Assembly (NCBI RefSeq): GCF_039541115.1
Contig: NZ_BAABFP010000002.1
Coordinates: forward strand, 744,001-808,000
Length of the DNA: 64,000 bases
Direction of reading: 5' to 3'
DNA from: Angustibacter luteus
GTDB taxonomy: Bacteria; Actinomycetota; Actinomycetes; Actinomycetales; Angustibacteraceae
The translations under genes and the position numbers were made by a program. The stretch's first letter is position 1. The number at the start of each line of letters is the position of its first letter. The notes below the pieces were generated by a model. It made no database searches, was not told the DNA's origin, and saw nothing but the letters and a program-made list of their open reading frames with translations. Shown here piece after piece: positions 1 to 64,000 of this stretch.

Positions 1-524
1 CGGGCCTGAGCTACGGCTACGAGGAGGCCCTCGGCTACTGCGTGGACCCGGAGGCGGTGCGGGACAAGGACGGCGTCAGCGCGGCGCTGATGGTCGCCGA
101 GCTCGCGGCGTGGCTGAAGTCTCGCGGCCACAGCCTGCTCGACGAGCTCGACGACATCGCCCGGGTAACCGGCGTCCACCTGACCGGGCAGCACTCCGTA
201 CGGGTGGCCGACCTCAGCCTGATCGCCGACGCGATGGCGCGACTGCGCACGGCGCCGCCCGCGTCGCTCGCCGGCTCCGCGGTGGAGCGGCTCGACGACC
301 TGGCCGCCGGGATCGGGGACCTGCCGCCCACCGATGGGCTGCGGTTCTCCCTCGCCGACGGCAGCCGGGTGATCGTGCGGCCCAGTGGCACCGAGCCGAA
401 GCTCAAGGCGTACCTGGAGGTCGTGCAGCCTGTGCCGGACACCGACGTGCCGGCGGCACGGGCCGTGGCCGTGCAGCGGTTGGCCGCGTTGCGGTCGGCG
501 GTCGCCGAGGCGATCGGGCTGTGA
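1..524 (+). CDS. Phosphomannomutase/phosphoglucomutase family, C-terminal part (5' end outside window)
   Basis: Only the last 173 or so residues are visible, reading from base 3; the start lies upstream. The stretch FGYEEALGY-like (here YGYEEALGYCVD) and the following VRDKDG are typical of the phosphate-binding region of alpha-D-phosphohexomutases, and RPSGTEPK at bases 378-401 is the substrate-phosphate loop of their fourth domain. The family interconverts sugar-1-phosphates and sugar-6-phosphates using a phosphoserine. Because deoC lies directly downstream, I infer that this paralogue may act as a phosphopentomutase, turning (deoxy)ribose-1-phosphate into the 5-phosphate, but the sequence alone cannot separate this from mannose or glucose activity. 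Its stop overlaps the GTG of the next gene (GTGA). Confidence 0.9.
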   Translation, partial: GLSYGYEEALGYCVDPEAVRDKDGVSAALMVAELAAWLKSRGHSLLDELDDIARVTGVHLTGQHSVRVADLSLIADAMARLRTAPPASLAGSAVERLDDLAAGIGDLPPTDGLRFSLADGSRVIVRPSGTEPKLKAYLEVVQPVPDTDVPAARAVAVQRLAALRSAVAEAIGL

Positions 525-1048
525 GCCTGCGACTGCGGCCCCTGACGGTCCAGGACGAGGAGCAGGCGCTGGCGGCTCAGGCCGAGCTGGCACCGGACGA
601 CTTCATGTTCCTGCTCGACACCACGCCCGGCCAGCCCTGGGCAGACTACGTCGGGCGGCTGGCGGCGATCCGCCGCGGCGAGGCCCTCAAGGAGGGCTGG
701 GTGCCCGCGACGTTCCTGGTCGCCGAGGTGGACGGCGAGATCGTCGGCCGGGTGTCGGTCCGGCACGAGCTCAACGGCTGGCTGACGCGCTACGGCGGGC
801 ACATCGGGTACGGCGTGCGGCCGCAGTTCCGCCGTCGCGGCTACGCCACCGAGATCCTTCGCCAGGCGCTGCAGGTGGCCCGCGCGGCCGGCGTCGAGCG
901 GGCGCTCGTGACCTGCGACCTCGACAACGTGGGCTCGGCCGCCACGATCGAGCGCTGCGGCGGGGTGTTCGAGGGCATCGAGCCCGAGAGCGAGGGCACG
1001 ACCGCCAAGCGTCGCTACTGGATCGACGTCCCCCCTCCCCCGCCGTGA
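521..1048 (+). CDS. GNAT family N-acetyltransferase
   Basis: A 175-residue single-domain GNAT protein. The acetyl-CoA pyrophosphate loop is visible at about residues 96-113 as GYGVRPQFRRRGYATEIL, a textbook R-x-x-G-x-[GA] motif A, and the C-terminal IERCGGVFEG matches motif B. These enzymes transfer an acyl group from acyl-CoA to an amine; the acceptor is not predictable. I chose the GTG at 521 because it overlaps the preceding stop by four bases, which implies translational coupling to the mutase gene, and because the protein then begins with the beta-strand LRLRPLT typical of GNAT N-termini. Family assignment is firm, substrate unknown. Confidence 0.88.
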   Translation: MSLRLRPLTVQDEEQALAAQAELAPDDFMFLLDTTPGQPWADYVGRLAAIRRGEALKEGWVPATFLVAEVDGEIVGRVSVRHELNGWLTRYGGHIGYGVRPQFRRRGYATEILRQALQVARAAGVERALVTCDLDNVGSAATIERCGGVFEGIEPESEGTTAKRRYWIDVPPPPP

Positions 1049-1149
1049 TCATGCACGTTCACCCCAGGTGTGAACACGACAAGTGACCGGCGGCTGCTCC
1101 GTGTGATCGTGCCGAAGGAGCACCCTCCGACCTGGACTAGCCTGGACCG
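1049..1149. promoter_or_regulatory. Intergenic region before deoC with a small inverted repeat
   Basis: A 101-base gap between the GNAT gene and deoC. GTTCAC at 1057-1062 is repeated in inverse at 1070-1075 (GTGAAC) around a seven-base centre. It could be an operator for deoC or a weak stem; there is no T-run that would make it a standard terminator. No clear -35/-10 pair was seen. Confidence 0.25.
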
Positions 1150-2142
1150 GTGAGTGCACCGACCCTGCCTGCGACGTCGCAGGCCGACCTCGCCGCGATC
1201 GCCGGCATCGACCACCTGACCGACGCGAGCCTCCGTCGCTTCCTGCACGGCCTGCCCGGCGTGGACCAGGTCGGGCTCGAGGCCCGCGCCGCGGGCCTGG
1301 GCACCCGGTCGATCAAGACGACGTCCAAGGCCTGGGCGATCGACACCGCCATCTCGATGATCGACCTCACCACGCTCGAGGGCGCCGACACCCACGGCAA
1401 GGTGCGCACGCTGTGCGCCAAGGCCGCCCACCCGGACCCCAGCGACCCGGCCTGCCCGACGGTCGCCGCGGTCTGCGTCTACAACGACCTGGTGGACGTC
1501 GCGGTGGACGCCCTGCGCGGCACCGGGATCCACGTCGCCGCCGTCGCCACCGCCTTCCCGAGCGGCCGGGCCAGCCGCGCGGTGAAGCTGGCCGACACCC
1601 AGGACGCGGTCGAGGGCGGCGCCGACGAGGTCGACATGGTGATCGACCGCGGCGCGTTCCTGTCCGGCCACTACCTGCAGGTCTTCGAGGAGATCGCGGC
1701 CACGAAGGCGGCCTGCACCGCCAAGGACGGCCGTGAGGCGCACCTCAAGGTGATCCTGGAGACCGGCGAGCTGACCACCTACGACAACGTCCGACGCGCG
1801 TCGTGGCTGGCCATGCTGGCCGGTGGTGACTTCATCAAGACGAGCACCGGCAAGATCCAGCCGGCCGCGACCCTGCCGATCACGCTGCTGATGCTCGAGG
1901 CGGTGCGGGACTTCCGGCTGGCCGGCGGTCGCCAGATCGGCGTGAAGCCGGCCGGCGGCATCCGGACCAGCAAGGACGCGCTGAAGTACCTCGTCACGGT
2001 CAGCGAGACGGCAGGCGACGACTGGATCGACCCGGACTGGTTCCGGTTCGGCGCCTCGACGCTGCTCAACGACCTGCTCCTGCAACGGCAGAAGCTCGCC
2101 ACCGGCCGGTACAGCGGCCCCGACTACGTCACCCTGGACTGA
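1150..2142 (+). CDS. deoC: Deoxyribose-phosphate aldolase
   Basis: 330 residues. It cleaves 2-deoxyribose-5-phosphate into glyceraldehyde-3-phosphate and acetaldehyde in the cytoplasm, the last step of deoxynucleoside breakdown. The Schiff-base lysine is K230 in FIKTSTGK and the proton-relay lysine is K266 in KPAGGIR; the ILETGEL and EVDMVIDRG strands of the TIM barrel are also present. Length matches the long actinobacterial/animal type rather than the 220-260 residue E. coli type. Start: GTG at 1150. The two aldehyde dehydrogenase-like genes follow after 9 bases, so the acetaldehyde is probably oxidised immediately. deoA, cdd, add and a nucleoside importer lie 20-30 kb downstream. Confidence 0.96.
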   Translation: MSAPTLPATSQADLAAIAGIDHLTDASLRRFLHGLPGVDQVGLEARAAGLGTRSIKTTSKAWAIDTAISMIDLTTLEGADTHGKVRTLCAKAAHPDPSDPACPTVAAVCVYNDLVDVAVDALRGTGIHVAAVATAFPSGRASRAVKLADTQDAVEGGADEVDMVIDRGAFLSGHYLQVFEEIAATKAACTAKDGREAHLKVILETGELTTYDNVRRASWLAMLAGGDFIKTSTGKIQPAATLPITLLMLEAVRDFRLAGGRQIGVKPAGGIRTSKDALKYLVTVSETAGDDWIDPDWFRFGASTLLNDLLLQRQKLATGRYSGPDYVTLD

Positions 2143-2151
2143 GCGGACCTG

Positions 2152-3594
2152 ATGGAGATGCCGAAGTTCGAGTACGCACCCGCCCCCGAGTCGCGCGCCG
2201 TCGTCGACCTGCAGCCCTCCTACGGGCTGTTCATCGACGGCGAGTTCGCCGACCCGGCCAGCGGGCAGTCGTTCAAGACCGTGAGCCCGAGCACCGAGGA
2301 GGTGCTGGCCGAGGTCGCCGAGGGCGACGCCGCGGACGTCGACCGCGCCGTCCGCGCGGCCCGGCGCGCCTACGAGCGGGTCTGGTCGCAGATGTCCGGC
2401 GCCGAGCGCGGCAAGTACCTGTTCCGCATCGCGCGGATCATGCAGGAGCGTTCGCGCGAGCTGGCCGTCCTGGAGACGCTGGACAACGGCAAGCCGATCA
2501 AGGAGAGCCGGGACGTCGACATCCCGCAGGCCGCAGCCTGGTTCTTCTACTACGCGGGTTGGGCGGACAAGCTCGACCACGCTGGTCTCGGCCCGAACCC
2601 GCGCGCGCTGGGAGTGGCCGGCCAGGTCATCCCGTGGAACTTCCCGCTGCTCATGCTGGCGTGGAAGATCGCGCCCGCGCTGGCCTGCGGCAACACGGTG
2701 GTGCTGAAGCCCGCCGAGACGACCCCGCTGACGGCGCTGCTGTTCGCCGAGATCTGCCAGCAGGCCGACCTGCCGCCCGGCGTGGTCAACATCGTCACCG
2801 GTGCCGGCGCCACGGGGCAGGCCGTCGTCGAGCACCCGGACGTGAACAAGGTCGCCTTCACCGGGTCCACCGAGGTCGGCAAGCGCATCGCCCGCGCCGT
2901 CGCCGGCTCGCGCAAGAAGGTCACCCTGGAGCTCGGCGGCAAGGGCGCGAACATCGTCTACGACGACGCCCCCATCGACCAGGCCGTCGAGGGCATCGTC
3001 ACCGGGATCTTCTTCAACCAGGGCCACGTGTGCTGCGCCGGCTCGCGCCTGCTGGTGCAGGAGAGCATCGCGGACGACGTCGTGGACCGGCTGAAGCGCC
3101 GGCTGGCCACCCTGCGGGTCGGCGACCCGCTGGACAAGAACACCGACGTCGGCGCCATCAACTCGGCCGAGCAGCTGGCCCGGATCACCGCGCTGGCCCA
3201 GGTCGGCGAGGACGAGGGCGCCGAGCGCTGGTCACCCGCGTGCGACCTGCCCGGCACCGGCTTCTGGTTCGCCCCCACCGTGTTCACCGGCGTCTCGAAC
3301 ACGCACCGGATCGCCCAGGAGGAGGTGTTCGGCCCGGTCCTGTCGGTGCTGACCTTCCGCACTCCCGACGAGGCCGTCGCGAAGGCCAACAACACGCCCT
3401 ACGGGCTGTCCGCCGGGATCTGGAGCGACAAGGGCTCCCGCATCCTGTGGACCGCCGACCGGCTGCGCGCTGGAGTGGTGTGGGCCAACACCTTCAACAA
3501 GTTCGACCCCAGCTCGCCCTTCGGCGGCTACAAGGAGTCCGGTTACGGCCGCGAGGGCGGCCGCCACGGCCTGGAGGCCTACCTTGCCCACTGA
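2152..3594 (+). CDS. Aldehyde dehydrogenase (catalytic member of the pair)
   Basis: 480 residues, full family length. It is an NAD(P)-dependent aldehyde dehydrogenase: general-base glutamate E260 in LELGGKGANIV and nucleophile C294 in FNQGHVCCAGSR, spaced 34 residues apart as in the family. The NAD-binding PWNFP and FTGSTEVGK motifs are also visible. From position, the likely substrate is the acetaldehyde released by DeoC, giving acetate; this is inference, since the family is broad. ATG at 2152 is used; an in-frame ATG six bases later is an alternative. Its last 11 bases overlap the TTG start of the next, half-length paralogue, suggesting the two proteins are made together. Confidence 0.93.
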   Translation: MEMPKFEYAPAPESRAVVDLQPSYGLFIDGEFADPASGQSFKTVSPSTEEVLAEVAEGDAADVDRAVRAARRAYERVWSQMSGAERGKYLFRIARIMQERSRELAVLETLDNGKPIKESRDVDIPQAAAWFFYYAGWADKLDHAGLGPNPRALGVAGQVIPWNFPLLMLAWKIAPALACGNTVVLKPAETTPLTALLFAEICQQADLPPGVVNIVTGAGATGQAVVEHPDVNKVAFTGSTEVGKRIARAVAGSRKKVTLELGGKGANIVYDDAPIDQAVEGIVTGIFFNQGHVCCAGSRLLVQESIADDVVDRLKRRLATLRVGDPLDKNTDVGAINSAEQLARITALAQVGEDEGAERWSPACDLPGTGFWFAPTVFTGVSNTHRIAQEEVFGPVLSVLTFRTPDEAVAKANNTPYGLSAGIWSDKGSRILWTADRLRAGVVWANTFNKFDPSSPFGGYKESGYGREGGRHGLEAYLAH

Positions 3595-4471
3595 CACCTC
3601 CGCCCGGCTCGAGGTCCGCAAGACCTACAAGCTGTACGTCGGCGGGAAGTTCCCGCGCAGCGAGTCCGGCCGCTCCTACGAGGTCACCGACTCCCGGGGC
3701 CGCTTCCTCGCGAACGCCGCCCAGGGGTCCCGCAAGGACGCCCGGGACGCCGTCGTCGCCGCCCGTGGCGCGGTGAAGGGCTGGTCCGGCGCGACCGCCT
3801 TCAACCGGGGCCAGGTGCTCTACCGGGTCGCCGAGCTGCTGGAGGGCCGTCGCGCCCAGTTCGTCGACGAGGTGTCCCGCGGCGAGGGGCTGACCCGTCC
3901 GCGGGCGGAGAAGGCCGTGGACGCCGCGATCGACCGCTGGGTCTGGTACGCCGGCTGGTCCGACAAGATCGCCCAGGTGCTCGGCGGCCTCAACCCGGTC
4001 GCCGGACCGTACTTCGACATCAGTGCACCGGAGCCGACCGGGGTGGTGGCAGTCCTTGCCCCGCAACGGTCCTCGCTGCTCGGGCTGGTCTCGGTCATCG
4101 CGCCGGCGATCGTCAGCGGCAACACCGTCGTCGTCCTGGCCAGCGAGCACCGCCCCCTGCCCGCGGTGACGTTGAGCGAGGTGCTCGCGACGTCCGACGT
4201 GCCCGGCGGTGTGGTCAACGTGCTGACCGGCCGGACCGCCGAGGTGGCGCCGTGGCTGGCCTCGCACATGGACGTCAACGCCATCGACCTGGCCGGGGCC
4301 GTCGACGCCGACGGTGTCGCGTGGGCCGATCTCGAGGTCGCCGCCGCGGACAACCTCAAGCGGGTCCTGCGGCCGGCCGACGCCGAGCCCGACTGGCGCA
4401 CGACCCCTGGCCTGGAACGGATCAAGGCGTTCGTGGAGACCAAGACCGTATGGCACCCCAAGGGGACCTGA
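3584..4471 (+). CDS. Half-length aldehyde dehydrogenase-like protein, probable pseudo-enzyme partner
   Basis: 295 residues beginning at TTG 3584. Residues 15-230 or so follow the aldehyde dehydrogenase fold (YVGGKF start, GLNPV linker, an equivalent of PWNFP reading LAPQRSSLL, and the SGNTVVV strand), but the whole catalytic half is missing: there is no glutamate motif and no cysteine motif. Instead the chain ends in a short tail with YAGW-type and LERIKAFVETKTVWHP segments. I see no frameshift or leftover catalytic sequence downstream, so this looks like a stable, coding, shortened protein rather than decay. It probably forms a complex with, or regulates, the full enzyme upstream. Overlaps the upstream gene by 11 bases and the downstream gene by 22. 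Confidence 0.82.
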   Translation: MPTDTSARLEVRKTYKLYVGGKFPRSESGRSYEVTDSRGRFLANAAQGSRKDARDAVVAARGAVKGWSGATAFNRGQVLYRVAELLEGRRAQFVDEVSRGEGLTRPRAEKAVDAAIDRWVWYAGWSDKIAQVLGGLNPVAGPYFDISAPEPTGVVAVLAPQRSSLLGLVSVIAPAIVSGNTVVVLASEHRPLPAVTLSEVLATSDVPGGVVNVLTGRTAEVAPWLASHMDVNAIDLAGAVDADGVAWADLEVAAADNLKRVLRPADAEPDWRTTPGLERIKAFVETKTVWHPKGT

Positions 4472-5223
4472 ACGCGCCGGACTTCGTCGTCGAGCTCAGC
4501 CGGCGCGAGTCCGCGGCCACCTGGGACGTGACGGGCGGGATCGCCGTCGCGAACCCCACCTACGCGCACTCCCACGAGCAGAACCGCCTGCTGCTGACCG
4601 AGCCGACGCCGTGGGCGGTCGCCCTCGCGGACGCCGAGCGCGTCCAGGCGGAGGCCGGTTTGGCCCACCGTCGGGTCGACTGGCTGAACGGCGCGCCGCC
4701 CGACGTCCCGGACGTGCTGCCCGACGGGTGGTCCCTGTCGCGCACCGTCTTCATGGAGCTGACGCGCGACCTCGTCGGCGAGCCGGGCGCGGCGGAGCTG
4801 CTGACCTTCGACGACGTCCGGACGGCCCTGTGGGCCGACTGGCGCTCGCACCTGCCGGACGTGCCGGACGAGGTGATCGAGCACCTGGCCGGTCGCCGGC
4901 GCGCGACGGAGCGGGCCTGCGCCGTGACCTGGCACGCGGTGGTGCTGGACGGCGAGGTCGTGTCGTTCTGCGACCTGCGGGTGATGGCGGTCGGCGACGA
5001 GCTGATGGCGCAGATCGAGGACGTCGTCACCCTGCCTGCCCATCGCGGTCACGGCTACGCGCGGATGATCGTGGTGCACGCGGTGCGCGCGGCCCAGGCC
5101 GCCGGGGCAGACCGGATCTGGCTCGAGGCGGACGCCGACGACTGGCCGCGGGAGTTCTACTCCCGCATGGGATTCACCGAGTGCGGCCCGACCCCGGTCG
5201 TCGCGATGAGGCAGCTGCCGTGA
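4450..5223 (+). CDS. GNAT family N-acetyltransferase, tandem paralogue 1
   Basis: 257 residues. The C-terminal third is a GNAT domain: LPAHRGHGYARMIV is the acetyl-CoA loop and DDWPREFYSRMGF the terminal strand. The N-terminal half is unfamiliar but is shared with the next gene (SHEQNRLLLTEPTPW, HRRVDWLNG, LSRTVFMEL), so the two form a tandem duplication with a common extended architecture, perhaps a degenerate first acetyltransferase domain. ATG at 4450 lies inside the end of the dehydrogenase-like gene and gives the N-terminus aligned with its twin. Substrate unknown; operon position next to deoC may be incidental. Confidence 0.85.
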   Translation: MAPQGDLNAPDFVVELSRRESAATWDVTGGIAVANPTYAHSHEQNRLLLTEPTPWAVALADAERVQAEAGLAHRRVDWLNGAPPDVPDVLPDGWSLSRTVFMELTRDLVGEPGAAELLTFDDVRTALWADWRSHLPDVPDEVIEHLAGRRRATERACAVTWHAVVLDGEVVSFCDLRVMAVGDELMAQIEDVVTLPAHRGHGYARMIVVHAVRAAQAAGADRIWLEADADDWPREFYSRMGFTECGPTPVVAMRQLP

Positions 5224-5990
5224 CGGCGGTCGAACACACTGGGCTGGGGCTGGGGCCGAGGTTCCTGCTGGAGCTGGGACGTCGCGAGGGCACGTCCTGG
5301 GAGCCGGTGCAGGGCGGCATCGCGATCCTGCACGAGGGGTTCCCGTTCTCCCACGAGCACAACCGGCTGCTGCTGACCGAGCGCGTGCCGTGGGACGTCG
5401 CGGTCGCCGAGGCCGAGCGGGTGCTCGGCGCCGCTGGGGTCGCGCACCGCCGCATCGACTGGCTGGCCGGCGGGCCGGGTGGCGTCGACGCCGCCTGGGA
5501 CCTCTCGCACACCGTCTTCATGGAGCTCGTCGGCGACGTCGTCGGTGGCCCGGGTAGTGCTGCGGTCGTGCCGTTCGAGTCGCTGCGGGACGCGATGCGC
5601 GAGGACTGGCGCGGGTGGGTTCCAGACGCGGACGACGACGAGCTGGACCAGATCGTCGACCGCCGCCGCGCCACCGCGGCCGCCTGCGACCTGACCTGGC
5701 ACGCGGTGCTCGTGGACGGCGAGCCGCTGACCTGGTGCGACCTGCGACTGCTCGAGGTGGACGGCGCGCTGGTGGGGCAGCTGGACGAGCTGCTGACCCT
5801 GCCGGAGCACCGCGGGCACGGCTACGGCCGCGCGGCCCTGACCCACGCGACGCTGACCGCCGTCGCCGCCGGTGCGACGTCGGTGTTCATGGAGGCGGAC
5901 CGGGACGACTGGCCGCGCGAACTCTACTCCCGCATGGGTTTCGTGGTTCGCGGACCGGAGACCACCGTGGCCGTGCTGGAGGCGTCGTGA
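5220..5990 (+). CDS. GNAT family N-acetyltransferase, tandem paralogue 2
   Basis: 256 residues, the twin of the preceding gene: SHEHNRLLLTERVPW, HRRIDWLAG, LSHTVFMEL and DDWPRELYSRMGF are nearly identical between them. LPEHRGHGYGRAAL is the acetyl-CoA loop. GTG at 5220 overlaps the upstream stop. The pair keeps the same length and domain plan, so both are probably functional and may have split substrates. The N-terminal half is not a motif I can name. Confidence 0.85.
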   Translation: MTAVEHTGLGLGPRFLLELGRREGTSWEPVQGGIAILHEGFPFSHEHNRLLLTERVPWDVAVAEAERVLGAAGVAHRRIDWLAGGPGGVDAAWDLSHTVFMELVGDVVGGPGSAAVVPFESLRDAMREDWRGWVPDADDDELDQIVDRRRATAAACDLTWHAVLVDGEPLTWCDLRLLEVDGALVGQLDELLTLPEHRGHGYGRAALTHATLTAVAAGATSVFMEADRDDWPRELYSRMGFVVRGPETTVAVLEAS

Positions 5991-6796
5991 GCACCGGGGA
6001 CGCGGTCAGCGGCTGGGACGACTGGCGGCAGGCGAGGCTGGACCGGCTGCGCGGGCCGTCGAGCCCGCTCGCGCTGACCGGCACCCACTGGTTCGACGAC
6101 GAGCTGACCCTGGACGGCGTGCCCGGCCACTGGGTCGCCGGCGGCAGCGGCGGCAGCGGCGGCGTGACGCTGGCCGCCTCGGCGACGGACGACGTCCGGG
6201 TGGACGGCGAGCTCCTGGACGGCACCGCCGCGATCGTCAGCGACCTGGCGCTCACCCCCAGCGACGTCCGGGCCGGCCCGCTGCGGCTGCGGCTGATCGA
6301 CCGGGACGGCGTCCTCGCCGTCCGGGTGTACGACCCGGCCGGTCCTGCGGCCAGCGGCTTCAGCGGGCTCGACGTGTTCCACTTCGACCCCAGCTGGGTG
6401 CTGCCCGCGAGGTTTGAGCCCTTCGAGGCCACCCGACAGGTCGTCGTGCCGAACGCGGACGGCGTCGACCGCCCGCTCCCGCTGGGCGGGACGGTGACGT
6501 TCGCCCGCCACGGCACCGAGATCAACCTCCAGGTCGAGGTGGACGAGGAGACCGGCGAGATGCAGGCCGTGTTCGCCGACCTGACCAGCCGGTCACCCGA
6601 CCCGGATCGGCGCGCCTACCGGTTCAGGTTCGTGAACTTCCCGCCGCCGGACGCCGACGGGGCGACCGTGGCCGACCTCAACCAGGCCTTCCTGCCGCCG
6701 TGCGCGTTCAACGAGTTCTTCGTGTGCCCGTTCCCACCCCCGGGCAACACGGTGGACCTCGCCGTCGAGGCCGGGGAGCGCGCCGCACGCTGGTGA
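5987..6796 (+). CDS. DUF1684 family protein
   Basis: 269 residues, starting at GTG 5987 with a GTGA overlap to the preceding gene. The signature DLNQAFLPPCAFNEFFVCPF near the C-terminus, with PPPGN after it, is characteristic of DUF1684, a cytosolic family of unknown biochemical role seen in bacteria and archaea. A WFDDELTL segment near residue 35 and a RRAYRFRFVNFP strand near residue 205 also fit. No signal peptide or membrane segment. It ends the rightward operon that starts upstream of this window. Confidence 0.85.
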   Translation: MSTGDAVSGWDDWRQARLDRLRGPSSPLALTGTHWFDDELTLDGVPGHWVAGGSGGSGGVTLAASATDDVRVDGELLDGTAAIVSDLALTPSDVRAGPLRLRLIDRDGVLAVRVYDPAGPAASGFSGLDVFHFDPSWVLPARFEPFEATRQVVVPNADGVDRPLPLGGTVTFARHGTEINLQVEVDEETGEMQAVFADLTSRSPDPDRRAYRFRFVNFPPPDADGATVADLNQAFLPPCAFNEFFVCPFPPPGNTVDLAVEAGERAARW

Positions 6797-6852
6797 CCCT
6801 CTCCGTGCGGCCGGAGGAGTCGACCACCTCCTGGCGGTGCTCCGGCCGCGCA

Positions 6853-7566
6853 TCACTCGCGGCCCTGCCAGGTGGTCAGGCACGCGCGGTTGCCCTGCGG
6901 GTCGGCGAGCACCCAGAACGCCGGCGCGGCGGTGTCGTCGACCAGCTGGCCGCCGGCCGCGATCGCAGCGGCGATGCGGTCCTCGACCACCTCGGGCGGG
7001 ATGCGCAGGTCGAGGTGCCAGCGCTGCCGCGGAACGTCGTGCGCGTCGGTGGGCTGGAACCAGATCGTTGCCCGACGCCCCGTGGCGTCGCGGAGCTGGA
7101 TCTCCCCCCAGGCCTCGACCGTGTCGTAGTCGAGCAGGGCCGCCCAGAACGGCCTGATCTGCGCCTCGTCGGCCGAGTCGAGGCCGAGTTCGAGCACGCT
7201 GGTGCGTTCCGGGTGCGGCGTGGCCCCAGCGGCCAGCGCCAGCTCGCTGATGGTCTGGGCCAGCGCCACGTCGCGTGAGGTCACCCCGCCGACGTCGTGA
7301 CTGGTCAGCCGGACATCGAGCCGTCCGTAGGCCAGGTCGACGTCGGGGTGGTGGCCCATCTCCTCGGCGGCCAGCGAGATGGCGTCGACGAGCTTCACCG
7401 CAGTGACGAAGTCCCCGGTGTCGAAGCTGGCGTACAGCCGGTCGATCAGCATCCGCCAGTCGGGCAGCTGCGCATCGTCGACGTCCAGCTCCGTCAGCAC
7501 GCGCTTCGGCTCGGGCGGCGTCTCGGTCCTGTCGCTCACTCGCGTCCCCTTCTCCCCGATCGGCAC
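6853..7566 (-). CDS. Pterin-4a-carbinolamine dehydratase domain fused to a VOC/glyoxalase-like domain
   Basis: 237 residues. Residues 25-110 resemble 4a-hydroxytetrahydrobiopterin dehydratase (PCD/DCoH): GHHPDVDLAYGRLDVRLTSH is the family's active-site region with its histidine pair. The second half has the beta-alpha-beta-beta pattern and LADPQGNRACL ending of vicinal-oxygen-chelate proteins. This two-domain fusion is common in actinobacteria, usually annotated as a VOC protein; its reaction is not established. ATG at 7566 is used, but GTG at 7539 (start VSDRTET) is also possible. Convergent with the DUF1684 gene. Confidence 0.8.
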   Translation of the reverse strand: MPIGEKGTRVSDRTETPPEPKRVLTELDVDDAQLPDWRMLIDRLYASFDTGDFVTAVKLVDAISLAAEEMGHHPDVDLAYGRLDVRLTSHDVGGVTSRDVALAQTISELALAAGATPHPERTSVLELGLDSADEAQIRPFWAALLDYDTVEAWGEIQLRDATGRRATIWFQPTDAHDVPRQRWHLDLRIPPEVVEDRIAAAIAAGGQLVDDTAAPAFWVLADPQGNRACLTTWQGRE

Positions 7567-7743
7567 GTCGCCGGGATCGTCGACTGCCAGTCCTCGTAGC
7601 CGCTGACCTTGCCAGTCAGGGCGCCCACCGCCACACGTGGGTCTCCGTGCGTCGGGTCAGTGGGCATTCACGTTCCGGATGCGCTGACCCGGACCCACTC
7701 TGCGACAACGGTTCTGTCGGTGGTGGCCGATACCGTCCTCTTC

Positions 7744-9083
7744 ATGACCTCAGCGACGAGCGGCCCACCGGATGCGCCGTCCGGCGTGTTCGCGGGCGCG
7801 CTGCGCGAGCTCGATGCGGGGGGAGCCGCCCGGTCTGGCACCTGTCCGATGGGGAGGTCGCAGCGGCCGTGACCGACCTTGACCGGCTGATCCGGCTCGC
7901 CGAGGCGCAGCAGTTGCGGCTCCTCGCCGAGGCCAGCACACGCGGCCTGCCCGGCCAGCAGGGGCACGCGCGCCTTGAGCAGTGGGTGCGAGCGCAGGTA
8001 CCCACGACATCCCGACGGCTCGCGGCGACCCTGGCCCGTCGAAGTGAACGACTGTTCACCGCTGCGGTGGCGGCCGAGCTGGCGCCGGCGCGGGAGGCGA
8101 TGCTGGCCGGACGGGTCAGTGTCGAGCAGGCGGACGTCGTCGCGCGCACCGTGCACTCGCTCGTCCCGCCGGCCGTCCCAGCCGAGGTCGTGCCCGCGCA
8201 TGTGGTCGTCGAGGCGCAGGCGTGGCTCCTGGACCAGGCCGTCGCGTTCGACCCGACCGAGTTGCGTCGCCTTGCCGACCGCCTCGTCGACCGGCTCGAC
8301 CCCGAGGCCGACGACCGGCTGGCCGCCAGCGAACGCGCGCAGCGGCAGGTGCGTTCGCTGACGCTGGCGACCACCACGGGTGGCATGGTGCACGTCGAAG
8401 GGCTGCTCACCCCGAACTGCGGCGCCGCCCTGCGCACGGCCATCGACGCCTGGTCCGCGCCCCAGCCAGCCGCCAACGGAACTCCGGACCCACGGACGGC
8501 CGCACAACGGCGCCACGACGGGCTCCAGCGGCTGGCCGAGAAGGCCGTCGCCGCACCCGACTTCCTGCCCAGCACCCACGGCAGCCCTTATCGGGTGGTC
8601 GTCACGATGAGCCAGCGCGACCTGGCCGAAGGGCTGGCCCCCACCCTGCCCGACGGTACCCGGCTCAGCCGTGCCGTCACCGGCACACTGCTCTGCGAGG
8701 CCGACGTCGTGCCGGTCCTGGTCGACGGCGTGGGCACCCCGCTGGACGTCGGGCGGACCCAGCGCGCCTTCACGGCACGGCAACGACAGGCGTTGGCGGT
8801 TCGGGACCGGCAGTGCACCTGGCCTGGTTGCGCCGCCCCACCCGAGTGGACGGACGCGCACCACCTCCGACCCTGGCAGCACGACGGGCCGACCGATCTC
8901 GACAACGCAGCGTTGCTGTGCAACCACCATCACCACCACGTGCACCGAGTCGGCATCGACGGCCGGGTCATCGACGGCGCGGTCAGCTGGGACACCGGCC
9001 CACCGGACAGGTCGACAGCACCGAGCATCACCCGCGCGCTGCACCTGGTCCACGACCTCGCGCGACGATGGCGCCTGCCCTGA
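7744..9083 (+). CDS. DUF222 / HNH endonuclease family protein with an apparent frameshift
   Basis: The C-terminal 100 residues hold an HNH nuclease motif: CTWPGC, then TDAHHLRPW and LLCNHHHHHVH, giving paired Cys/His metal ligands and the HNH core. The middle is a DUF222 domain. These 13E12-like proteins occur in many copies in actinobacteria; their biological role is not settled. The N-terminus starting at ATG 7744 (MTSATSGPPDAP) is in a different frame from the rest. Adding one G to the six-G run at 7818-7823 joins them as LDAGG-SRPVWHLSDGE, the expected family sequence. So this is a one-base deletion, a sequencing error, or a slippery site. If the frameshift is real, translation might restart at GTG 7869. 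Confidence 0.8.
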
Positions 9084-9221
9084 GCAGCCACTTTCGCAAG
9101 CAAGGGTCTCAGATGCCGAGAAGTTCCGTCTCGCGGTGAGAGCCACCCTGCACGGTTGGCTACTTTCGTTGCCAGGCAACGGCTTCGACCGACGCCCCAC
9201 CTCCACGACGAAGGCGACGAC
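9084..9221. promoter_or_regulatory. Upstream region of the sulfonate operon
   Basis: The HNH gene and ssuE are 361 bases apart. This first part holds no gene that I can support and is the likely promoter region of the leader peptide and ssu operon. I do not see a convincing -35/-10 pair. Confidence 0.3.
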
Positions 9222-9326
9222 ATGACTGCGGCCCGCACCGACACGGCGATCGCCCTGTCCTGCCGTCACGCTGCGCGTCGCCACGTGGACCTCCAGCGCG
9301 TCTCCAGCGCGCTGTGTCGCGCCTGA
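9222..9326 (+). CDS. Cysteine-containing leader peptide of the sulfur-uptake operon
   Basis: A 34-residue ORF, ATG 9222 to TGA 9324-9326, preceded by GAAGG about 8 bases upstream. The C-terminal part RRHVDLQRVSSALCRA matches the H-V-D-L-x-R-V-x-S-x-x-C signature of the short putative leader peptides found ahead of sulfur-assimilation operons in streptomycetes and mycobacteria. Cysteine codons fall at residues 14 and 32. In the better-studied cases, ribosome stalling or passage on such a uORF senses cysteine supply and changes expression of the downstream operon. Here it lies 119 bases ahead of ssuE with a hairpin in between, so cysteine-responsive attenuation is the natural inference. Confidence 0.72.
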   Translation: MTAARTDTAIALSCRHAARRHVDLQRVSSALCRA

Positions 9327-9347
9327 GCGCCACCTCCCCCTCCGCGC

Positions 9348-9377
9348 GATCGTGACGGCCGACGCCGTCTGACGATC
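9348..9377 (+). promoter_or_regulatory. Hairpin between leader peptide and ssuE, candidate attenuator
   Basis: GATCGTGACGG (9348-9358) pairs with CCGTCTGACGATC (9365-9377), leaving a two-base bulge and a six-base loop. It begins 22 bases after the leader-peptide stop and ends 67 bases before the ssuE start. There is no T-run after it, so if it terminates transcription it would do so with help (for example Rho), or it acts by RNA folding alone. Confidence 0.4.
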
Positions 9378-9444
9378 ACCCCTGCCCTGCAACGGATCGG
9401 GCTCCCGCCTATCCGTCGATACCCCCGTGCCCGAAAGGACCCCC

Positions 9445-10020
9445 ATGGCTGTCATCGCCACCATCTCCAGCAGTCCCTCCCCCACCTCCAGGACCGACGC
9501 CGTGCTCGCGGACGTGACCCACCGCCTGCAGCGCGACGGGCACGTCGTCGTCCCGATCGTGCTGCGAGACCTCCCCGCCCAGCCACTGCTGCACGGGGTC
9601 GCGGACGACCCGGCGGTCGCCGCCGCAGTGGCCGCACTCGAGGCGGCCGATGCCGTCGTCGTCACCACTCCGGTCTACAAGGCGGCGTACAGCGGGCTGC
9701 TCAAGACGTTCCTCGACCTGTTGCCGCAGTTCGCGTTGCGCGGCAAGGTCGTCCTGCCGCTGGCCACCGGCGGTGCCCAGGCCCATGTGCTGGCCGTCGA
9801 CTACGCCCTGCGGCCCGTGCTGGCCAGCCTGGCGCCGAGCGCCATCACCCCCGGGTGGTTCGTCCTGGCCTCCCAGGTCACCGTCTTCGACAGTGGCGAT
9901 GCCGTCATCGACGAGGACGCCGCGCGACCCCTGCGCGAGGTGACCGGCATCTTCCTCGATGCCGTCGCCGGCGCTTCTCTGCTCACCGTGCCAGCCGCTC
10001 GCCGCGAAGCGGTCGCGTGA
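9445..10020 (+). CDS. ssuE: NADPH-dependent FMN reductase, SsuE type
   Basis: 191 residues, the usual SsuE length. Flavodoxin-like reductase that supplies reduced FMN to partner monooxygenases. The phosphate-binding TISSSPSPTSRT loop near the N-terminus and TTPVYKAAYSGLLKTFLD in the middle (P-V-Y-x-x-x-Y-S-x-x-L-K) are diagnostic for the SsuE/MsuE branch. ATG at 9445 is chosen over the in-frame GTG at 9427 because GAAAGGA lies 8 bases upstream of it. First gene of a coupled ssuEABC-monooxygenase-dioxygenase operon, so its reduced FMN most likely feeds the NtaA-type monooxygenase at 12853. Confidence 0.92.
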   Translation: MAVIATISSSPSPTSRTDAVLADVTHRLQRDGHVVVPIVLRDLPAQPLLHGVADDPAVAAAVAALEAADAVVVTTPVYKAAYSGLLKTFLDLLPQFALRGKVVLPLATGGAQAHVLAVDYALRPVLASLAPSAITPGWFVLASQVTVFDSGDAVIDEDAARPLREVTGIFLDAVAGASLLTVPAARREAVA

Positions 10021-11066
10021 TGCGCCGCCTTGCGGTCCTTGCCGCCACCATCGCCGCCTCCATCGCCGGCACGCTCGCCCTCGGCACGCTCGCCGCCTGC
10101 TCGCTGCCCACCAGCGAAGCCAGCGAATCCAGCGACGGCAGTGGCGGTGTCACGCTCCGGTACCAGGGCAGCGCGAACTCCGTGAGCCTGCCCGAGCTCG
10201 CGGCCGACCTGGGCTACCTCCCCACCGTGAAGCTGAAGTGGGTCGGCAACACGATCAGCGGCCCGCAGGACATCCAGTCCGCGGCGACCGGTCAGACCGA
10301 CTTCGGCGGCGCCTTCGCCGGTGCCGTGGTGAAGCTCATCGACGCCGGCGCCCCGGTCAAGGCCGTCGTGAACTACTACGGCGAGGACGCCAAGTCCTTC
10401 AACGGGTTCTTCGTGCTCGACGGGAGCCCCATCCACTCGCCCCGCGACCTGATCGGCAAGAAGATCGCCGTCAACACCCTGGGCGCGCACGCCGAGGCCG
10501 TGATCGACACGTACCTGCAGCAGAACGGACTCAGCACCAGCGAGATCAAGCAGGTCCAGCTCGTCGTGCTGCCGCCCAACGACACCGAGCAGGCGCTGCG
10601 CCGCGGCCAGATCGACGTCGCCACCCTCAGTGGGGTGCTGCAGGACCACGCCGTCGCCTCCGGCGGCGTCCGGTCGCTGTTCAGCGACTACGAGCTGTTC
10701 GGCGCGTTCAACGGTGGCCAGTACGTGCTGCGCGACGACTTCATCGCGAAGCACCCGGCAGCGGCTAGGGAATTCGTCTCGGGGGTGGCGAAGGCCATCG
10801 AGTGGGAGCGCGCCACCCCGCGCAAGGACGTGATCGCCCGCTTCACCGAGATCATCAATCGGCGCGGCCGGAACGAGAAGACCGACAACCTCCAGTACTG
10901 GAAGAGCGTGGCCATCCCGTCGAAGGGCGGCGCGATCAGCGACGTCGACTTCACCCGCTGGCAGGCCTGGCTGGAGCAGTCCGGCATCGTCGGCCGGGGT
11001 GAGCTGAAGCCGGGCGAGCTGTACACCAACGAGTTCAACGCGCTCGCCCCCGGCGGTGGCTCATGA
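10020..11066 (+). CDS. ssuA: Sulfonate-type ABC transporter substrate-binding lipoprotein
   Basis: 348 residues. The N-terminus is a lipoprotein signal with a lipobox ending L-A-A-C at about residue 28 followed by a Ser-rich linker. The rest is the SsuA/TauA/NMT1 fold: SVSLPELAADLGY, the GQTDFGGAF segment and FVLDGSPIHSPRDLIGKKIAVN are typical. It captures sulfonates or related organosulfur compounds outside the membrane for SsuBC. Start: ATG 10020 in an ATGA overlap with ssuE (GTG 10017 is an alternative). Exact ligand unknown. Confidence 0.9.
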   Translation: MRRLAVLAATIAASIAGTLALGTLAACSLPTSEASESSDGSGGVTLRYQGSANSVSLPELAADLGYLPTVKLKWVGNTISGPQDIQSAATGQTDFGGAFAGAVVKLIDAGAPVKAVVNYYGEDAKSFNGFFVLDGSPIHSPRDLIGKKIAVNTLGAHAEAVIDTYLQQNGLSTSEIKQVQLVVLPPNDTEQALRRGQIDVATLSGVLQDHAVASGGVRSLFSDYELFGAFNGGQYVLRDDFIAKHPAAAREFVSGVAKAIEWERATPRKDVIARFTEIINRRGRNEKTDNLQYWKSVAIPSKGGAISDVDFTRWQAWLEQSGIVGRGELKPGELYTNEFNALAPGGGS

Positions 11067-11917
11067 CGGCCAAGATCTGCCTCCGCTCGGTGACCAAGGA
11101 GTTCCTGGTCCGCCCCAGCAGGGGTCAGTCCGCGGGCAGCGTGCTGCGCGCACTGGAGGACGTCACCCTCGACGTCCCCGACGGCCAGTTCCTCACCCTG
11201 GTCGGGCCGAGCGGGTCCGGCAAGACCACGCTGCTCGACCTCCTCGGCGGGCTCAGCTCCCCGACGTCGGGCGAGGTCCTGGTGGACGGGGCGCGCGTCG
11301 CGGGACCCGGACTGGACCGCGGCATCGTGTTCCAGCAGTACGCCCTCTTCCCGTGGCGCACCGCGCTGGCCAACGTGGAGTTCGGTCTCGAGCAGCAGCG
11401 GCTGCCCCGACGCGAACGCCGTGAACGGGCTCGCCAGCACCTCGACCTGGTCGGCCTGAACGGCTTCGAGGACCGCTACCCGCACGAGCTGTCCGGGGGG
11501 ATGAAGCAGCGCGTCGCCATCGCCCGGAGCCTGGCCTACCAGCCCAGCGTCCTGCTGATGGACGAACCGTTCGCTGCCCTCGACGCCCAGACCCGCGAGC
11601 AGCTGCAGGACGAGCTGCTGCGGATCTGGCGGACCACCGCGACGACCGTCGTGTTCATCACCCACGGCATCGAGGAGGCCGTCTACCTCGGGCAGCGGGT
11701 GGCCGTGCTGAGCTCGCGCCCGGGCCGGCTCAAGGCCCTGGTGGACGTCGACCTCGGCGACCGCGCCCTCGCTCAGGACGGGGCAGACCTGCGCGCCGAT
11801 CCGCGGTTCGTGGAGTACCGCCACCAGATCTGGGCGCTGCTGCACGACGAGGTCCGACGCGCCCAGGACGCCGGGCACCGCAAGATCCAGCCCGACGGCA
11901 CCGAGAGGGCGGCCTGA
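11063..11917 (+). CDS. ssuB: Sulfonate-type ABC transporter ATP-binding protein
   Basis: 284 residues. Walker A GPSGSGKTTLL starts at about residue 48, the signature LSGGMKQR at about 143 and Walker B LLMDEPFAALD at about 166, with the H-loop ITHGIEEAV after it. FQQYALFPWRTAL is the Q-loop typical of nitrate/sulfonate/taurine importers. It powers SsuC. Start ATG overlaps the ssuA stop (ATGA) and its own stop overlaps the ssuC start. Confidence 0.95.
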   Translation: MTAKICLRSVTKEFLVRPSRGQSAGSVLRALEDVTLDVPDGQFLTLVGPSGSGKTTLLDLLGGLSSPTSGEVLVDGARVAGPGLDRGIVFQQYALFPWRTALANVEFGLEQQRLPRRERRERARQHLDLVGLNGFEDRYPHELSGGMKQRVAIARSLAYQPSVLLMDEPFAALDAQTREQLQDELLRIWRTTATTVVFITHGIEEAVYLGQRVAVLSSRPGRLKALVDVDLGDRALAQDGADLRADPRFVEYRHQIWALLHDEVRRAQDAGHRKIQPDGTERAA

Positions 11918-12816
11918 TGAGCACCGTGACCCTGGACCAGCAGCAGGGCGTCGACCGGTCGGCTGCGGACGCCTCGACGTCGAACCCGCCCCCGGTCGCC
12001 GCACCGGCCCACGGGAGATGGCGCGAGGTCGGCCGGCGAGGTCTGCGGCGGGCCCTGCGGGTGGCGTGGCACTCGGCCGCCCTGGTCGCCTTCCTGGTGC
12101 TGTGGGAGCTGGCGCCGCTGTACCTGATGGACTCCTCCCGACGCGTCTTCCTGCCGCCGCTGCACCAGGTGCTGCAGGCGACGTGGGGGCTGATCGAGAC
12201 CGGTCAGCTGCAGCAGCACCTGGCGGCCAGCCTGACCCGCGCGGTGCTGGGCTTCGGCTTCGCCGTGGTCGCCGGGATCAGCCTCGGCCTGCTGGTGGCC
12301 TGGTACGAGCCGCTGCGCCAGCTGATGACCCCGTTGCTGGAGCTGTTCCGCAACACCGCCGCGCTGGCCCTGCTGCCCGTGTTCGTGCTGCTGCTGGGCA
12401 TCGGCGAGGTGAGCAAGGTGGCGATCGTCGCGTACGCCAGCTTCTTCCCGGTGCTGCTGAACACCGTCGCGGGCGTGCGCACGGTCGACCCGCTGCTGGT
12501 CCGGGCCGCCCGGTCGCTGGGTCTGTCCAGCGTCCAGCTCTTCCGCAAGGTGATCCTGCCCTCGGCGGTCCCCACGATCTTCACCGGCATCCGGATGGCC
12601 GGCACGGCCTCGATCCTCGTGCTGATCGCCGCCGAGATGGTGGGGGCCAAGGCAGGCCTGGGCTACCTGATCGTCAACGCGCAGAGCAGCTTCCAGATCC
12701 CCGACATGTACGCCGGCATCCTCACCGTCTCGGTGCTCGGGCTGCTGGTCAACGTCGGCCTGGTCCGGCTCGAGCGGCACTTCTCCCGCTGGCGCGTCGA
12801 CGCCACCACCCGTTGA
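11917..12816 (+). CDS. ssuC: Sulfonate-type ABC transporter permease
   Basis: 299 residues, about six transmembrane helices after a 50-residue polar N-terminus. The EAA loop reads AARSLGLSSVQLFRKVILP and is followed by SAVPTIFTGIRMA, the standard contact site for the SsuB ATPase in the SsuC/TauC family. It forms the membrane channel. The start ATG shares its A with the ssuB TGA. A 36-base gap with a GAGAGGA ribosome site leads to the next gene. Confidence 0.94.
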   Translation: MSTVTLDQQQGVDRSAADASTSNPPPVAAPAHGRWREVGRRGLRRALRVAWHSAALVAFLVLWELAPLYLMDSSRRVFLPPLHQVLQATWGLIETGQLQQHLAASLTRAVLGFGFAVVAGISLGLLVAWYEPLRQLMTPLLELFRNTAALALLPVFVLLLGIGEVSKVAIVAYASFFPVLLNTVAGVRTVDPLLVRAARSLGLSSVQLFRKVILPSAVPTIFTGIRMAGTASILVLIAAEMVGAKAGLGYLIVNAQSSFQIPDMYAGILTVSVLGLLVNVGLVRLERHFSRWRVDATTR

Positions 12817-12852
12817 CAGCCGCTGAACCTACCCCTGAGAGGACGCAAACCC

Positions 12853-14196
12853 ATGAGCAGCACCGAATCCGCCCCGCGAAGACTGCACCTGAATGCCTTC
12901 ATCATGGCCAACGGGCACCACGAGGCGGCCTGGCGGCACCCGGCCGTCGACCCGCGCGCCGCCCTGACCCTGCAGCACTACGTCGACATCGCCCGGACCG
13001 CCGAGCGCGGCCGCCTGGACTCGATCTTCCTCGCCGACGCCGTCGCCCTGCACGGCAACGTGAAGCACAACACGCACAGCGCGTTCGAGCCGCTGACCCT
13101 GCTGTCCGCGCTGGCGGCCTCGACGCAGCACGTCGGGCTGATCGCCACCGCGTCCACCACCTACAACCACCCGTACACGCTGGCCCGGGCGTTCGCCTCG
13201 CTGGACCACCTCAGCGGTGGCCGGGCCGGCTGGAATATCGTCACGTCGGCCGGGCAGGACGAGGCGCTGAACTTCGGCCTGCCCGGACGGCCGGACGGCC
13301 GGTACGCCCGGGCCACCGAGTTCGTCGAGGTCACCACGGCACTGTGGGACAGCTTCGACGACGCGGCGGTGCTGGCCGACAAGCGCACCGGGATCTACGC
13401 GGACACCGACCTGATCCGCCCCGTCGACCATCACGGCGAGCACTTCGACGTCCGCGGTCCGCTGAACATCCGACGGCCGGTCCAGGGGTATCCCCTGCTC
13501 GTGCAGGCGGGTTCGTCCGAGGCGGGCAAGGAGTACGCGGCCCAGTTCGCGGAGGCCGTCTTCACCGCGCAGCAGACCCTGAACGACGGGCGAGCGTTCT
13601 ACGCGGACCTCAAGGGCCGGTTGGCGAGCCACGGACGGCGCCCGGCCGAGCTGCTCGTCCTCCCCGGGATTAGCCCGGTGATCGGCCGAACCGAGGCCGA
13701 GGCCCACGCCAAGGAGGCCGAGCTCACGGCGCTGATCAGTCCGGCGTACGGACTGGCGCAGCTGTCGGCGATGCTCGACACCCGGCTGACCGAGGCCGAC
13801 CTGGATGGCCCGCTGCCGGACGTCGGCACCGCCACCGAGGGCAACCAGAGCCGGTTCACCCTGGTCACCGACCTGGCCCGGCGCGAGTCGCTGACCGTCC
13901 GCCAGCTGATCGAGCGGCTGGCCGGCGGCCGGGGCCACCGGGTCTTCGCCGGCACTCCGGAGCAGGTGGCGGACCAGATCGAGGAGTGGTTCACCGGCGG
14001 GGCGGCGGACGGCTTCAACGTGATGCCGCCGACGCTGCCCGGCGGCCTGACCGACTTCGTCGACCTCGTCGTCCCCGAGCTCCAGCGTCGGGGCCTGTTC
14101 CGCACCGAGTACGAGGGCTCGACCCTGCGCGAGAACTACGGGCTGGCCAGACCGGCCAACCGCCTGCACCACAACCAGAAGGAGACCGCAGCATGA
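12853..14196 (+). CDS. NtaA/DmoA/SnaA-family FMN-dependent monooxygenase
   Basis: 447 residues, luciferase-like TIM barrel. The N-terminal LHLNAFIMANGHHEAAWR and central HLSGGRAGWNIVTS are signatures of the nitrilotriacetate monooxygenase component A group, which includes dimethyl-sulfide and dibenzothiophene-sulfone monooxygenases. These use FMNH2 and O2. With ssuE, a sulfonate importer and a taurine-type dioxygenase around it, the most likely job is oxidative release of sulfite from an organosulfur compound; the exact substrate cannot be read from the sequence. It is not a close SsuD. Its stop overlaps the next start by four bases. Confidence 0.88.
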   Translation: MSSTESAPRRLHLNAFIMANGHHEAAWRHPAVDPRAALTLQHYVDIARTAERGRLDSIFLADAVALHGNVKHNTHSAFEPLTLLSALAASTQHVGLIATASTTYNHPYTLARAFASLDHLSGGRAGWNIVTSAGQDEALNFGLPGRPDGRYARATEFVEVTTALWDSFDDAAVLADKRTGIYADTDLIRPVDHHGEHFDVRGPLNIRRPVQGYPLLVQAGSSEAGKEYAAQFAEAVFTAQQTLNDGRAFYADLKGRLASHGRRPAELLVLPGISPVIGRTEAEAHAKEAELTALISPAYGLAQLSAMLDTRLTEADLDGPLPDVGTATEGNQSRFTLVTDLARRESLTVRQLIERLAGGRGHRVFAGTPEQVADQIEEWFTGGAADGFNVMPPTLPGGLTDFVDLVVPELQRRGLFRTEYEGSTLRENYGLARPANRLHHNQKETAA

Positions 14197-15098
14197 CCAC
14201 CATCGCCACCGACCGAGACGTCCGCCGGCTCACCGGCCGCATCGGCGCCGAGATCCTCGGGGTCGACATCACCCGACCCCTCGACGCCGAGACCGTGTCG
14301 TTCCTGCGCACCGCGCTGCACGAGCGCAAGGCACTCGTCTTCCGGAACGCACCGCTGGACGACGACGGCCAGCAGCGTTTCGCCGCTCACTTCGGACCGC
14401 TGACCACGGCCCACCCCACGGTCGCGGCCGTCGAAGGCGCGCCGCGCGTCCTCCCGGTGGACAGCGAGCGTGGGGTGGCCAATCAGTGGCACACGGATGT
14501 CACGTTCGTGCAGGCCCCACCGTCGGCCACCACGTTGTCCAGCAAGGTCGTGCCCCCGTACGGCGGTGAGACGCTCATCGCCAACACCGGAGCCGCCTAC
14601 CGCGCCCTGCCCGAACCGCTGCGCGCGTTCGCCGACACGCTGTGGGCGGTGCACACCAACGACTACGACTACGCGCAGCCGCCGGAGGACGAGGACGACG
14701 CGGTGCGCGAGCGGCGGGCCGAGTTCACCTCGACCACGTTCGAGACCGCCCACCCCGTGGTACGCGTGCACCCGGAGACGGGCGAGCGGGGGCTGTACAT
14801 CGGCGGTTTCGCTCAGCGGATCGTCGGGCTGGGCAAGAGTGAGAGCCGGGACGTGCTCCGGCTGCTGCAGGCGTACGTGACACGACCGGAGAACGTCGTG
14901 CGGGTGGCCTGGGAGCCCGACCAGGTGGTGGTGTTCGACAACCGGATCACCCAGCACTACGCGGTGGACAACTACGACGGCCTGGCCCGGCGGTTGCACC
15001 GTGTGACGGTGGCCGGTCCGGTGCCGGTGGGCGTGAACGGCGAGACGAGCCGCGCCATCCGGGGCGACGCCACGCACTACAGCGGAGGCCCCGCCTAG
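14193..15098 (+). CDS. TauD/TfdA-family alpha-ketoglutarate-dependent dioxygenase
   Basis: 301 residues. The facial triad of Fe(II) is visible: H100 and D102 in NQWHTDVTF and H255 in ITQHYAVDNY; an arginine about eleven residues later (RRLHRVTVAG) binds alpha-ketoglutarate. The N-terminal GRIGAEILGVDI and the GGETLIAN segment fit TauD. The reaction couples alpha-ketoglutarate decarboxylation to hydroxylation of a sulfonate or sulfate ester, releasing sulfite or sulfate. It is the last gene of the ssu operon and overlaps the monooxygenase stop (ATGA). Sulfur substrate is inferred from context. Confidence 0.93.
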   Translation: MTTIATDRDVRRLTGRIGAEILGVDITRPLDAETVSFLRTALHERKALVFRNAPLDDDGQQRFAAHFGPLTTAHPTVAAVEGAPRVLPVDSERGVANQWHTDVTFVQAPPSATTLSSKVVPPYGGETLIANTGAAYRALPEPLRAFADTLWAVHTNDYDYAQPPEDEDDAVRERRAEFTSTTFETAHPVVRVHPETGERGLYIGGFAQRIVGLGKSESRDVLRLLQAYVTRPENVVRVAWEPDQVVVFDNRITQHYAVDNYDGLARRLHRVTVAGPVPVGVNGETSRAIRGDATHYSGGPA

Positions 15099-15103
15099 CT
15101 CGG

Positions 15104-16120
15104 CTACCGCCGGTGGGACGGACCCGTCGAAGCATCCGGGTCCGGCCCGTCGGCGGTCGGGGCGGCAGCGACCGCCGCAGCGGCCTCCCGCGCGGCAGCC
15201 AGCGCCTTGTAGTGGTGCCACCGGCGGAAGACCCAGGACGCCCCGACGGTGGCGTTGACGATCAGCAGGGCGGCGTAGACGACCTGGAAGACCACCAGGT
15301 CATGGTGGTTGGGCGAGCCGATCCAGGCCTCCGTGTTCGGCCACTCCAGCGACCAGCCGCTGCCGTTCAATCCCTGGGTGATCAGGATCGCCCAGCCGTA
15401 CGACTGGTCCCACAGCGCGTGCAGGGTGACGATGCCGAGGCACGTCCAGACCAGGTTCCACGTGACGCGCAGCCGGCCGTCGGGACGGCTGGCTGCGAAG
15501 AGCGCGCCGCCGAACAGCGCGGTCCAGGTGATGTGGCCGAACGGCGCCAGGACCGCCCGGTTGATCTCGGTCTGCAGGATGTTGAGCACGGGGTGGTTCT
15601 GCTGGTGCTGGATCAGCGCGCTGAGCGCGTAGCCAGCACTCTCGAAGGCGGCGAAGCCCGCACCGACCGTGGCGCCGAACACCATGCCGTCGCGGGGTCG
15701 CCGGGTGGTCACCTTCCGCGCGACGAAGATGACCAGGAGCGCCTTGGTCGTCTCCTCGATGAGCCCGACCATGATGAAGGTGCCCTCGGCGGTCGGCAGC
15801 AGGTACGTCTCGACCAGCGCCGCGAAGACGACCCCGACCGAACCGCCCAGGATGAACGAGAGCATCAGCCAGTCCTCGGACAGCTGGTCCTCGCCCTCAC
15901 GGGTGAGCGCAAAGACCACCATCGTGATGGGCACGAGGAAGCTGCCCATCAGGATCAGCGTCGGCACCAGGATGTCGTCCGCGGTGACGGCGGTGATCAC
16001 TGCGCCGACGATCCAGATGAATGAGCCCAGCACGAGCACCCACACGAACGTGTAGCGGTGCACCGGGCGCGAGGAGTCCACCGTCACCTGTACTGCCTGA
16101 TCAGTCATGGAGCCGAGCAT
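15104..16120 (-). CDS. PrsW family intramembrane metalloprotease
   Basis: 338 residues with seven or eight predicted membrane helices. The PrsW hallmarks are present: GLIEETTKALLV (the E-E-x-x-K motif), FAAFESAGY, and the histidine motifs HITWTA and HALWD, which together form the presumed metal site. In Bacillus PrsW cleaves an anti-sigma factor; in actinobacteria the targets are mostly unknown. The C-terminal 40 residues are an Ala/Pro-rich cytoplasmic tail. ATG at 16120 is used; ATG at 16108 (MTDQAVQ) is an equally good start. Convergent with the dioxygenase, with a gap of only five bases. Confidence 0.87.
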   Translation of the reverse strand: MLGSMTDQAVQVTVDSSRPVHRYTFVWVLVLGSFIWIVGAVITAVTADDILVPTLILMGSFLVPITMVVFALTREGEDQLSEDWLMLSFILGGSVGVVFAALVETYLLPTAEGTFIMVGLIEETTKALLVIFVARKVTTRRPRDGMVFGATVGAGFAAFESAGYALSALIQHQQNHPVLNILQTEINRAVLAPFGHITWTALFGGALFAASRPDGRLRVTWNLVWTCLGIVTLHALWDQSYGWAILITQGLNGSGWSLEWPNTEAWIGSPNHHDLVVFQVVYAALLIVNATVGASWVFRRWHHYKALAAAREAAAAVAAAPTADGPDPDASTGPSHRR

Positions 16121-16206
16121 CGCGCGGCGACGCGGGCGCGCACGTCACCCGTTGTGGATGACTCTCCCAGCCCGACGAGCCGCCGCCGAGACCGATCGGT
16201 CCTCGT

Positions 16207-17436
16207 TCATCCGCTATGTCCCTCCCGCTGGCCCATCCGGCGCTGCAGGCTCGGCCCCAGCGCGGCGGCCAGCCCGGCACAGGCGATCGACGCGACCAGC
16301 GCTCCGCCCCAGACCACCCAGCGACCGGCCTGCAGCGCGTAGGCGCCGAGGATCGGGCCGATGAACGCGCTGCCGCCGTAGGCGAGGCCGATGACGCCGT
16401 TGTAGCGGCCCCGCAGCCGGTCGGGGGAGATCGCGTTGATGAGCGTCGGCGCGACCGAGTTGACCCCGATCTCGCCGAGGCTCCAGACCGCGATGGTGCC
16501 TGCGTACGCCAGGGTGCTGTGGGCGAAGCCGGTGAGGAAGAAGCCGGCGCCCAGCAGGAGGATCGAGCCGACGTACAGCGGCACGGGCGGCAGCCGGCGC
16601 AGCTGCGGGAACGTGAACGGCTGCACCGCGATGATCACGACGGGGTTCACGGCGTACGCGAGGCCGTACCTGGCCGGCGAGAGGCCGTCCGCCCGCATGG
16701 CCAGCGGCAGCGCGACGTAGGCCTGGATGTAGACGCACGCCCCGACCAGGGTCAGCAGCCCGAGGGCCAGCAGCAGCCGGTCGCGCAGGACCTCGCCGTA
16801 CCCGCTCGTGTCGTGCTCCTCGCGCGGCGCCCGCGACTCCGGCACCCCACGGGCCACGAGCACCGCGAACACGACGCAGGTGACCGCGTCCAGCAGGAAG
16901 AGCAGCCACCAGCCGCGCTCGGCCAGCAAACCGCCCAGGACACCACTGACGGAGACCCCCAGGTTCACCGCCCAGTAGATGAGCCCGAACGCCCGGGGGC
17001 GGTCGGCCGGCTCGACGATCTCGGCCACGGCGGCCGAGATGGCCGGGCGGTAGACGTCCATCGCGACGCCGAGCAGGAACGCGCACACCGCGATCTGCCA
17101 CAGCTCGCGCGCCAGTCCCAGCGCGGCCAGCCCGGCCGCCGTGGCCAGCAGCCCCCAGATCAGCGTCGGACGGCGTCCGAACCGGTCGGCCAGCCAACCG
17201 CCGAGGACGGGTGAGACGAACAGGCCGGCGCCGAAGCACGACACGAGCGTGCCCGCCGTGGCCACCGACGTCCCGCGGCCACCCACGAGGTACAGCGACA
17301 GGAACGGCTGCACGAACTGGCCGACCCGGTTGACGATCGTGCCGGCGAACAGCACCCAGAACGGGCGCGGGAAGCCGCTGAAGGATCGGCCCCACCACGC
17401 CCGGACCCCGACCTGGGCCTGGAGGTTCTCGGACAC
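16207..17436 (-). CDS. MFS transporter, possibly iron-regulated exporter
   Basis: 409 residues, twelve predicted membrane helices. The loop between helices 2 and 3, GWLADRFGRRPTL, is the G-x-x-x-D-R-x-G-R-R signature of major facilitator proteins. The start is GTG 17436. It points away from bfd, and the iron box at 17487-17505 lies 50 bases upstream, so an IdeR/DmdR-type repressor probably controls it. That would fit a siderophore or metabolite exporter, but no siderophore biosynthesis gene is in the window and the family does not define substrate. General MFS call is firm, function open. Confidence 0.88.
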   Translation of the reverse strand: MSENLQAQVGVRAWWGRSFSGFPRPFWVLFAGTIVNRVGQFVQPFLSLYLVGGRGTSVATAGTLVSCFGAGLFVSPVLGGWLADRFGRRPTLIWGLLATAAGLAALGLARELWQIAVCAFLLGVAMDVYRPAISAAVAEIVEPADRPRAFGLIYWAVNLGVSVSGVLGGLLAERGWWLLFLLDAVTCVVFAVLVARGVPESRAPREEHDTSGYGEVLRDRLLLALGLLTLVGACVYIQAYVALPLAMRADGLSPARYGLAYAVNPVVIIAVQPFTFPQLRRLPPVPLYVGSILLLGAGFFLTGFAHSTLAYAGTIAVWSLGEIGVNSVAPTLINAISPDRLRGRYNGVIGLAYGGSAFIGPILGAYALQAGRWVVWGGALVASIACAGLAAALGPSLQRRMGQREGHSG

Positions 17437-17486
17437 GCGCCGACTCTAGGAGACACCTGCGACACGGAATTGACGCCAGCCAAGAC

Positions 17487-17505
17487 TTAGGTCAGGCTTA
17501 CCTAA
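17487..17505. promoter_or_regulatory. IdeR/DmdR1-type iron box between MFS and bfd genes
   Basis: TTAGGTCAGGCTTACCTAA is a 19-base imperfect palindrome that differs at two positions from the actinobacterial iron-box consensus TTAGGTTAGGCTAACCTAA. It lies in the divergent region, 57 bases from the bfd start and 50 from the MFS start, with a TTGACG -35-like hexamer at 17470-17475. An Fe(II)-loaded IdeR/DmdR dimer pair bound here would cover the promoter region, so repression in iron excess is the likely effect. Confidence 0.85.
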
Positions 17506-17561
17506 GCCATCGAGGTGAGTCGGTGGCGCGACCACACCGACCGAGCAGGGGGACGACCAGC

Positions 17562-17774
17562 ATGATCGTCTGCCACTGCAAGGTCGTGAGCGACCGCGAG
17601 GTCGTCGCCGCCATCCAGGACGGCGCCCGCACGGTGCGTCAGATCTGCGGCGCCAGCGGGGCCGGCAAGGACTGCGGCGGCTGCGTCTTCTCCCTGAAGC
17701 GACTCCTGTGCGAGCATGGGGCGGTCCTCAGTGCCGTCTCACCCGTGCCGGAGGCCGAAGGTGCAGCCTGTTGA
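17562..17774 (+). CDS. bfd: Bacterioferritin-associated ferredoxin
   Basis: 70 residues. Four [2Fe-2S] ligands are visible in the Bfd spacing: C4 and C6 (CHC) and C38 and C41 (DCGGC). In the characterised proteins Bfd docks on bacterioferritin and passes electrons through haem to release stored iron. ATG at 17562 gives the standard N-terminus MIVCHCK; an upstream in-frame ATG at 17523 would add an unneeded extension. It sits under an iron box and overlaps the bfr gene by 14 bases, an arrangement that fits coordinated iron mobilisation. Confidence 0.93.
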   Translation: MIVCHCKVVSDREVVAAIQDGARTVRQICGASGAGKDCGGCVFSLKRLLCEHGAVLSAVSPVPEAEGAAC

Positions 17775-18249
17775 TTCCCGAGTCGTCGACCTGCTCAACG
17801 AAGCGCTCACGCTCGAGCTGACCGTCACCAACACGTACTTTCTGCACGCCCGCATGCTCGACAACTGGGGTCTGACCCGGCTCGGCAAGGTCTTCTACGA
17901 CCTGTCGATCGACGAGATGCGCGATGCGGACGAGCTGATCAACCGCATCCTGATGTTCGACGGGCACCCCAACGTGCAGCGGCTGGGCGCGATCACCGTC
18001 GGCGAGGACGCGGAGGAGATGCTGCGCCTCGCCCTGGACGGCGAGAAGGGCGCGGTCGCGGCGTTCAACGCCGCCGCCCAGGAGTGCCACGCCCTCGGTG
18101 ACCACGGCACCGCGGCCGTCTTCGAGGAGATGGTGCGCGACGAGGAGAAGCACGCCGACTGGTTCGAGAGCCAGCTCGACGCGATCGCCCGGGTCGGCGC
18201 ACCCCAGTACCTGGCCCAGCAGATCTCGGCGGGCGAGGGCCCCGGTTAG
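17761..18249 (+). CDS. bfr: Bacterioferritin with one altered ferroxidase ligand
   Basis: 162 residues, normal length. Four-helix-bundle iron-storage protein. By hand alignment with E. coli Bfr, the ferroxidase ligands E19, E52, E95, E128 and H131 and the haem ligand M53 are kept, but the position of E. coli H54 is D55 (DEMRDAD where DEM[RK]HAD is expected). This could change iron loading at one site of the di-iron centre. GTG at 17761 is used: GGAGG lies 8-9 bases upstream and the N-terminus then fits the family. It overlaps the end of bfd, so the two are co-transcribed, and probably iron-regulated through the box at 17487. Confidence 0.9.
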   Translation: MQPVDSRVVDLLNEALTLELTVTNTYFLHARMLDNWGLTRLGKVFYDLSIDEMRDADELINRILMFDGHPNVQRLGAITVGEDAEEMLRLALDGEKGAVAAFNAAAQECHALGDHGTAAVFEEMVRDEEKHADWFESQLDAIARVGAPQYLAQQISAGEGPG

Positions 18250-18259
18250 CTCGACCCGG

Positions 18260-19159
18260 CTAGCGCCCGGCGGGCACCAGCTGCTCGACCGCCGCCACCA
18301 CCTCGGCCACCTGCTCGAACACGCCCTCCTGCGCGACGTTCGGCATGTTCACGATGGCCTCGTCGATGCCCAGCTCCGCCAGCCCGGCGAGCTGGTCGAC
18401 GACCTCCTGCACGCTCTGCCCCTCGGAGCCGCCGACGGACAGGTTCACGGTCCCGAGCGTCGTCCGGGTGATCTCGGCGTAGTCGCGCCCGACGTCGGCG
18501 CAGTGGCCCTGCAGCACGTCGAGCTTGTGCAGGATGCTGTCCCGGCCCGCCGAGAAGAGGTTGCAGGCGTCGGCGTACTGCGCGACCAGCCGCAGCGTCT
18601 TCCTCTCCCCCGACCCGCCCACCATGATCGGCGGGTGCGGCGTCGACAGCGCCTGCGGTGAGTTCAGTGGGCGCTCGAGCCGGTAGTGCTCGCCCTCGAA
18701 CGCGGACTCGTCACCGGCCCACATCTGGTGCGCGATCCGCAGCGTCTCCTCCAGCAGCTCGAAACGCTCCGACGTCGACGGGAACGGGACGCCGAGACCG
18801 CGGTGCTCCTCCTCGTTCCAGGCCGCACCGATGCCCAACCACGCGCGGCCACCGGACAGCACGTCCAGCGTGGTCACGGTCTTCACCAGCAGCCCCGGGT
18901 GCCGGTACGTCACGCCGGTGACCAGCGTGCCCAGCCGGACCCGCTCGGTGACCGCGGCGAGGTGGGCGAGCGTCGTGTAGCCCTCGAGCATGTCCTGCTC
19001 GGGCGGGCCCATCATCGAGATCTGGAAGAAGTGGTCCATCACGAAGATGCTCGACAGCCCGGCGTCCTCCGCCTCGCGGGCCACCCGGCGCAAGGTGGGG
19101 CCGAGTGCGGTGGGGCCGTCGGGAAAGGTGAACCAGGGGATCTGCAGTCCGAGTCGCAT
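18260..19159 (-). CDS. LLM class F420-dependent oxidoreductase
   Basis: 299 residues, luciferase-like TIM barrel. LSGGRAWLGIGAAWNEEEHRG and the PPIMVGGSGERKTLRL segment are typical of the TIGR03560-like F420-dependent group common in actinobacteria. It would transfer hydride to or from cofactor F420; substrate not predictable. The call as F420- rather than FMN-dependent rests on overall resemblance. No F420 biosynthesis genes are in the window. ATG at 19159; convergent with bfr with an 10-base gap. Confidence 0.85.
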   Translation of the reverse strand: MRLGLQIPWFTFPDGPTALGPTLRRVAREAEDAGLSSIFVMDHFFQISMMGPPEQDMLEGYTTLAHLAAVTERVRLGTLVTGVTYRHPGLLVKTVTTLDVLSGGRAWLGIGAAWNEEEHRGLGVPFPSTSERFELLEETLRIAHQMWAGDESAFEGEHYRLERPLNSPQALSTPHPPIMVGGSGERKTLRLVAQYADACNLFSAGRDSILHKLDVLQGHCADVGRDYAEITRTTLGTVNLSVGGSEGQSVQEVVDQLAGLAELGIDEAIVNMPNVAQEGVFEQVAEVVAAVEQLVPAGR

Positions 19160-19207
19160 GTCCCGAGTCTGCGCCCGATCAGTCGCGAGCGCGCGTCACC
19201 AGCTCGC

Positions 19208-19564
19208 TCACCAGTCGACACCGGCTGCGGCGAGCCCGGCCTCGATCTCCAGCCGGGCCACCGCGTTGAACGGCGCCTCCCCCGGCGGCAGCACCCCCAC
19301 GGCGCGGCAGGTGTCGCACAGGACCAGGTCGTAGGCCCGGGTCGCTGACTGGAGCCGGTGGAACAGCGCGGGTGTGCGCCGGTCGCTGACCCGCAGCCGG
19401 GCGATCTCGTCGTCCAGCCGGTGCAGCGTGGCGCACAGGTGCTGCAGCGAAGGAGGCACGGGCGACGGCAACGGCACGACGCGAGCTCCCAGGGCGCTCA
19501 GCGACGCCGCGCCGACGCGCGTGAGGAGCTGCCCGCTGCGGGCCGCGATGCCCATGGTCCCCAT
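19208..19564 (-). CDS. Hypothetical protein, 118 residues
   Basis: I do not recognise a family. The protein has a basic, Gly/Ala-rich N-terminus without a clear signal peptide, then a helical stretch (LQHLCATLHRLDDEIARLR, FHRLQSATRAYDLVL) and a CDTCR pair of cysteines near residue 83. The closing ARLEIEAGLAAAGVDW looks helical. Coding is supported by high third-position GC and by the lack of any better reading in this interval. It is divergent from the kinase-like gene. ATG at 19564, with a second ATG nine bases inside. Confidence 0.55.
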   Translation of the reverse strand: MGTMGIAARSGQLLTRVGAASLSALGARVVPLPSPVPPSLQHLCATLHRLDDEIARLRVSDRRTPALFHRLQSATRAYDLVLCDTCRAVGVLPPGEAPFNAVARLEIEAGLAAAGVDW

Positions 19565-19634
19565 GGTGCTCCCGTCGGGGTGGCCCTCGCCACCGTGTTA
19601 GGTCAACGCGTCGGATCTGCGAGAATCTTCCCTC

Positions 19635-20231
19635 GTGCCGACCCACCCGATCCGACTCGTCGTCCTGGCGGGTCCGTCGGGCAGCGGGAAGTCCCACCTG
19701 GCCGCCCGGCTCGGGCTGCCGGTGCTGCGCCTGGACGACTTCTACCGCGACGGCGACGACCCCGAGTTACCGCGCGCGTTCGGCATCGTCGATTGGGACG
19801 ACCCGGCGTCCTGGGACTGCGAGGCGGCCGTGCGCTGTGCCACCGAGCTGTGCCGGACCGGCCGGGTCGACGTCCCCCGGTACGACATCCCGACGTCCCG
19901 GGCAGTCGGTCACTACCTGGTGGACTGCGCGGGTTCGCCCGTGGTCATCGCCGAGGGGATCTTCGCGGCCGAGGCGATCGGGCCGCTGCGGGACGCCGGG
20001 CTGGTCGCCGACGCGCTGTGCCTGACCCACCGGCCCATGGTGACCTTCGCCCGGCGGCTCGCCCGAGACCTGAAGGAGCGCCGCAAGCCGCCGCTCACGC
20101 TCGTCCGCCGGGGGTGGGGGCTGATGCGCGCCGAGCCCCAGATCGTCGCGCGGCAGGTCTCACTCGGCGCGACGCCGTGCACGCCGAAGCAGGCGGAGCG
20201 CCGCATCCGCACCCTGCTCAGCCCTGCTTGA
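19635..20231 (+). CDS. Uridine kinase-like P-loop protein
   Basis: 198 residues. Walker A GPSGSGKSHLA at residues 13-23 and LDDFYRDGDDPELP, which matches the nucleoside-binding L-D-D-F-Y-R motif of uridine/cytidine kinases. VVIAEGIFA is the Walker B-like strand. It may phosphorylate uridine or a related nucleoside or sugar; the family contains many unproven members. The neighbouring add, cdd and deoA genes support a nucleoside link, though it runs in the opposite direction. GTG at 19635; its end overlaps the convergent flavoprotein gene by 14 bases. Confidence 0.75.
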   Translation: MPTHPIRLVVLAGPSGSGKSHLAARLGLPVLRLDDFYRDGDDPELPRAFGIVDWDDPASWDCEAAVRCATELCRTGRVDVPRYDIPTSRAVGHYLVDCAGSPVVIAEGIFAAEAIGPLRDAGLVADALCLTHRPMVTFARRLARDLKERRKPPLTLVRRGWGLMRAEPQIVARQVSLGATPCTPKQAERRIRTLLSPA

Positions 20232-21384
20232 ACAGCAGCTGCGCGGCGGTCCCGGCGACCGTGCGCAGCGGTACCCCGCCGTCCGCCAGGCCGAACTCGA
20301 TCAGGTCGTCGAACACGACCCGGTCCTTGGCCGAGGCCCGCGCTCCGGCGTCCAGCACGGCGGGCCACCGGTTCAGCCGCTGCAGCAGGCGGGCGTCGCG
20401 CAGGTGCCGCCCGAGCCGGCGGTGCAGCGCGTCGCGGTAGGCGCGCCCCGGGTCGGCGGCTGTGGCCGCCGCCCGGCCAGCCAGCGCACCCGAGACGACC
20501 GCCTGCATGATGCCCTCGCCGGACAGCGGGTTCACCAGACCGAGCGCGTCGCCGACCAGCAGCACCCGACCGTCCGGCAGCGGTGCGCGGCCCGGCGACA
20601 GCGGCAGGTGCGCGGCGCGGAGGTCCTGCACCGCCCCGAGCCCGGGCAGCAGCCGGTGCATCCCCTCGAGCAGCTGCTCGCGGGACACCGCCTCCCCCCG
20701 CAGCAGCTGCCCGTACCCCACGTTCGCGCGTCCGTCACCGATCGGGAACGACCACGCGTACGCCGGCCAGTGCGCCCGGGTCATCACGATCACCTGGGTG
20801 GCCTCGGACGCCGGGTCCGGCGGGTCCGCCAGTGGATCGGCAGTCGCGTAGCCGCGGATCGCGATCGCGGTCTGGCCCGCGGCCGGGTGCGGCGCTCCGA
20901 TCGCACGCCGCACCGCCGACCCGACGCCGTCCGCGCCGATCAGCACCCGCGCGCGCAGACCCCCCTCCCGGGCGCCGTCGTCCAGGGTGACGCCGTCGCG
21001 GTCGACGTCGACCGTGCGAACCCGGTACCGACGCAGCTCGGCGCCGAGCCGGACGGCCTGCGCGACCAGCCGCGCGTCGAACACCTGGCGCGGAATGACG
21101 TGCACCGGTCGACCCATGCGTCCCTCGGTGACCGCCCCACCGGGTGAGGTCAGCCGGATCCGTTGCAGCGCAGGAAAACCCGCGGTCACCTCGGCGACGT
21201 CCACCCCGAGGTCGGCGAGCTGGGCCAGCACCTGGTCGGCGATCCCGTCACCGCACGCCTTGTCCCGCGGGAAGTGGGCGCGGTCCAGCAGCAGGACGCT
21301 CGCGCCCGCACGACGGGCCGCCACCGCAGCCGCGACCCCGGCCGGTCCGGCCCCGACGACGGCGACGTCCCACAGTTCGCTCAT
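20218..21384 (-). CDS. Geranylgeranyl reductase family FAD-dependent oxidoreductase
   Basis: 388 residues. The N-terminal VVGAGPAGVAAA is the FAD dinucleotide fold, RDKACGDGI is the C-G-D-G motif of geranylgeranyl reductases, and GDALGLVNPLSGEGI is the second FAD motif (G-D-A-x-G-x-x-x-P). In actinobacteria such proteins saturate isoprenoid chains, for example of menaquinone, and often lie near respiratory genes; here that is inference. ATG at 21384 is used; GTG at 21393 overlaps the add stop (GTGA) and is a plausible alternative. It follows add directly on the same strand. Confidence 0.87.
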   Translation of the reverse strand: MSELWDVAVVGAGPAGVAAAVAARRAGASVLLLDRAHFPRDKACGDGIADQVLAQLADLGVDVAEVTAGFPALQRIRLTSPGGAVTEGRMGRPVHVIPRQVFDARLVAQAVRLGAELRRYRVRTVDVDRDGVTLDDGAREGGLRARVLIGADGVGSAVRRAIGAPHPAAGQTAIAIRGYATADPLADPPDPASEATQVIVMTRAHWPAYAWSFPIGDGRANVGYGQLLRGEAVSREQLLEGMHRLLPGLGAVQDLRAAHLPLSPGRAPLPDGRVLLVGDALGLVNPLSGEGIMQAVVSGALAGRAAATAADPGRAYRDALHRRLGRHLRDARLLQRLNRWPAVLDAGARASAKDRVVFDDLIEFGLADGGVPLRTVAGTAAQLLFKQG

Positions 21385-21389
21385 CGAGC

Positions 21390-22532
21390 TCACACCAGCT
21401 CGGCGTACCCCGGCTTGATCACCGAGTTGATCAGCGCGAGCCGCTGGTCGAACGGCAGGAACGCGCTCTTCATCGCGTTCACCGTCACCCAGCGCAGGTC
21501 GTCCGCACCCCAGCCGACCTCGTCGACCAGTAGCTGCATCTCGCGCGACATCGACGTCCCGCTCATCAGCCGGTTGTCGGTGTTCAAGGTCACCCGGAAG
21601 CGCAGCCGGGCCAGCAACGCGATGGGGTGCGCGGCGATGGACGGCGCGGCGCCGGTCTGCACGTTGGACGACGGGGCCATCTCGAGCGGGATCCGCATGT
21701 CGCGCACGTACGCTGCGAGCCGGCCGAGCGTGACGTCCTCGACCCGGGCCGCAGCATCCGCCTGCGGGTCCGCGCCGTAGGGCCGGGACCCGACCCGCAG
21801 GTCGTCGACGATCCGGACGCCGTGACCGAGGCGGTCGGCGCCGCACCACTGAATGGCCTCCCAGATGCTCGGCAGCCCGAACGCCTCACCGGCGTGGATG
21901 GTGAAGTGCGCGTTCTCGCGGCGCAGGTACTCGAAGGCGTCCAGGTGCCGGGTGGGCGGGAAGCCCGCCTCGGCGCCCGCGATGTCGAAGCCGCACACCC
22001 CCAGGTCGCGGTACTGGACCGCGAGCCGGGCGATCTCACGGCTGTTCGCGGCGTGCCGCATGGCCGTGACCAGCGTGCCCACCTTGATCCGGTGGCCGGC
22101 CGCGGCCGCGGCGTGCTCGCCGTCCCGGAACCCCTCCAGCACTGCCTCGACCACCTCGGTCAGGCTCAGCCCGCCGACCAGGTGCTGCTCCGGCGCGAAG
22201 CGCACCTCGGCGTACACGACACCGTCGGCGGCCAGGTCCTGCGCGCACTCGCTGGCGACCCGCACCAGGGACTCGCGGGTCTGCATCACAGCGACCGTGT
22301 GGGCGAACGTCTCCAGGTAGCGCACCAGCGAGCCCGAGTCCGCGGCGTCCCGGAACCAGGCGCCCAGCTCACCCGCGTCGGTGGCCGGCAGCGCGTCGTA
22401 CCCGGTCTCGCGGGCGATCTCGATGATCGTGGCCGGCCGCAGGCCGCCGTCCAGGTGGTCGTGCAGCAGCACCTTCGGCGCGCGCTGGACCAGGTCGGAG
22501 ATCGCGGTGGGGGCATCGTCAGTGATGGGCAC
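21390..22532 (-). CDS. add: Adenosine deaminase
   Basis: 380 residues. Metal-binding H24-D-H26 in LHDHLDGG, the HAGEA motif, the HGVRIVDD strand and LNTDNRLMS near residue 325 are the conserved elements; TDN in place of TDD is usual in actinobacterial forms. It deaminates (deoxy)adenosine to (deoxy)inosine, feeding purine salvage. It is transcribed with the flavoprotein downstream and lies between two nucleoside-related loci (deoA/cdd/importer upstream on the same strand). Confidence 0.94.
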
Positions 22533-22851
22533 CCGCCGAGACTAGTGCCGCCAGCGCGCCGCCGAGGGCGAGCAGCAGGGTCGCGGTCACGACCGACCAC
22601 AGCCGCAGCCACGGGGACGTCGACCCCGGCCCGTGCAGGTGACGCACGGATGCCGGGACGACCACCGCCGCGACGGCCGCGGCCAGCGCCGTGCAGCACA
22701 GCAGCAGGAGGACCACCAGGTGCAGGCGCTGGTGCGCGGCGGCCGCCAGCAGGGCCAGCGCGATCACCATCGTGGCCAGCGCCGTCCGCTGCCAGGCCAG
22801 GCCGGTGCGCTCGGGCTGCAGCCCGGGGTCCCGCACCGACGTCGTCCTCAC
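22519..22851 (-). CDS. DUF202 family membrane protein
   Basis: 110 residues, three predicted membrane helices. The short N-terminal motif [15 protein letters not shown] (E-R-T-x-L-A-W-x-R) defines DUF202, a small inner-membrane family of unknown role. It overlaps the next DUF202 gene by four bases (ATGA) and the add start by 14, so it lies in the same leftward transcript as add. Confidence 0.8.
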
Positions 22852-23222
22852 AACGCTGCACCGATGGCGTACCCGGCGAGCAGCAGCGCCAGGGCGACGA
22901 CCACCACGGCCAGGACGCCGAGCGTGCGAGGAGCGGGCAGGTGCTCACCACGCCGCAGGGAGCGCTCGACCCGGGCCCAGGACACCGCGGCCCGCACCGC
23001 CACCGCACCTCCGGTCAGGCAGGCCAGGGCGGCCAGGACGTCGAGCATCCGCGGCAGGTCCGCCAGCGTGGCCAGCGAGGTCAGCGCCACCCCGCCGGCG
23101 ACCAGGGCCAGCGCCGTGCGCACCCACGCCAGCGCCGTCCGTTCGTTGGCGAGCGAGAAGCGCGGGTCCGGGTCCGTGCCCTCCCCGTAGACCCACCGCG
23201 GACGGCGCTCGTCGGCCGACAT
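22848..23222 (-). CDS. DUF202 family membrane protein, YidH-like
   Basis: 124 residues. RFSLANERTALAWVRTALAL is the canonical YidH-type DUF202 motif, followed by three predicted helices. Paired, non-identical DUF202 genes (YidH/YidG-like) are common; they presumably form a hetero-oligomer in the membrane. Function unknown. Starts at ATG 23222, ten bases after the cupin stop. Confidence 0.82.
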   Translation of the reverse strand: MSADERRPRWVYGEGTDPDPRFSLANERTALAWVRTALALVAGGVALTSLATLADLPRMLDVLAALACLTGGAVAVRAAVSWARVERSLRRGEHLPAPRTLGVLAVVVVALALLLAGYAIGAAL

Positions 23223-23231
23223 CCGCGGCCG

Positions 23232-23591
23232 TCAGTCCTCGTCGTCGCGGTGCGCCAGCTCGGGCGCGAACGCCGGCAGGCAGACGGCCACGTACTCAGC
23301 ACCCTCGTCGCCGACGAGGTAGCGCACCCGCTCACCGGCGCGGGTGACCAGCGCCTGCCCGGCCCGGACGTCGGTCACGCCGCCCTCGTGCTCGACCTGG
23401 ACGGCGCCCCGCAGCACGAGGGTGACCTCGTCGAAGTCCGGTGCCTGGGCGGGCTCGGACCAGCCCGGCGGCGCCGTCATGTGCGCGACCGAGACCGCGG
23501 ACTCGCCGCTGGTCACGCGGCCGACGTACTCGTCGATCACCTTGCCGCCGGGGACGGGGATGCGGGTCGGGGCCTCGATCAGCTCTGGCAT
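23232..23591 (-). CDS. Small cupin-domain protein
   Basis: 119 residues forming one cupin barrel. FDEVTLVLRGAVQVEHEGG is the first cupin motif in degenerate form (few histidines), and GQALVTRAGERVRYLV the second. The missing metal histidines suggest either a ligand-binding or a weak metal site. ATG at 23591 gives MPELIEAPTRIPVPGG. It is followed by the DUF202 pair and preceded by deoA on the same strand. No specific function can be assigned. Confidence 0.78.
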   Translation of the reverse strand: MPELIEAPTRIPVPGGKVIDEYVGRVTSGESAVSVAHMTAPPGWSEPAQAPDFDEVTLVLRGAVQVEHEGGVTDVRAGQALVTRAGERVRYLVGDEGAEYVAVCLPAFAPELAHRDDED

Positions 23592-23632
23592 GTCGACGAG
23601 CCTAGACCCGTTGACCCTGGACCCGCCGCGCC

Positions 23633-24928
23633 TCACTCGGCGGCGATGCGCTCCACGACGAGCGGCAGCAGGTCGGGTCGCGAACCGTCCGGCGCGATGA
23701 ACCAGCTGTCCTGCAACGCTTCCAGCGCCCGCTCGAACCGCTCGGGGGTATCGGTGTGCAGCGTCATCAGCGGCTCGCCGCCGCGCACCGGCGCCCCGGG
23801 CTTGACGTGCAGCTCGACGCCGGCGCCGGCCTGCACGACGTCCTCCTTGCGGGCCCGTCCTGCCCCCAGCCGCCACGCGGCGACGCCGACCTTCAGCGCG
23901 TCCAGCTGGGTCAGCACGCCCTCGGCCGGCGCGGTCACCACATGGGTCTCGCGAGCGCGCGGCAGCTCGGCGTCCGGGTCGCCGCCCTGCGCCGCGATCA
24001 TCCGGCGCCACACGTCCATCGCCGAGCCGTCGCGGAGCTTCTCGGCCGGGTCCACGTCGTCGCGGCCCGCCGCGGCCAGCATCTCGCGGGCCAGGGCGAG
24101 CGTGAGCTCGACGACGTCGTCCGGGCCGCCACCGGCCAGCACCTCGACGGACTCGCGCACCTCCAGGGCGTTCCCGGCGGTCAGCCCGAGCGGGGTCTGC
24201 ATGTTCGTCAGCAGGGCCACGGTGGTGACGCCGGCGTCGGTGCCCAGGTCGACCATGGTGCGAGCGAGCTCGCGGGCGTCGTCCACGGTCTTCATGAACG
24301 CGCCCGAGCCGACCTTGACGTCCAGCACCAGTGCGCCCGTGCCCTCGGCGATCTTCTTGCTCATGATGGAGCTCGCGATCAGCGGGATGGCCTCGACCGT
24401 GCCGGTGACGTCGCGCAGGGCGTAGAGCTTCTTGTCGGCCGGGGCCAGGCCGTCGCCGGCCGCGCAGATGACCGCGCCGACGTCCTCGAGCTGGGCCAGC
24501 ATCTCGGCGTTGCTCATCCTCGCTCGCCAGCCGGGGATCGCCTCGAGCTTGTCGAGGGTGCCGCCGGTGTGCCCGAGCCCGCGCCCGGACAGCTGCGGCA
24601 CCGCCACGCCGCAGGCGGCCACCAGCGGGGCCAGCGGCAGGGTGATCTTGTCGCCGACGCCGCCGGTGGAGTGCTTGTCGGCGGTCGGCCGGGACAGCGC
24701 GGAGAAGTCCATCCGCTCGCCGCTGGCGATCATGGCGGCGGTCCAGCGGCTGATCTCGCGCCGGTCCATGCCGTTCAGCAGGATCGCCATGGCCAGCGCG
24801 GACATCTGCTCGTCCGCGACCGCGCCCCGGGTGTAGGCGTCGACCACCCAGTCGATCTGCGCGTCGTCCAGGCCGTGGCCGTCGCGCTTGGCCCGGATCA
24901 CGTCGACGGCATCGAAGGGTTCGCTCAT
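23633..24928 (-). CDS. deoA: Thymidine phosphorylase
   Basis: 431 residues. SGRGLGHTGGTLDKLE is the thymidine/pyrimidine-nucleoside phosphorylase signature, and KHSTGGVGDK is the phosphate-binding region. It cleaves thymidine or deoxyuridine with phosphate, giving the base and deoxyribose-1-phosphate. ATG at 24928 is chosen because the family N-terminus (FDAVDVIRAKRDG) begins there and a GAGAGGATC ribosome site is near. It lies downstream of cdd across a repeat-rich 253-base gap. With deoC and a phosphopentomutase-like enzyme 20 kb away, it completes deoxynucleoside catabolism. Confidence 0.96.
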   Translation of the reverse strand: MSEPFDAVDVIRAKRDGHGLDDAQIDWVVDAYTRGAVADEQMSALAMAILLNGMDRREISRWTAAMIASGERMDFSALSRPTADKHSTGGVGDKITLPLAPLVAACGVAVPQLSGRGLGHTGGTLDKLEAIPGWRARMSNAEMLAQLEDVGAVICAAGDGLAPADKKLYALRDVTGTVEAIPLIASSIMSKKIAEGTGALVLDVKVGSGAFMKTVDDARELARTMVDLGTDAGVTTVALLTNMQTPLGLTAGNALEVRESVEVLAGGGPDDVVELTLALAREMLAAAGRDDVDPAEKLRDGSAMDVWRRMIAAQGGDPDAELPRARETHVVTAPAEGVLTQLDALKVGVAAWRLGAGRARKEDVVQAGAGVELHVKPGAPVRGGEPLMTLHTDTPERFERALEALQDSWFIAPDGSRPDLLPLVVERIAAE

Positions 24929-25008
24929 GGGTCGATCCTCTCTGTTGCCGCGCGCGGCGTCACCAGCGGTTCGCCCCCGGCGTACAGCGCGCGTGCCAGC
25001 GGGGCTCC

Positions 25009-25102
25009 GGTTGTTGATCACGTGAAGTGGGCGAACATCCGCTTCTCGAGGCGAACAACCCTGGAGAAGCGGGCCCAGACCCACTGAACGTGATCAACAA
25101 CC
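25009..25102. repeat. Long imperfect palindrome between cdd and deoA
   Basis: GGTTGTTGATCACGT at 25009-25023 is repeated in inverse at 25088-25102, and the arms extend inward (GTGGG / CCCAC) with two mismatches, giving about 21 of 23 paired. A second stem lies inside: CGCTTCTC (25040-25047) with GAGAAGCG (25064-25071). Transcribed RNA would form one long double hairpin. It resembles a repeated extragenic palindrome or a mini transposable element; as mRNA it could end cdd transcripts or protect the 5' end of deoA mRNA. Confidence 0.7.
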
Positions 25103-25114
25103 TGGGGGCAACGG

Positions 25115-25190
25115 GTCGGCGGGCGGGGTCGGCGGGCGGGGTCGGCGGGCGGGGTCGGCGGGCGGGGTCGGCGGGCCGGGGTCAGCGGGC
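25115..25190. repeat. Tandem 13-bp repeat, about five and a half copies
   Basis: Copies of the unit GTCGGCGGGCGGG start at 25115, 25128, 25141, 25154 and 25167, then a degenerate copy with one extra base starts at 25181. The array abuts the cdd stop codon (25182-25184). The number is likely to vary between strains by slippage. It is not a CRISPR: there are no spacers. Confidence 0.85.
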
Positions 25191-25589
25191 GAGGTCGGGC
25201 GCGCCGAACGCATCGGGCAGGACGTCACTCATCGGCTTGATGCCGGACGACGTGTCCACCAGGCAGTCCGGGCCGCCGTTCTCCCAGAGCAGCTGGCGGC
25301 ACCGACCACACGCCATCAGTGGGTCGCCGTTGCGGTCGACGCAGGCGACGGCGACCAGCCGGCCACCGCCGGTGACGTGCAGCTGGCTGACCATGCCGCA
25401 CTCGGCGCACAGCGCGACGCCGTAGGCCGCGTTCTCGACGTTGCAGCCGACCACCACGCGACCGTCGTCCACCAGGCCGGCCACGCCCACCGGGAAGCCG
25501 GAGTACGGCGCGTAGGCGTGCGTCATGGCGTCCCGGGCGGCGGTACGCAGCGCGTCCCAGTCCACGTCCGGCCCGACCACGTCGGCCAC
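25182..25589 (-). CDS. cdd: Cytidine deaminase
   Basis: 135 residues, a tetrameric-type cytidine deaminase. The zinc site is visible: CAECG supplies a cysteine and the proton-shuttle glutamate, and ACGRC the other two cysteines; here the usual proline of P-C-x-x-C is alanine. NVENAAYG binds the nucleoside. It converts (deoxy)cytidine to (deoxy)uridine for DeoA. GTG start at 25589; only one base separates it from the permease stop upstream, so it is the last gene of the nucleoside-importer operon before the repeat region. Confidence 0.95.
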   Translation of the reverse strand: MADVVGPDVDWDALRTAARDAMTHAYAPYSGFPVGVAGLVDDGRVVVGCNVENAAYGVALCAECGMVSQLHVTGGGRLVAVACVDRNGDPLMACGRCRQLLWENGGPDCLVDTSSGIKPMSDVLPDAFGAPDLAR

Positions 25590-25590
25590 C

Positions 25591-26871
25591 TCAGCCGCCC
25601 TCTCCGCGCCGGTACGGCAACCCGTCCGCCGCGGGCATCCGCAACCGCTGCGCCGACAGGCTCAGCACCAGCAGCGTCGCGACGTACGGCGTCATGCCGG
25701 TGAAGTCGTCCGGCACGGCGGTCGTGGTGGCGTACCAGACGAAGAGCCCGACCGCGCAGGCCGCCGCGACCAGGGTGCTGGCGACGTTCGCCCGGCGCAG
25801 GACCCGCCAGACCACGATGCCGAGCAGGATCAGCGCGAGCAGCAGCAGCAGCGCGTGCACGCTCTCGCCGCCGCGCCGCAGCTGCAGCGCGTCCGTGTAG
25901 CCGAACAGCGTCGAGCCGGCCAGCAGCCCGCCGGGCCGCCAGTTGCCGAAGATCATGGCGGCCAGACCGATGTAGCCTCGCCCACCGGTCTGCCCGTCCC
26001 GGTAGATGCTGGCGGCCACCTCGGCGAGGTAGACGCCGCCGAAGCCGGCGAACGCGCCCGAGGCGATCACCGCGGCGTACTTGTAGCGGTAGACGTTCAC
26101 GCCGAGGGACTCGGCGGCCACCGGGCTCTCACCGCAGCTGCGCAGCCGCAGGCCGAACGCCGTGCGCCACAGGATGAAGAACGTCCCGATGACCAGGGCG
26201 AGCGCCAGGATCGTAAACAGCGAGACGTTGGTGGTCAGGCCGCGCACGACCCCCGCCAGGTCGGACACGAACAACCAGTGCTTGGCCTCGACGTCCTTCA
26301 GCCAGTCCGAGACGCCGGGCACGGTGAACGACGGCGGGCTGTCGATGTACGGCGACTGGGTCTTGCCGCCGCCGGGCTTGCCGACGAAGGCCAGACCCGA
26401 CAGGTACTTGACCAGGCCGGCCGCCAGCAGGTTCAGCGCGACGCCGGACACGATGTGGTCGACCGTGAAGGTCACCGTCGCCACCGCGTGCAGCAGGCCG
26501 CCGAGCGCGCCGAACAGCACGCCGCACACCAGCCCGGCCCACGGGCCCCACTGGTAGCCGCCGAAGCCGGCGCCCCACGTGCCGAAGATCATCATGCCCT
26601 CGAGGCCGATGTTCACCACGCCCGCGCGCTCGGCCCACAGGCCACCGAGGCCGGCCATCGCGATCGGCACGGCGAGCACCAGGGTGGCCGACACGGTTCC
26701 GCTGGAGTCGATGTCGTTGGCGCCCGTGATGACCCGCACCAGCGACATCAGCACCATGCCGCCGGCGAGCGCCAGCAGCAGGGTCACCGGGGTGACCCGG
26801 CTGCGCTTGCGGCCGGACTCGGTGTGCGCGGGGACCGGTGCGCCTGCGGCCTCGGCGATGTCGATGCTCAT
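25591..26871 (-). CDS. Nucleoside ABC transporter permease (second subunit)
   Basis: 426 residues with eight to ten predicted helices. WAERAGVVNIGLEGMMIFG is the hallmark of the BMP-linked nucleoside/guanosine permease family (YufQ/NupQ-like). The first 28 residues are a polar cytoplasmic extension. It forms the channel with the permease encoded upstream. ATG at 26871 overlaps the other permease's stop by four bases. Confidence 0.92.
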   Translation of the reverse strand: MSIDIAEAAGAPVPAHTESGRKRSRVTPVTLLLALAGGMVLMSLVRVITGANDIDSSGTVSATLVLAVPIAMAGLGGLWAERAGVVNIGLEGMMIFGTWGAGFGGYQWGPWAGLVCGVLFGALGGLLHAVATVTFTVDHIVSGVALNLLAAGLVKYLSGLAFVGKPGGGKTQSPYIDSPPSFTVPGVSDWLKDVEAKHWLFVSDLAGVVRGLTTNVSLFTILALALVIGTFFILWRTAFGLRLRSCGESPVAAESLGVNVYRYKYAAVIASGAFAGFGGVYLAEVAASIYRDGQTGGRGYIGLAAMIFGNWRPGGLLAGSTLFGYTDALQLRRGGESVHALLLLLALILLGIVVWRVLRRANVASTLVAAACAVGLFVWYATTTAVPDDFTGMTPYVATLLVLSLSAQRLRMPAADGLPYRRGEGG

Positions 26872-27995
26872 GCCGTCACCTCCTGCGCCGCGGTGCCGGG
26901 ACCGGCCGTGAGCTGTTCAGCCACCCGCCGTTGCTCGCGGGCCACGCCGTAGCGGCGGACCAGCTCGTAGGCCACGACGACGGCGAACGTGATGATGCCC
27001 TGCATCACCACGACGATCTCCGGCGCGACGCCGGCGATGATCTGCAGCGGGTTGCTGGAGGTGTTCAGGTAGGCGAAGAACAGCGCCGCGATCGCCACCC
27101 CGATCGGCGAGTTGCGGCCGACCAGGGCGATGGCGATGCCGGTGAAGCCGATGCCGGCCGGGAACGACAGGTCGTACTGGTAGGTCTTGCCGAGCAGCTC
27201 GGGCAGCCCCACCAACCCGGCGATCGCCCCGCTGAGGGCCATCGAGATGAGCACCATCCGCTTGACGTTGACGCCGCTGGCGACGGCGGCCGTCGCCGAC
27301 CGGCCGGTCGCGCGCAGGTCGAAGCCGAACCGGGTGCGGCCCAGCAGGTACCAGTAGCCGAAGCCGACCAGGATCGCGACGAACACGAAGCCGTAGGTCT
27401 GCACCGGGACGTCGGGCACCAGGGTGATGCCGGGCATCCGACCGGACAACGGGATCTCCTTGGTGGAGATGTTGTTGCTGGCCGGTTCGCCCGAGGCGAC
27501 CTTGCGCAGCAGGTAGGCCAGCAGGTAGCCGGCGATGGCGTTCAGCATGATCGTCGAGATGACCTCACTGACCCCGCGGCCGACCTTGAGCAGACCGGCG
27601 ATCGACGCCCACGCGGCACCGACCACCATCGCGACGACGATGATCACCAGCAGGTGCAGCGGGCGCGGCAGGTCCAGCCAGGAGCCGACGACCGCGGCGG
27701 CGAACACGGCCATCCGGTACTGGCCGTCGACCCCGATGTTGAACAGGTTCATCCGGAAGCCGATGGCCACCGCGATCGCGGACAGGTAGTACGTCGTGCC
27801 CAGGTTGACCGTCTGGAGCAGCGTGCGGGTCATGGCGTGCGGCTGGCCGCTGCCGAAGATCAGGGTCTTCCAGGTCAGCCAGACCGGGTCGCCCGCGACC
27901 AGCAGGATCACGCTGGTGACCAGCACCGAGAACGCGACGGCCAGCAGCGGCGCGGCCAGGGCCAGGCCGATGCGGTTCAGGTCGAGCCTCTTCAT
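26868..27995 (-). CDS. Nucleoside ABC transporter permease (first subunit)
   Basis: 375 residues, about nine predicted helices. GFRMNLFNIGVDGQYRM is the family signature (N-I-G-x-[ED]-G-Q) of the YufP/NupP-type permease. Together with the neighbouring permease, the dual-cassette ATPase and the BMP lipoprotein it makes a complete nucleoside importer of the branched-chain-permease superfamily. ATG at 27995 overlaps the ATPase stop by four bases; there is an AGGAGG just upstream in the ATPase end. Confidence 0.92.
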   Translation of the reverse strand: MKRLDLNRIGLALAAPLLAVAFSVLVTSVILLVAGDPVWLTWKTLIFGSGQPHAMTRTLLQTVNLGTTYYLSAIAVAIGFRMNLFNIGVDGQYRMAVFAAAVVGSWLDLPRPLHLLVIIVVAMVVGAAWASIAGLLKVGRGVSEVISTIMLNAIAGYLLAYLLRKVASGEPASNNISTKEIPLSGRMPGITLVPDVPVQTYGFVFVAILVGFGYWYLLGRTRFGFDLRATGRSATAAVASGVNVKRMVLISMALSGAIAGLVGLPELLGKTYQYDLSFPAGIGFTGIAIALVGRNSPIGVAIAALFFAYLNTSSNPLQIIAGVAPEIVVVMQGIITFAVVVAYELVRRYGVAREQRRVAEQLTAGPGTAAQEVTA

Positions 27996-29566
27996 GCCTG
28001 GTCCTCCTGGCCGTCCTGGCGGTCGCTCGCGTCGGCGCCGGTCATGGCGGAGCCGAGCTGCTCGGGGGTCACGTTCGCGGGGTCGAACTGGCCGACGAAC
28101 CGGCCGCGCAGGATCACCTCGATCGTGTCGGACAGACCGATCAGCTCGTCCAGGTCCGCCGAGATCAGCAGGACGGCCAGCCCGGCCGAGCGGGCCGCCC
28201 GGATGTGCTCCCAGATCGCGGCCTGCGCGCCGACGTCGACGCCGCGGGTGGGGTGCGCGGCGAGCAGCACCACGGGCTCACCGGACAGCTCGCGACCGAC
28301 GATGAGCTTCTGCTGGTTGCCACCGGACAGCGCGTGCGCCGTCACGTCGATGCCCGGCGTCCGGACGTCGAACTCGCGCACGATGCGCTCGGTGTCCGCG
28401 CGGGCCCCCGAGCGGTTGATCAGCGGCCCGCGGGACGACGGGGGCTGGGTCTGGTGACCGAGGATGCGGTTCTCCCACAGCGGGGCCTCCAGCATCAGTC
28501 CCTGCCGGTGCCGGTCCTCCGGGATGAAACCGATGCCGGACTCGCGGCGCCGCCGGGTGGACCAGTCGGTGATGTCCACCTCGCCGAGCGTGATCGCGCC
28601 GGTCTCGGGCAGCCGTAGGCCCATCAGCGCGTCCACCAGCTCACCCTGGCCGTTGCCCTCGACGCCGGCGATGCCCAGCACCTCGCCGCGGTGGATGGTG
28701 AAGTCGATGCCCTCCAGGACGGCGCGCTCGCCGACCCGCAGGGTGAGGTCGCGCACCGACAGCATCGGGACGTCGGTGACGGTCGACTCGCGGGTCTGCG
28801 GGCTGGGCAGCTCGCTGCCCACCATGAGCTCGGCCAGCTGCCGGGACGTCGTCTGCTGCGGGTCCACGGTCGCCACGGTCTCGCCGCGGCGCACCACGGT
28901 GATGTCGTCCGCGACCGACAGCACCTCGTCGAGCTTGTGCGAGATGAAGATGACGGTCAGGCCCTCGGACTTCAGCTCGCGCAGGTTGGCGAACAGCTCG
29001 TCGACCTCCTGCGGCACCAGCACCGCGGTGGGCTCGTCCAGGATCAGCGTGTTCGCCCCGCGGTAGAGCACCTTGAGGATCTCGACGCGCTGCCGGTCGC
29101 CCACGCCGAGCTCCTCGACGAGGACGTCGGGGTCGACGTCCAGGCCGTACGACCCGCTGATCTCCCGGATCTTCGCGCGGGCCCGGTCCCCGATGCCGAA
29201 GAGGCTCTCCGCGCCGAGGGCCACGTTCTCCAGCACCGTGAGGTTGTCGGCCAGCATGAAGTGCTGGTAGACCATGCCGATCCCGTGCGAGATGGCGTCG
29301 CTGGGCGAGCTGAAGACGACCGACTGACCGGCGACCTCGATGGTGCCCTCGTCGGGGCGCTGCACGCCGTACAGGATCTTCATCAGCGTCGACTTGCCGG
29401 CGCCGTTCTCGCCGACCACCGCGTGCACGGTGCCCTTGCGGACCTCGATGTTGACGTCGTGGTTGGCGACGACCCCCGGGAATCTCTTGGTGATCCCGGT
29501 CAGCCGGACGGCCAGGTCGCCGGCCGCGGCAGGCGGTGTCTGGGTGGCATCGGTTGCGGTGGACAG
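27992..29566 (-). CDS. Nucleoside ABC transporter ATP-binding protein, probable CTG start
   Basis: About 524 residues with two ATPase cassettes, as in RbsA/YufO. Cassette 1: Walker A VGENGAGKSTLMK and Walker B LILDEPTAVL; the second has GVEGNGQGELVD (a degenerate Walker A) and LSGGNQQKLIVGREL. The reading frame is open back to a stop at 29594-29596 but contains no ATG, GTG or TTG before GTG 29428, which would remove the first beta-strand. CTG at 29566 has a perfect GAGGAGG five bases upstream and gives the expected N-terminus (STATDATQTPP...LTGITKRFPG). I therefore place the start there. Confidence 0.88.
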   Translation of the reverse strand: MSTATDATQTPPAAAGDLAVRLTGITKRFPGVVANHDVNIEVRKGTVHAVVGENGAGKSTLMKILYGVQRPDEGTIEVAGQSVVFSSPSDAISHGIGMVYQHFMLADNLTVLENVALGAESLFGIGDRARAKIREISGSYGLDVDPDVLVEELGVGDRQRVEILKVLYRGANTLILDEPTAVLVPQEVDELFANLRELKSEGLTVIFISHKLDEVLSVADDITVVRRGETVATVDPQQTTSRQLAELMVGSELPSPQTRESTVTDVPMLSVRDLTLRVGERAVLEGIDFTIHRGEVLGIAGVEGNGQGELVDALMGLRLPETGAITLGEVDITDWSTRRRRESGIGFIPEDRHRQGLMLEAPLWENRILGHQTQPPSSRGPLINRSGARADTERIVREFDVRTPGIDVTAHALSGGNQQKLIVGRELSGEPVVLLAAHPTRGVDVGAQAAIWEHIRAARSAGLAVLLISADLDELIGLSDTIEVILRGRFVGQFDPANVTPEQLGSAMTGADASDRQDGQEDQA

Positions 29567-29614
29567 GACGTCCTCCTCGAGGTCTCGGGCACGTCATTGG
29601 CCCGGGCGGAAACG

Positions 29615-29648
29615 GGTCCGGGGCGACGCTACCGCGCCGCCCCGGACC
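29615..29648 (-). terminator. Stem-loop between the BMP lipoprotein gene and the ATPase gene
   Basis: GGTCCGGGGCG (29615-29625) and CGCCCCGGACC (29638-29648) form an 11-base-pair perfect stem with a 12-base loop in the 135-base gap downstream of the BMP gene. In many solute-binding-protein operons such a stem lowers read-through so that the binding protein is made in excess over the membrane parts. No T-run follows, so it would be a leaky terminator or a 3' stabiliser. Confidence 0.6.
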
Positions 29649-29701
29649 GTGGTCAGGCGTTGAGCACGAGCACGTCCGAGGACGGGCCCGCGACGATCAG
29701 G

Positions 29702-30751
29702 TCACGGAGTGGTGGGAACCGTGATCTTGCCGTCGATGATGTCCTGCTTCGCCTTGTCGACGTCGGCCTTGATGTCGTCCACGTGGCCACCGGTGGTGGC
29801 GTAGTCGACGCCGCCCTTCTTCAGGTCGTAGACCTGGTCGCCACCCTTGACGGTGCCGTCCTGGTTCGCCTTGATGAAGTCGAACACGGCCACGTCGACC
29901 TTCTTGAGCATCGACGAGATGATGACGTCGCGGACGCTCGCGTCAGCGGTCAGGGCCTGGTCGGAGTCGACCCCGATGGCCGAGGCGCCGGCAGCCTTGC
30001 ACGCCTCGAACACGCCGCCACCGGAACCGCCGGCCGCCGCGTAGATGACGTCAGCGCCAGCGTCGAGCTGACCCTGCGCGGCCGTCTTGCCCTTGGCCGG
30101 GTCGGAGAAGCCCGAGAAGTCCGGCGGCTGGGTCAGGTACTTGACCTGGATCTTGATGTCCGGGTTGACCGACTTGGCCCCGGCGACGTAGCCGGCCTCG
30201 AACTTCTGGATCAGCGGCACCTGGACGCCACCGATGAAGCCGATGTTGCCGGACTTGGACTTCTTCGCGGCGATGACGCCGACCAGGTACGAGCCCTCGT
30301 TCTCGGCGAACAGCAGGCTGGTTACGTTGGCGGGGGTCTTGTCGCCCTTGGCGCTGTCCACGATCGCGAACTTGGCGTCCGGGAACTCCGCGGCGACCTT
30401 GTCGACCGCACCGGCGTACGCGAAGCCGACCGCGACGACCGGGTTGTAGCCGGCCTGGGCCAGCGTGCGCAGACGGTCCTCCTTGGCGGACTCGGACTCA
30501 CCGGTGGTGGCCTCGGCCTCCTGGGCGGTGACGCCGAGGTCCGACTTGGCCTTGTCCAGACCGGCGGCGGCGGCGTCGTTGAACGACTGGTCGCCACGGC
30601 CGCCGATGTCGTACGCGAGACCGACCTTCAGGGCGCTCTTGGTGCTCGAGCTGGTGCTGCCGCTCGAGCTGGTGTCATCGCTGCTGCCGCACGCGGCCAG
30701 AGCGAGTGCGGCCACCGAGGTGACAGCAACGATCTTCATCACCCGACGCAA
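29702..30751 (-). CDS. BMP family nucleoside-binding lipoprotein
   Basis: 349 residues. The signal ends in the lipobox A-L-A-A-C, followed by a Ser/Thr/Gly-rich linker, then the basic-membrane-protein (PnrA/Med) fold with GLAYDIGGRGDQSFND at its start, GFAYAGAVDKVA and FIGGVQVPLIQKFEAGY. BMP proteins bind purine and pyrimidine nucleosides for the adjacent ABC importer. I prefer TTG at 30751 because AAGGAG lies six bases upstream of it; ATG at 30766 is in frame but has no ribosome site. First gene of the leftward importer-cdd operon. Confidence 0.92.
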   Translation of the reverse strand: MRRVMKIVAVTSVAALALAACGSSDDTSSSGSTSSSTKSALKVGLAYDIGGRGDQSFNDAAAAGLDKAKSDLGVTAQEAEATTGESESAKEDRLRTLAQAGYNPVVAVGFAYAGAVDKVAAEFPDAKFAIVDSAKGDKTPANVTSLLFAENEGSYLVGVIAAKKSKSGNIGFIGGVQVPLIQKFEAGYVAGAKSVNPDIKIQVKYLTQPPDFSGFSDPAKGKTAAQGQLDAGADVIYAAAGGSGGGVFEACKAAGASAIGVDSDQALTADASVRDVIISSMLKKVDVAVFDFIKANQDGTVKGGDQVYDLKKGGVDYATTGGHVDDIKADVDKAKQDIIDGKITVPTTP

Positions 30752-30903
30752 GGGTGTCTCCTTCATTCAATGCCTCGTGGAGGTGACCACTGGAGGCGGG
30801 GATGGTGGAGCCGATACCTGGTGGACCACCCGGCTCAACTCGCAGGGATGCTACCTGGGCTGGCTGGGTGCTGTCCGCCTCAGACGGTGCAGTATCCGAA
30901 CTG

Positions 30904-32145
30904 TTACCGGGTGGTCACGTCGTCAAGTGTTGACGTGGACCGGCTCGCGTCGTCCAGCGCGCCGAGCCCCGCGCGAGCGAGCAGCTGCGCCCCGACCGGG
31001 ACGGCGGCGTCGTCGACGCGAAGGTTGCCCTGGTGCAGGTCGAATGTCGGACCGCCGGGGGTTCGGGTGCCCAACCGGGCCATCGCGCCGGGCACCGACT
31101 CCAGGTACCAGGCGAAGTCCTCGCCGCCCAGGCTCTGCTCGGTGCCGACCAGCGCGCCGGCCCCGACCACCTGGCCGGCCGCGGCGGCCAGCCGCCGGGC
31201 GGCCCGCGGGTCGTTGACCACCGGCGGGACGCCGCGCACGTGCTCGACCTCGGGGGTCACGCCGTACGGTGCGACGACGGCGCGCACCACCTCGTTCACG
31301 ATGTCCTGAGCGGCCGCCCAGGCGCGGATGTCGAGCACTCGAAGCGTGCCCTCGACCTCACCGAACGCCGGGATCACGTTGGCCGCCGAGCCCGCGCCGA
31401 TGCGGCCCCAGACCATGCTGGCGCCGGCCCGCGGGTCCAGCCGGCGCGACAGCGCGGCCGGCACCTCGGTGACGACCTTCGCGAGCGCGAAGGTGAGGTC
31501 CTGGGTGAGGTGCGGCCGGGACGTGTGCCCGCCCTTGCCGCGCAGCCGCACGGTCACCTGGTCCGTCGCCGCGGTGATCGGGCCCTCGCGCAGCCCGATC
31601 GTCCCGACGTCGATCGAGGGGTCGCAGTGCAACGCGAAGATGCTTCGGACGTCGTCCAGCACCCCGTGCGCGACCAGGTCGAGCGCTCCGCCGGGCATGA
31701 CCTCCTCGGCGGGCTGGAACAGCAGCCGGACCCGGCCGGGCAGCGGGCTCACGCGGTGCTGCTCGGCCAGCGCCAGGCCGGCGCCGAGCAGCGCGGCGGT
31801 GTGCACGTCGTGACCGCAGGCGTGCGCCACGCCGTCCACGGTGGAGCGCCACGGGTCGGTGGTCTCGTCCTCCAGCGGGAGCGCGTCCAGGTCGGCCCGC
31901 AGGGCGACGACGGGGCCGTCCGAGTCCGGGTGGCCGACCTCGGCGACCAGCCCGCTGCGCGGCAGCCCCTGGACGGCGATGCCGGCCTTCTCCAGCCGGG
32001 TGGCGACGACGTCGCAGGTCCGCACCTCCAGCCAGGACGGCTCGGGGTGGGCGTGCAGGTCACGCCGGACGTCGACCAGCTCGGTGGCGAGGTCCGCCAC
32101 GATCTGGGATGTCGAGAGCGCAGAGTGCTGGGCGTCGGGAGTCAC
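30904..32145 (-). CDS. M20-family amidohydrolase
   Basis: 413 residues. RRDLHAHPEPSW begins the family, and the metal/catalytic motifs ALRADLDALPL, GHDVHTAALLG, QPAEEVMPGGA and the late EDFAWYLE are all present. The family hydrolyses N-acyl amino acids, hippurate-like compounds or peptidoglycan-derived peptides. Which one cannot be said. GTG at 32145. It precedes the BMP operon on the same strand with a 150-base gap, so it probably has a separate promoter or a shared upstream one with the mutase gene. Confidence 0.9.
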   Translation of the reverse strand: MTPDAQHSALSTSQIVADLATELVDVRRDLHAHPEPSWLEVRTCDVVATRLEKAGIAVQGLPRSGLVAEVGHPDSDGPVVALRADLDALPLEDETTDPWRSTVDGVAHACGHDVHTAALLGAGLALAEQHRVSPLPGRVRLLFQPAEEVMPGGALDLVAHGVLDDVRSIFALHCDPSIDVGTIGLREGPITAATDQVTVRLRGKGGHTSRPHLTQDLTFALAKVVTEVPAALSRRLDPRAGASMVWGRIGAGSAANVIPAFGEVEGTLRVLDIRAWAAAQDIVNEVVRAVVAPYGVTPEVEHVRGVPPVVNDPRAARRLAAAAGQVVGAGALVGTEQSLGGEDFAWYLESVPGAMARLGTRTPGGPTFDLHQGNLRVDDAAVPVGAQLLARAGLGALDDASRSTSTLDDVTTR

Positions 32146-32162
32146 GATGTGTCCAGGTTAGT

Positions 32163-33746
<1,584 letters not shown>

Positions 33747-33810
33747 CCGGGCAGGGTATCGACGCGGGCCCGCCTCGGCCCGGCCTCGTGTCCGACCTCA
33801 CACCCCCGAC

Positions 33811-33873
33811 CGCAGATAGCGGGATATCCGGGGTTTTGGGACGCGAATGAGCCCGAAGAGCGGGCTATCTGCG
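33811..33873. repeat. Intergenic inverted repeat between mutase and manC genes
   Basis: CGCAGATAGC (33811-33820) is repeated in inverse at 33864-33873 (GCTATCTGCG). Between them is a small perfect palindrome GGATATCC at 33822-33829. Both flanking genes run leftward, so the element sits between the manC stop and the mutase start. It may be an operator, a mRNA stem or another extragenic palindrome; its sequence does not match the 25009 element. Confidence 0.5.
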
Positions 33874-33884
33874 CGGGGACGGGG

Positions 33885-34967
33885 TCAGAGGAGGTCGGTG
33901 CGGCCGGCGGCCGTGAGCCGGTCGACCACGCCCTTGACCTGCTGGGCGTGCGAGCGGGCCGCCACCAGCACCGCGTCCGGGGTGTCCACCACGACCACGT
34001 CGTGCAGCCCGATCAGCGCCACGACCCGGCCGGACGTCGTCACCACCACCCCCGTGGAGTCGGTGGCCAGCAGCTCGCCGTCCCCGATGACCTGCAGGTC
34101 GCCCGCCGGGAGCACCGTGCCGAGCGAGTCGAAGTCCCCCACGTCGTCCCAGCCAAAGGCCCCCGGCACCACGGCCACCCGTCCGGCGGCCGCCGCGGGC
34201 TCGGCCACCGCGTAGTCCACGGCCACCTTCTCGAGCTGCGGCCAGACCTCGTCGAGCACCCGCTGGCGGTCCGGGCCGTCCCAGGCGGCGCCGAGCACCC
34301 GCAGCCCCTCCGCCAGCGCCGGCCGGTACTCGGCGAGCAGGTCGAGCAGCACGGACGCCCGCGCCACGAACATCCCGGCGTTCCACCGGTAGCCCTGCGC
34401 GACGTACCCGGCGGCGGTCTCGGCGTCCGGCTTCTCGACGAACTCGGCGACGGCGAGCGCCGACGGCGCGTCCGGGACGTCGAGCGCCGCCCCCGCGCGG
34501 ATGTAGCCGAAGCCGGTGGCCGGGTGGGTCGGGGTGATGCCGATGGTGACGAGGAGCCCGGTGCGGGCCACCGCGACGGCCTCGCCGACGGCGGCGGCGA
34601 ACGCGGCGGCGTCGGCGATCACGTGGTCGGCCGCGAACGAGCCGATGACCGCCTGCGGGTCCCGGGCGTGCACGACGGCGGCGGCCAGGCCGATCGCGGC
34701 GGCGGAGTCACGCGGCGAGGGCTCGGCCAGCAGGTCGTCCAGGTCGAGCCCGGGCAGCTGACGCGCCACGGCACCGGCGTGCCCCGCACCGGTCACCACG
34801 CACACCCGGGCGGCGACGTCGTCCAGCCGGTCCCAGGTCTGCTGCAGCAGGGTGCGTCCGGTGCCGGTCAGGTCGAGCAGGAACTTGGGCTGGGCGCGGC
34901 GCGAGAGCGGCCAGAGCCGCGTCCCGGCACCGCCGGCGGGCACCACGGCGGTCAGGTCGGCGATCAC
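33885..34967 (-). CDS. manC: Mannose-1-phosphate guanylyltransferase
   Basis: 360 residues. VPAGGAGTRLWPLSRRAQPKF is the nucleotidyl-transferase signature of the ManC/GMP group, with the conserved EPSPRDSAAAIG and FVEKPD segments. It makes GDP-mannose from GTP and mannose-1-phosphate, supplying cell-wall mannans and glycolipids. No fused isomerase domain is present, as usual in actinobacteria. GTG at 34967. Divergent from sdhC across 201 bases. Confidence 0.9.
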   Translation of the reverse strand: MIADLTAVVPAGGAGTRLWPLSRRAQPKFLLDLTGTGRTLLQQTWDRLDDVAARVCVVTGAGHAGAVARQLPGLDLDDLLAEPSPRDSAAAIGLAAAVVHARDPQAVIGSFAADHVIADAAAFAAAVGEAVAVARTGLLVTIGITPTHPATGFGYIRAGAALDVPDAPSALAVAEFVEKPDAETAAGYVAQGYRWNAGMFVARASVLLDLLAEYRPALAEGLRVLGAAWDGPDRQRVLDEVWPQLEKVAVDYAVAEPAAAAGRVAVVPGAFGWDDVGDFDSLGTVLPAGDLQVIGDGELLATDSTGVVVTTSGRVVALIGLHDVVVVDTPDAVLVAARSHAQQVKGVVDRLTAAGRTDLL

Positions 34968-35060
34968 CCCGGTGACGCTATCGAACCCGGCCGCGGCGCC
35001 GGAGCCACTCTGAGGGGTTGGTCACACCCAGCCATCCCGGTGCGGCCCCAGCGGCCCCAC

Positions 35061-35074
35061 GTCACTACAGTGAC
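35061..35074. promoter_or_regulatory. Palindrome in the manC-sdhC divergent region
   Basis: GTCACTACAGTGAC is a perfect inverted repeat (GTCACT/AGTGAC) 95 bases before the sdhC start. TACAGT inside it also fits an actinobacterial -10 box (TANNNT). It may be an operator overlapping the sdh promoter. No regulator family can be named from it. Confidence 0.35.
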
Positions 35075-35168
35075 CACGTCGTGGACGTCGCCGTCCCCCG
35101 CCTCCAGCGCCATCTCAGCAGCCGTGCGGGTCGACGCGTCACCCTCCCGCCAGGCGAAAGGGAACGTC

Positions 35169-35543
35169 GTGCCCAAGGCACCCGCAGGCACCCTCTACCG
35201 GGGCCGCGAGGGGATGTGGTCGTGGGTCGCCCACCGGGTGACCGGCGTGCTGATCTTCTTCTTCCTCTTCGCGCACGTGCTGGACACCGCGCTCGTGCGG
35301 GTGTCCCCCGAGGCGTACAACGACGTCATCGGGACGTACAAGAACCCGATCGTGGGGCTCGGTGAGGCCGGGCTGGTCGCCGCGATCATCTTCCACGCGT
35401 TCAACGGCGTGCGGATCATGCTGGTCGACTTCTGGTCCCAGGGCCCGCGCTACCAGCGGCAGATGCTCTGGGTCGTCATCGGCGCCTGGGTGCTGCTGTT
35501 CGCGCCGTTCGCCGTCCGCCACCTGATGCACGTCTTCGGCTGA
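35169..35543 (+). CDS. sdhC: Succinate dehydrogenase cytochrome b556 subunit
   Basis: 124 residues, three membrane helices. GMWSWVAHRVTGVLIF carries the S-x(3)-H-R-x-[ST]-G motif of SdhC, which contacts quinone and haem, and FHAFNGVRIM near residue 78 has the haem-ligand histidine of the second helix. It anchors SdhAB in the membrane and passes electrons to menaquinone or ubiquinone. GTG at 35169 follows GAAAGGG; no ATG is available in frame. First gene of sdhCDAB. Confidence 0.93.
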   Translation: MPKAPAGTLYRGREGMWSWVAHRVTGVLIFFFLFAHVLDTALVRVSPEAYNDVIGTYKNPIVGLGEAGLVAAIIFHAFNGVRIMLVDFWSQGPRYQRQMLWVVIGAWVLLFAPFAVRHLMHVFG

Positions 35544-35553
35544 GGGAGCTGAC

Positions 35554-35997
35554 ATGACGACCCTCGACGCGCCCCGCGCCCCGTTCCGCCGCAGCCGCGC
35601 CACCCGCAGCAACTTCGAGCTCTACTCGTGGCTCTTCATGCGCGGGTCGGGCGTGGTGCTGATCGCGCTGGTCTTCGGCCACCTGTTCGTGAACCTGGTC
35701 GCCGGCGACGGCATCAAGGCCATCGACTTCGCGTTCGTCGGCGGCAAGTGGTCCAGCCCGTTCTGGCAGACCTGGGACCTGCTGATGCTGTGGCTCGCCG
35801 AGCTGCACGGCGTCAACGGGGTCCGCACCGTGATCAACGACTACGCGGAGAAGGACAGCACCCGCATCGTGCTGAAGACCCTGCTGCTGGTCAGCGCCGC
35901 CGTGGTGCTGGTGCTCGGCACCTTGGTCATCTTCACGTTCGACCCGTGCCCGGTGGGCGAGCCCGCCAACCTGCTCCCGTCGTTCTGCACCCAGTAA
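35554..35997 (+). CDS. sdhD: Succinate dehydrogenase membrane anchor subunit
   Basis: 147 residues, three predicted helices. [13 protein letters not shown] and the [15 protein letters not shown] segment, with its haem-ligand histidine, match actinobacterial SdhD. It pairs with SdhC in the membrane. ATG at 35554 is preceded by GAGGGAGC and lies ten bases after sdhC. The C-terminus ([16 protein letters not shown]) is unusual in having two cysteines but is short. Confidence 0.92.
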
Positions 35998-36010
35998 AGG
36001 CAGGCAACCC

Positions 36011-37762
36011 ATGCAGACGCACACCTACGACGTGGTCATCGTCGGCGCCGGCGGCGCCGGCATGCGCGCGGCCCTGGAGTCCAGCAAGCGCGCCCGGACG
36101 GCGGTCCTCACCAAGCTCTACCCGACGCGCTCGCACACCGGTGCGGCCCAGGGCGGCATGTGCGCCGCCCTGGCGAACGTCGAGGAGGACAACTGGGAGT
36201 GGCACACCTTCGACACCGTCAAGGGCGGCGACTACCTCGTCGACCAGGACGCGGCCGAGGTGATGTGCAAGGAGGCCATCGACGCGGTCCTGGACCTCGA
36301 GAAGATGGGTCTGCCGTTCAACCGGACGCCCGAGGGCAAGATCGACCAGCGCCGGTTCGGCGGCCACACCCGCAACCACGGCGAGGCTGCCGTGCGCCGC
36401 TCGTGCTTCGCGGCGGACCGCACCGGCCACATGATCCTGCAGACGCTCTACCAGAACTGCGTCAAGCAGGACGTCGAGTTCTTCAACGAGTTCTACGTGC
36501 TCGACCTCATCATGACCGGCAGCGGCGAGCACCGGCGCACCGCCGGCGTGGTGGCCTACGAGCTGGCCAGCGGCGAGATCCACATCTTCCGCGCCAAGTC
36601 CGTGGTGCTGGCCACCGGAGGCGTCGGCAAGGTCTTCAAGACGACCTCCAACGCGCACACGCTCACCGGTGACGGCATGGGGATCGCCTTCCGCAGCGGG
36701 ATCCCGTTGGAGGACATGGAGTTCTTCCAGTTCCACCCGACGGGCCTGGCCGGGTTGGGCATCCTGCTGTCCGAGGCGGCGCGCGGCGAGGGCGGCATCC
36801 TGCGCAACAGCGAGGGCGAGCGCTTCATGGAGCGCTACGCCCCGACCATCAAGGACCTCGCGCCGCGCGACATCGTGGCGCGCTCGATGGCCAACGAGGT
36901 CCGCGAGGGCCGCGGCTGCGGTCCGAACAAGGACTACGTGCTGCTCGACCTGACCCACCTGGAGCCCGCGCACATCGACGCGAAGCTGCCGGACATCACC
37001 GAGTTCGCCCGCACGTACCTGGGCGTCGAGCCGTACACCGAGCCGGTTCCGGTGTACCCGACCGCGCACTACGCGATGGGCGGCGTGCCGACCAACATCG
37101 AGGCGGAGGTGCTGCGGGACAACACCCACGTCGTCCCGGGCCTGTACGCCGCCGGCGAGGTCGCGTGCGTGTCCGTGCACGGCTCGAACCGGCTGGGTAC
37201 CAACTCGCTGCTGGACATCAACGTCTTCGGACGCCGGGCCGGTATCGCCGCCGCGGAGTTCGCGGCCACCGCACCGTTGCTCGACCTGCCCGACACGCCC
37301 GAGGTGGCGACCGTCGAGCTGCTGGAGTCGATGCGCTCGCGCCAGGACGGCGAGCGGGTGGCCACGGTTCGCAAGGCGCTGCAGGAGACCATGGACCGCA
37401 ACGCCCAGGTGTTCCGGACCGAGGGATCGCTGAAGCAGGCGCTCAGCGACATCGAGGGTCTGAAAGCGCGCTACCGCAACGTGTCCGTCCAGGACAAGGG
37501 CCAGCGCTTCAACACCGACCTGCTGGAGGCGGTCGAGCTGGGCTTCCTGCTCGACCTCGCCGAGGTCATCGTGCTGGGCGCACTGGAGCGCAAGGAGTCC
37601 CGCGGCGGGCACTTCCGTGAGGACTACGCGCACCGCGACGACGTGAACTTCATGCGGCACACCATGGCCTACCGTGAAGAGGGCGCGGACGGTTCCGCCG
37701 TGCGCCTCGACTACAAGCCGGTCGTGCAGACCCGTTACGAGCCGATGGAGCGCAAGTACTGA
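36011..37762 (+). CDS. sdhA: Succinate dehydrogenase flavoprotein subunit
   Basis: 583 residues. [15 protein letters not shown] is the FAD fold; [11 protein letters not shown] contains H42, the expected site of covalent FAD attachment; the active-site [13 protein letters not shown] is also present. It oxidises succinate to fumarate. TYRTG-type residues and an R-x-D pair in the C-terminal helical domain fit the family. AAAGGCAGG lies upstream of ATG 36011. The TGA overlaps the ATG of sdhB. Confidence 0.97.
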
Positions 37763-38523
37763 TGACGACCACGACGGACGCCGCCGCCTCGAGCACCGAG
37801 GTCGGTGTGGTGCCCAGCTTCGACGTCACGCTGCGGATCCGGCGGTTCAACCCGGAGTCGGACACCGAGCCGCACTGGGAGGACTACACCGTCTCGGTGC
37901 ACGCCACCGACCGGCTGCTCGACGCGCTGCACACCATCAAGTGGGAGCAGGACGGCTCGCTGACCTTCCGCCGGTCCTGCGCGCACGGCGTCTGCGGTTC
38001 GGACGCCATGCGGATCAACGGCAAGAACCGGCTGGCCTGCAAGACCCTGCTGAAGGACCTGAACCCGAAGAAGCCGATCACGGTCGAGCCGATCAAGGGA
38101 CTGGCGGTCGAGAAGGACCTCGTCGTCGACATGGACCCGTTCTTCGCGGCCTACCGCGAGGTCATGCCGTTCCTCATGACGTCCGGCAACGAGCCGAGCC
38201 GCGAGCGGATCCAGAGCCAGGAGCAGCGCGACCGGTTCGACGACACCACGAAGTGCATCCTGTGCGCGGCGTGCACGTCGTCCTGCCCGGTGTTCTGGGG
38301 CGACGGACAGTACTTCGGGCCGGCCGCGATCGTGAACGCGCACCGATTCATCTTCGACAGCCGCGACCAGGCGGCGGACCAGCGGCTGGAGATCCTGAAC
38401 GACAAGGAGGGCGTGTGGCGCTGCCGCACGACCTTCAACTGCACCGACGCGTGCCCGCGCGGCATCGAGGTGACCAAGGCCATCCAGGAGGTCAAGCGCG
38501 CCCTCCTGACCCGCAAGGTCTGA
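37762..38523 (+). CDS. sdhB: Succinate dehydrogenase iron-sulfur subunit
   Basis: 253 residues. The [2Fe-2S] cysteines are in SCAHGVCGSDAM and the next cysteine in NRLACKTLL, the [4Fe-4S] in CILCAACTSSCPV and the [3Fe-4S] in CTDACPRGIE, in the usual order. It relays electrons from FAD to the quinone site. ATG shares its A with the sdhA TGA. The N-terminal 16 residues before SFDVTLRIRRF are an extension without conserved features. Confidence 0.97.
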   Translation: MTTTTDAAASSTEVGVVPSFDVTLRIRRFNPESDTEPHWEDYTVSVHATDRLLDALHTIKWEQDGSLTFRRSCAHGVCGSDAMRINGKNRLACKTLLKDLNPKKPITVEPIKGLAVEKDLVVDMDPFFAAYREVMPFLMTSGNEPSRERIQSQEQRDRFDDTTKCILCAACTSSCPVFWGDGQYFGPAAIVNAHRFIFDSRDQAADQRLEILNDKEGVWRCRTTFNCTDACPRGIEVTKAIQEVKRALLTRKV

Positions 38524-38527
38524 TCGC

Positions 38528-39727
38528 GTGCGCCGCCGCGCCCGCTCCGCCGCCACCGTGGCCGTCGCCCTCGCGGCCGGCCTGTCGGTGAGCGTCGCCG
38601 CCGGCCCCAGCGCGAACGCGTCGATCACCCGGCCGGTGGTCGGCGGTCCGCTGCTGGGCGCGACGTCGGTCGTCACGGACCTCCCGGACGGCGTGCCGGC
38701 ACCGCCGACGTTCAACGCTGCGGGGTGGGTGCTGGCCGACCTCGACACCGGCGCGGTGATCGCCGCGCGCAACCCGCACGGGCGGTACCTCCCGGCATCG
38801 ACGCTGAAGACGTTGACGGTGCTGACCACGCTGCCCAAGGTCGACCAGTCGCAGGTCGTGCTGGCCGAACCGAGCGACGTCGTCGAGGGCTCCCAGGTCG
38901 GGCTGGACCCGGGCTCCACGTACACGGTCCGCCAGCTGCTGCAGGGCACCATGCTCTCGTCCGGCAATGACGCGGCGACCGCGCTGGCCCGGGTGGCCGG
39001 CGGTGTCCCGCAGACCGTGGCCGCCATGCAGGCCGAGGCCAACCGGCTGGGTGCGTTCGACACGACGGTGCGCAATCCCAGCGGGTTGGACGCCCCGGGG
39101 CAGAGGTCCAGTGCGTACGACCTGGCTCTGGTGGCACGCGCCGCGCTCGACGTCCCGGGCTTCCGTGAGCTGGTCGCGACCAAGCACATCCGGTTCCCCG
39201 GCAAGGTGGTGAAGGGCAAGAAGCGCACCAGCTACCAGATCCAGAACCACAACAAGCTGCTCTACAACTACGACGGCGCGATCGGCGTGAAGAACGGCTA
39301 CACCGTGGCGGCGCGGTGGACGGCGATCGGCGCGGCCACCCGGGGTGGGCACACCTACGTGCTGACCGCGATGCGCCGCGGCGAGAGCAGCTGGCGCCCG
39401 CAGGCCGCGATGCTGGACTGGGCCTTCACGTACGGCGCCCGCGCCCGGCCGGTCGGCACCCTGGTCACCCCGGACCAGGCGGCGGCCCTGGCCCACCCGG
39501 CGGGGCCGTCCGGCCCGTCCGCCGCGGCGATCGCTCCGGCGGGCGCCGCGCAGTCCGCGGCCCTGCGCTCCACGCCGACCAGCACCAGCACCGCACGCGT
39601 CGTCGGCCTGGCCGGTATCGCCTTCGCGCTGGTCGCCGTGACGCTGCTCGCGCTCAGCGCCCGCGCACGACGCCGACAGCTGCTCGCAGCCCGTCGCGCG
39701 CGGTACGAGCGACAAACAGTGCGCTGA
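38528..39727 (+). CDS. D-alanyl-D-alanine carboxypeptidase (low-molecular-weight PBP)
   Basis: 399 residues. A Sec signal covers residues 1-31. Serine-lyase motifs: S91-T-L-K94, S145-G-N147 and K255-N-G257. The last has asparagine where K-T-G or K-S-G is normal. It trims the terminal D-Ala of peptidoglycan peptides outside the membrane. The C-terminus has one helix (about residues 356-375) followed by a basic tail, so the protein is anchored. GTG start four bases after sdhB. Its 3' end overlaps the convergent YihY gene by 74 bases. Confidence 0.9.
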   Translation: MRRRARSAATVAVALAAGLSVSVAAGPSANASITRPVVGGPLLGATSVVTDLPDGVPAPPTFNAAGWVLADLDTGAVIAARNPHGRYLPASTLKTLTVLTTLPKVDQSQVVLAEPSDVVEGSQVGLDPGSTYTVRQLLQGTMLSSGNDAATALARVAGGVPQTVAAMQAEANRLGAFDTTVRNPSGLDAPGQRSSAYDLALVARAALDVPGFRELVATKHIRFPGKVVKGKKRTSYQIQNHNKLLYNYDGAIGVKNGYTVAARWTAIGAATRGGHTYVLTAMRRGESSWRPQAAMLDWAFTYGARARPVGTLVTPDQAAALAHPAGPSGPSAAAIAPAGAAQSAALRSTPTSTSTARVVGLAGIAFALVAVTLLALSARARRRQLLAARRARYERQTVR

Positions 39728-40730
39728 CCCCGAGGACCGCGCCGGCGGCCAGTGACGTGCGGTCACGGGCCCGGGGGCCGAAGCTGGGCTGAACGTCCTC
39801 GCGCGGGCCGGCCGGGAACGGCAGCGGCTCCGGCGGCTCCGTCGGGCCGAGCGGTGCGGCCAGCCGGCCGGTCGCCCGCAACCGGGTCGCCGACCAGGCC
39901 GCGGACAGCAGCACGACGCGGCTGATCAGGTTGATCAGGACCAGCAGCCCGATGATCACGGCGAAGCTGGCCAGCAGGGGCTTGTTCCCGGCGCTGGCGA
40001 GCAGTCGACCGCTGGCCAGCTTGAGGACGCCGAGCCCGACCGCGCCGATCAGCGCGCTCTGAGCGACGTCCTTGCGAGACAGGGCGATCCCGCTGAGCAG
40101 GCGCAGGATGATCACCATGAGCAGGAAGTCGGCGACCAGGACGACGAGGACGCTGAGGACCTGCAGCAGCACCTTCGTCCCGGTGGCGTCCTCGTCCAGA
40201 TGGACCCGCGCCAGGGCCCAGGACGCCGCCCCGGTGGCCACCAGCGACAGCACGGCCGATGCGAGCATCGGTACGCCGAGCAGCGCCAGCAACCCCAGGT
40301 CACGCACCTTGCCCAGCACCGGGTTGGACTTCAGCTTGGGCTGGTCGTACATCGTCCGGACGCCCTCGCGGATCGCGGCGACCCACCCGAGACCGGCCAG
40401 CAGCAGCGTGACCAGGCTGATCAGGCCGGCCACGGTCAGCACGTCCGGGGTGGGCGGGTTCGACGCGTCCAGCAGACCGTTCGGGTTCGACTCGTCCTTG
40501 ATGATCCCCGGCAGCGTGTTGGAGACCGACGCCACGACCCGGTCGAACAGGTCGGGTTGATTGCGAAGCACGAAGCCGAAGACGGTGAAGCCGATGATCA
40601 GCGCCGGGATCACCGAGAAGAACCCGACGAAGGTCATGCCCCCGGCGAGCAGGTTGCCCCGGACCTGGCCGTAGTGCTCCCACGACCGGTACGGGTGGCT
40701 GGCCTTGAGGCGCGCGAGCAACGCCTTCAC
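39654..40730 (-). CDS. YihY/virulence factor BrkB family membrane protein
   Basis: 358 residues, six predicted helices. GNLLAGGMTFVGFFSVIPALI is reminiscent of the first helix of the YihY family, formerly called RNase BN; their function is unclear. The C-terminal 60 residues are a Pro-rich cytoplasmic tail. GTG at 40730 overlaps the TGA of the next gene (GTGA) and gives the family N-terminus. The 3' end reads into the carboxypeptidase gene for 74 bases, an unusually long convergent overlap. Confidence 0.87.
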   Translation of the reverse strand: MKALLARLKASHPYRSWEHYGQVRGNLLAGGMTFVGFFSVIPALIIGFTVFGFVLRNQPDLFDRVVASVSNTLPGIIKDESNPNGLLDASNPPTPDVLTVAGLISLVTLLLAGLGWVAAIREGVRTMYDQPKLKSNPVLGKVRDLGLLALLGVPMLASAVLSLVATGAASWALARVHLDEDATGTKVLLQVLSVLVVLVADFLLMVIILRLLSGIALSRKDVAQSALIGAVGLGVLKLASGRLLASAGNKPLLASFAVIIGLLVLINLISRVVLLSAAWSATRLRATGRLAAPLGPTEPPEPLPFPAGPREDVQPSFGPRARDRTSLAAGAVLGVSALFVARTARDGLRAAVGVVRGR

Positions 40731-41314
40731 CCGGAGCTGCCCGGGAACGGGAACCAGCCCTGGGGGCGCCACACGCCGTCCGCGCCGTGCTCGTAGAGGT
40801 GGAAGCCGTCCACCACGAACCGGCACTCGAAGTCCGCCAGCTCGCGTGCCGCGCGGTCGAGGGCGTCGTCCGCGAGGTGGTGCGCGATGGTCACGTGCGG
40901 GTGGTAGTAGAACTGCAGGTCGCGCGCCAGCGGCCCGCTGCGCACCGCCTGCTCCAGCACCTCGCACCCACCGATGCCCTGAACCAGCGGCACGAACACC
41001 ACCGGCGACACCGGGCGGAAGGTGGACGTCCCGCGCAGGTGGATCTCGAACGGCGTGGCCTTCGCGGCGACCGACGACAGGTGCTCGGTGACGACACTGG
41101 CCTCGGGCCGGTCCAGCTCGGTGGGCGGCAGCAACGTGACGTGGGTGGGGATGGACGACGCCAGCGGGTCGCCGAACGACGCGCGGTGGGCGCGCAGCTC
41201 CTCGCCGTACGGGTCCGGGATGGAGATCGCCACACCGATGGTTCGCTGCACCCCGTCGTCCGGCCCGTTGGTCACCGTCTGATCCTGCCCTAAGTTGCCG
41301 GCCCGGACACCCAT
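40727..41314 (-). CDS. 2H phosphoesterase (2'-5' RNA ligase family)
   Basis: 195 residues. The two H-x-[TS] motifs are HVT in PTHVTLLPP and HVT in HPHVTIAHHL, separated by about 75 residues, as in LigT/ThpR-like proteins. They hydrolyse 2',3'-cyclic phosphates or related bonds in RNA or nucleotides; which one is unknown. The start is uncertain: ATG 41314 gives 25 non-conserved residues, while GTG 41275 (VTNGPDDG) is also acceptable. Confidence 0.85.
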   Translation of the reverse strand: MGVRAGNLGQDQTVTNGPDDGVQRTIGVAISIPDPYGEELRAHRASFGDPLASSIPTHVTLLPPTELDRPEASVVTEHLSSVAAKATPFEIHLRGTSTFRPVSPVVFVPLVQGIGGCEVLEQAVRSGPLARDLQFYYHPHVTIAHHLADDALDRAARELADFECRFVVDGFHLYEHGADGVWRPQGWFPFPGSSG

Positions 41315-41321
41315 CGGGGCC

Positions 41322-43695
<2,374 letters not shown>

Positions 43696-43761
43696 CGGCG
43701 TCCACCTCCTGAGGTCTCGCCGGATTCTAGGCGTCCCGTCCACCCGTACGTAACAGACCCC

Positions 43762-43789
43762 TTTACAGAAGTTGTCTTGCCAGTTATCT
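43762..43789 (+). promoter_or_regulatory. Putative promoter upstream of the chitin genes
   Basis: TTTACA (43762-43767) and TTATCT (43784-43789) are separated by 16 bases and resemble a vegetative -35/-10 pair in an unusually AT-richer stretch. It would drive the signal-peptide ORF at 43849 and perhaps the chitinase. I saw no DasR-type site (A-C-T-G-G-T-C-T-A-G-A-C-C-A) here. Confidence 0.35.
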
Positions 43790-43848
43790 TCAGGCCCGTC
43801 TTGTCCCGTTCCCTCCCCTTTCGTGGGGATGGCCAAGGAGCGCGCACC

Positions 43849-44134
43849 ATGCCCAGATCCACCGCACTCACGCTGGCCCTGGCCCTGGGGTCCGCGGGCG
43901 GCACCCCCACGACCACCCCCACCAGCCAGCACCACGACCTCGACGCCGACCACCACGTCGACGCCGACCATCACGACAGGCCCCGGGCAGTACCCGGCCT
44001 GGGCCGTGGGCACCGCCTACCCGGCGGGCGACCACGTGTCGTACGGCGGCAGCCGCGACCAGTGCCTGCTGGCGCACACGGCGTACCCCGGCTGGACGCC
44101 GGACGTCGTCCCCGCGCTGCGGCAGAAGCTCTGA
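43849..44134 (+). pseudogene. Frameshifted remnant of a secreted chitin-binding protein
   Basis: ATG 43849 (AAGGAG eight bases before) begins a short signal-like sequence MPRSTALTLALALGSAGG and a Thr/Pro linker, then the frame is lost. In the next frame the linker continues (TTTSTPTTTSTPTITTG) into a carbohydrate-binding module of the CBM5/12 type: W-A-V-G-T-A-Y-P-A-G-D-H-V-S-Y and AHTAYPGWTPDVVPAL. Removing one C at 43926-43927 restores one ORF. Even then there would be no catalytic domain, and the last aromatic residue of the module is an arginine. It looks like a deleted and frameshifted relative of the adjacent chitinase. Confidence 0.65.
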
Positions 44135-44178
44135 CCCGGCCGCCACACCCGACCGCACCTCACTGAGAGAAGGAACCG

Positions 44179-46296
44179 ATGAGACCCAGGACGACCAGAC
44201 CCCCGACCGGACGTCGGCGAGCCCTGCGCGTGGCCCTGGTGGCCGCCGTCACGGCCGCACTGTCGACCGTGACGATGGCGCCCGCGTTCGCGCACGGCTC
44301 CACCTCGGCACCCGCCAGCCGCACGTACACGTGTTGGCAGGAGGGCGCCGAGCACCCCCGGTCCGAGGCCTGCAAGGCCGCGATCGCGCTGGGCGGCACC
44401 CAGCCGGTGTACGACTGGAACGAGGTGAACATCGCCAACGCCAACGGTCACCACCGCGAGCTGATCCCCGACGGCAAGCTCTGCAGCGCCGGCCGCGACA
44501 AGTACCGCGGCTTCGACCTGCCGCGGGCGGACTGGCCGGCCACCGCACTGACGGCCGGCCCGACCACCTTCACGTACACCGAGACGGCAGCCCACCCGGG
44601 CACGTTCGAGCTGTACCTCACCAAGCAGGGGTACGACCCGACCCAGCCCCTGAAGTGGTCCGACCTCGACGCCACCCCGTTCGCGAAGGTGCTCAACCCG
44701 CCGGTGGTCAACGGCGCCTACCAGATCCAGGGCACCGTCCCGGCCCGCAGCGGTCGCCAGCTGGTCTACATCATCTGGCAGCGCACCGACTCGGCCGAGG
44801 CGTTCTACGCGTGCAGCGACGTGATGTTCGGCGGGAGCACCCCGACACCCACCAGCACGCCCACCAGCACGCCCACCAGCACGCCCACCAGCACGCCCAC
44901 CAACCCCGGTAGCTGCACCGCACCGGCGTGGAGCGCGACCGCGGTGTACACCGGCGGCAACCAGGTCTCCTACGCGAACCACACCTGGCAGGCCAAGTGG
45001 TGGACCCAGGGCGAGACCCCGGGCACGACCGGCGAGTGGGGGGTGTGGAAGGACCTGGGGGCCTGCAGCGGGACGACCCCGACCACCACCCCGACCAGCA
45101 CCCCGACGACGACACCGACCGGGACGCCGACGGGGACGCCGACGACCACCCCGACCGGGACCCCGACGACGAACCCGCCGTCCGGCAAGCGGATCGTCGG
45201 CTACTTCCCCGAGTGGGGGACGTACGACCGGCACTTCAACGTGAAGAACGTGCAGACCAGCGGGGCGGCGGACAAGCTGACCCACCTGAACTACGCGTTC
45301 GGCAACGTGACCGGCGGCAAGTGCGTGATCGGTGACTCGTACGCCGACTACGACAAGGCGTTCACCGCCGCCGAGAGCGTCGACGGCGTCGCCGACTCCT
45401 GGGACGACCCCAGCGGCCTGCGCGGCAACTTCAACCAGCTGCGCAAGCTCAAGAAGCTGCACCCGAACCTGAAGATCATCTGGTCGTTCGGTGGCTGGAC
45501 GTGGTCCGGTGGCTTCGGTCAGGCGGCGGCCAACCCGGCCGCGTTCGCCCAGTCCTGCCGGGCCCTGGTCGAGGACCCGCGCTGGGCCGACGTGTTCGAC
45601 GGGATCGACATCGACTGGGAGTACCCCGGATCCTGCGGCCTGAGCTGTGACACCAGCCCGGCCAGCGCCTACAAGAACCTGATGGCGGCGCTACGGACCA
45701 GCTTCGGGTCCGACCTGGTCACCTCGGCCATCACCGCCGACGGCAACCCCGGCGGCAAGATGGACAAGGCCGACTACGGTGGCGCGGCCGCCTCGGTCGA
45801 CTGGTTCCTGCCGATGACGTACGACTACTTCGGCACGTGGGACGCCAAGGGACCGACGGCACCGCACTCGCCGCTGACGTCGTACCCGGGTATCCCGATC
45901 CAGGGCTTCGACGCCACGACGACGGTGAACGCGTTGAAGGCCAAGGGTGTGCCCTCCAGCAAGATCCTGCTCGGCCTCGGCTTCTACGGCCGCGGCTGGA
46001 CGGGCGTCACGCAGGCGGCACCCGGTGGTACCGCTACCGGCGCTGCCCCCGGCACCTACGAGGCGGGCAACGAGGACTACAAGGTGCTCAAGACCAAGTG
46101 CCCCGCCACCGGGACCGTCGCCGGCACGGCGTACGGCTTCTGCAACGGGCAGTGGTGGAGCTACGACACCCCGGCCACGATCGCGGGGAAGCTGACGTAC
46201 GCGAAGGGCCAGGGGTTGGGCGGAGCCTTCTTCTGGGACCTGAGCGGCGACACCGACAACGGTGAGCTCATCTCGGCGATCAGGTCGAACCTGTGA
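44179..46296 (+). CDS. Secreted chitin-degrading enzyme: LPMO (AA10), CBM5 and GH18 chitinase in one chain
   Basis: 705 residues. Signal peptide 1-38, cleaved before H39, so that the histidine becomes the N-terminus of the AA10 domain; H92 in NGHHREL is the second histidine of the copper brace and AFYACSDVMF holds the axial Phe. The AA10 domain runs to about 222, then a Thr/Pro linker, a CBM5 around 249-300 (PAWSATAVYTGGNQVSY, AKWWTQG), a second linker and the GH18 domain from 334. Its motif DGIDIDWEYPG gives acid E481. It cuts crystalline chitin oxidatively and hydrolytically. The same order of modules is known from the Jonesia denitrificans trimodular enzyme. GAGAAGG precedes ATG. Confidence 0.94.
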   Translation: MRPRTTRPPTGRRRALRVALVAAVTAALSTVTMAPAFAHGSTSAPASRTYTCWQEGAEHPRSEACKAAIALGGTQPVYDWNEVNIANANGHHRELIPDGKLCSAGRDKYRGFDLPRADWPATALTAGPTTFTYTETAAHPGTFELYLTKQGYDPTQPLKWSDLDATPFAKVLNPPVVNGAYQIQGTVPARSGRQLVYIIWQRTDSAEAFYACSDVMFGGSTPTPTSTPTSTPTSTPTSTPTNPGSCTAPAWSATAVYTGGNQVSYANHTWQAKWWTQGETPGTTGEWGVWKDLGACSGTTPTTTPTSTPTTTPTGTPTGTPTTTPTGTPTTNPPSGKRIVGYFPEWGTYDRHFNVKNVQTSGAADKLTHLNYAFGNVTGGKCVIGDSYADYDKAFTAAESVDGVADSWDDPSGLRGNFNQLRKLKKLHPNLKIIWSFGGWTWSGGFGQAAANPAAFAQSCRALVEDPRWADVFDGIDIDWEYPGSCGLSCDTSPASAYKNLMAALRTSFGSDLVTSAITADGNPGGKMDKADYGGAAASVDWFLPMTYDYFGTWDAKGPTAPHSPLTSYPGIPIQGFDATTTVNALKAKGVPSSKILLGLGFYGRGWTGVTQAAPGGTATGAAPGTYEAGNEDYKVLKTKCPATGTVAGTAYGFCNGQWWSYDTPATIAGKLTYAKGQGLGGAFFWDLSGDTDNGELISAIRSNL
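44851..44898 (+). repeat. Four perfect 12-bp repeats coding the first chitinase linker
   Basis: ACCAGCACGCCC is repeated four times exactly, coding TSTP in each. Such an array can gain or lose copies and so change linker length between LPMO and CBM. The second linker (about 45075-45180) is also repetitive but less regular. Confidence 0.9.
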
Positions 46297-46313
46297 GCCG
46301 CACCGGCTGAGAC

Positions 46314-46360
46314 CCGGGTCCGGGGCGGGCGTCACACACTCCCTCCCGCCCCGGGCCCGG
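46314..46360. terminator. Bidirectional terminator between chitinase and alpha-galactosidase
   Basis: CCGGGTCCGGGGCGGG (46314-46329) pairs with CCCGCCCCGGGCCCGG (46345-46360), 15 Watson-Crick pairs and one G-T pair, with a 15-base loop. It lies between two convergent genes, 17 bases after the chitinase stop and four before the GH36 stop. Confidence 0.85.
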
Positions 46361-46364
46361 ACCG

Positions 46365-48563
46365 CTAGGACGTCAGGTGCAGCAGCAGCGCCGACCCCGG
46401 CGCCAGCACGGGCATCGTGAGCCCGACCTCGCCCAGCACGGCCCCGGACAACGTCACCCCGTCGGCCAGCCAGCCTGGCGCGAACGCCTGCACGACCGCC
46501 GGCGCCCCGACGTCCTCCCGAACGCGAACGGTGTACTGCCGCAGCGGGTCCAACCCGGGCAACCTCACCAGCCCGGGGTGCGCGGCCGGGGCGGACGTCA
46601 GCCGCACGTACGCCAGCACCGCCTCGCCGCCGTCCTGGGCCACCACCCCGTGCAGCAGCGCGTCCTCCACGTCGAGGTCGCCGCGCACCACCCGACCGGA
46701 GTGCAGCAGGCCGCGCAGCCCCCGGTACGCGGCGATCCAGTCCGCCACCGCCGCGAGCTCGTCGGGGGCGAGCCGGGTCAGGTCCCACTCCAGTCCGGCG
46801 TGACCGAACAGCGCTGTGACACACCGCATCTGCAGGTCCAGGTGGCGGTGCGTGGTGTGCGACTCGGGCGGCCCCACGTGCCCGCCGACCAGCTCGGGCG
46901 CCAGCACCTGCGTCGTCCAGCGCTGGATCTGCTGACGCTCCAGGGCGTCGTTGCAGTCCGAGGCCCAGACCCGGTCCGTGTGCCCGAGGATCCCCAGGTC
47001 GACACGCGCCCCGCCGGACGCGCAGGACTCGATCTCCAACCCGGGATGTCGGGCGCGCAGCTCGTCGAGGAGCGCGTAGAGCCGCGTGGTCTGAGCGTGC
47101 ACCACCGGCCCGAACGTGCCGCCCGCACTGGACGCCGAGCCGGCGGCGTGCAGGTCGCGGTTGTGGTCCCACTTCAGGTAGTCGATCCGGTACTCGCCGA
47201 CCAGTGCGTCGAGCCGCTCCAGCAGGTACTCCCAGGCCGACGGGTTGGTCAGGTCGAGCACCTGCTGGTGCCGCCACACCGGCGGTCGCTCGTCCGCGTT
47301 CGGGGACAGCACCCAGTCCGGGTGCTCGCGCACCAGGTCCGAGTCGGGGTTGACCATCTCCGGCTCCACCCACAGCCCGACCTGCATGCCGCGCTCGCGC
47401 ACGTGCTCGACGAGCGGGTGCAGACCCTGCGGCCAGACGTCGGGGTCGACGTACCAGTCCCCCAGGCCGGCGGTGTCGTCCCGCCGACCACGGAACCACC
47501 CGTCGTCCAGCACGAACCGCTCCACACCGGCCAGGGCCGCCACGTCCGCGAGGGCGGTCAGCCGCGCCAGGTCGTGGTCGAAGTACACGGCCTCCCAGGT
47601 GTTCAGGACGACGGGCCGCGGGCTGCGCGGGTGCGTCGAGCGGGCGCGTTGCCAGGCGTGCCACCGGTCCGCGACGCCGTCCAGCCCGGCGCCCGACCAC
47701 GAGTACAGCGCGGTCGGCGTCCGGTAGGACTCACCCGGCCCGAGCCGGATCTCCCCGGCCCGCAGCAGCTCGGCTGCGCCCAGCGTCGCGGCGTGCGGTC
47801 CGACGCCCTCCGGCGGCCGCTCCAGCAGGTACTCGCCGTCGCCGCTCCAGGCCAGGTGCACGGCCCAGACCTCGCCGCGCCGGAAGCCGAACGCCGCGGT
47901 GCCCGCCGCCATCAGTAGGGGGCCCTCGTGACCGGTGCGACCACGGCGAGTGGGGCGCGCCCAGGTGCCGTAGCGCAGCGGGGCGCGCTGCGGGCTGCCC
48001 TCCCGGCACCAGCGACCCGTGGTGTCCAGCTGCTCCACGGCGACCGCGGGCAGCGGCAGGGTCGGGCGCAGCGCGGCCAGGTCGTACGTGCCGTCCCCGG
48101 TGTTCTGGACCGCCGCGGCGAGCTCGACCACCCCGTGCTCCGTCAGCCGCAGCACGACCTCGACGTCGACCCCGGCGGCCCCGTCGCGGGCCTGCGCGGT
48201 GACGGTCCCGCCACCGGCCGGGCCCACGTCCACCTGCACCGCCGACGACAGCCGCAGCACCGGGTGCGCGGCCCCGCCGTTGCGGTGACCGGCCAGGCCC
48301 GGTGCGCCGGACCAGCCGTCGGACTCCACGGGTAGCAGCGTGAACGCCATGGGGGCGTCGAGCGCGCTGCGCGGGACCGCCGCCGTCACCGCAGCCAGCA
48401 CGTCCGACGTCCCGGCCTGACCGCTCGCGCCGAGGTCGCCGACGTCGGCGCCCCAGTGCAGGACCCGCGGCAGCGCCGGCCCGCCGACGTCCAGCAGGAC
48501 GCTCGTACCGGCCGCACGCAGCAGGACCAACCGGTCCGGCTCGGACGTCGAGGGCTGGCTCAT
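46365..48563 (-). CDS. Alpha-galactosidase, GH36
   Basis: 732 residues. The N-terminal beta-sandwich of GH36 precedes the barrel: VLDDGWFRGRRDD, EPEMVNPDS and nucleophile D466 in YLKWDHNRD, then acid/base D536 in WASDCNDALER, 70 residues apart as in known GH36 enzymes. It releases galactose from melibiose, raffinose or similar. ATG at 48563 overlaps the permease stop. There is no signal peptide, so it acts inside the cell on imported oligosaccharide. Last gene of the leftward ABC-importer operon. Confidence 0.93.
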   Translation of the reverse strand: MSQPSTSEPDRLVLLRAAGTSVLLDVGGPALPRVLHWGADVGDLGASGQAGTSDVLAAVTAAVPRSALDAPMAFTLLPVESDGWSGAPGLAGHRNGGAAHPVLRLSSAVQVDVGPAGGGTVTAQARDGAAGVDVEVVLRLTEHGVVELAAAVQNTGDGTYDLAALRPTLPLPAVAVEQLDTTGRWCREGSPQRAPLRYGTWARPTRRGRTGHEGPLLMAAGTAAFGFRRGEVWAVHLAWSGDGEYLLERPPEGVGPHAATLGAAELLRAGEIRLGPGESYRTPTALYSWSGAGLDGVADRWHAWQRARSTHPRSPRPVVLNTWEAVYFDHDLARLTALADVAALAGVERFVLDDGWFRGRRDDTAGLGDWYVDPDVWPQGLHPLVEHVRERGMQVGLWVEPEMVNPDSDLVREHPDWVLSPNADERPPVWRHQQVLDLTNPSAWEYLLERLDALVGEYRIDYLKWDHNRDLHAAGSASSAGGTFGPVVHAQTTRLYALLDELRARHPGLEIESCASGGARVDLGILGHTDRVWASDCNDALERQQIQRWTTQVLAPELVGGHVGPPESHTTHRHLDLQMRCVTALFGHAGLEWDLTRLAPDELAAVADWIAAYRGLRGLLHSGRVVRGDLDVEDALLHGVVAQDGGEAVLAYVRLTSAPAAHPGLVRLPGLDPLRQYTVRVREDVGAPAVVQAFAPGWLADGVTLSGAVLGEVGLTMPVLAPGSALLLHLTS

Positions 48564-49480
48564 CCCTTGTTCGCGCCGAGCGTCAGGCCAGAGACGAACT
48601 GCTTCTGCAGCAGCACGAAGATGATGATGGTCGGGATGGCGGCGAGGACCGAACCGGCGGACAGCAGGTTGTAGTCGGTGAAGAACTGGCCGCGCAGGTT
48701 CTGCAGGGACGACGTGATCGGGAACTTGTCGCCCTGGCTCATGAAGGCGACCGCCCAGAAGAAGTCGTTGTAGATCCAGGTGATCTCGAGGGTCGCCAGC
48801 GCGGCCAGCGGCGGACGGCACAGCGGCAGGATGACCTGCCAGAACTGGCGCAGCACACCGGCGCCGTCCACCACCGCAGCCTCGGTCAGCTCCTGCGGGA
48901 GGGTCTTCATGTAGTTGCTGAGCACGAACGTGCAGAAGCCGGTCTGGAAGGCGATGTGGGTGATGATCACTGCCCAGTAGCTGTTGTAGAGCGTCCCGGA
49001 GTCGCTGAGCCAGAACGGCACCTCGACCGAGTTGTACAGCCGGTAGAGCGGCACCAGCATCGCCTGCTGCGGCAGCAGGTTCGCCGCGGTGAACAGGATC
49101 AGCATGGGCAGGTTGAACCAGAAGCTGAACCGGGCCACCACGAACGCGGCGCACGAGGCGAACAGCAGGGTGATCACGACGGCCGGCACGGTGATGATCA
49201 CCGAGTTGAGGAAGTGCTGCCCGAAGTCGCCCTGCCGCCACGCGTCGGCGTAGTTGTGGAACGTGTAGCCGCCGATGGACACGTACCCGTGCGCCGACGT
49301 GAAGTCGTAGTCCCGGAACGAGTTCAGCACGGCCCAGAAGACCGGGAAGATCCAGATCAGCGCCATCACGCTGAGGAACACGTAGAGCAGCGTGTGCCGT
49401 GGGCGGTGCGGCGGCTTGGGCACGTCGGCCGTCGCGGCGTCCCGCGCTCCGGTGCGGGTGTCGCCGGTGGCGGTGCTCAT
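48560..49480 (-). CDS. ABC sugar transporter permease, MalG type
   Basis: 306 residues, six predicted helices. The EAA loop reads ELTEAAVVDGAGVLRQFWQVILP. With its partner it imports an oligosaccharide; adjacent GH36 suggests alpha-galactosides. ATG at 49480 overlaps the preceding permease stop by four bases, and its own stop overlaps the GH36 start. Confidence 0.92.
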   Translation of the reverse strand: MSTATGDTRTGARDAATADVPKPPHRPRHTLLYVFLSVMALIWIFPVFWAVLNSFRDYDFTSAHGYVSIGGYTFHNYADAWRQGDFGQHFLNSVIITVPAVVITLLFASCAAFVVARFSFWFNLPMLILFTAANLLPQQAMLVPLYRLYNSVEVPFWLSDSGTLYNSYWAVIITHIAFQTGFCTFVLSNYMKTLPQELTEAAVVDGAGVLRQFWQVILPLCRPPLAALATLEITWIYNDFFWAVAFMSQGDKFPITSSLQNLRGQFFTDYNLLSAGSVLAAIPTIIIFVLLQKQFVSGLTLGANKG

Positions 49481-50424
49481 CGCTTCTCCTCACGCATGAT
49501 CGCCACCATGTAGATGACGATGAACACCAGCGAGATCAGCAGCATGATCGTCGCCAGGGCTGATCCGAACGGGATGCGTTGACCCTCGCCGACGATGTTG
49601 CTGAACACCAGGGCCCCGATCACCTCGAGACCGTTGCGGCCCTTGTTGATGACGTAGACGAGGTCGAACGCGCGCAGGGACTCGATGACGGTGACCACCA
49701 GGACGATGATGTTGATCGGCCGCATGACCGGGAAGACGACGCTGAAGAACGTGCGCGTCTGCGACGCCCCGTCCATCGCGGCCGCCTCCCGCAGCGACGG
49801 GTCGACCGCCTTCAGGCCGGCTAGGTACAGCAGCATGATGTACCCGGTGTGTCGCCAGCTCGCCGCGACCAGCACGGCCCAGAGGTTCACCTTGGAGTCG
49901 CCGTACCAGTCGATCGCCCGGTCACCGTGCAGCCCGAGCATCGCGTTCAGCAGGCCCTGGTCGCGCGAGTAGATGAGCTGCCACATGAAGCCGACCAGCG
50001 CGAGCGAGAGCACGACCGGCAGGAAGAAGGCGCTCTGGTAGACCCGGGTGAACCGCAGCTCGCGGTCGAGCAGGACGGCGATGAACATGCCCAGGACGGT
50101 GGGGATGGCGAACGTCACGAACAGCCAGATCAGGTTGTGCTGCAACGCCGGCCAGAAGGGCGGGTAGTTCGTGGTGACCTGCCGGTAGTTCTCCAGCCCG
50201 ACGAACTTGCTGTCCGAGAGCGGCGCGAAGCCGTCCCAGTTCGTCATGGACAGCCCCACCGTCACCAGGGCGGGGATCCAGATGAGACCGACGACCACCA
50301 CCGCGGGAACGCCGCCCAGCACGATCAGCCAGAAGCGGTCGCCACGCGTGAGCCACGTGGACTTCCTTCGGGACTTACGAATCTTCTGGGCAGGTGCAGG
50401 CGTTCCCGCGCTGGTGGTCGTCAT
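49477..50424 (-). CDS. ABC sugar transporter permease, MalF type
   Basis: 315 residues, six predicted helices after a basic N-terminus. SLREAAAMDGASQTRTFFSVVFPVM is represented by the EAA-loop portion REAAAMDGASQTRTF. It forms the channel with the MalG-type subunit. No ATPase is encoded here, so a shared MsiK-type ATPase elsewhere in the genome is likely, as known for other actinobacteria. ATG at 50424, 17 bases after the binding-protein gene. Confidence 0.92.
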   Translation of the reverse strand: MTTTSAGTPAPAQKIRKSRRKSTWLTRGDRFWLIVLGGVPAVVVVGLIWIPALVTVGLSMTNWDGFAPLSDSKFVGLENYRQVTTNYPPFWPALQHNLIWLFVTFAIPTVLGMFIAVLLDRELRFTRVYQSAFFLPVVLSLALVGFMWQLIYSRDQGLLNAMLGLHGDRAIDWYGDSKVNLWAVLVAASWRHTGYIMLLYLAGLKAVDPSLREAAAMDGASQTRTFFSVVFPVMRPINIIVLVVTVIESLRAFDLVYVINKGRNGLEVIGALVFSNIVGEGQRIPFGSALATIMLLISLVFIVIYMVAIMREEKR

Positions 50425-50441
50425 GGGTCGATCGTCCTCGC

Positions 50442-51794
50442 TCAGCTGTCGGTGGCGAAGATGGACTGCTTCTGCTTCTCGATGCTGTTCACCAGGCCGT
50501 CGATGTCCTTCGGGTTCTTGATGAAGGTCTGGATCGCCGGGATCATCACGTTGCTGGCGAAGTCCGGACGGGTGTCGCGGTCCATGAACTGCGAGATGTT
50601 CTTCGCGCTCCCCACGAACTCGACGGCCTTCTTCTGCAGCGCCGAGTACGCGCCGGTGTCGGCGCCGCTGTTCACCGCGATGACCGTCGGGTCAGCCGCG
50701 ACGGACACGCCCTCCGCCTCGGGGGTGGCGAGGTACTTCAGGAACGCCTTGGCACCGGCCTCGTTCTTCGGCCGCTTGGACATCATGAAGCCGTCGATCG
50801 GGGCCTCGATCGCGTCCGAGCCGATGGCGGAGTCGATCTCCGGGAAGGTGAAGAAGTCCAGGTCGTCCTGCTCAGCGCCCTTCGGGAACTGCTGCCCGAC
50901 GAACATGCCCAGCACGTACATGCCGGCCTTCTTCTGCTGCAGCGACTGCGCCGCCTCCTGCCAGGTACGCCCGAGCGAGGCGTCCTGGTGGTAGGGCAGC
51001 AGGCCTGCCCAGGTGTCGAACACCTTCTTGACCTCGGGGCCGTTCCACGGCTTCTTGCCGGCCATCAGGTCCATGTGGAACTGGAAGCCGTTGATCCGCA
51101 TGTTCAGCTGGTCGAACGTGCCCATCGCGGGCCAGCCGTCCTTGTCGCCGAACGCGATCGGGGCCAGCTTGTCCTTCTGCATCTGCTTGGACAGCGCGAC
51201 CAGGTCGTCCAGGGTCTTCGGCACCTGGTAGCCCTTGTCGGCGAACACGCTCTTGCGGTAGAAGATCGCCCACGGGTAGTTGGTGAACGGCACGAAGTAC
51301 TGCTTGCCGTCGTCACCCGTCGACGCCGTCTTGAGGGCGTCGGAGAAGCCCTTCATGTCCGGCCAGATGTCACTGATGTCGCCGGCCAGACCCTTGGCGG
51401 CGAAGAAGCGCATCCGGAAGCCGGAGAACCAGGTGAACACGTCGTCCGGGCTGCCCTGCAGGTAGCTGTTGATCTGCTCCTGGAAGGTGTTGTGGTCCAC
51501 CGTGTTCGTCTTGACGGTGAGCTTGGGGTTGGCGGTGTGGAACTGGTCCGTGACCTTGGCGTAGGCGGCCTTCGGGACCTCGTCCGACTGGTTGGAGCCG
51601 AACGTCACGACACCGGTGGCGGACTTGGTGTCCGCCGCGCTGTCGCCGCTGTCGCCGCCACAGGCGGCCAGCGATCCGGCGGCCGCGACGCCGAGCGCGC
51701 CACGGAAGAGGGCCCTGCGACCGAACTGCGTGCCCGCCACCGACGGCGGTAGGAGCGACGCGAGGTACTCGGCTTGGGACTGGGGGCGGGACAT
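50442..51794 (-). CDS. ABC sugar transporter substrate-binding lipoprotein, probable Tat substrate
   Basis: 450 residues. The signal has a twin arginine (GRRALFRGALGVAAAG) before a lipobox S-L-A-A-C, so it is probably exported folded by Tat and then lipidated. The following fold is that of family-1 sugar-binding proteins: DVFTWFSGFRMRFFAAKG and YPWAIFYRKSVFADKGY. It picks up the sugar for the two permeases. ATG at 51794 with GGAGAC upstream. First gene of the leftward operon. Confidence 0.9.
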   Translation of the reverse strand: MSRPQSQAEYLASLLPPSVAGTQFGRRALFRGALGVAAAGSLAACGGDSGDSAADTKSATGVVTFGSNQSDEVPKAAYAKVTDQFHTANPKLTVKTNTVDHNTFQEQINSYLQGSPDDVFTWFSGFRMRFFAAKGLAGDISDIWPDMKGFSDALKTASTGDDGKQYFVPFTNYPWAIFYRKSVFADKGYQVPKTLDDLVALSKQMQKDKLAPIAFGDKDGWPAMGTFDQLNMRINGFQFHMDLMAGKKPWNGPEVKKVFDTWAGLLPYHQDASLGRTWQEAAQSLQQKKAGMYVLGMFVGQQFPKGAEQDDLDFFTFPEIDSAIGSDAIEAPIDGFMMSKRPKNEAGAKAFLKYLATPEAEGVSVAADPTVIAVNSGADTGAYSALQKKAVEFVGSAKNISQFMDRDTRPDFASNVMIPAIQTFIKNPKDIDGLVNSIEKQKQSIFATDS

Positions 51795-52005
51795 CGCGTC
51801 TCCTTTGACGGTACTTCAGCCGACACGGTCAACCATGATCAGACAAATTCGATCATGCCGATGGCGCTTACCATCGTCACGATCCCGGCTGTTGTCAAGA
51901 CTTCTCACCAAGTTGGCGCGTTGGCGCGTCGTCCTTCACCCACCGTTCGGCTCGATCTGTTGGTTATTGTTGACTTATTCAGCCGAGCGCGCCAAGGTCT
52001 GTCCC
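51795..52005. promoter_or_regulatory. Divergent control region of the galactoside locus
   Basis: 211 bases between the binding-protein gene and the GH42 gene, more AT-rich than their surroundings. It holds ATGATC-N10-GATCAT (51835-51856), a direct repeat of TTGGCGCG (51913-51928) and two TGTTG copies ten bases apart (51958 and 51968). DeoR-type repressors often bind short direct repeats, so the last pair is the best candidate operator for the regulator at 54031. The likely ligand is a galactose phosphate. Confidence 0.45.
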
Positions 52006-54030
52006 ATGCGGAGCTGGCCAACGAGGTCCCTGGCGCTGGGTGGCGACTACAACCCTGAGCAGTGGCCGGAGCACGTCTGGGACGAGGACGTCCGGTTGAT
52101 GGGCGAGGCCGGCGTCACCTTCGCGACCGTCGGCGTGTTCTCCTGGTCGCTGCTCGAGCCCGAACCCGGTCGATTCGACACGGACTGGCTCGACCGGGTG
52201 CTCGACCTGTTGCACGCCAACGACATCGCTGCCGACCTCGCCACGGCGACGGCCTCCCCGCCGCCCTGGATGTTCCACCTCGACCACGACCTGCTCCCCG
52301 AGCGTTCGGACGGCACCCGACTGTGGCCAGGGGGGCGCCAGCACTACTGCCCCAGCAACTCCACCTACCGCGAGCGCTCGCTCCAGCTCGTCGAGCACCT
52401 TGCGACCCGCTACCACGACCACCCCTCGGTGGCGATGTGGCACGTGGGCAACGAGTACGCCTGCCACGACGCGCCCTGCTACTGCGACCGGTGCGCGGTG
52501 CGGTTCCGCGCGTGGCTGCAGCGGCGCTACGGCGACGTCGACGCGATGAACGAGGCCTGGGGGACGGCCTTCTGGAGCCAGCGGTACACCTCGTTCGACC
52601 AGGTGCTGCCCCCGCGGGAGGCGCCCACCGTGCCCAACCCGACGCAGGCGCTGGACTACCGCCGCTTCACCTCGGACAACATCCTGGAGCTGTTCGTCGC
52701 CGAGCGGGACGTGCTGCACCGCCTGTCCCCCGGGATCCCGGTGACCACGAACTTCATGACGCTGAGCCACTTCCGGCACCTCGACTACTTCGTGTGGGGG
52801 CCGGAGCAGGACGTCGTCAGCACCGACAACTACGTGGTGGCGGCCGAGCCCGACCCCGAGGCGGAGCTGGCGTTCAGCGGCGACCTGACCCGCGGCATCG
52901 CGGGCGGCCGGCCGTGGATGCTCATGGAGCACTCGACGAGCGCGGTGAACTGGCAGCCGGTCAACCAGGCCAAGCGTCCCGGGGCCACGCTGCGCAACAG
53001 CCTCGCGCACGTCGCGCACGGCGCCGACACGCTGGGCTTCTTCCAGTGGCGGGCCGCCAAGGCAGGCGCCGAGAAGTTCCACTCGGCCCTGCTCCCGCAC
53101 GCGGGCACGGACTCCCGGCTGTGGCGCGAGGTCGTCCAGCTCGGCGAGGTCTGCGAGCGGCTCGCCGAGGTGGTCGGCACCACCGTGCAGGCGCAGGTGG
53201 CCGTGCTGTGGGACTACGACGCGGGCTGGGCCACCGACCAGCCCTCCCACCCGAGCTCGCTGGTCCGGTACGGCGACGACGCGCACGCGATCCACCGCGC
53301 CCTGCTGCTGCGCGGGATCACCGCGGACGTCGTGCACCCGTCGGCCGACCTGAGCGGCTACGCCCTGGTCGTCGTCCCGACGCTGTACGCGGTGGACGAC
53401 GCGGTCGCGGACTCCCTGCACGCGGCGGCCGACCGCGGAGCGAGCGTCCTGGTGACGTTCTTCTCCGGCATCGTCGACGGCAACGCGCACATCCGCCTCG
53501 GCGGCTACCCCGGCGCGTTCCGTGAGCTGCTCGGCGTGCGCGTCGAGGAGTTCGCCCCGCTGATGCCCGGCGAGCAGGTCGCCCTGGACGACTTCCCTGA
53601 CGTCGTCGGCGCCACCGCGACCGTCTGGACCGAGCACCTGCACCTGACCGGCGCCACCGCGCAGGCCTCGTTCACGAACGGCCCGCTGCCCGGCGTCCCG
53701 GCCCTGACCCGCAACGCGGTCGGCCAGGGCGCCGCCTGGTACCTGGCCACCCGCCTGGACGAGGCGTCCCTCGGCGCACTGGTGGACCGACTCGTCGCGG
53801 AGTCGGGCGTGCAGCCCGCGGCGTCGGCCCCGGCCGTCGCCCCCGCGCCGTACGGTCTCGAGCTGGTCCGCCGCAGCGGCGACGGCCGCTCGTACCTGTT
53901 CGCGATCAACCACACCGAGTACGCCCTGACGATCACCGCGAACGGCCACGACCTGGTCGCCGACGTCCCCGTGACCGGTGAGCTCACCGTGGCCCCCGGT
54001 GCGGTGGCCGTCGTCCGAGAGCAGGTCTGA
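52006..54030 (+). CDS. Beta-galactosidase, GH42
   Basis: 674 residues. N-terminal GGDYNPEQWPEHVWDEDVR is the family start; acid/base E150 in WHVGNEYACH, nucleophile E308 in MLMEHSTSAVNW. The zinc cysteines C..C.C..C are seen in ACHDAPCYCDRC. Without a signal peptide it acts in the cytoplasm on lactose-like or beta-galactoside oligomers. ATG at 52006 follows AAGG and is the only start that fits the family; the frame is open further upstream by chance. First gene of GH42-deoR-galT-galK. Confidence 0.95.
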   Translation: MRSWPTRSLALGGDYNPEQWPEHVWDEDVRLMGEAGVTFATVGVFSWSLLEPEPGRFDTDWLDRVLDLLHANDIAADLATATASPPPWMFHLDHDLLPERSDGTRLWPGGRQHYCPSNSTYRERSLQLVEHLATRYHDHPSVAMWHVGNEYACHDAPCYCDRCAVRFRAWLQRRYGDVDAMNEAWGTAFWSQRYTSFDQVLPPREAPTVPNPTQALDYRRFTSDNILELFVAERDVLHRLSPGIPVTTNFMTLSHFRHLDYFVWGPEQDVVSTDNYVVAAEPDPEAELAFSGDLTRGIAGGRPWMLMEHSTSAVNWQPVNQAKRPGATLRNSLAHVAHGADTLGFFQWRAAKAGAEKFHSALLPHAGTDSRLWREVVQLGEVCERLAEVVGTTVQAQVAVLWDYDAGWATDQPSHPSSLVRYGDDAHAIHRALLLRGITADVVHPSADLSGYALVVVPTLYAVDDAVADSLHAAADRGASVLVTFFSGIVDGNAHIRLGGYPGAFRELLGVRVEEFAPLMPGEQVALDDFPDVVGATATVWTEHLHLTGATAQASFTNGPLPGVPALTRNAVGQGAAWYLATRLDEASLGALVDRLVAESGVQPAASAPAVAPAPYGLELVRRSGDGRSYLFAINHTEYALTITANGHDLVADVPVTGELTVAPGAVAVVREQV

Positions 54031-54810
54031 ATGCTCGCCCGGCAGCGCCAGGAACGCATCCTCACCGAGGTCCGCCGGCACGGCGGCGCTCGGGTGTCCG
54101 ACCTGGTCGACCTGCTGGGCGTCTCGGACATGACGGTCCGCCGCGACATCGAGACCCTGGCCCGACAGGAGCTCGTGCTGCGCGTGCACGGCGGCGCCAC
54201 CGCGGTCGACGAGCGCAGCAGCGACGAGCCGGGGTTCGCGGCCAAGTCGGTGCTGGCGCTGGCCGAGAAGTCGGCCATCGCCGAAGCCGCCGCGCGGCTC
54301 ATCCTGCCCGGCGCGTCGGTGGCGCTCTCCGCCGGCACGACCACGTACGCGGTGGCGCAGCAGCTGGTGGACGTCGCCGACCTGACCGTGGTGACGAACT
54401 CACCGCCCGTCGCCGACCTGCTGCACGAGCGCCCGGCCCCGGGCCGCACGGTGGTGCTGACCGGCGGCACCCGGACGCCGTCCAACGCCCTGGTCGGTCC
54501 GGTCGCGGTGCGGGCCCTGGCCGACCTGCACGTCGACACGCTCGTGCTGGGGGTGCACGGCATCGACGAGCGGTTCGGGGTGACCACACCGAACCTGGTC
54601 GAGGCCGAGACCAACCAGGCCCTGGTGGCCAGTGCGCGCCGGGTCGTGGTGGTCGCGGACCACTCGAAGTGGAACGTGGTGGGGCTGGCCGGCATCACCT
54701 CGCTCGACCGGATCGACGTCCTGGTGACGGACTCCGGGCTGCCGGCCAAGACGCGCCGCACCCTGGCCGGTCTGGTCGGCGAGCTGGTGGTGGCCGAGGT
54801 GATGCTGTGA
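54031..54810 (+). CDS. DeoR/GlpR family transcriptional regulator
   Basis: 259 residues. Helix-turn-helix at residues 18-40: RVSDLVDLLGVSDMTVRRDIETL, the DeoR signature split here as VSDLVDLLGVSDMTVRRD. The C-terminal sugar-phosphate isomerase-like domain has SAGTTTYAVAQQL and ALVASARRVVVVADHSKW. Such proteins are repressors released by sugar phosphates. Start follows the GH42 stop directly. It probably controls both arms of this locus. Confidence 0.9.
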   Translation: MLARQRQERILTEVRRHGGARVSDLVDLLGVSDMTVRRDIETLARQELVLRVHGGATAVDERSSDEPGFAAKSVLALAEKSAIAEAAARLILPGASVALSAGTTTYAVAQQLVDVADLTVVTNSPPVADLLHERPAPGRTVVLTGGTRTPSNALVGPVAVRALADLHVDTLVLGVHGIDERFGVTTPNLVEAETNQALVASARRVVVVADHSKWNVVGLAGITSLDRIDVLVTDSGLPAKTRRTLAGLVGELVVAEVML

Positions 54811-55952
54811 GCGAGTCCGCCCCGGTACGACGGACCCGCGGTCACCTGCACGACGGCCGCGAGATCATCTACTACGACGACAGCCACCCGTACGTCGACG
54901 GGACCGCGACCCGCGAGCTCACCGACACCCGCCCACCGGTCTCGCCGGAGCGAGCGGGGCAGATGCGGTACGACCCGCTCAGCGGGTCGTGGATCGCCAT
55001 CGCCACGCACCGGATGGACCGGGCGTACATGCCGCCGGCCGACGAGTGCCCGCTGTGCCCCACCGGCCGGGGAACGGAGCCGTCCGAGATCCCGGCCGAC
55101 GACTACGACGTGGTGGTCTTCGAGAACAAGTCACCCAGCTTCTCGACCCGGGTGGACGGCGTCCCGGGCGTCAGCACGCTCGTGGACGACGAGCCGCTGT
55201 GGCCGACCCTGCCGGCGTTCGGCCGGTGCGAGGTGCTCTGCTTCACCAGCGACCACGACTCGACCTTCTCCGACCTGACCGTCGCCCGGGCCCGCACGGT
55301 CGTCGAGACCTGGGTCGACCGCACCGTCGAGCTCGGCGCCATCGACGGCGTCGAGCAGGTGTTCTGCTTCGAGAACCGCGGCGCCGAGATCGGGGTGACG
55401 CTCACCCACCCGCACGGGCAGATCTACGCCTACCCGTGGGTGACCCCGCGGACCCAGCGCATCCTCACGCTGGCGACCGAGCACCGCGAGCGCACGGGCG
55501 GCAACCTGCTGCGCGACGTGCTCGACGCTGAGCTGCGCGCCGGCGAGCGCGTGGTCCTGTCGGGCCGACACTGGGCCGCGTACGTGCCGGCCGCCGCGCG
55601 CTGGCCGGTCGAGGTGCACCTGGCGCCGCTGCGCGACGTCCCCGACCTCCCGGCGCTGGACGGCGACGAGCGGGACGAGCTCGCCGAGATCTACCTGGAC
55701 CTCTTGCGCAGGCTCGACCGGTTCCACGTCGCCCCGGACGGCTCGGGCGTGCGGCTGCCGTACATCGCGGGCTGGCACCAGGCGCCGGTGAGCACCGGCC
55801 GCGACCTGGCCCGGCTGCACCTGCAGATCACCTCGGTGCTGCGCGCGCCCGGCAAGCTGAAGTACCTTGCGGGATCGGAGACGGGGATGGGCGCGTGGGT
55901 GAACGACGCGACACCCGAGCAGATCGCTGCGAGGTTGCGGGAGGTCGGGTGA
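54807..55952 (+). CDS. galT: Galactose-1-phosphate uridylyltransferase
   Basis: 381 residues. The nucleophile is H203 in THPHGQIYAYPW, the H-P-H triad of GalT, and DECPLCP gives zinc cysteines. It swaps UMP between UDP-glucose and galactose-1-phosphate. GTG at 54807 overlaps the regulator stop (GTGA). Confidence 0.95.
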   Translation: MSESAPVRRTRGHLHDGREIIYYDDSHPYVDGTATRELTDTRPPVSPERAGQMRYDPLSGSWIAIATHRMDRAYMPPADECPLCPTGRGTEPSEIPADDYDVVVFENKSPSFSTRVDGVPGVSTLVDDEPLWPTLPAFGRCEVLCFTSDHDSTFSDLTVARARTVVETWVDRTVELGAIDGVEQVFCFENRGAEIGVTLTHPHGQIYAYPWVTPRTQRILTLATEHRERTGGNLLRDVLDAELRAGERVVLSGRHWAAYVPAAARWPVEVHLAPLRDVPDLPALDGDERDELAEIYLDLLRRLDRFHVAPDGSGVRLPYIAGWHQAPVSTGRDLARLHLQITSVLRAPGKLKYLAGSETGMGAWVNDATPEQIAARLREVG

Positions 55953-57163
55953 CGGGCGCGGTGCGCTGGTACCCGGTGCCCGACCTGGGGGCGCGCGCCG
56001 AGCAGGTGGCCGCCGCGTTCCAGCAGGCGTACGGCGCCCCGGCGACCGGGGTGTGGGCCGCTCCCGGCCGGGTCAACCTGATCGGCGAGCACACCGACTA
56101 CAACGGTGGCCTCTGCCTGCCGATCGCCTTGCCGCAGAGCACGTTGGCGGCGGCCCGGGCGACGGCCACCGGTCGCTTGCGGGTGCGGTCGGCCCAGCGC
56201 GCCGGGGAGCCCGTGGACGTCGCGCTCGACGACATCGCCCCGGGTCGGCCGGGCGGCTGGGGTGGGTACGTCGCCGGCGCGGTGGCGATGCTGGCGGCCG
56301 ATCCCGCGGCCGGACCGCTCGGCGGCCTGGACATCGTCGTCGACAGCGACGTGCCGGTGGGCTCCGGGCTGTCGTCGTCCGCCGCCCTGTCCTGCTCGGC
56401 CGTGCTGGCCGCCGCCGAGCTGGCCGGGCTGAGCTGGGCGGACGACGACGAGGGACGCGCGAGGCTCGTGCAGCTGGCCGTGCGCGGCGAGAACGTCATC
56501 GCCCAGGTGCCGTCCGGCGGGCTGGACCAGGCTGCCGCCCTGCACTGCGAGGCCGGGCACGCGCTGCTGCTGGACTGCGCGGACCACAGCCTCGAGCAGG
56601 TGCCGTTCGACGTCGCCGCCGACGGGCTCGCCCTGCTGGTGATGGACACCCGGGCCGAGCACACCCACTCGGGCAACGAGTACGCGGCGCGGCGGGCCGC
56701 GTGCGAGGAGGCCGCGCGCGAGCTCCGGGTCGAGACGTTGCGCGAGGTCGCCGACGACCCGGTCGAGGCGACCCTGGCCGCGCTCGACGAGCGAGAGCTG
56801 CGGCCGCTGGTCCGGCACGTGGTGACCGAGATCGACCGGGTGCGCCAGGTCTGCGCGTTGCTCGACGAGGGGCGGCTGCCGGACCTGGGCCCGCTGTTCG
56901 ACGCCTCGCACGCCTCGCTGCGCGACGACTACCGGGTGTCCGCGCCCGGGTTGGACGTGGCGGTCGAGGTCGCCCGTTCCGCGGGGGCGCTGGGTGCCCG
57001 GATGACCGGCGGTGGCTTCGGCGGGTCGGCGATCGCGCTGGTGCCGGTGGGGTCCGTGGACGACGTCGCGCTCGCCGTGCACGAGGCCTTCGTCGAGCGC
57101 GGCTGGGTCGAGCCGGCCTTCCTGCTCGCAGAGCCGTCGTCCCCCGGTCGCCGCCTGCGCTGA
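55949..57163 (+). CDS. galK: Galactokinase
   Basis: 404 residues. PGRVNLIGEHTDYNGG is the galactokinase signature, VPVGSGLSSSAALS the GHMP ATP-binding motif, and GARMTGGGFGGSAIAL the third. It phosphorylates galactose freed by the GH36 and GH42 enzymes. GTG at 55949 overlaps the galT stop (GTGA). galE is not in the window. Confidence 0.96.
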   Translation: MTGAVRWYPVPDLGARAEQVAAAFQQAYGAPATGVWAAPGRVNLIGEHTDYNGGLCLPIALPQSTLAAARATATGRLRVRSAQRAGEPVDVALDDIAPGRPGGWGGYVAGAVAMLAADPAAGPLGGLDIVVDSDVPVGSGLSSSAALSCSAVLAAAELAGLSWADDDEGRARLVQLAVRGENVIAQVPSGGLDQAAALHCEAGHALLLDCADHSLEQVPFDVAADGLALLVMDTRAEHTHSGNEYAARRAACEEAARELRVETLREVADDPVEATLAALDERELRPLVRHVVTEIDRVRQVCALLDEGRLPDLGPLFDASHASLRDDYRVSAPGLDVAVEVARSAGALGARMTGGGFGGSAIALVPVGSVDDVALAVHEAFVERGWVEPAFLLAEPSSPGRRLR

Positions 57164-57189
57164 GGCCCCCGCTCGCAGGCAGCCCGCGC

Positions 57190-57552
57190 TCAGCGGGTGG
57201 CGAGGACGACGGCGAGGGCGAGGACCGCCGGCACCGTCTGCACCAGCAGGATCCGCCGGCTCACGGTCACCGCGCCGAACAGCCCCGCGACGGCCACGCA
57301 GGTCAGGAAGAACGTCTCGACCTGCCACTGCAACGGGTCACCGGCGAGCAGACCCCAGACCAGTCCGGCGACCAGGAACCCGTTGTACAGCCCTTGGTTC
57401 GCGGCCATCGCCGCCGTCTGCTCGGCGAACTCCTCGGTCGTCCCGAAGGCGGCGCGGCCCCGCGGCGTCCGCCAGAGCAGCATCTCCAGCACCACGATGT
57501 AGACGTGGATCAACGCCACCAGCGCGACGAGCACCTGCCCGAGTGCGTGCAC
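57190..57552 (-). CDS. DUF1304 family membrane protein
   Basis: 120 residues, four predicted helices. LIHVYIVVLEMLLWRTPRG and the NQGLYNGFLVAGLVW segment are the DUF1304 signature. Its role is unknown. ATG at 57552. Convergent with galK, 27 bases apart. Confidence 0.85.
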   Translation of the reverse strand: MHALGQVLVALVALIHVYIVVLEMLLWRTPRGRAAFGTTEEFAEQTAAMAANQGLYNGFLVAGLVWGLLAGDPLQWQVETFFLTCVAVAGLFGAVTVSRRILLVQTVPAVLALAVVLATR

Positions 57553-57597
57553 GGGCCGAGCATAGGCCCAGCCGGCTGCCTCGGGCAGGCACCCGGC

Positions 57598-57852
57598 TCA
57601 CCGCTGCGCCCGCAGCACCTCGAGCCGCGCCCGGTACTCGGACTCGTCGACCTCGCCGCGGGCGTACCGCTCCGCCAGCACCGCCTCAGCGGACCCGGCC
57701 GGCGACCAGCCCGGTCCGTAGCCGCGTCGGCGCCACGCCCACGGACGCACCACGAACAGCACCAGCACCCAGAAGCCGAAGAAGAACAGCGGGATCAGCG
57801 GGAACCAGAAGAACCCGTGCGTCCCGGGAGCACACACCGTGCCAGCCACCAT
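57598..57852 (-). CDS. Small membrane protein with SHOCT domain
   Basis: 84 residues. One hydrophobic segment (about residues 15-35), a basic stretch and a C-terminal SHOCT-like helix pair, LAERYARGEVDESEYRARLE. ATG at 57852 has AGGAGG seven bases upstream. SHOCT proteins often act as assembly or sorting modules, without a defined reaction. Confidence 0.8.
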   Translation of the reverse strand: MVAGTVCAPGTHGFFWFPLIPLFFFGFWVLVLFVVRPWAWRRRGYGPGWSPAGSAEAVLAERYARGEVDESEYRARLEVLRAQR

Positions 57853-57999
57853 CGGCCGACCTCCTTGTCTCGGACGACGGACCAGCCGTCGCACCGGCCA
57901 GCTCTGACCGGTGACCCGAGACTGCTCGCAAGGGCACTGCCTCGTCGTCCCGCTCTGGGCTGCTCCTGCCCTACTCCCCCAGGCGTACCGAGCCGCGCA

Positions 58000-58668
58000 C
58001 TAGCCCAGCCAGCCGGGCCGAACCAGGCCGGACTCGTACGCCAGGACGACGAGCTGGGCCCGGTCCCGGACGCCGAGCTTGACCATGGCCCTGCTCACGT
58101 GGGTCTTCGCGGTGGCCGGGCTCATCACCAGCCGGTCGGCGATCTCGGCGTTGCTGAGCCCCTCGCCGACCAGCGTGACGATCTCGCGCTCGCGCCCGGT
58201 CAGCCGGGCGACGTCCGGACGCTCGTGCGGCAACGGCTTCGCGCCGACCGCGACGTGCTCGATGAGCCGGCGGGTCACGGACGGCGAGAGCTGGGCGTCG
58301 CCGGCCGCGACCGCGCGCACGGCCTTGACCAGGTCGGCCGGCTCGGTGTCCTTGACCAGGAACCCGCTGGCCCCGACCCGCAACGCCTCGAACACGTACT
58401 CGTCCAGCTCGAAGGTGGTGAGCACGAGGACCCGGGTGCCGGACAGCTCGGGGTCCGCGGCGATCAGCCGGGTCGCGGCCAGACCGTCCAGCCCGGGCAT
58501 CCGGATGTCCATGAGGACGACGTCCGGGTGGGTGCGGCGCACCACGTCGAGTGCGGCCTCGCCGTCCGCCGCCTCACCAACGACCCGCAGGTCGGGCTCG
58601 GCGTCCAGCAACGCCCGGAACCCGGCGCGCACCAACGCCTGGTCGTCCGCCACCACCACGTCGATCAC
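58000..58668 (-). CDS. NarL/FixJ-type response regulator
   Basis: 222 residues. The receiver has the acidic pair D8-D9, phospho-acceptor D54 (VVLMDIRMPGLDG) and K104 or so in FLVKDTEP. The LuxR-type DNA-binding helices are in LTGREREIVTLVGEGLSNAEI near the C-terminus. GTG start at 58668 overlaps the stop of the sensor kinase by four bases. Target genes unknown. Confidence 0.93.
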   Translation of the reverse strand: MIDVVVADDQALVRAGFRALLDAEPDLRVVGEAADGEAALDVVRRTHPDVVLMDIRMPGLDGLAATRLIAADPELSGTRVLVLTTFELDEYVFEALRVGASGFLVKDTEPADLVKAVRAVAAGDAQLSPSVTRRLIEHVAVGAKPLPHERPDVARLTGREREIVTLVGEGLSNAEIADRLVMSPATAKTHVSRAMVKLGVRDRAQLVVLAYESGLVRPGWLG

Positions 58669-59867
58669 GCGGGCACCTGCTCCGGTGTCAACGGGAAGCG
58701 GACGGCGACCCGCAGGCCGCCGCTCGGACGGACCGCGACGTCGACGGTGCCGCCCAGGGCCCGGGCCCGCTCCCGCATGCCCAGCAGCCCACGTCCTTCC
58801 GACACGGGCGCGCGCGCCGTCCCGTCATCGGACACCTCGACCTCCAGGGCGGCCGGCCCACGACGCAGCCGCACGGTCGCGGACGCCGCTCCGGCGTGCC
58901 GGCTGACGTTCGTCAGCGACTCCTGCACCACCCGGTAGGCGGCCGCCTGCACCGGCCCGGGCACCCCGATCGCCAGGTCCCCCACCGCTTCTGGCGCGAG
59001 GTCGACCTGCAGGCCACCCGCGCGGGCCTGCGCGACCAGCACCTTCACGTCGCCCAGCGCCGGCGCCGGGGTGCGCGGCACGTCACCCTCCGCGCGCAGC
59101 ACGGCCAGCACGGTGCGCACCTCCTCGAGGGCGTCCCGACTGGCGTCCCGGATGGCCGTCAACGCCGGCCGGGCCTGCTCGGGGTGCTCGTCCAGCAGGT
59201 GCAGCGCGACGCCGGCCTGGACGGCGATCAGCGACAGCGAGTGCCCGATGGTGTCGTGCAGGTCGCGGGCCAGGGCCAGCCGCTCCTCGCCCACCGCGGC
59301 CTCCTGCTCGGCGGCCCGGGCCCGGCGCGCTGCCGCGAACTGCTCGGCCCGGCGTCGCGGCAGCTCGCCCACCAGCAGCAGCACGAGCAACCAGGCGGCG
59401 GCCGCGAGCGCCGCGCCCAGCCCGACCGGGTGGTCGCTGACTGCACCGAGCCCCAGCGTCAGCGCGTACCCGCACCCCGCGACCAGCCAGGCCGCCACCC
59501 GCCGTCCGGACGCGACCGCGACCACCAGGGCCAGGCCCGCGCTCGCCACCACCGGCCCGCGCGGGTACCCCAGCCCCAGGTAGGTGGCGGCGGCGCCGAC
59601 CGCCACGGCCGCGACCGCCACCCGGTGCCGGGGCAGGACGAGCAGCGCCAACGGCCCCAGGGCGAGCAGCAGGTAGCCGGCCACGTCGAGCGCCCGGGCC
59701 TGCGGTTGCCGGGTGGCCGCCGCAGTGGAACCTCCGAGCTGGACGACGAGCAGGACCAGCGCCACCACCCGGGCGACCGCCCGCTGGCGGACGGCGCTGC
59801 CGGCCCACGGTGCACCCGCCCACGGTGCACCCGCCCACGGCGGCCCCCAGGTCGACACGTCACCCAT
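58665..59867 (-). CDS. Sensor histidine kinase, HisKA_3 type
   Basis: 400 residues. About five or six hydrophobic helices form the sensor part, followed by the HisKA_3 phospho-acceptor region LARDLHDTIGHSLSLIAVQ, and an HATPase domain with VVQESLTNVSRH and GRGLLGMRERA. It phosphorylates the adjacent NarL-type regulator. The N-terminus has a PWAGA repeat. ATG at 59867. Signal sensed: unknown. Confidence 0.92.
   Translation of the reverse strand: MGDVSTWGPPWAGAPWAGAPWAGSAVRQRAVARVVALVLLVVQLGGSTAAATRQPQARALDVAGYLLLALGPLALLVLPRHRVAVAAVAVGAAATYLGLGYPRGPVVASAGLALVVAVASGRRVAAWLVAGCGYALTLGLGAVSDHPVGLGAALAAAAWLLVLLLVGELPRRRAEQFAAARRARAAEQEAAVGEERLALARDLHDTIGHSLSLIAVQAGVALHLLDEHPEQARPALTAIRDASRDALEEVRTVLAVLRAEGDVPRTPAPALGDVKVLVAQARAGGLQVDLAPEAVGDLAIGVPGPVQAAAYRVVQESLTNVSRHAGAASATVRLRRGPAALEVEVSDDGTARAPVSEGRGLLGMRERARALGGTVDVAVRPSGGLRVAVRFPLTPEQVPA
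59803..59840 (-). repeat. 15-bp tandem repeat coding PWAGA in the kinase N-terminus
   Basis: GCCCACGGTGCACCC occurs at 59803 and 59818, then a partial copy at 59833. In the protein it gives PWAGA repeats near residue 10. The frame is kept for any copy number. Confidence 0.75.
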
Positions 59868-59976
59868 CCCGCGAACGTAGCGCGGCCGGCCCGCGAGCGG
59901 CATCCGCCGACGGGAGGCAGCGTTCCTACGACCCAGGGTGTATCTAACTCGCGACCGGACCGCTCTTTCCATCGAC

Positions 59977-60001
59977 GAACCACGGCAGGGGGTCGTGGTT
60001 C
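59977..60001 (+). promoter_or_regulatory. Hairpin directly before the serine-protease ribosome site
   Basis: GAACCACG (59977-59984) pairs with CGTGGTTC (59994-60001) around a nine-base loop. AAGGAGG starts only four bases later and the ATG is at 60018. The stem might protect the mRNA end or tune ribosome access. Confidence 0.5.
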
Positions 60002-60017
60002 CCCAAGGAGGAACGGC

Positions 60018-61091
60018 ATGCGCATCTCGAAGAAGACGACGATCGTCGCCTGGATGACCGCGGCTGCTGCGGTGACAGCCGTCGGCGTGGGGGGCACGCA
60101 GGCATCGGCGGCGTCCGGCAACGGCAAGGCCAAGCTCGCTCCGACGCACAGCAAGGCCCTCGCGGCCTCGAGCTCGCCGGACTACAAGGCGGCGCGGGCC
60201 GCGAAGGCCCCGGTCGCCACCAAGGCGTCGAAGGCGGCCCTGGCCACCGTGCAGGATCGCATCGCGAAGTACGTCGCGAAGAACGGCACCAGGTACACGT
60301 TCGGTTCGTACTCCGACCCGAAGACCGGCGCGCTCGTGCTCGACACCAACGCCCCGGCCAGCCTGGTGAAGTCGCTGACCAACCTGAAGACCGCCACCGC
60401 CGCCAAGAGCGTCGCCGGCCTGACCAGCGTCAAGGTCACGACCCACAAGGTCACGACGAACGACGCCTACCACCGCCGCGACGACGTCCCGGCCTTCTAC
60501 GGCGGCGGCGGACTGTCGGCCGAGGGCTTCCTGTGCTCGACCGGCTACACCGTGCAGAGCTCGACCGGAGCCCGGTGGATGGTCACCGCAGGTCACTGCT
60601 TCTCCAACGGCGCGAGCGTCAAGACCGAGTCCGGCGCGAACGTCGAGGGCACCGTGACGGCGCGCACGCTGGCCTCGCTCGGCGGCGGCCCCATCGACGT
60701 CGAGTTCCTCGCCGGCAAGTCGTACGCCGGCCGGATCTTCACCGGTGGCGTGACCAGCAGCACCAGCATCCCCGTGGTGGGTTCGGGCGCCGCGTACGTC
60801 GGCTACACGGACTACTGCCACAGCGGTCGGACCACCGGTGAGCAGTGCGGTCACACCGCGACCAGCGTCACCGCCCAGGTCTGCACCGCGACCGGCTGCA
60901 AGTCCCCGGTGATCGCCTACACCGGTGGCACCGTCCAGCAGGGCGGCGACTCCGGCGGCACGTTCTACGCCAAGAACTCCACCGGCGCGTGGATCCGCGG
61001 GCACGTCATCGCGGGCAACTCGGTCACCGGCTACATCGAGCCGTACACCGAGATCACCAAGCGCTGGGCCGTCACCGCCTCGCTGGGCTGA
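60018..61091 (+). CDS. Secreted chymotrypsin-like serine protease (S1 family)
   Basis: 357 residues. Sec signal about 1-31, then a 130-residue Lys/Ala-rich pro-region, then a chymotrypsin fold: H193 in MVTAGHCFS, D227 in GPIDVEFL and S312 in GGDSGGTFY. Cysteine pairs are in FLCSTGY...GHC and DYCHSG...EQCG. Streptogrisin-like proteases mature by removing such a pro-region. ATG at 60018 follows AAGGAGG. It is divergent from the two-component genes. Confidence 0.9.
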   Translation: MRISKKTTIVAWMTAAAAVTAVGVGGTQASAASGNGKAKLAPTHSKALAASSSPDYKAARAAKAPVATKASKAALATVQDRIAKYVAKNGTRYTFGSYSDPKTGALVLDTNAPASLVKSLTNLKTATAAKSVAGLTSVKVTTHKVTTNDAYHRRDDVPAFYGGGGLSAEGFLCSTGYTVQSSTGARWMVTAGHCFSNGASVKTESGANVEGTVTARTLASLGGGPIDVEFLAGKSYAGRIFTGGVTSSTSIPVVGSGAAYVGYTDYCHSGRTTGEQCGHTATSVTAQVCTATGCKSPVIAYTGGTVQQGGDSGGTFYAKNSTGAWIRGHVIAGNSVTGYIEPYTEITKRWAVTASLG

Positions 61092-61131
61092 TCAACAGAT
61101 GGGCTGATCACCAGATGGGCTGATCACCAGC
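61084..61131 (+). repeat. Three 16-bp tandem repeats spanning the protease stop codon
   Basis: TGGGCTGATCAACAGA (61084-61099), TGGGCTGATCACCAGA (61100-61115) and TGGGCTGATCACCAGC (61116-61131). Each copy repeats the stop TGA with its flanks. It probably arose by local duplication of the gene end. Confidence 0.9.
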
Positions 61132-61146
61132 ACCACACGCTCGACC

Positions 61147-61181
61147 GGGACGCCCGGGGCCACACGGCTCCGGGCGTTCCC
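61147..61181 (+). terminator. Terminator hairpin after the protease
   Basis: GGGACGCCCGG (61147-61157) and CCGGGCGTTCCC (61170-61181) pair with one bulged base. The stem sits 56 bases after the protease stop and nine bases before the stop of the convergent xthA remnant. Confidence 0.7.
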
Positions 61182-61189
61182 GCGCGCGC

Positions 61190-61348
61190 TCAGACGTCGT
61201 AGTCGACGACGACGGCGGCGTGGTCGCTCCACCGCTCGGCGTACGTCGCGGCCCGCCCGGCCTCGGCCTTCACTGCTCGGCCGGCCAGGGTGGCCGTCGC
61301 CAGCTGGTAGTCGATCCGCCAGCCCGAGTCGTTGTCCAGGGATCGCCG
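61190..61348 (-). pseudogene. xthA: 3' remnant of exodeoxyribonuclease III, cut by a junction
   Basis: On the minus strand the last 52 codons read through RSLDNDSGWRIDYQL (in two parts: RSLDNDSGW and RIDYQLATATLAG) and end ERWSDHAAVVVDYDV. That matches the C-terminus of ExoIII/Xth, including the catalytic S-D-H of the W-S-D-H motif and the D-x-G-W-R-I-D-Y strand. Homology stops at about 61346-61348 with an in-frame stop and no start. The remaining 200 residues are absent from the following DNA, so the gene was split or deleted by whatever brought in the DNA to the right. Confidence 0.85.
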
Positions 61349-61567
61349 CTATATGTACACAACCACTACGAACGCGGCTGCCTGACCAGCATTTATCACG
61401 CTGTGTCACCAAACCTCGCGAACGCCGATAGATCGGCACACCAGTCACATCAGCACCACCGGAGCGCCTCGCCCGCTCGGTCTGACTCCGGCCAAACCTT
61501 GGCCCGACACGGCAGTTCTCGATCGCAATCGTCCGTGCATGTCGGAGCTCGGGTCTACGTTGTTCGC
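61349..61567. other. Left boundary of a lower-GC island; no gene seen
   Basis: 219 bases between the xthA break and the nucleotidyltransferase start. Base composition falls here and stays lower to the window end. A short inverted repeat GCCGAT-AG-ATCGGC lies at 61424-61437. I see no integrase, tRNA end or terminal repeat. Confidence 0.6.
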
Positions 61568-62359
61568 ATGAGCGCCGGTCAGCTACTGGGTCGCGCGACG
61601 TCGAATACGTCTCGCGTTCTGGCAGGTATCCGCGACGCACTGGGACAGCAGGCGCCAGACCGCCTGGCATTGATGCTCTACGGCAGCGTCGCTCGCGGAA
61701 CGCAGGGCGACGACTCTGACATCGACGTCCTCGAATTGGTCTCCGGCGATGCAGCGACGTATCAGGTCGGAACCATCAACGTGACGCAGTACCGCCCTGC
61801 CCACCTCAGGGCTCTTGCCGCGCAGGGCAGCTTGTTCGTGTTGCATCTACGCACGGATGGCGTTGTCATCGAGGATCGGTTCGGACTGCTCACTCGGACA
61901 CTGGAAGCTTATGAGCGGCCGCTCACATACGCCCCAATATGGGACCAACTGGCGACCGCAGCAGGCGTGCTCGACGTCTCCGCTCACGATGTCCGCGGAT
62001 ACCTCCGCGGACTTGGCCGTCTCGGTGTCTATATCGCGCGCACCGCCGCATACCTTCGCAGCGTCGAGGCGGGCGAGGTCAACTTCGACATCGGCTTGCT
62101 CAGCCAACAACTCGACCAGCCTGGGCTCGCCGACGCAGTTGCTCTTCGCCGTCAGGCGACGTTCTCGCTCTCCGATATCGCAAAGCTGCGTCATGAGATC
62201 GAGCGCATCGTGCCAAACGTGCCAAGCGGCCCTATCGAATCCGTTGAGTCGTACGCCATCGCACATGCAGACCATGGGGAACTGGCAATGCTCATGGCCA
62301 CGGTGTTGACCGATGAAGACGAGCTGGAGTACAGCGCACTCACCCTCCCCCCGTTCTGA
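61568..62359 (+). CDS. Minimal nucleotidyltransferase-domain protein
   Basis: 263 residues. A Pol-beta-type nucleotidyltransferase core: LYGSVARGTQGDDSDIDV gives G39-S40 and D51-x-D53. INVTQYRPAHLRAL and GSLFVLHLRTDG are strands and helices often seen in the MNT group. The C-terminal 130 residues are mainly helical (AHDVRGYLRGLGRLGVYIA) with no motif I can name. The enzyme would transfer a nucleotide to protein, RNA or a small molecule. ATG at 61568 is used; its frame is open upstream by chance. Codon use has more A/T in third positions than the genes before 61100. Confidence 0.82.
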   Translation: MSAGQLLGRATSNTSRVLAGIRDALGQQAPDRLALMLYGSVARGTQGDDSDIDVLELVSGDAATYQVGTINVTQYRPAHLRALAAQGSLFVLHLRTDGVVIEDRFGLLTRTLEAYERPLTYAPIWDQLATAAGVLDVSAHDVRGYLRGLGRLGVYIARTAAYLRSVEAGEVNFDIGLLSQQLDQPGLADAVALRRQATFSLSDIAKLRHEIERIVPNVPSGPIESVESYAIAHADHGELAMLMATVLTDEDELEYSALTLPPF

Positions 62360-63036
62360 TGCGTGAACGGATCGCGGTCGTCGGTGACGTCCACGGCAAC
62401 GCTCGGGCGTTGGCGCGAGCCTTCGAGTGGCTTGAGACTTGGGACGGATTGGTGATCTTCGTCGGGGATTACGTAAACCGTGGCCCGGCATCGCGCGAAG
62501 TCGTCGATCACTTGATCCTCGCCAAGGACGCACTCGGCGAGCGCTTGGTGCTCCTGCGTGGCAATCACGACCAAGTGCTGCTGGACTTCATTTCGGGCGA
62601 GAGCCCACGCCGACTGCTTTCGCATGGCGGCCTGACCACCGTCAGCAGCTACCTGAAGGGTACGGAGGCTCAGGCGAGCATTGAGACTTTTCGCGAAACC
62701 TTTCCCGACGGGCATCTACGTCTCCTAGGCGACACAGGGACGCACTTCGAGACCGACGAGATGCTGGTGTCGCATGCCGGCTATAACCCTGACAGACCAA
62801 CAAGTAGGAGGTCAGAAGACTTGGCCTTGGGACGGCATCATGGGATCTTTTCCCGAGGCGCTACTGCACCAAAGGCGCTCATCATCTGCGGCCACTACAT
62901 CCAGAGGGGGATGAAGCCGTTCGAGTCGAGGAACCTGATATGCCTTGACACCGGAAGCGGCACGACCGCGGGGGCTCCGCTGACGTTGGTCACGCTGCCA
63001 GATCGCAACTTCTACCAATTCTACGGAGAGACATGA
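62359..63036 (+). CDS. PPP-type metallophosphatase
   Basis: 225 residues. All metal motifs of calcineurin-like phosphatases are present: GDVHGN at residues 9-14, GDYVNRGPAS, LRGNHDQ, and the later SHAGYNP and CGHY. It resembles PrpE/ApaH and bacterial Ser/Thr phosphatases, so it could remove a phosphate from proteins or split dinucleoside polyphosphates. The ATG shares its A with the nucleotidyltransferase TGA (TGATG), so the two are coupled. One inferred link is that it reverses the nucleotidyltransferase's modification. Confidence 0.85.
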   Translation: MRERIAVVGDVHGNARALARAFEWLETWDGLVIFVGDYVNRGPASREVVDHLILAKDALGERLVLLRGNHDQVLLDFISGESPRRLLSHGGLTTVSSYLKGTEAQASIETFRETFPDGHLRLLGDTGTHFETDEMLVSHAGYNPDRPTSRRSEDLALGRHHGIFSRGATAPKALIICGHYIQRGMKPFESRNLICLDTGSGTTAGAPLTLVTLPDRNFYQFYGET

Positions 63037-64000
63037 CGGATCTGAAGGAGGCATGTCGGGACCTTTTCGCGGCGCTCGATGAGGGCAAGCGCGTAATCTG
63101 CATCCACTATAGTTGCGAAAACTTCCACGATGTCACCGACCGCCCTGTTGCGGTGAGCGCCATCGCTGTTTCCGAACTGACCGATGCAACAGGGGGACGA
63201 GAGTCAACCGTCTTCTCCATCGCCAATTCTTCAGCAAACCAAGACCCGGTCGAACGCGAAAAGGAGATGTTTGCCAGATTCTTCGAGTATGCACGCACAC
63301 GCCCCGATGCGTTCTGGGTTCACTGGAATATGAACAACGCCACCTACGGCTTTTCTGCACTGATCTCTCGATACCGTTACCTGTTGGGCTCTGAACCCAA
63401 CAGTCCGTGGCAGAGCAACCGTCTCTTCGATCTTGACTCACTAGTGGGCGCCAGGTACGGCGATCAGTTTGCCAAGCACCCAAAACTCCTGAGTCTTTGC
63501 TCGTTGAATGGGTATTTCCTCTCGTTCTTCAAGGCGGGCCGTGACGAAGCAAAGGCGTTTTCGGACGGCGACTACGGCTTGTGCGAGAGGTCCACTGCGG
63601 AGAAATCACACCTTCTAGCATCTATTTTGACTGACTTCCGTGCGGGATCGCTGCGTACACAAAACTCAGTCGGTTCACTGCACTTTGCATCCGAGCCCCT
63701 AGACGCTGTGAAGGTCGTGCTGGCCATAGGTGATCGCTTTCGATATGTGGAACGGCAACTGCTCCGTCGCCACGCCTCTCGCGACACGCTTAAGATTCAA
63801 GACGAGTACGATGCACAGGATTTGCTCAGGGCGCTCCTTGCCGTGTTCTTCGAGGATATTCGCCCTGAAGAGGTCGCACCAAAGCTTGGCGGCGCCTCCT
63901 CACGCATCGACTTCATTCTTCCCGACTACGCGCTCGCACTAGAGCTGAAGTACGCGCGTAGCAGCATGACTTCAGCTTCACTCGGCGAGGAACTCATCGT
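63033..64000 (+). CDS. PD-(D/E)XK nuclease-domain protein (3' end outside window)
   Basis: At least 322 residues, open to the window end. ATG 63033 overlaps the phosphatase stop (ATGA). The N-terminal 190 residues have no family I can name; FWVHWNMNNATYGF (residues 94-107) and LFDLDSLVGARYGD are the most distinctive parts. After ERQLLRRHASRDTLKIQDEYD comes LLRALLAVFFEDIRPEEVA and the nuclease core, with D293 in RIDFIL and E304-x-K306 in ALELKYA. This resembles the DpnII/MboI-type PD-(D/E)XK domain known in solitary proteins of genomic islands. Probable target: nucleic acid. Confidence 0.78.
   Translation, partial: MTDLKEACRDLFAALDEGKRVICIHYSCENFHDVTDRPVAVSAIAVSELTDATGGRESTVFSIANSSANQDPVEREKEMFARFFEYARTRPDAFWVHWNMNNATYGFSALISRYRYLLGSEPNSPWQSNRLFDLDSLVGARYGDQFAKHPKLLSLCSLNGYFLSFFKAGRDEAKAFSDGDYGLCERSTAEKSHLLASILTDFRAGSLRTQNSVGSLHFASEPLDAVKVVLAIGDRFRYVERQLLRRHASRDTLKIQDEYDAQDLLRALLAVFFEDIRPEEVAPKLGGASSRIDFILPDYALALELKYARSSMTSASLGEELI

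Follow-up and report, generated by a model that had tools for sequence, protein, structure and literature searches.

The window analyzed here is a 64,000-nucleotide stretch of Angustibacter luteus DNA, and the leader and operon features described below are all on its forward strand. An upstream open reading frame (uORF) of 34 codons is found at positions 9222-9326, with an ATG at 9222-9224 and a TGA stop at 9324-9326, and encodes the 34-residue leader peptide MTAARTDTAIALSCRHAARRHVDLQRVSSALCRA. The Shine-Dalgarno (SD)-like GAAGG at 9210-9214, 7 nt upstream of the ATG, is by its sequence a plausible SD for this uORF, and both the reading frame and its ribosome site agree with a previous sequence-only reading of this DNA. 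The peptide contains two cysteines, Cys14, encoded by TGC (9261-9263), and Cys32, encoded by TGT (9315-9317). A spacer of 118 nt (9327-9444; 56 C, 29 G, 17 A, and 16 T) lies between the stop codon and the start of ssuE and includes a 30-nt hairpin (9348-9377) as well as GAAAGGA (9433-9439), recognized from the sequence as the ribosome site of ssuE.

The downstream operon begins with ssuE (9445-10020), encoding an NADPH-dependent FMN reductase that scores over the equivalog cut-off of TIGR03567. The genes that follow encode an SsuA-like ABC substrate-binding lipoprotein (10020-11066; below the cut-off of SsuA_fam, over that of the NMT1 Pfam), an ABC ATPase of the taurine/sulfonate type (11063-11917), an ABC permease of the sulfonate/taurine type (11917-12816), an FMN-dependent monooxygenase of the NtaA/DmoA family (12853-14196; TIGR03860, over cut-off), and a TauD-family dioxygenase (14193-15098; PF02668, over cut-off). 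The last two matches bear out the combination of a monooxygenase with a dioxygenase that had been proposed for this operon. The label “ssu operon” fits in part: SsuE reaches its cut-off, but the monooxygenase is of the NtaA/DmoA family and not SsuD, and the binding protein, ATPase, and permease reach sulfonate/taurine families only below cut-off.

The uORF peptide matches the NCBIfam model NF042934.1, “putative leader peptide” (type cis_reg_atten), with 33.4 bits against a cut-off of 27 (E 2.4e-8), the family motif covering residues 18-32 (ARRHVDLQRVSSALC, 9273-9317). Membership of NF042934 is defined by a score over the cut-off and by a same-strand short ORF directly upstream of sulfur-metabolism genes, and both are found here. 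The uORF resembles the family in peptide and in position, with no difference at the peptide level; it is genuine and a new addition to this known leader-peptide family. Its score against NF042936, the mycobacterial Ms4527A polycysteine leader, was 23.3 bits, under the cut-off of 45. Matches to NF042934 were found in 58 of the 297 genomes sampled from the order of the window and in 257 of the 395 sampled from its class. Relatives of the uORF precede cysD as well as sulfite/nitrite-reductase-like, taurine-dioxygenase-like, and MetQ-like genes, in keeping with the link to sulfur genes suggested before, and this family membership points to a probable dependence on cysteine. A second, weaker NF042934 match was found in the same genome upstream of a different gene (locus L002). 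Both there and in its same-genus counterpart L004, the next ORF is 155-175 aa long and looks by eye like a cysteine-dioxygenase-type cupin; an NCBIfam search at 1e-10 with the protein downstream of the L002 leader gave no match.

A search based on SsuE uncovered three genomes with the same arrangement, G163 (L035), G065 (L036/L077), and Pedococcus sp. 5OH_020 (L136). Their leaders all have exactly 34 residues, follow the pattern SC....RRHVDL.RVSSALCR, and keep both cysteines, so that leader orthologues upstream of ssuE stand beside the family match in supporting the leader-peptide signature first noticed in the sequence. Over codons 19-33, the window differs from each orthologue by 6-7 synonymous changes and 1 non-synonymous change, and this mostly synonymous divergence points to a translated and selected leader peptide.

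To explore the family further, NF042934 loci were collected from the order and class samples, and 80 distinct leaders were aligned through a motif pattern that caught only 85 of the 123 loci. The invariant cysteine of the motif, Cys32 in the window, is encoded by TGT in 77 of these 80 distinct leaders. By comparison, TGT makes up 10.9% of the cysteine codons (42/387) in the coding ORFs of the same loci, and 11 of the 109 in the window. The binomial probability of such a bias is 3e-70, a value that is too small because the leaders share descent, even if they come from many families. The other leader cysteines are mainly encoded by TGC (30/33 at motif position 5 and 16/17 upstream of the motif), which led us to reject a local composition effect, and codon use is mixed at motif positions 10, 13, and 14. 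In a separate set of leaders, found through SsuE and not through the peptide model, the codon was TGT in 17/17. A conserved RNA helix would explain this constraint poorly, as the wobble bases of the neighboring codons vary. A single tRNA-Cys with a GCA anticodon is expected, so that UGU depends on wobble pairing and should be decoded more slowly than UGC; such slow decoding would suit a sensor role. The stop codon follows the invariant cysteine by 2-4 codons in 53 of the 80 leaders.

Taken with the genes downstream, these observations suggest a model, to which we give a probability of roughly one half, where the uORF, as an NF042934 leader, senses cysteine by way of the ribosome that translates it and controls the ssuE-led organosulfur operon through Rho. 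When Cys-tRNA is plentiful, the ribosome would pass UGU32 and leave at the stop codon just after it, exposing the bare C-rich spacer (9327-9444) to Rho and turning the operon off. Under cysteine shortage, the ribosome would instead stall at the rare UGU32, which lies at the far end of the ORF, and could shield the start of the spacer, allowing transcription of the operon. The logic proposed here is that of tnaC of Escherichia coli, where a ribosome at the end of the leader ORF shields a Rho site; tnaC, however, responds to tryptophan by means of its nascent peptide, whereas the signal proposed for the uORF is an uncharged cysteine codon. The ORF, its family membership, the conservation of peptide, cysteines, and UGU codon, and the C-rich family spacers are observed, whereas it is inferred that cysteine is the signal, that the ribosome stalls at UGU32, and that the output depends on Rho.

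Compared with control upstream regions, the spacers of the family have a larger excess of C over G (mean C-G of 0.18 vs 0.06, p 1e-15), and the spacer of the window is itself only moderately C-rich, its best 40-nt stretch standing at the 68th percentile of the controls. The lack of a terminator, a hairpin that is not shared, the C-rich family spacers, and a stop codon close after the sensor cysteine lead us to favor, as a judgement, a tnaC-like Rho-dependent output over translation attenuation, with the Rho-type control proposed for actinobacterial cys leaders (PMC1262725) as a precedent. Against this choice, translation attenuation is the output reported for the cysteine leaders of M. smegmatis (PMC13236596).

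Translation attenuation would keep the same sensor and change the output: the leader RNA would hide the ribosome site of ssuE, and a ribosome stalled at the cysteine codon would free it. This alternative is possible but less probable. It has its precedent in the M. smegmatis cysteine genes (PMC13236596, PMC9031893), and in the predicted fold, part of the region around the ssuE start is base-paired. However, modeled ribosomes leave the ssuE SD unopened: its free fraction in the window fold is 0.60, against 0.57, 0.59, and 0.46 with a ribosome placed at codon 14, at codon 32, or at the stop. The orthologues show no consistent opening either, and the folding model therefore gives no support to a stalled ribosome freeing the SD, although models of the minimum-free-energy type can miss long-range or cotranscriptional structure.

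A doubtful alternative is that the leader controls the hairpin at 9348-9377, which would act as a terminator or as part of a switch, a role also proposed in the sequence-only reading. The hairpin itself (GATCGTGACGGC-CGAC-GCCGTC-TG-ACGATC; 12 pairs in 30 nt, with a 2-nt bulge) is present between uORF and ssuE as that reading had it, and is strong; the spacer folds better than its dinucleotide shuffles, with a z of about -3. The evidence for a regulatory role went the other way. The suggested comparison with related genomes showed that the three ssuE-type orthologues do not share a hairpin, no intrinsic terminator with a U-tract was found in 9000-9480, and the hairpin stays formed (0.96-1.0) with a modeled ribosome at codon 14, at codon 32, or at the stop. 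Across the family, the excess of structure after leader stops is slight (p 0.057). A trp-type attenuator was likewise rejected, as there is neither a terminator with a U-tract nor a mutually exclusive antiterminator set by the position of the ribosome.

One could also imagine that the conserved nascent peptide (R..DL.R) does the sensing and not the decoding of a cysteine codon. The R, D, L, and R of this core are found in all 80 aligned leaders with varying codons, even if the search model itself favors these residues. A peptide sensor, however, has no need of UGU over UGC, and the near-invariance of UGU makes this explanation improbable. That the uORF is a functionless chance ORF is hardly credible: DNA of this kind contains many short ORFs, but this one matches a curated family, has orthologues of equal length, and shows both a synonymous pattern of change and codon-specific conservation.

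Several known systems resemble the uORF in part. Cysteine-responsive polycysteine leaders were described in mycobacteria, as accounts of Canestrari 2020 in later papers have it (PMC9031893, PMC9094748, PMC13236596). Like the uORF, they have an RRxVDLxR core, cysteine codons close to the stop, and cysteine genes downstream, but they carry a run of cysteines where the uORF has only the separated Cys14 and Cys32. They are also leaderless, whereas the uORF appears to be SD-led, its GAAGG arguing against a leaderless start. Actinobacterial cys leaders that lack a terminator, and for which Rho-type control was proposed, were reported by Seliverstov et al. 2005 (PMC1262725); these are like the uORF in the absence of a terminator and in the suspected role of Rho but, unlike it, contain runs of cysteine codons and precede cys and cbs operons. 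The uORFC-8-2 upstream of cysS in Rhodobacterales (PMC8632094) has two conserved cysteine codons and a proposed attenuation, as in the window; its codons are however in tandem with UGC dominant, and it has an intrinsic terminator with a U-run. Lyubetsky 2014, cited in PMC4833913, concerns by its title the regulation of sulfur-related genes.

Scans of the leader loci with Rfam models and a covariance model (R1) uncovered a second regulatory element in many relatives. A SAM-IV or SAM-I riboswitch lies upstream of 21 of the 53 order-level leaders, with a few to about 30 nt between its end and the start codon of the leader; all 53 were checked for SAM-IV, the SAM-I scan covered all except L026 and L028, and some of the 53 do not reach the cut-off of NF042934 and are perhaps not genuine leaders. 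SAM-IV was found upstream of 10 of the 53, of the class-level leader L064, and of L037 and L136, giving the SAM-IV loci L003, L012, L017, L031, L033, L035, L036/L077, L037, L064, L076, L080, L082, and L136. SAM-I (RF00162, S-box) was found upstream of eleven further order-level leaders (L006, L014, L020, L021, L022, L024, L030, L078, L079, L081, and L091). All three ssuE-type orthologues have a SAM-IV riboswitch (RF00634) immediately upstream of the uORF, scoring 102-108 bits against a threshold of 38. The genes after riboswitch-led leaders include CysD (L003, in the genus of the window), MetQ-like proteins, an MsnO8-type oxidoreductase, and ABC binding proteins. At L064, two SAM-IV riboswitches lie back to back, at 1095-1212 on the minus strand and 1314-1430 on the plus strand, and only one is followed by a leader.

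The candidate uORF starts 13-31 nt past the aptamer in 13/13 SAM-IV loci and 4-12 nt past it in the eight SAM-I loci that were parsed. In these eight, the SD of the uORF (in GATGGGAG or GATGGAGG) overlaps the closing 3' strand of the aptamer, which can pair with CCATC at the aptamer 5' end; SAM binding could therefore hide the ribosome site of the leader. A riboswitch-controlled uORF is known upstream of ppe2 in M. tuberculosis (PMC11260477) and is a precedent for SAM riboswitches before the leaders of these relatives, although its ligand is B12, it is not described as an amino-acid sensor, and no riboswitch precedes the copy in the window. Among the 50 parsed loci with the top-scoring SAM-IV riboswitches, none had a leader behind the aptamer, which makes the tandem arrangement a feature of a minority of SAM-IV riboswitches. 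We see an even chance that the family senses a shortage of Cys-tRNA at the wobble codon UGU and that, in many relatives, SAM-I or SAM-IV gates translation of the leader. If so, the two inputs would make up a switch that needs low SAM together with low cysteine to turn on, and the copy in the window would be a single-input form without the riboswitch.

In the window itself, no SAM-I or SAM-IV aptamer was found at gathering threshold over the 64 kb or with model R1. Searching 9084-9444 at E up to 10 gave no Rfam element besides an irrelevant lncRNA match. The 138 nt upstream of the uORF (9084-9221) show no unusual structure (z -0.29), and this region matches only itself in a search for genomic repeats. 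A 15-nt stretch shared with the upstream region of L035 hints at loss of a riboswitch but is too weak a homology to keep, 9 of 1000 shuffles being as good.

With this uORF, the operons headed by a known family of cysteine leaders come to include one for organosulfur use that combines a monooxygenase with a dioxygenase, but the signatures seen across the family, the UGU codon and the SAM tandem, are more useful than a single uORF. The near-invariant UGU offers a one-base synonymous test of codon decoding against the peptide as the sensor, and the SAM riboswitches before the leaders of close relatives suggest that the methionine/SAM and cysteine branches are coupled on one actinobacterial RNA. 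Our literature search, which lay mostly outside subscription journals, found no earlier description of a SAM riboswitch before a cysteine leader or of the UGU constraint.

The gene upstream of the uORF (7647-9083) encodes a DUF222/HNH endonuclease and ends 138 nt before it; this gene is a candidate for having displaced regulatory sequence upstream of the uORF. Further upstream, at 4252-5990, two adjacent and similar acetyltransferase-like coding regions were noticed by eye, apparently the result of a tandem duplication.
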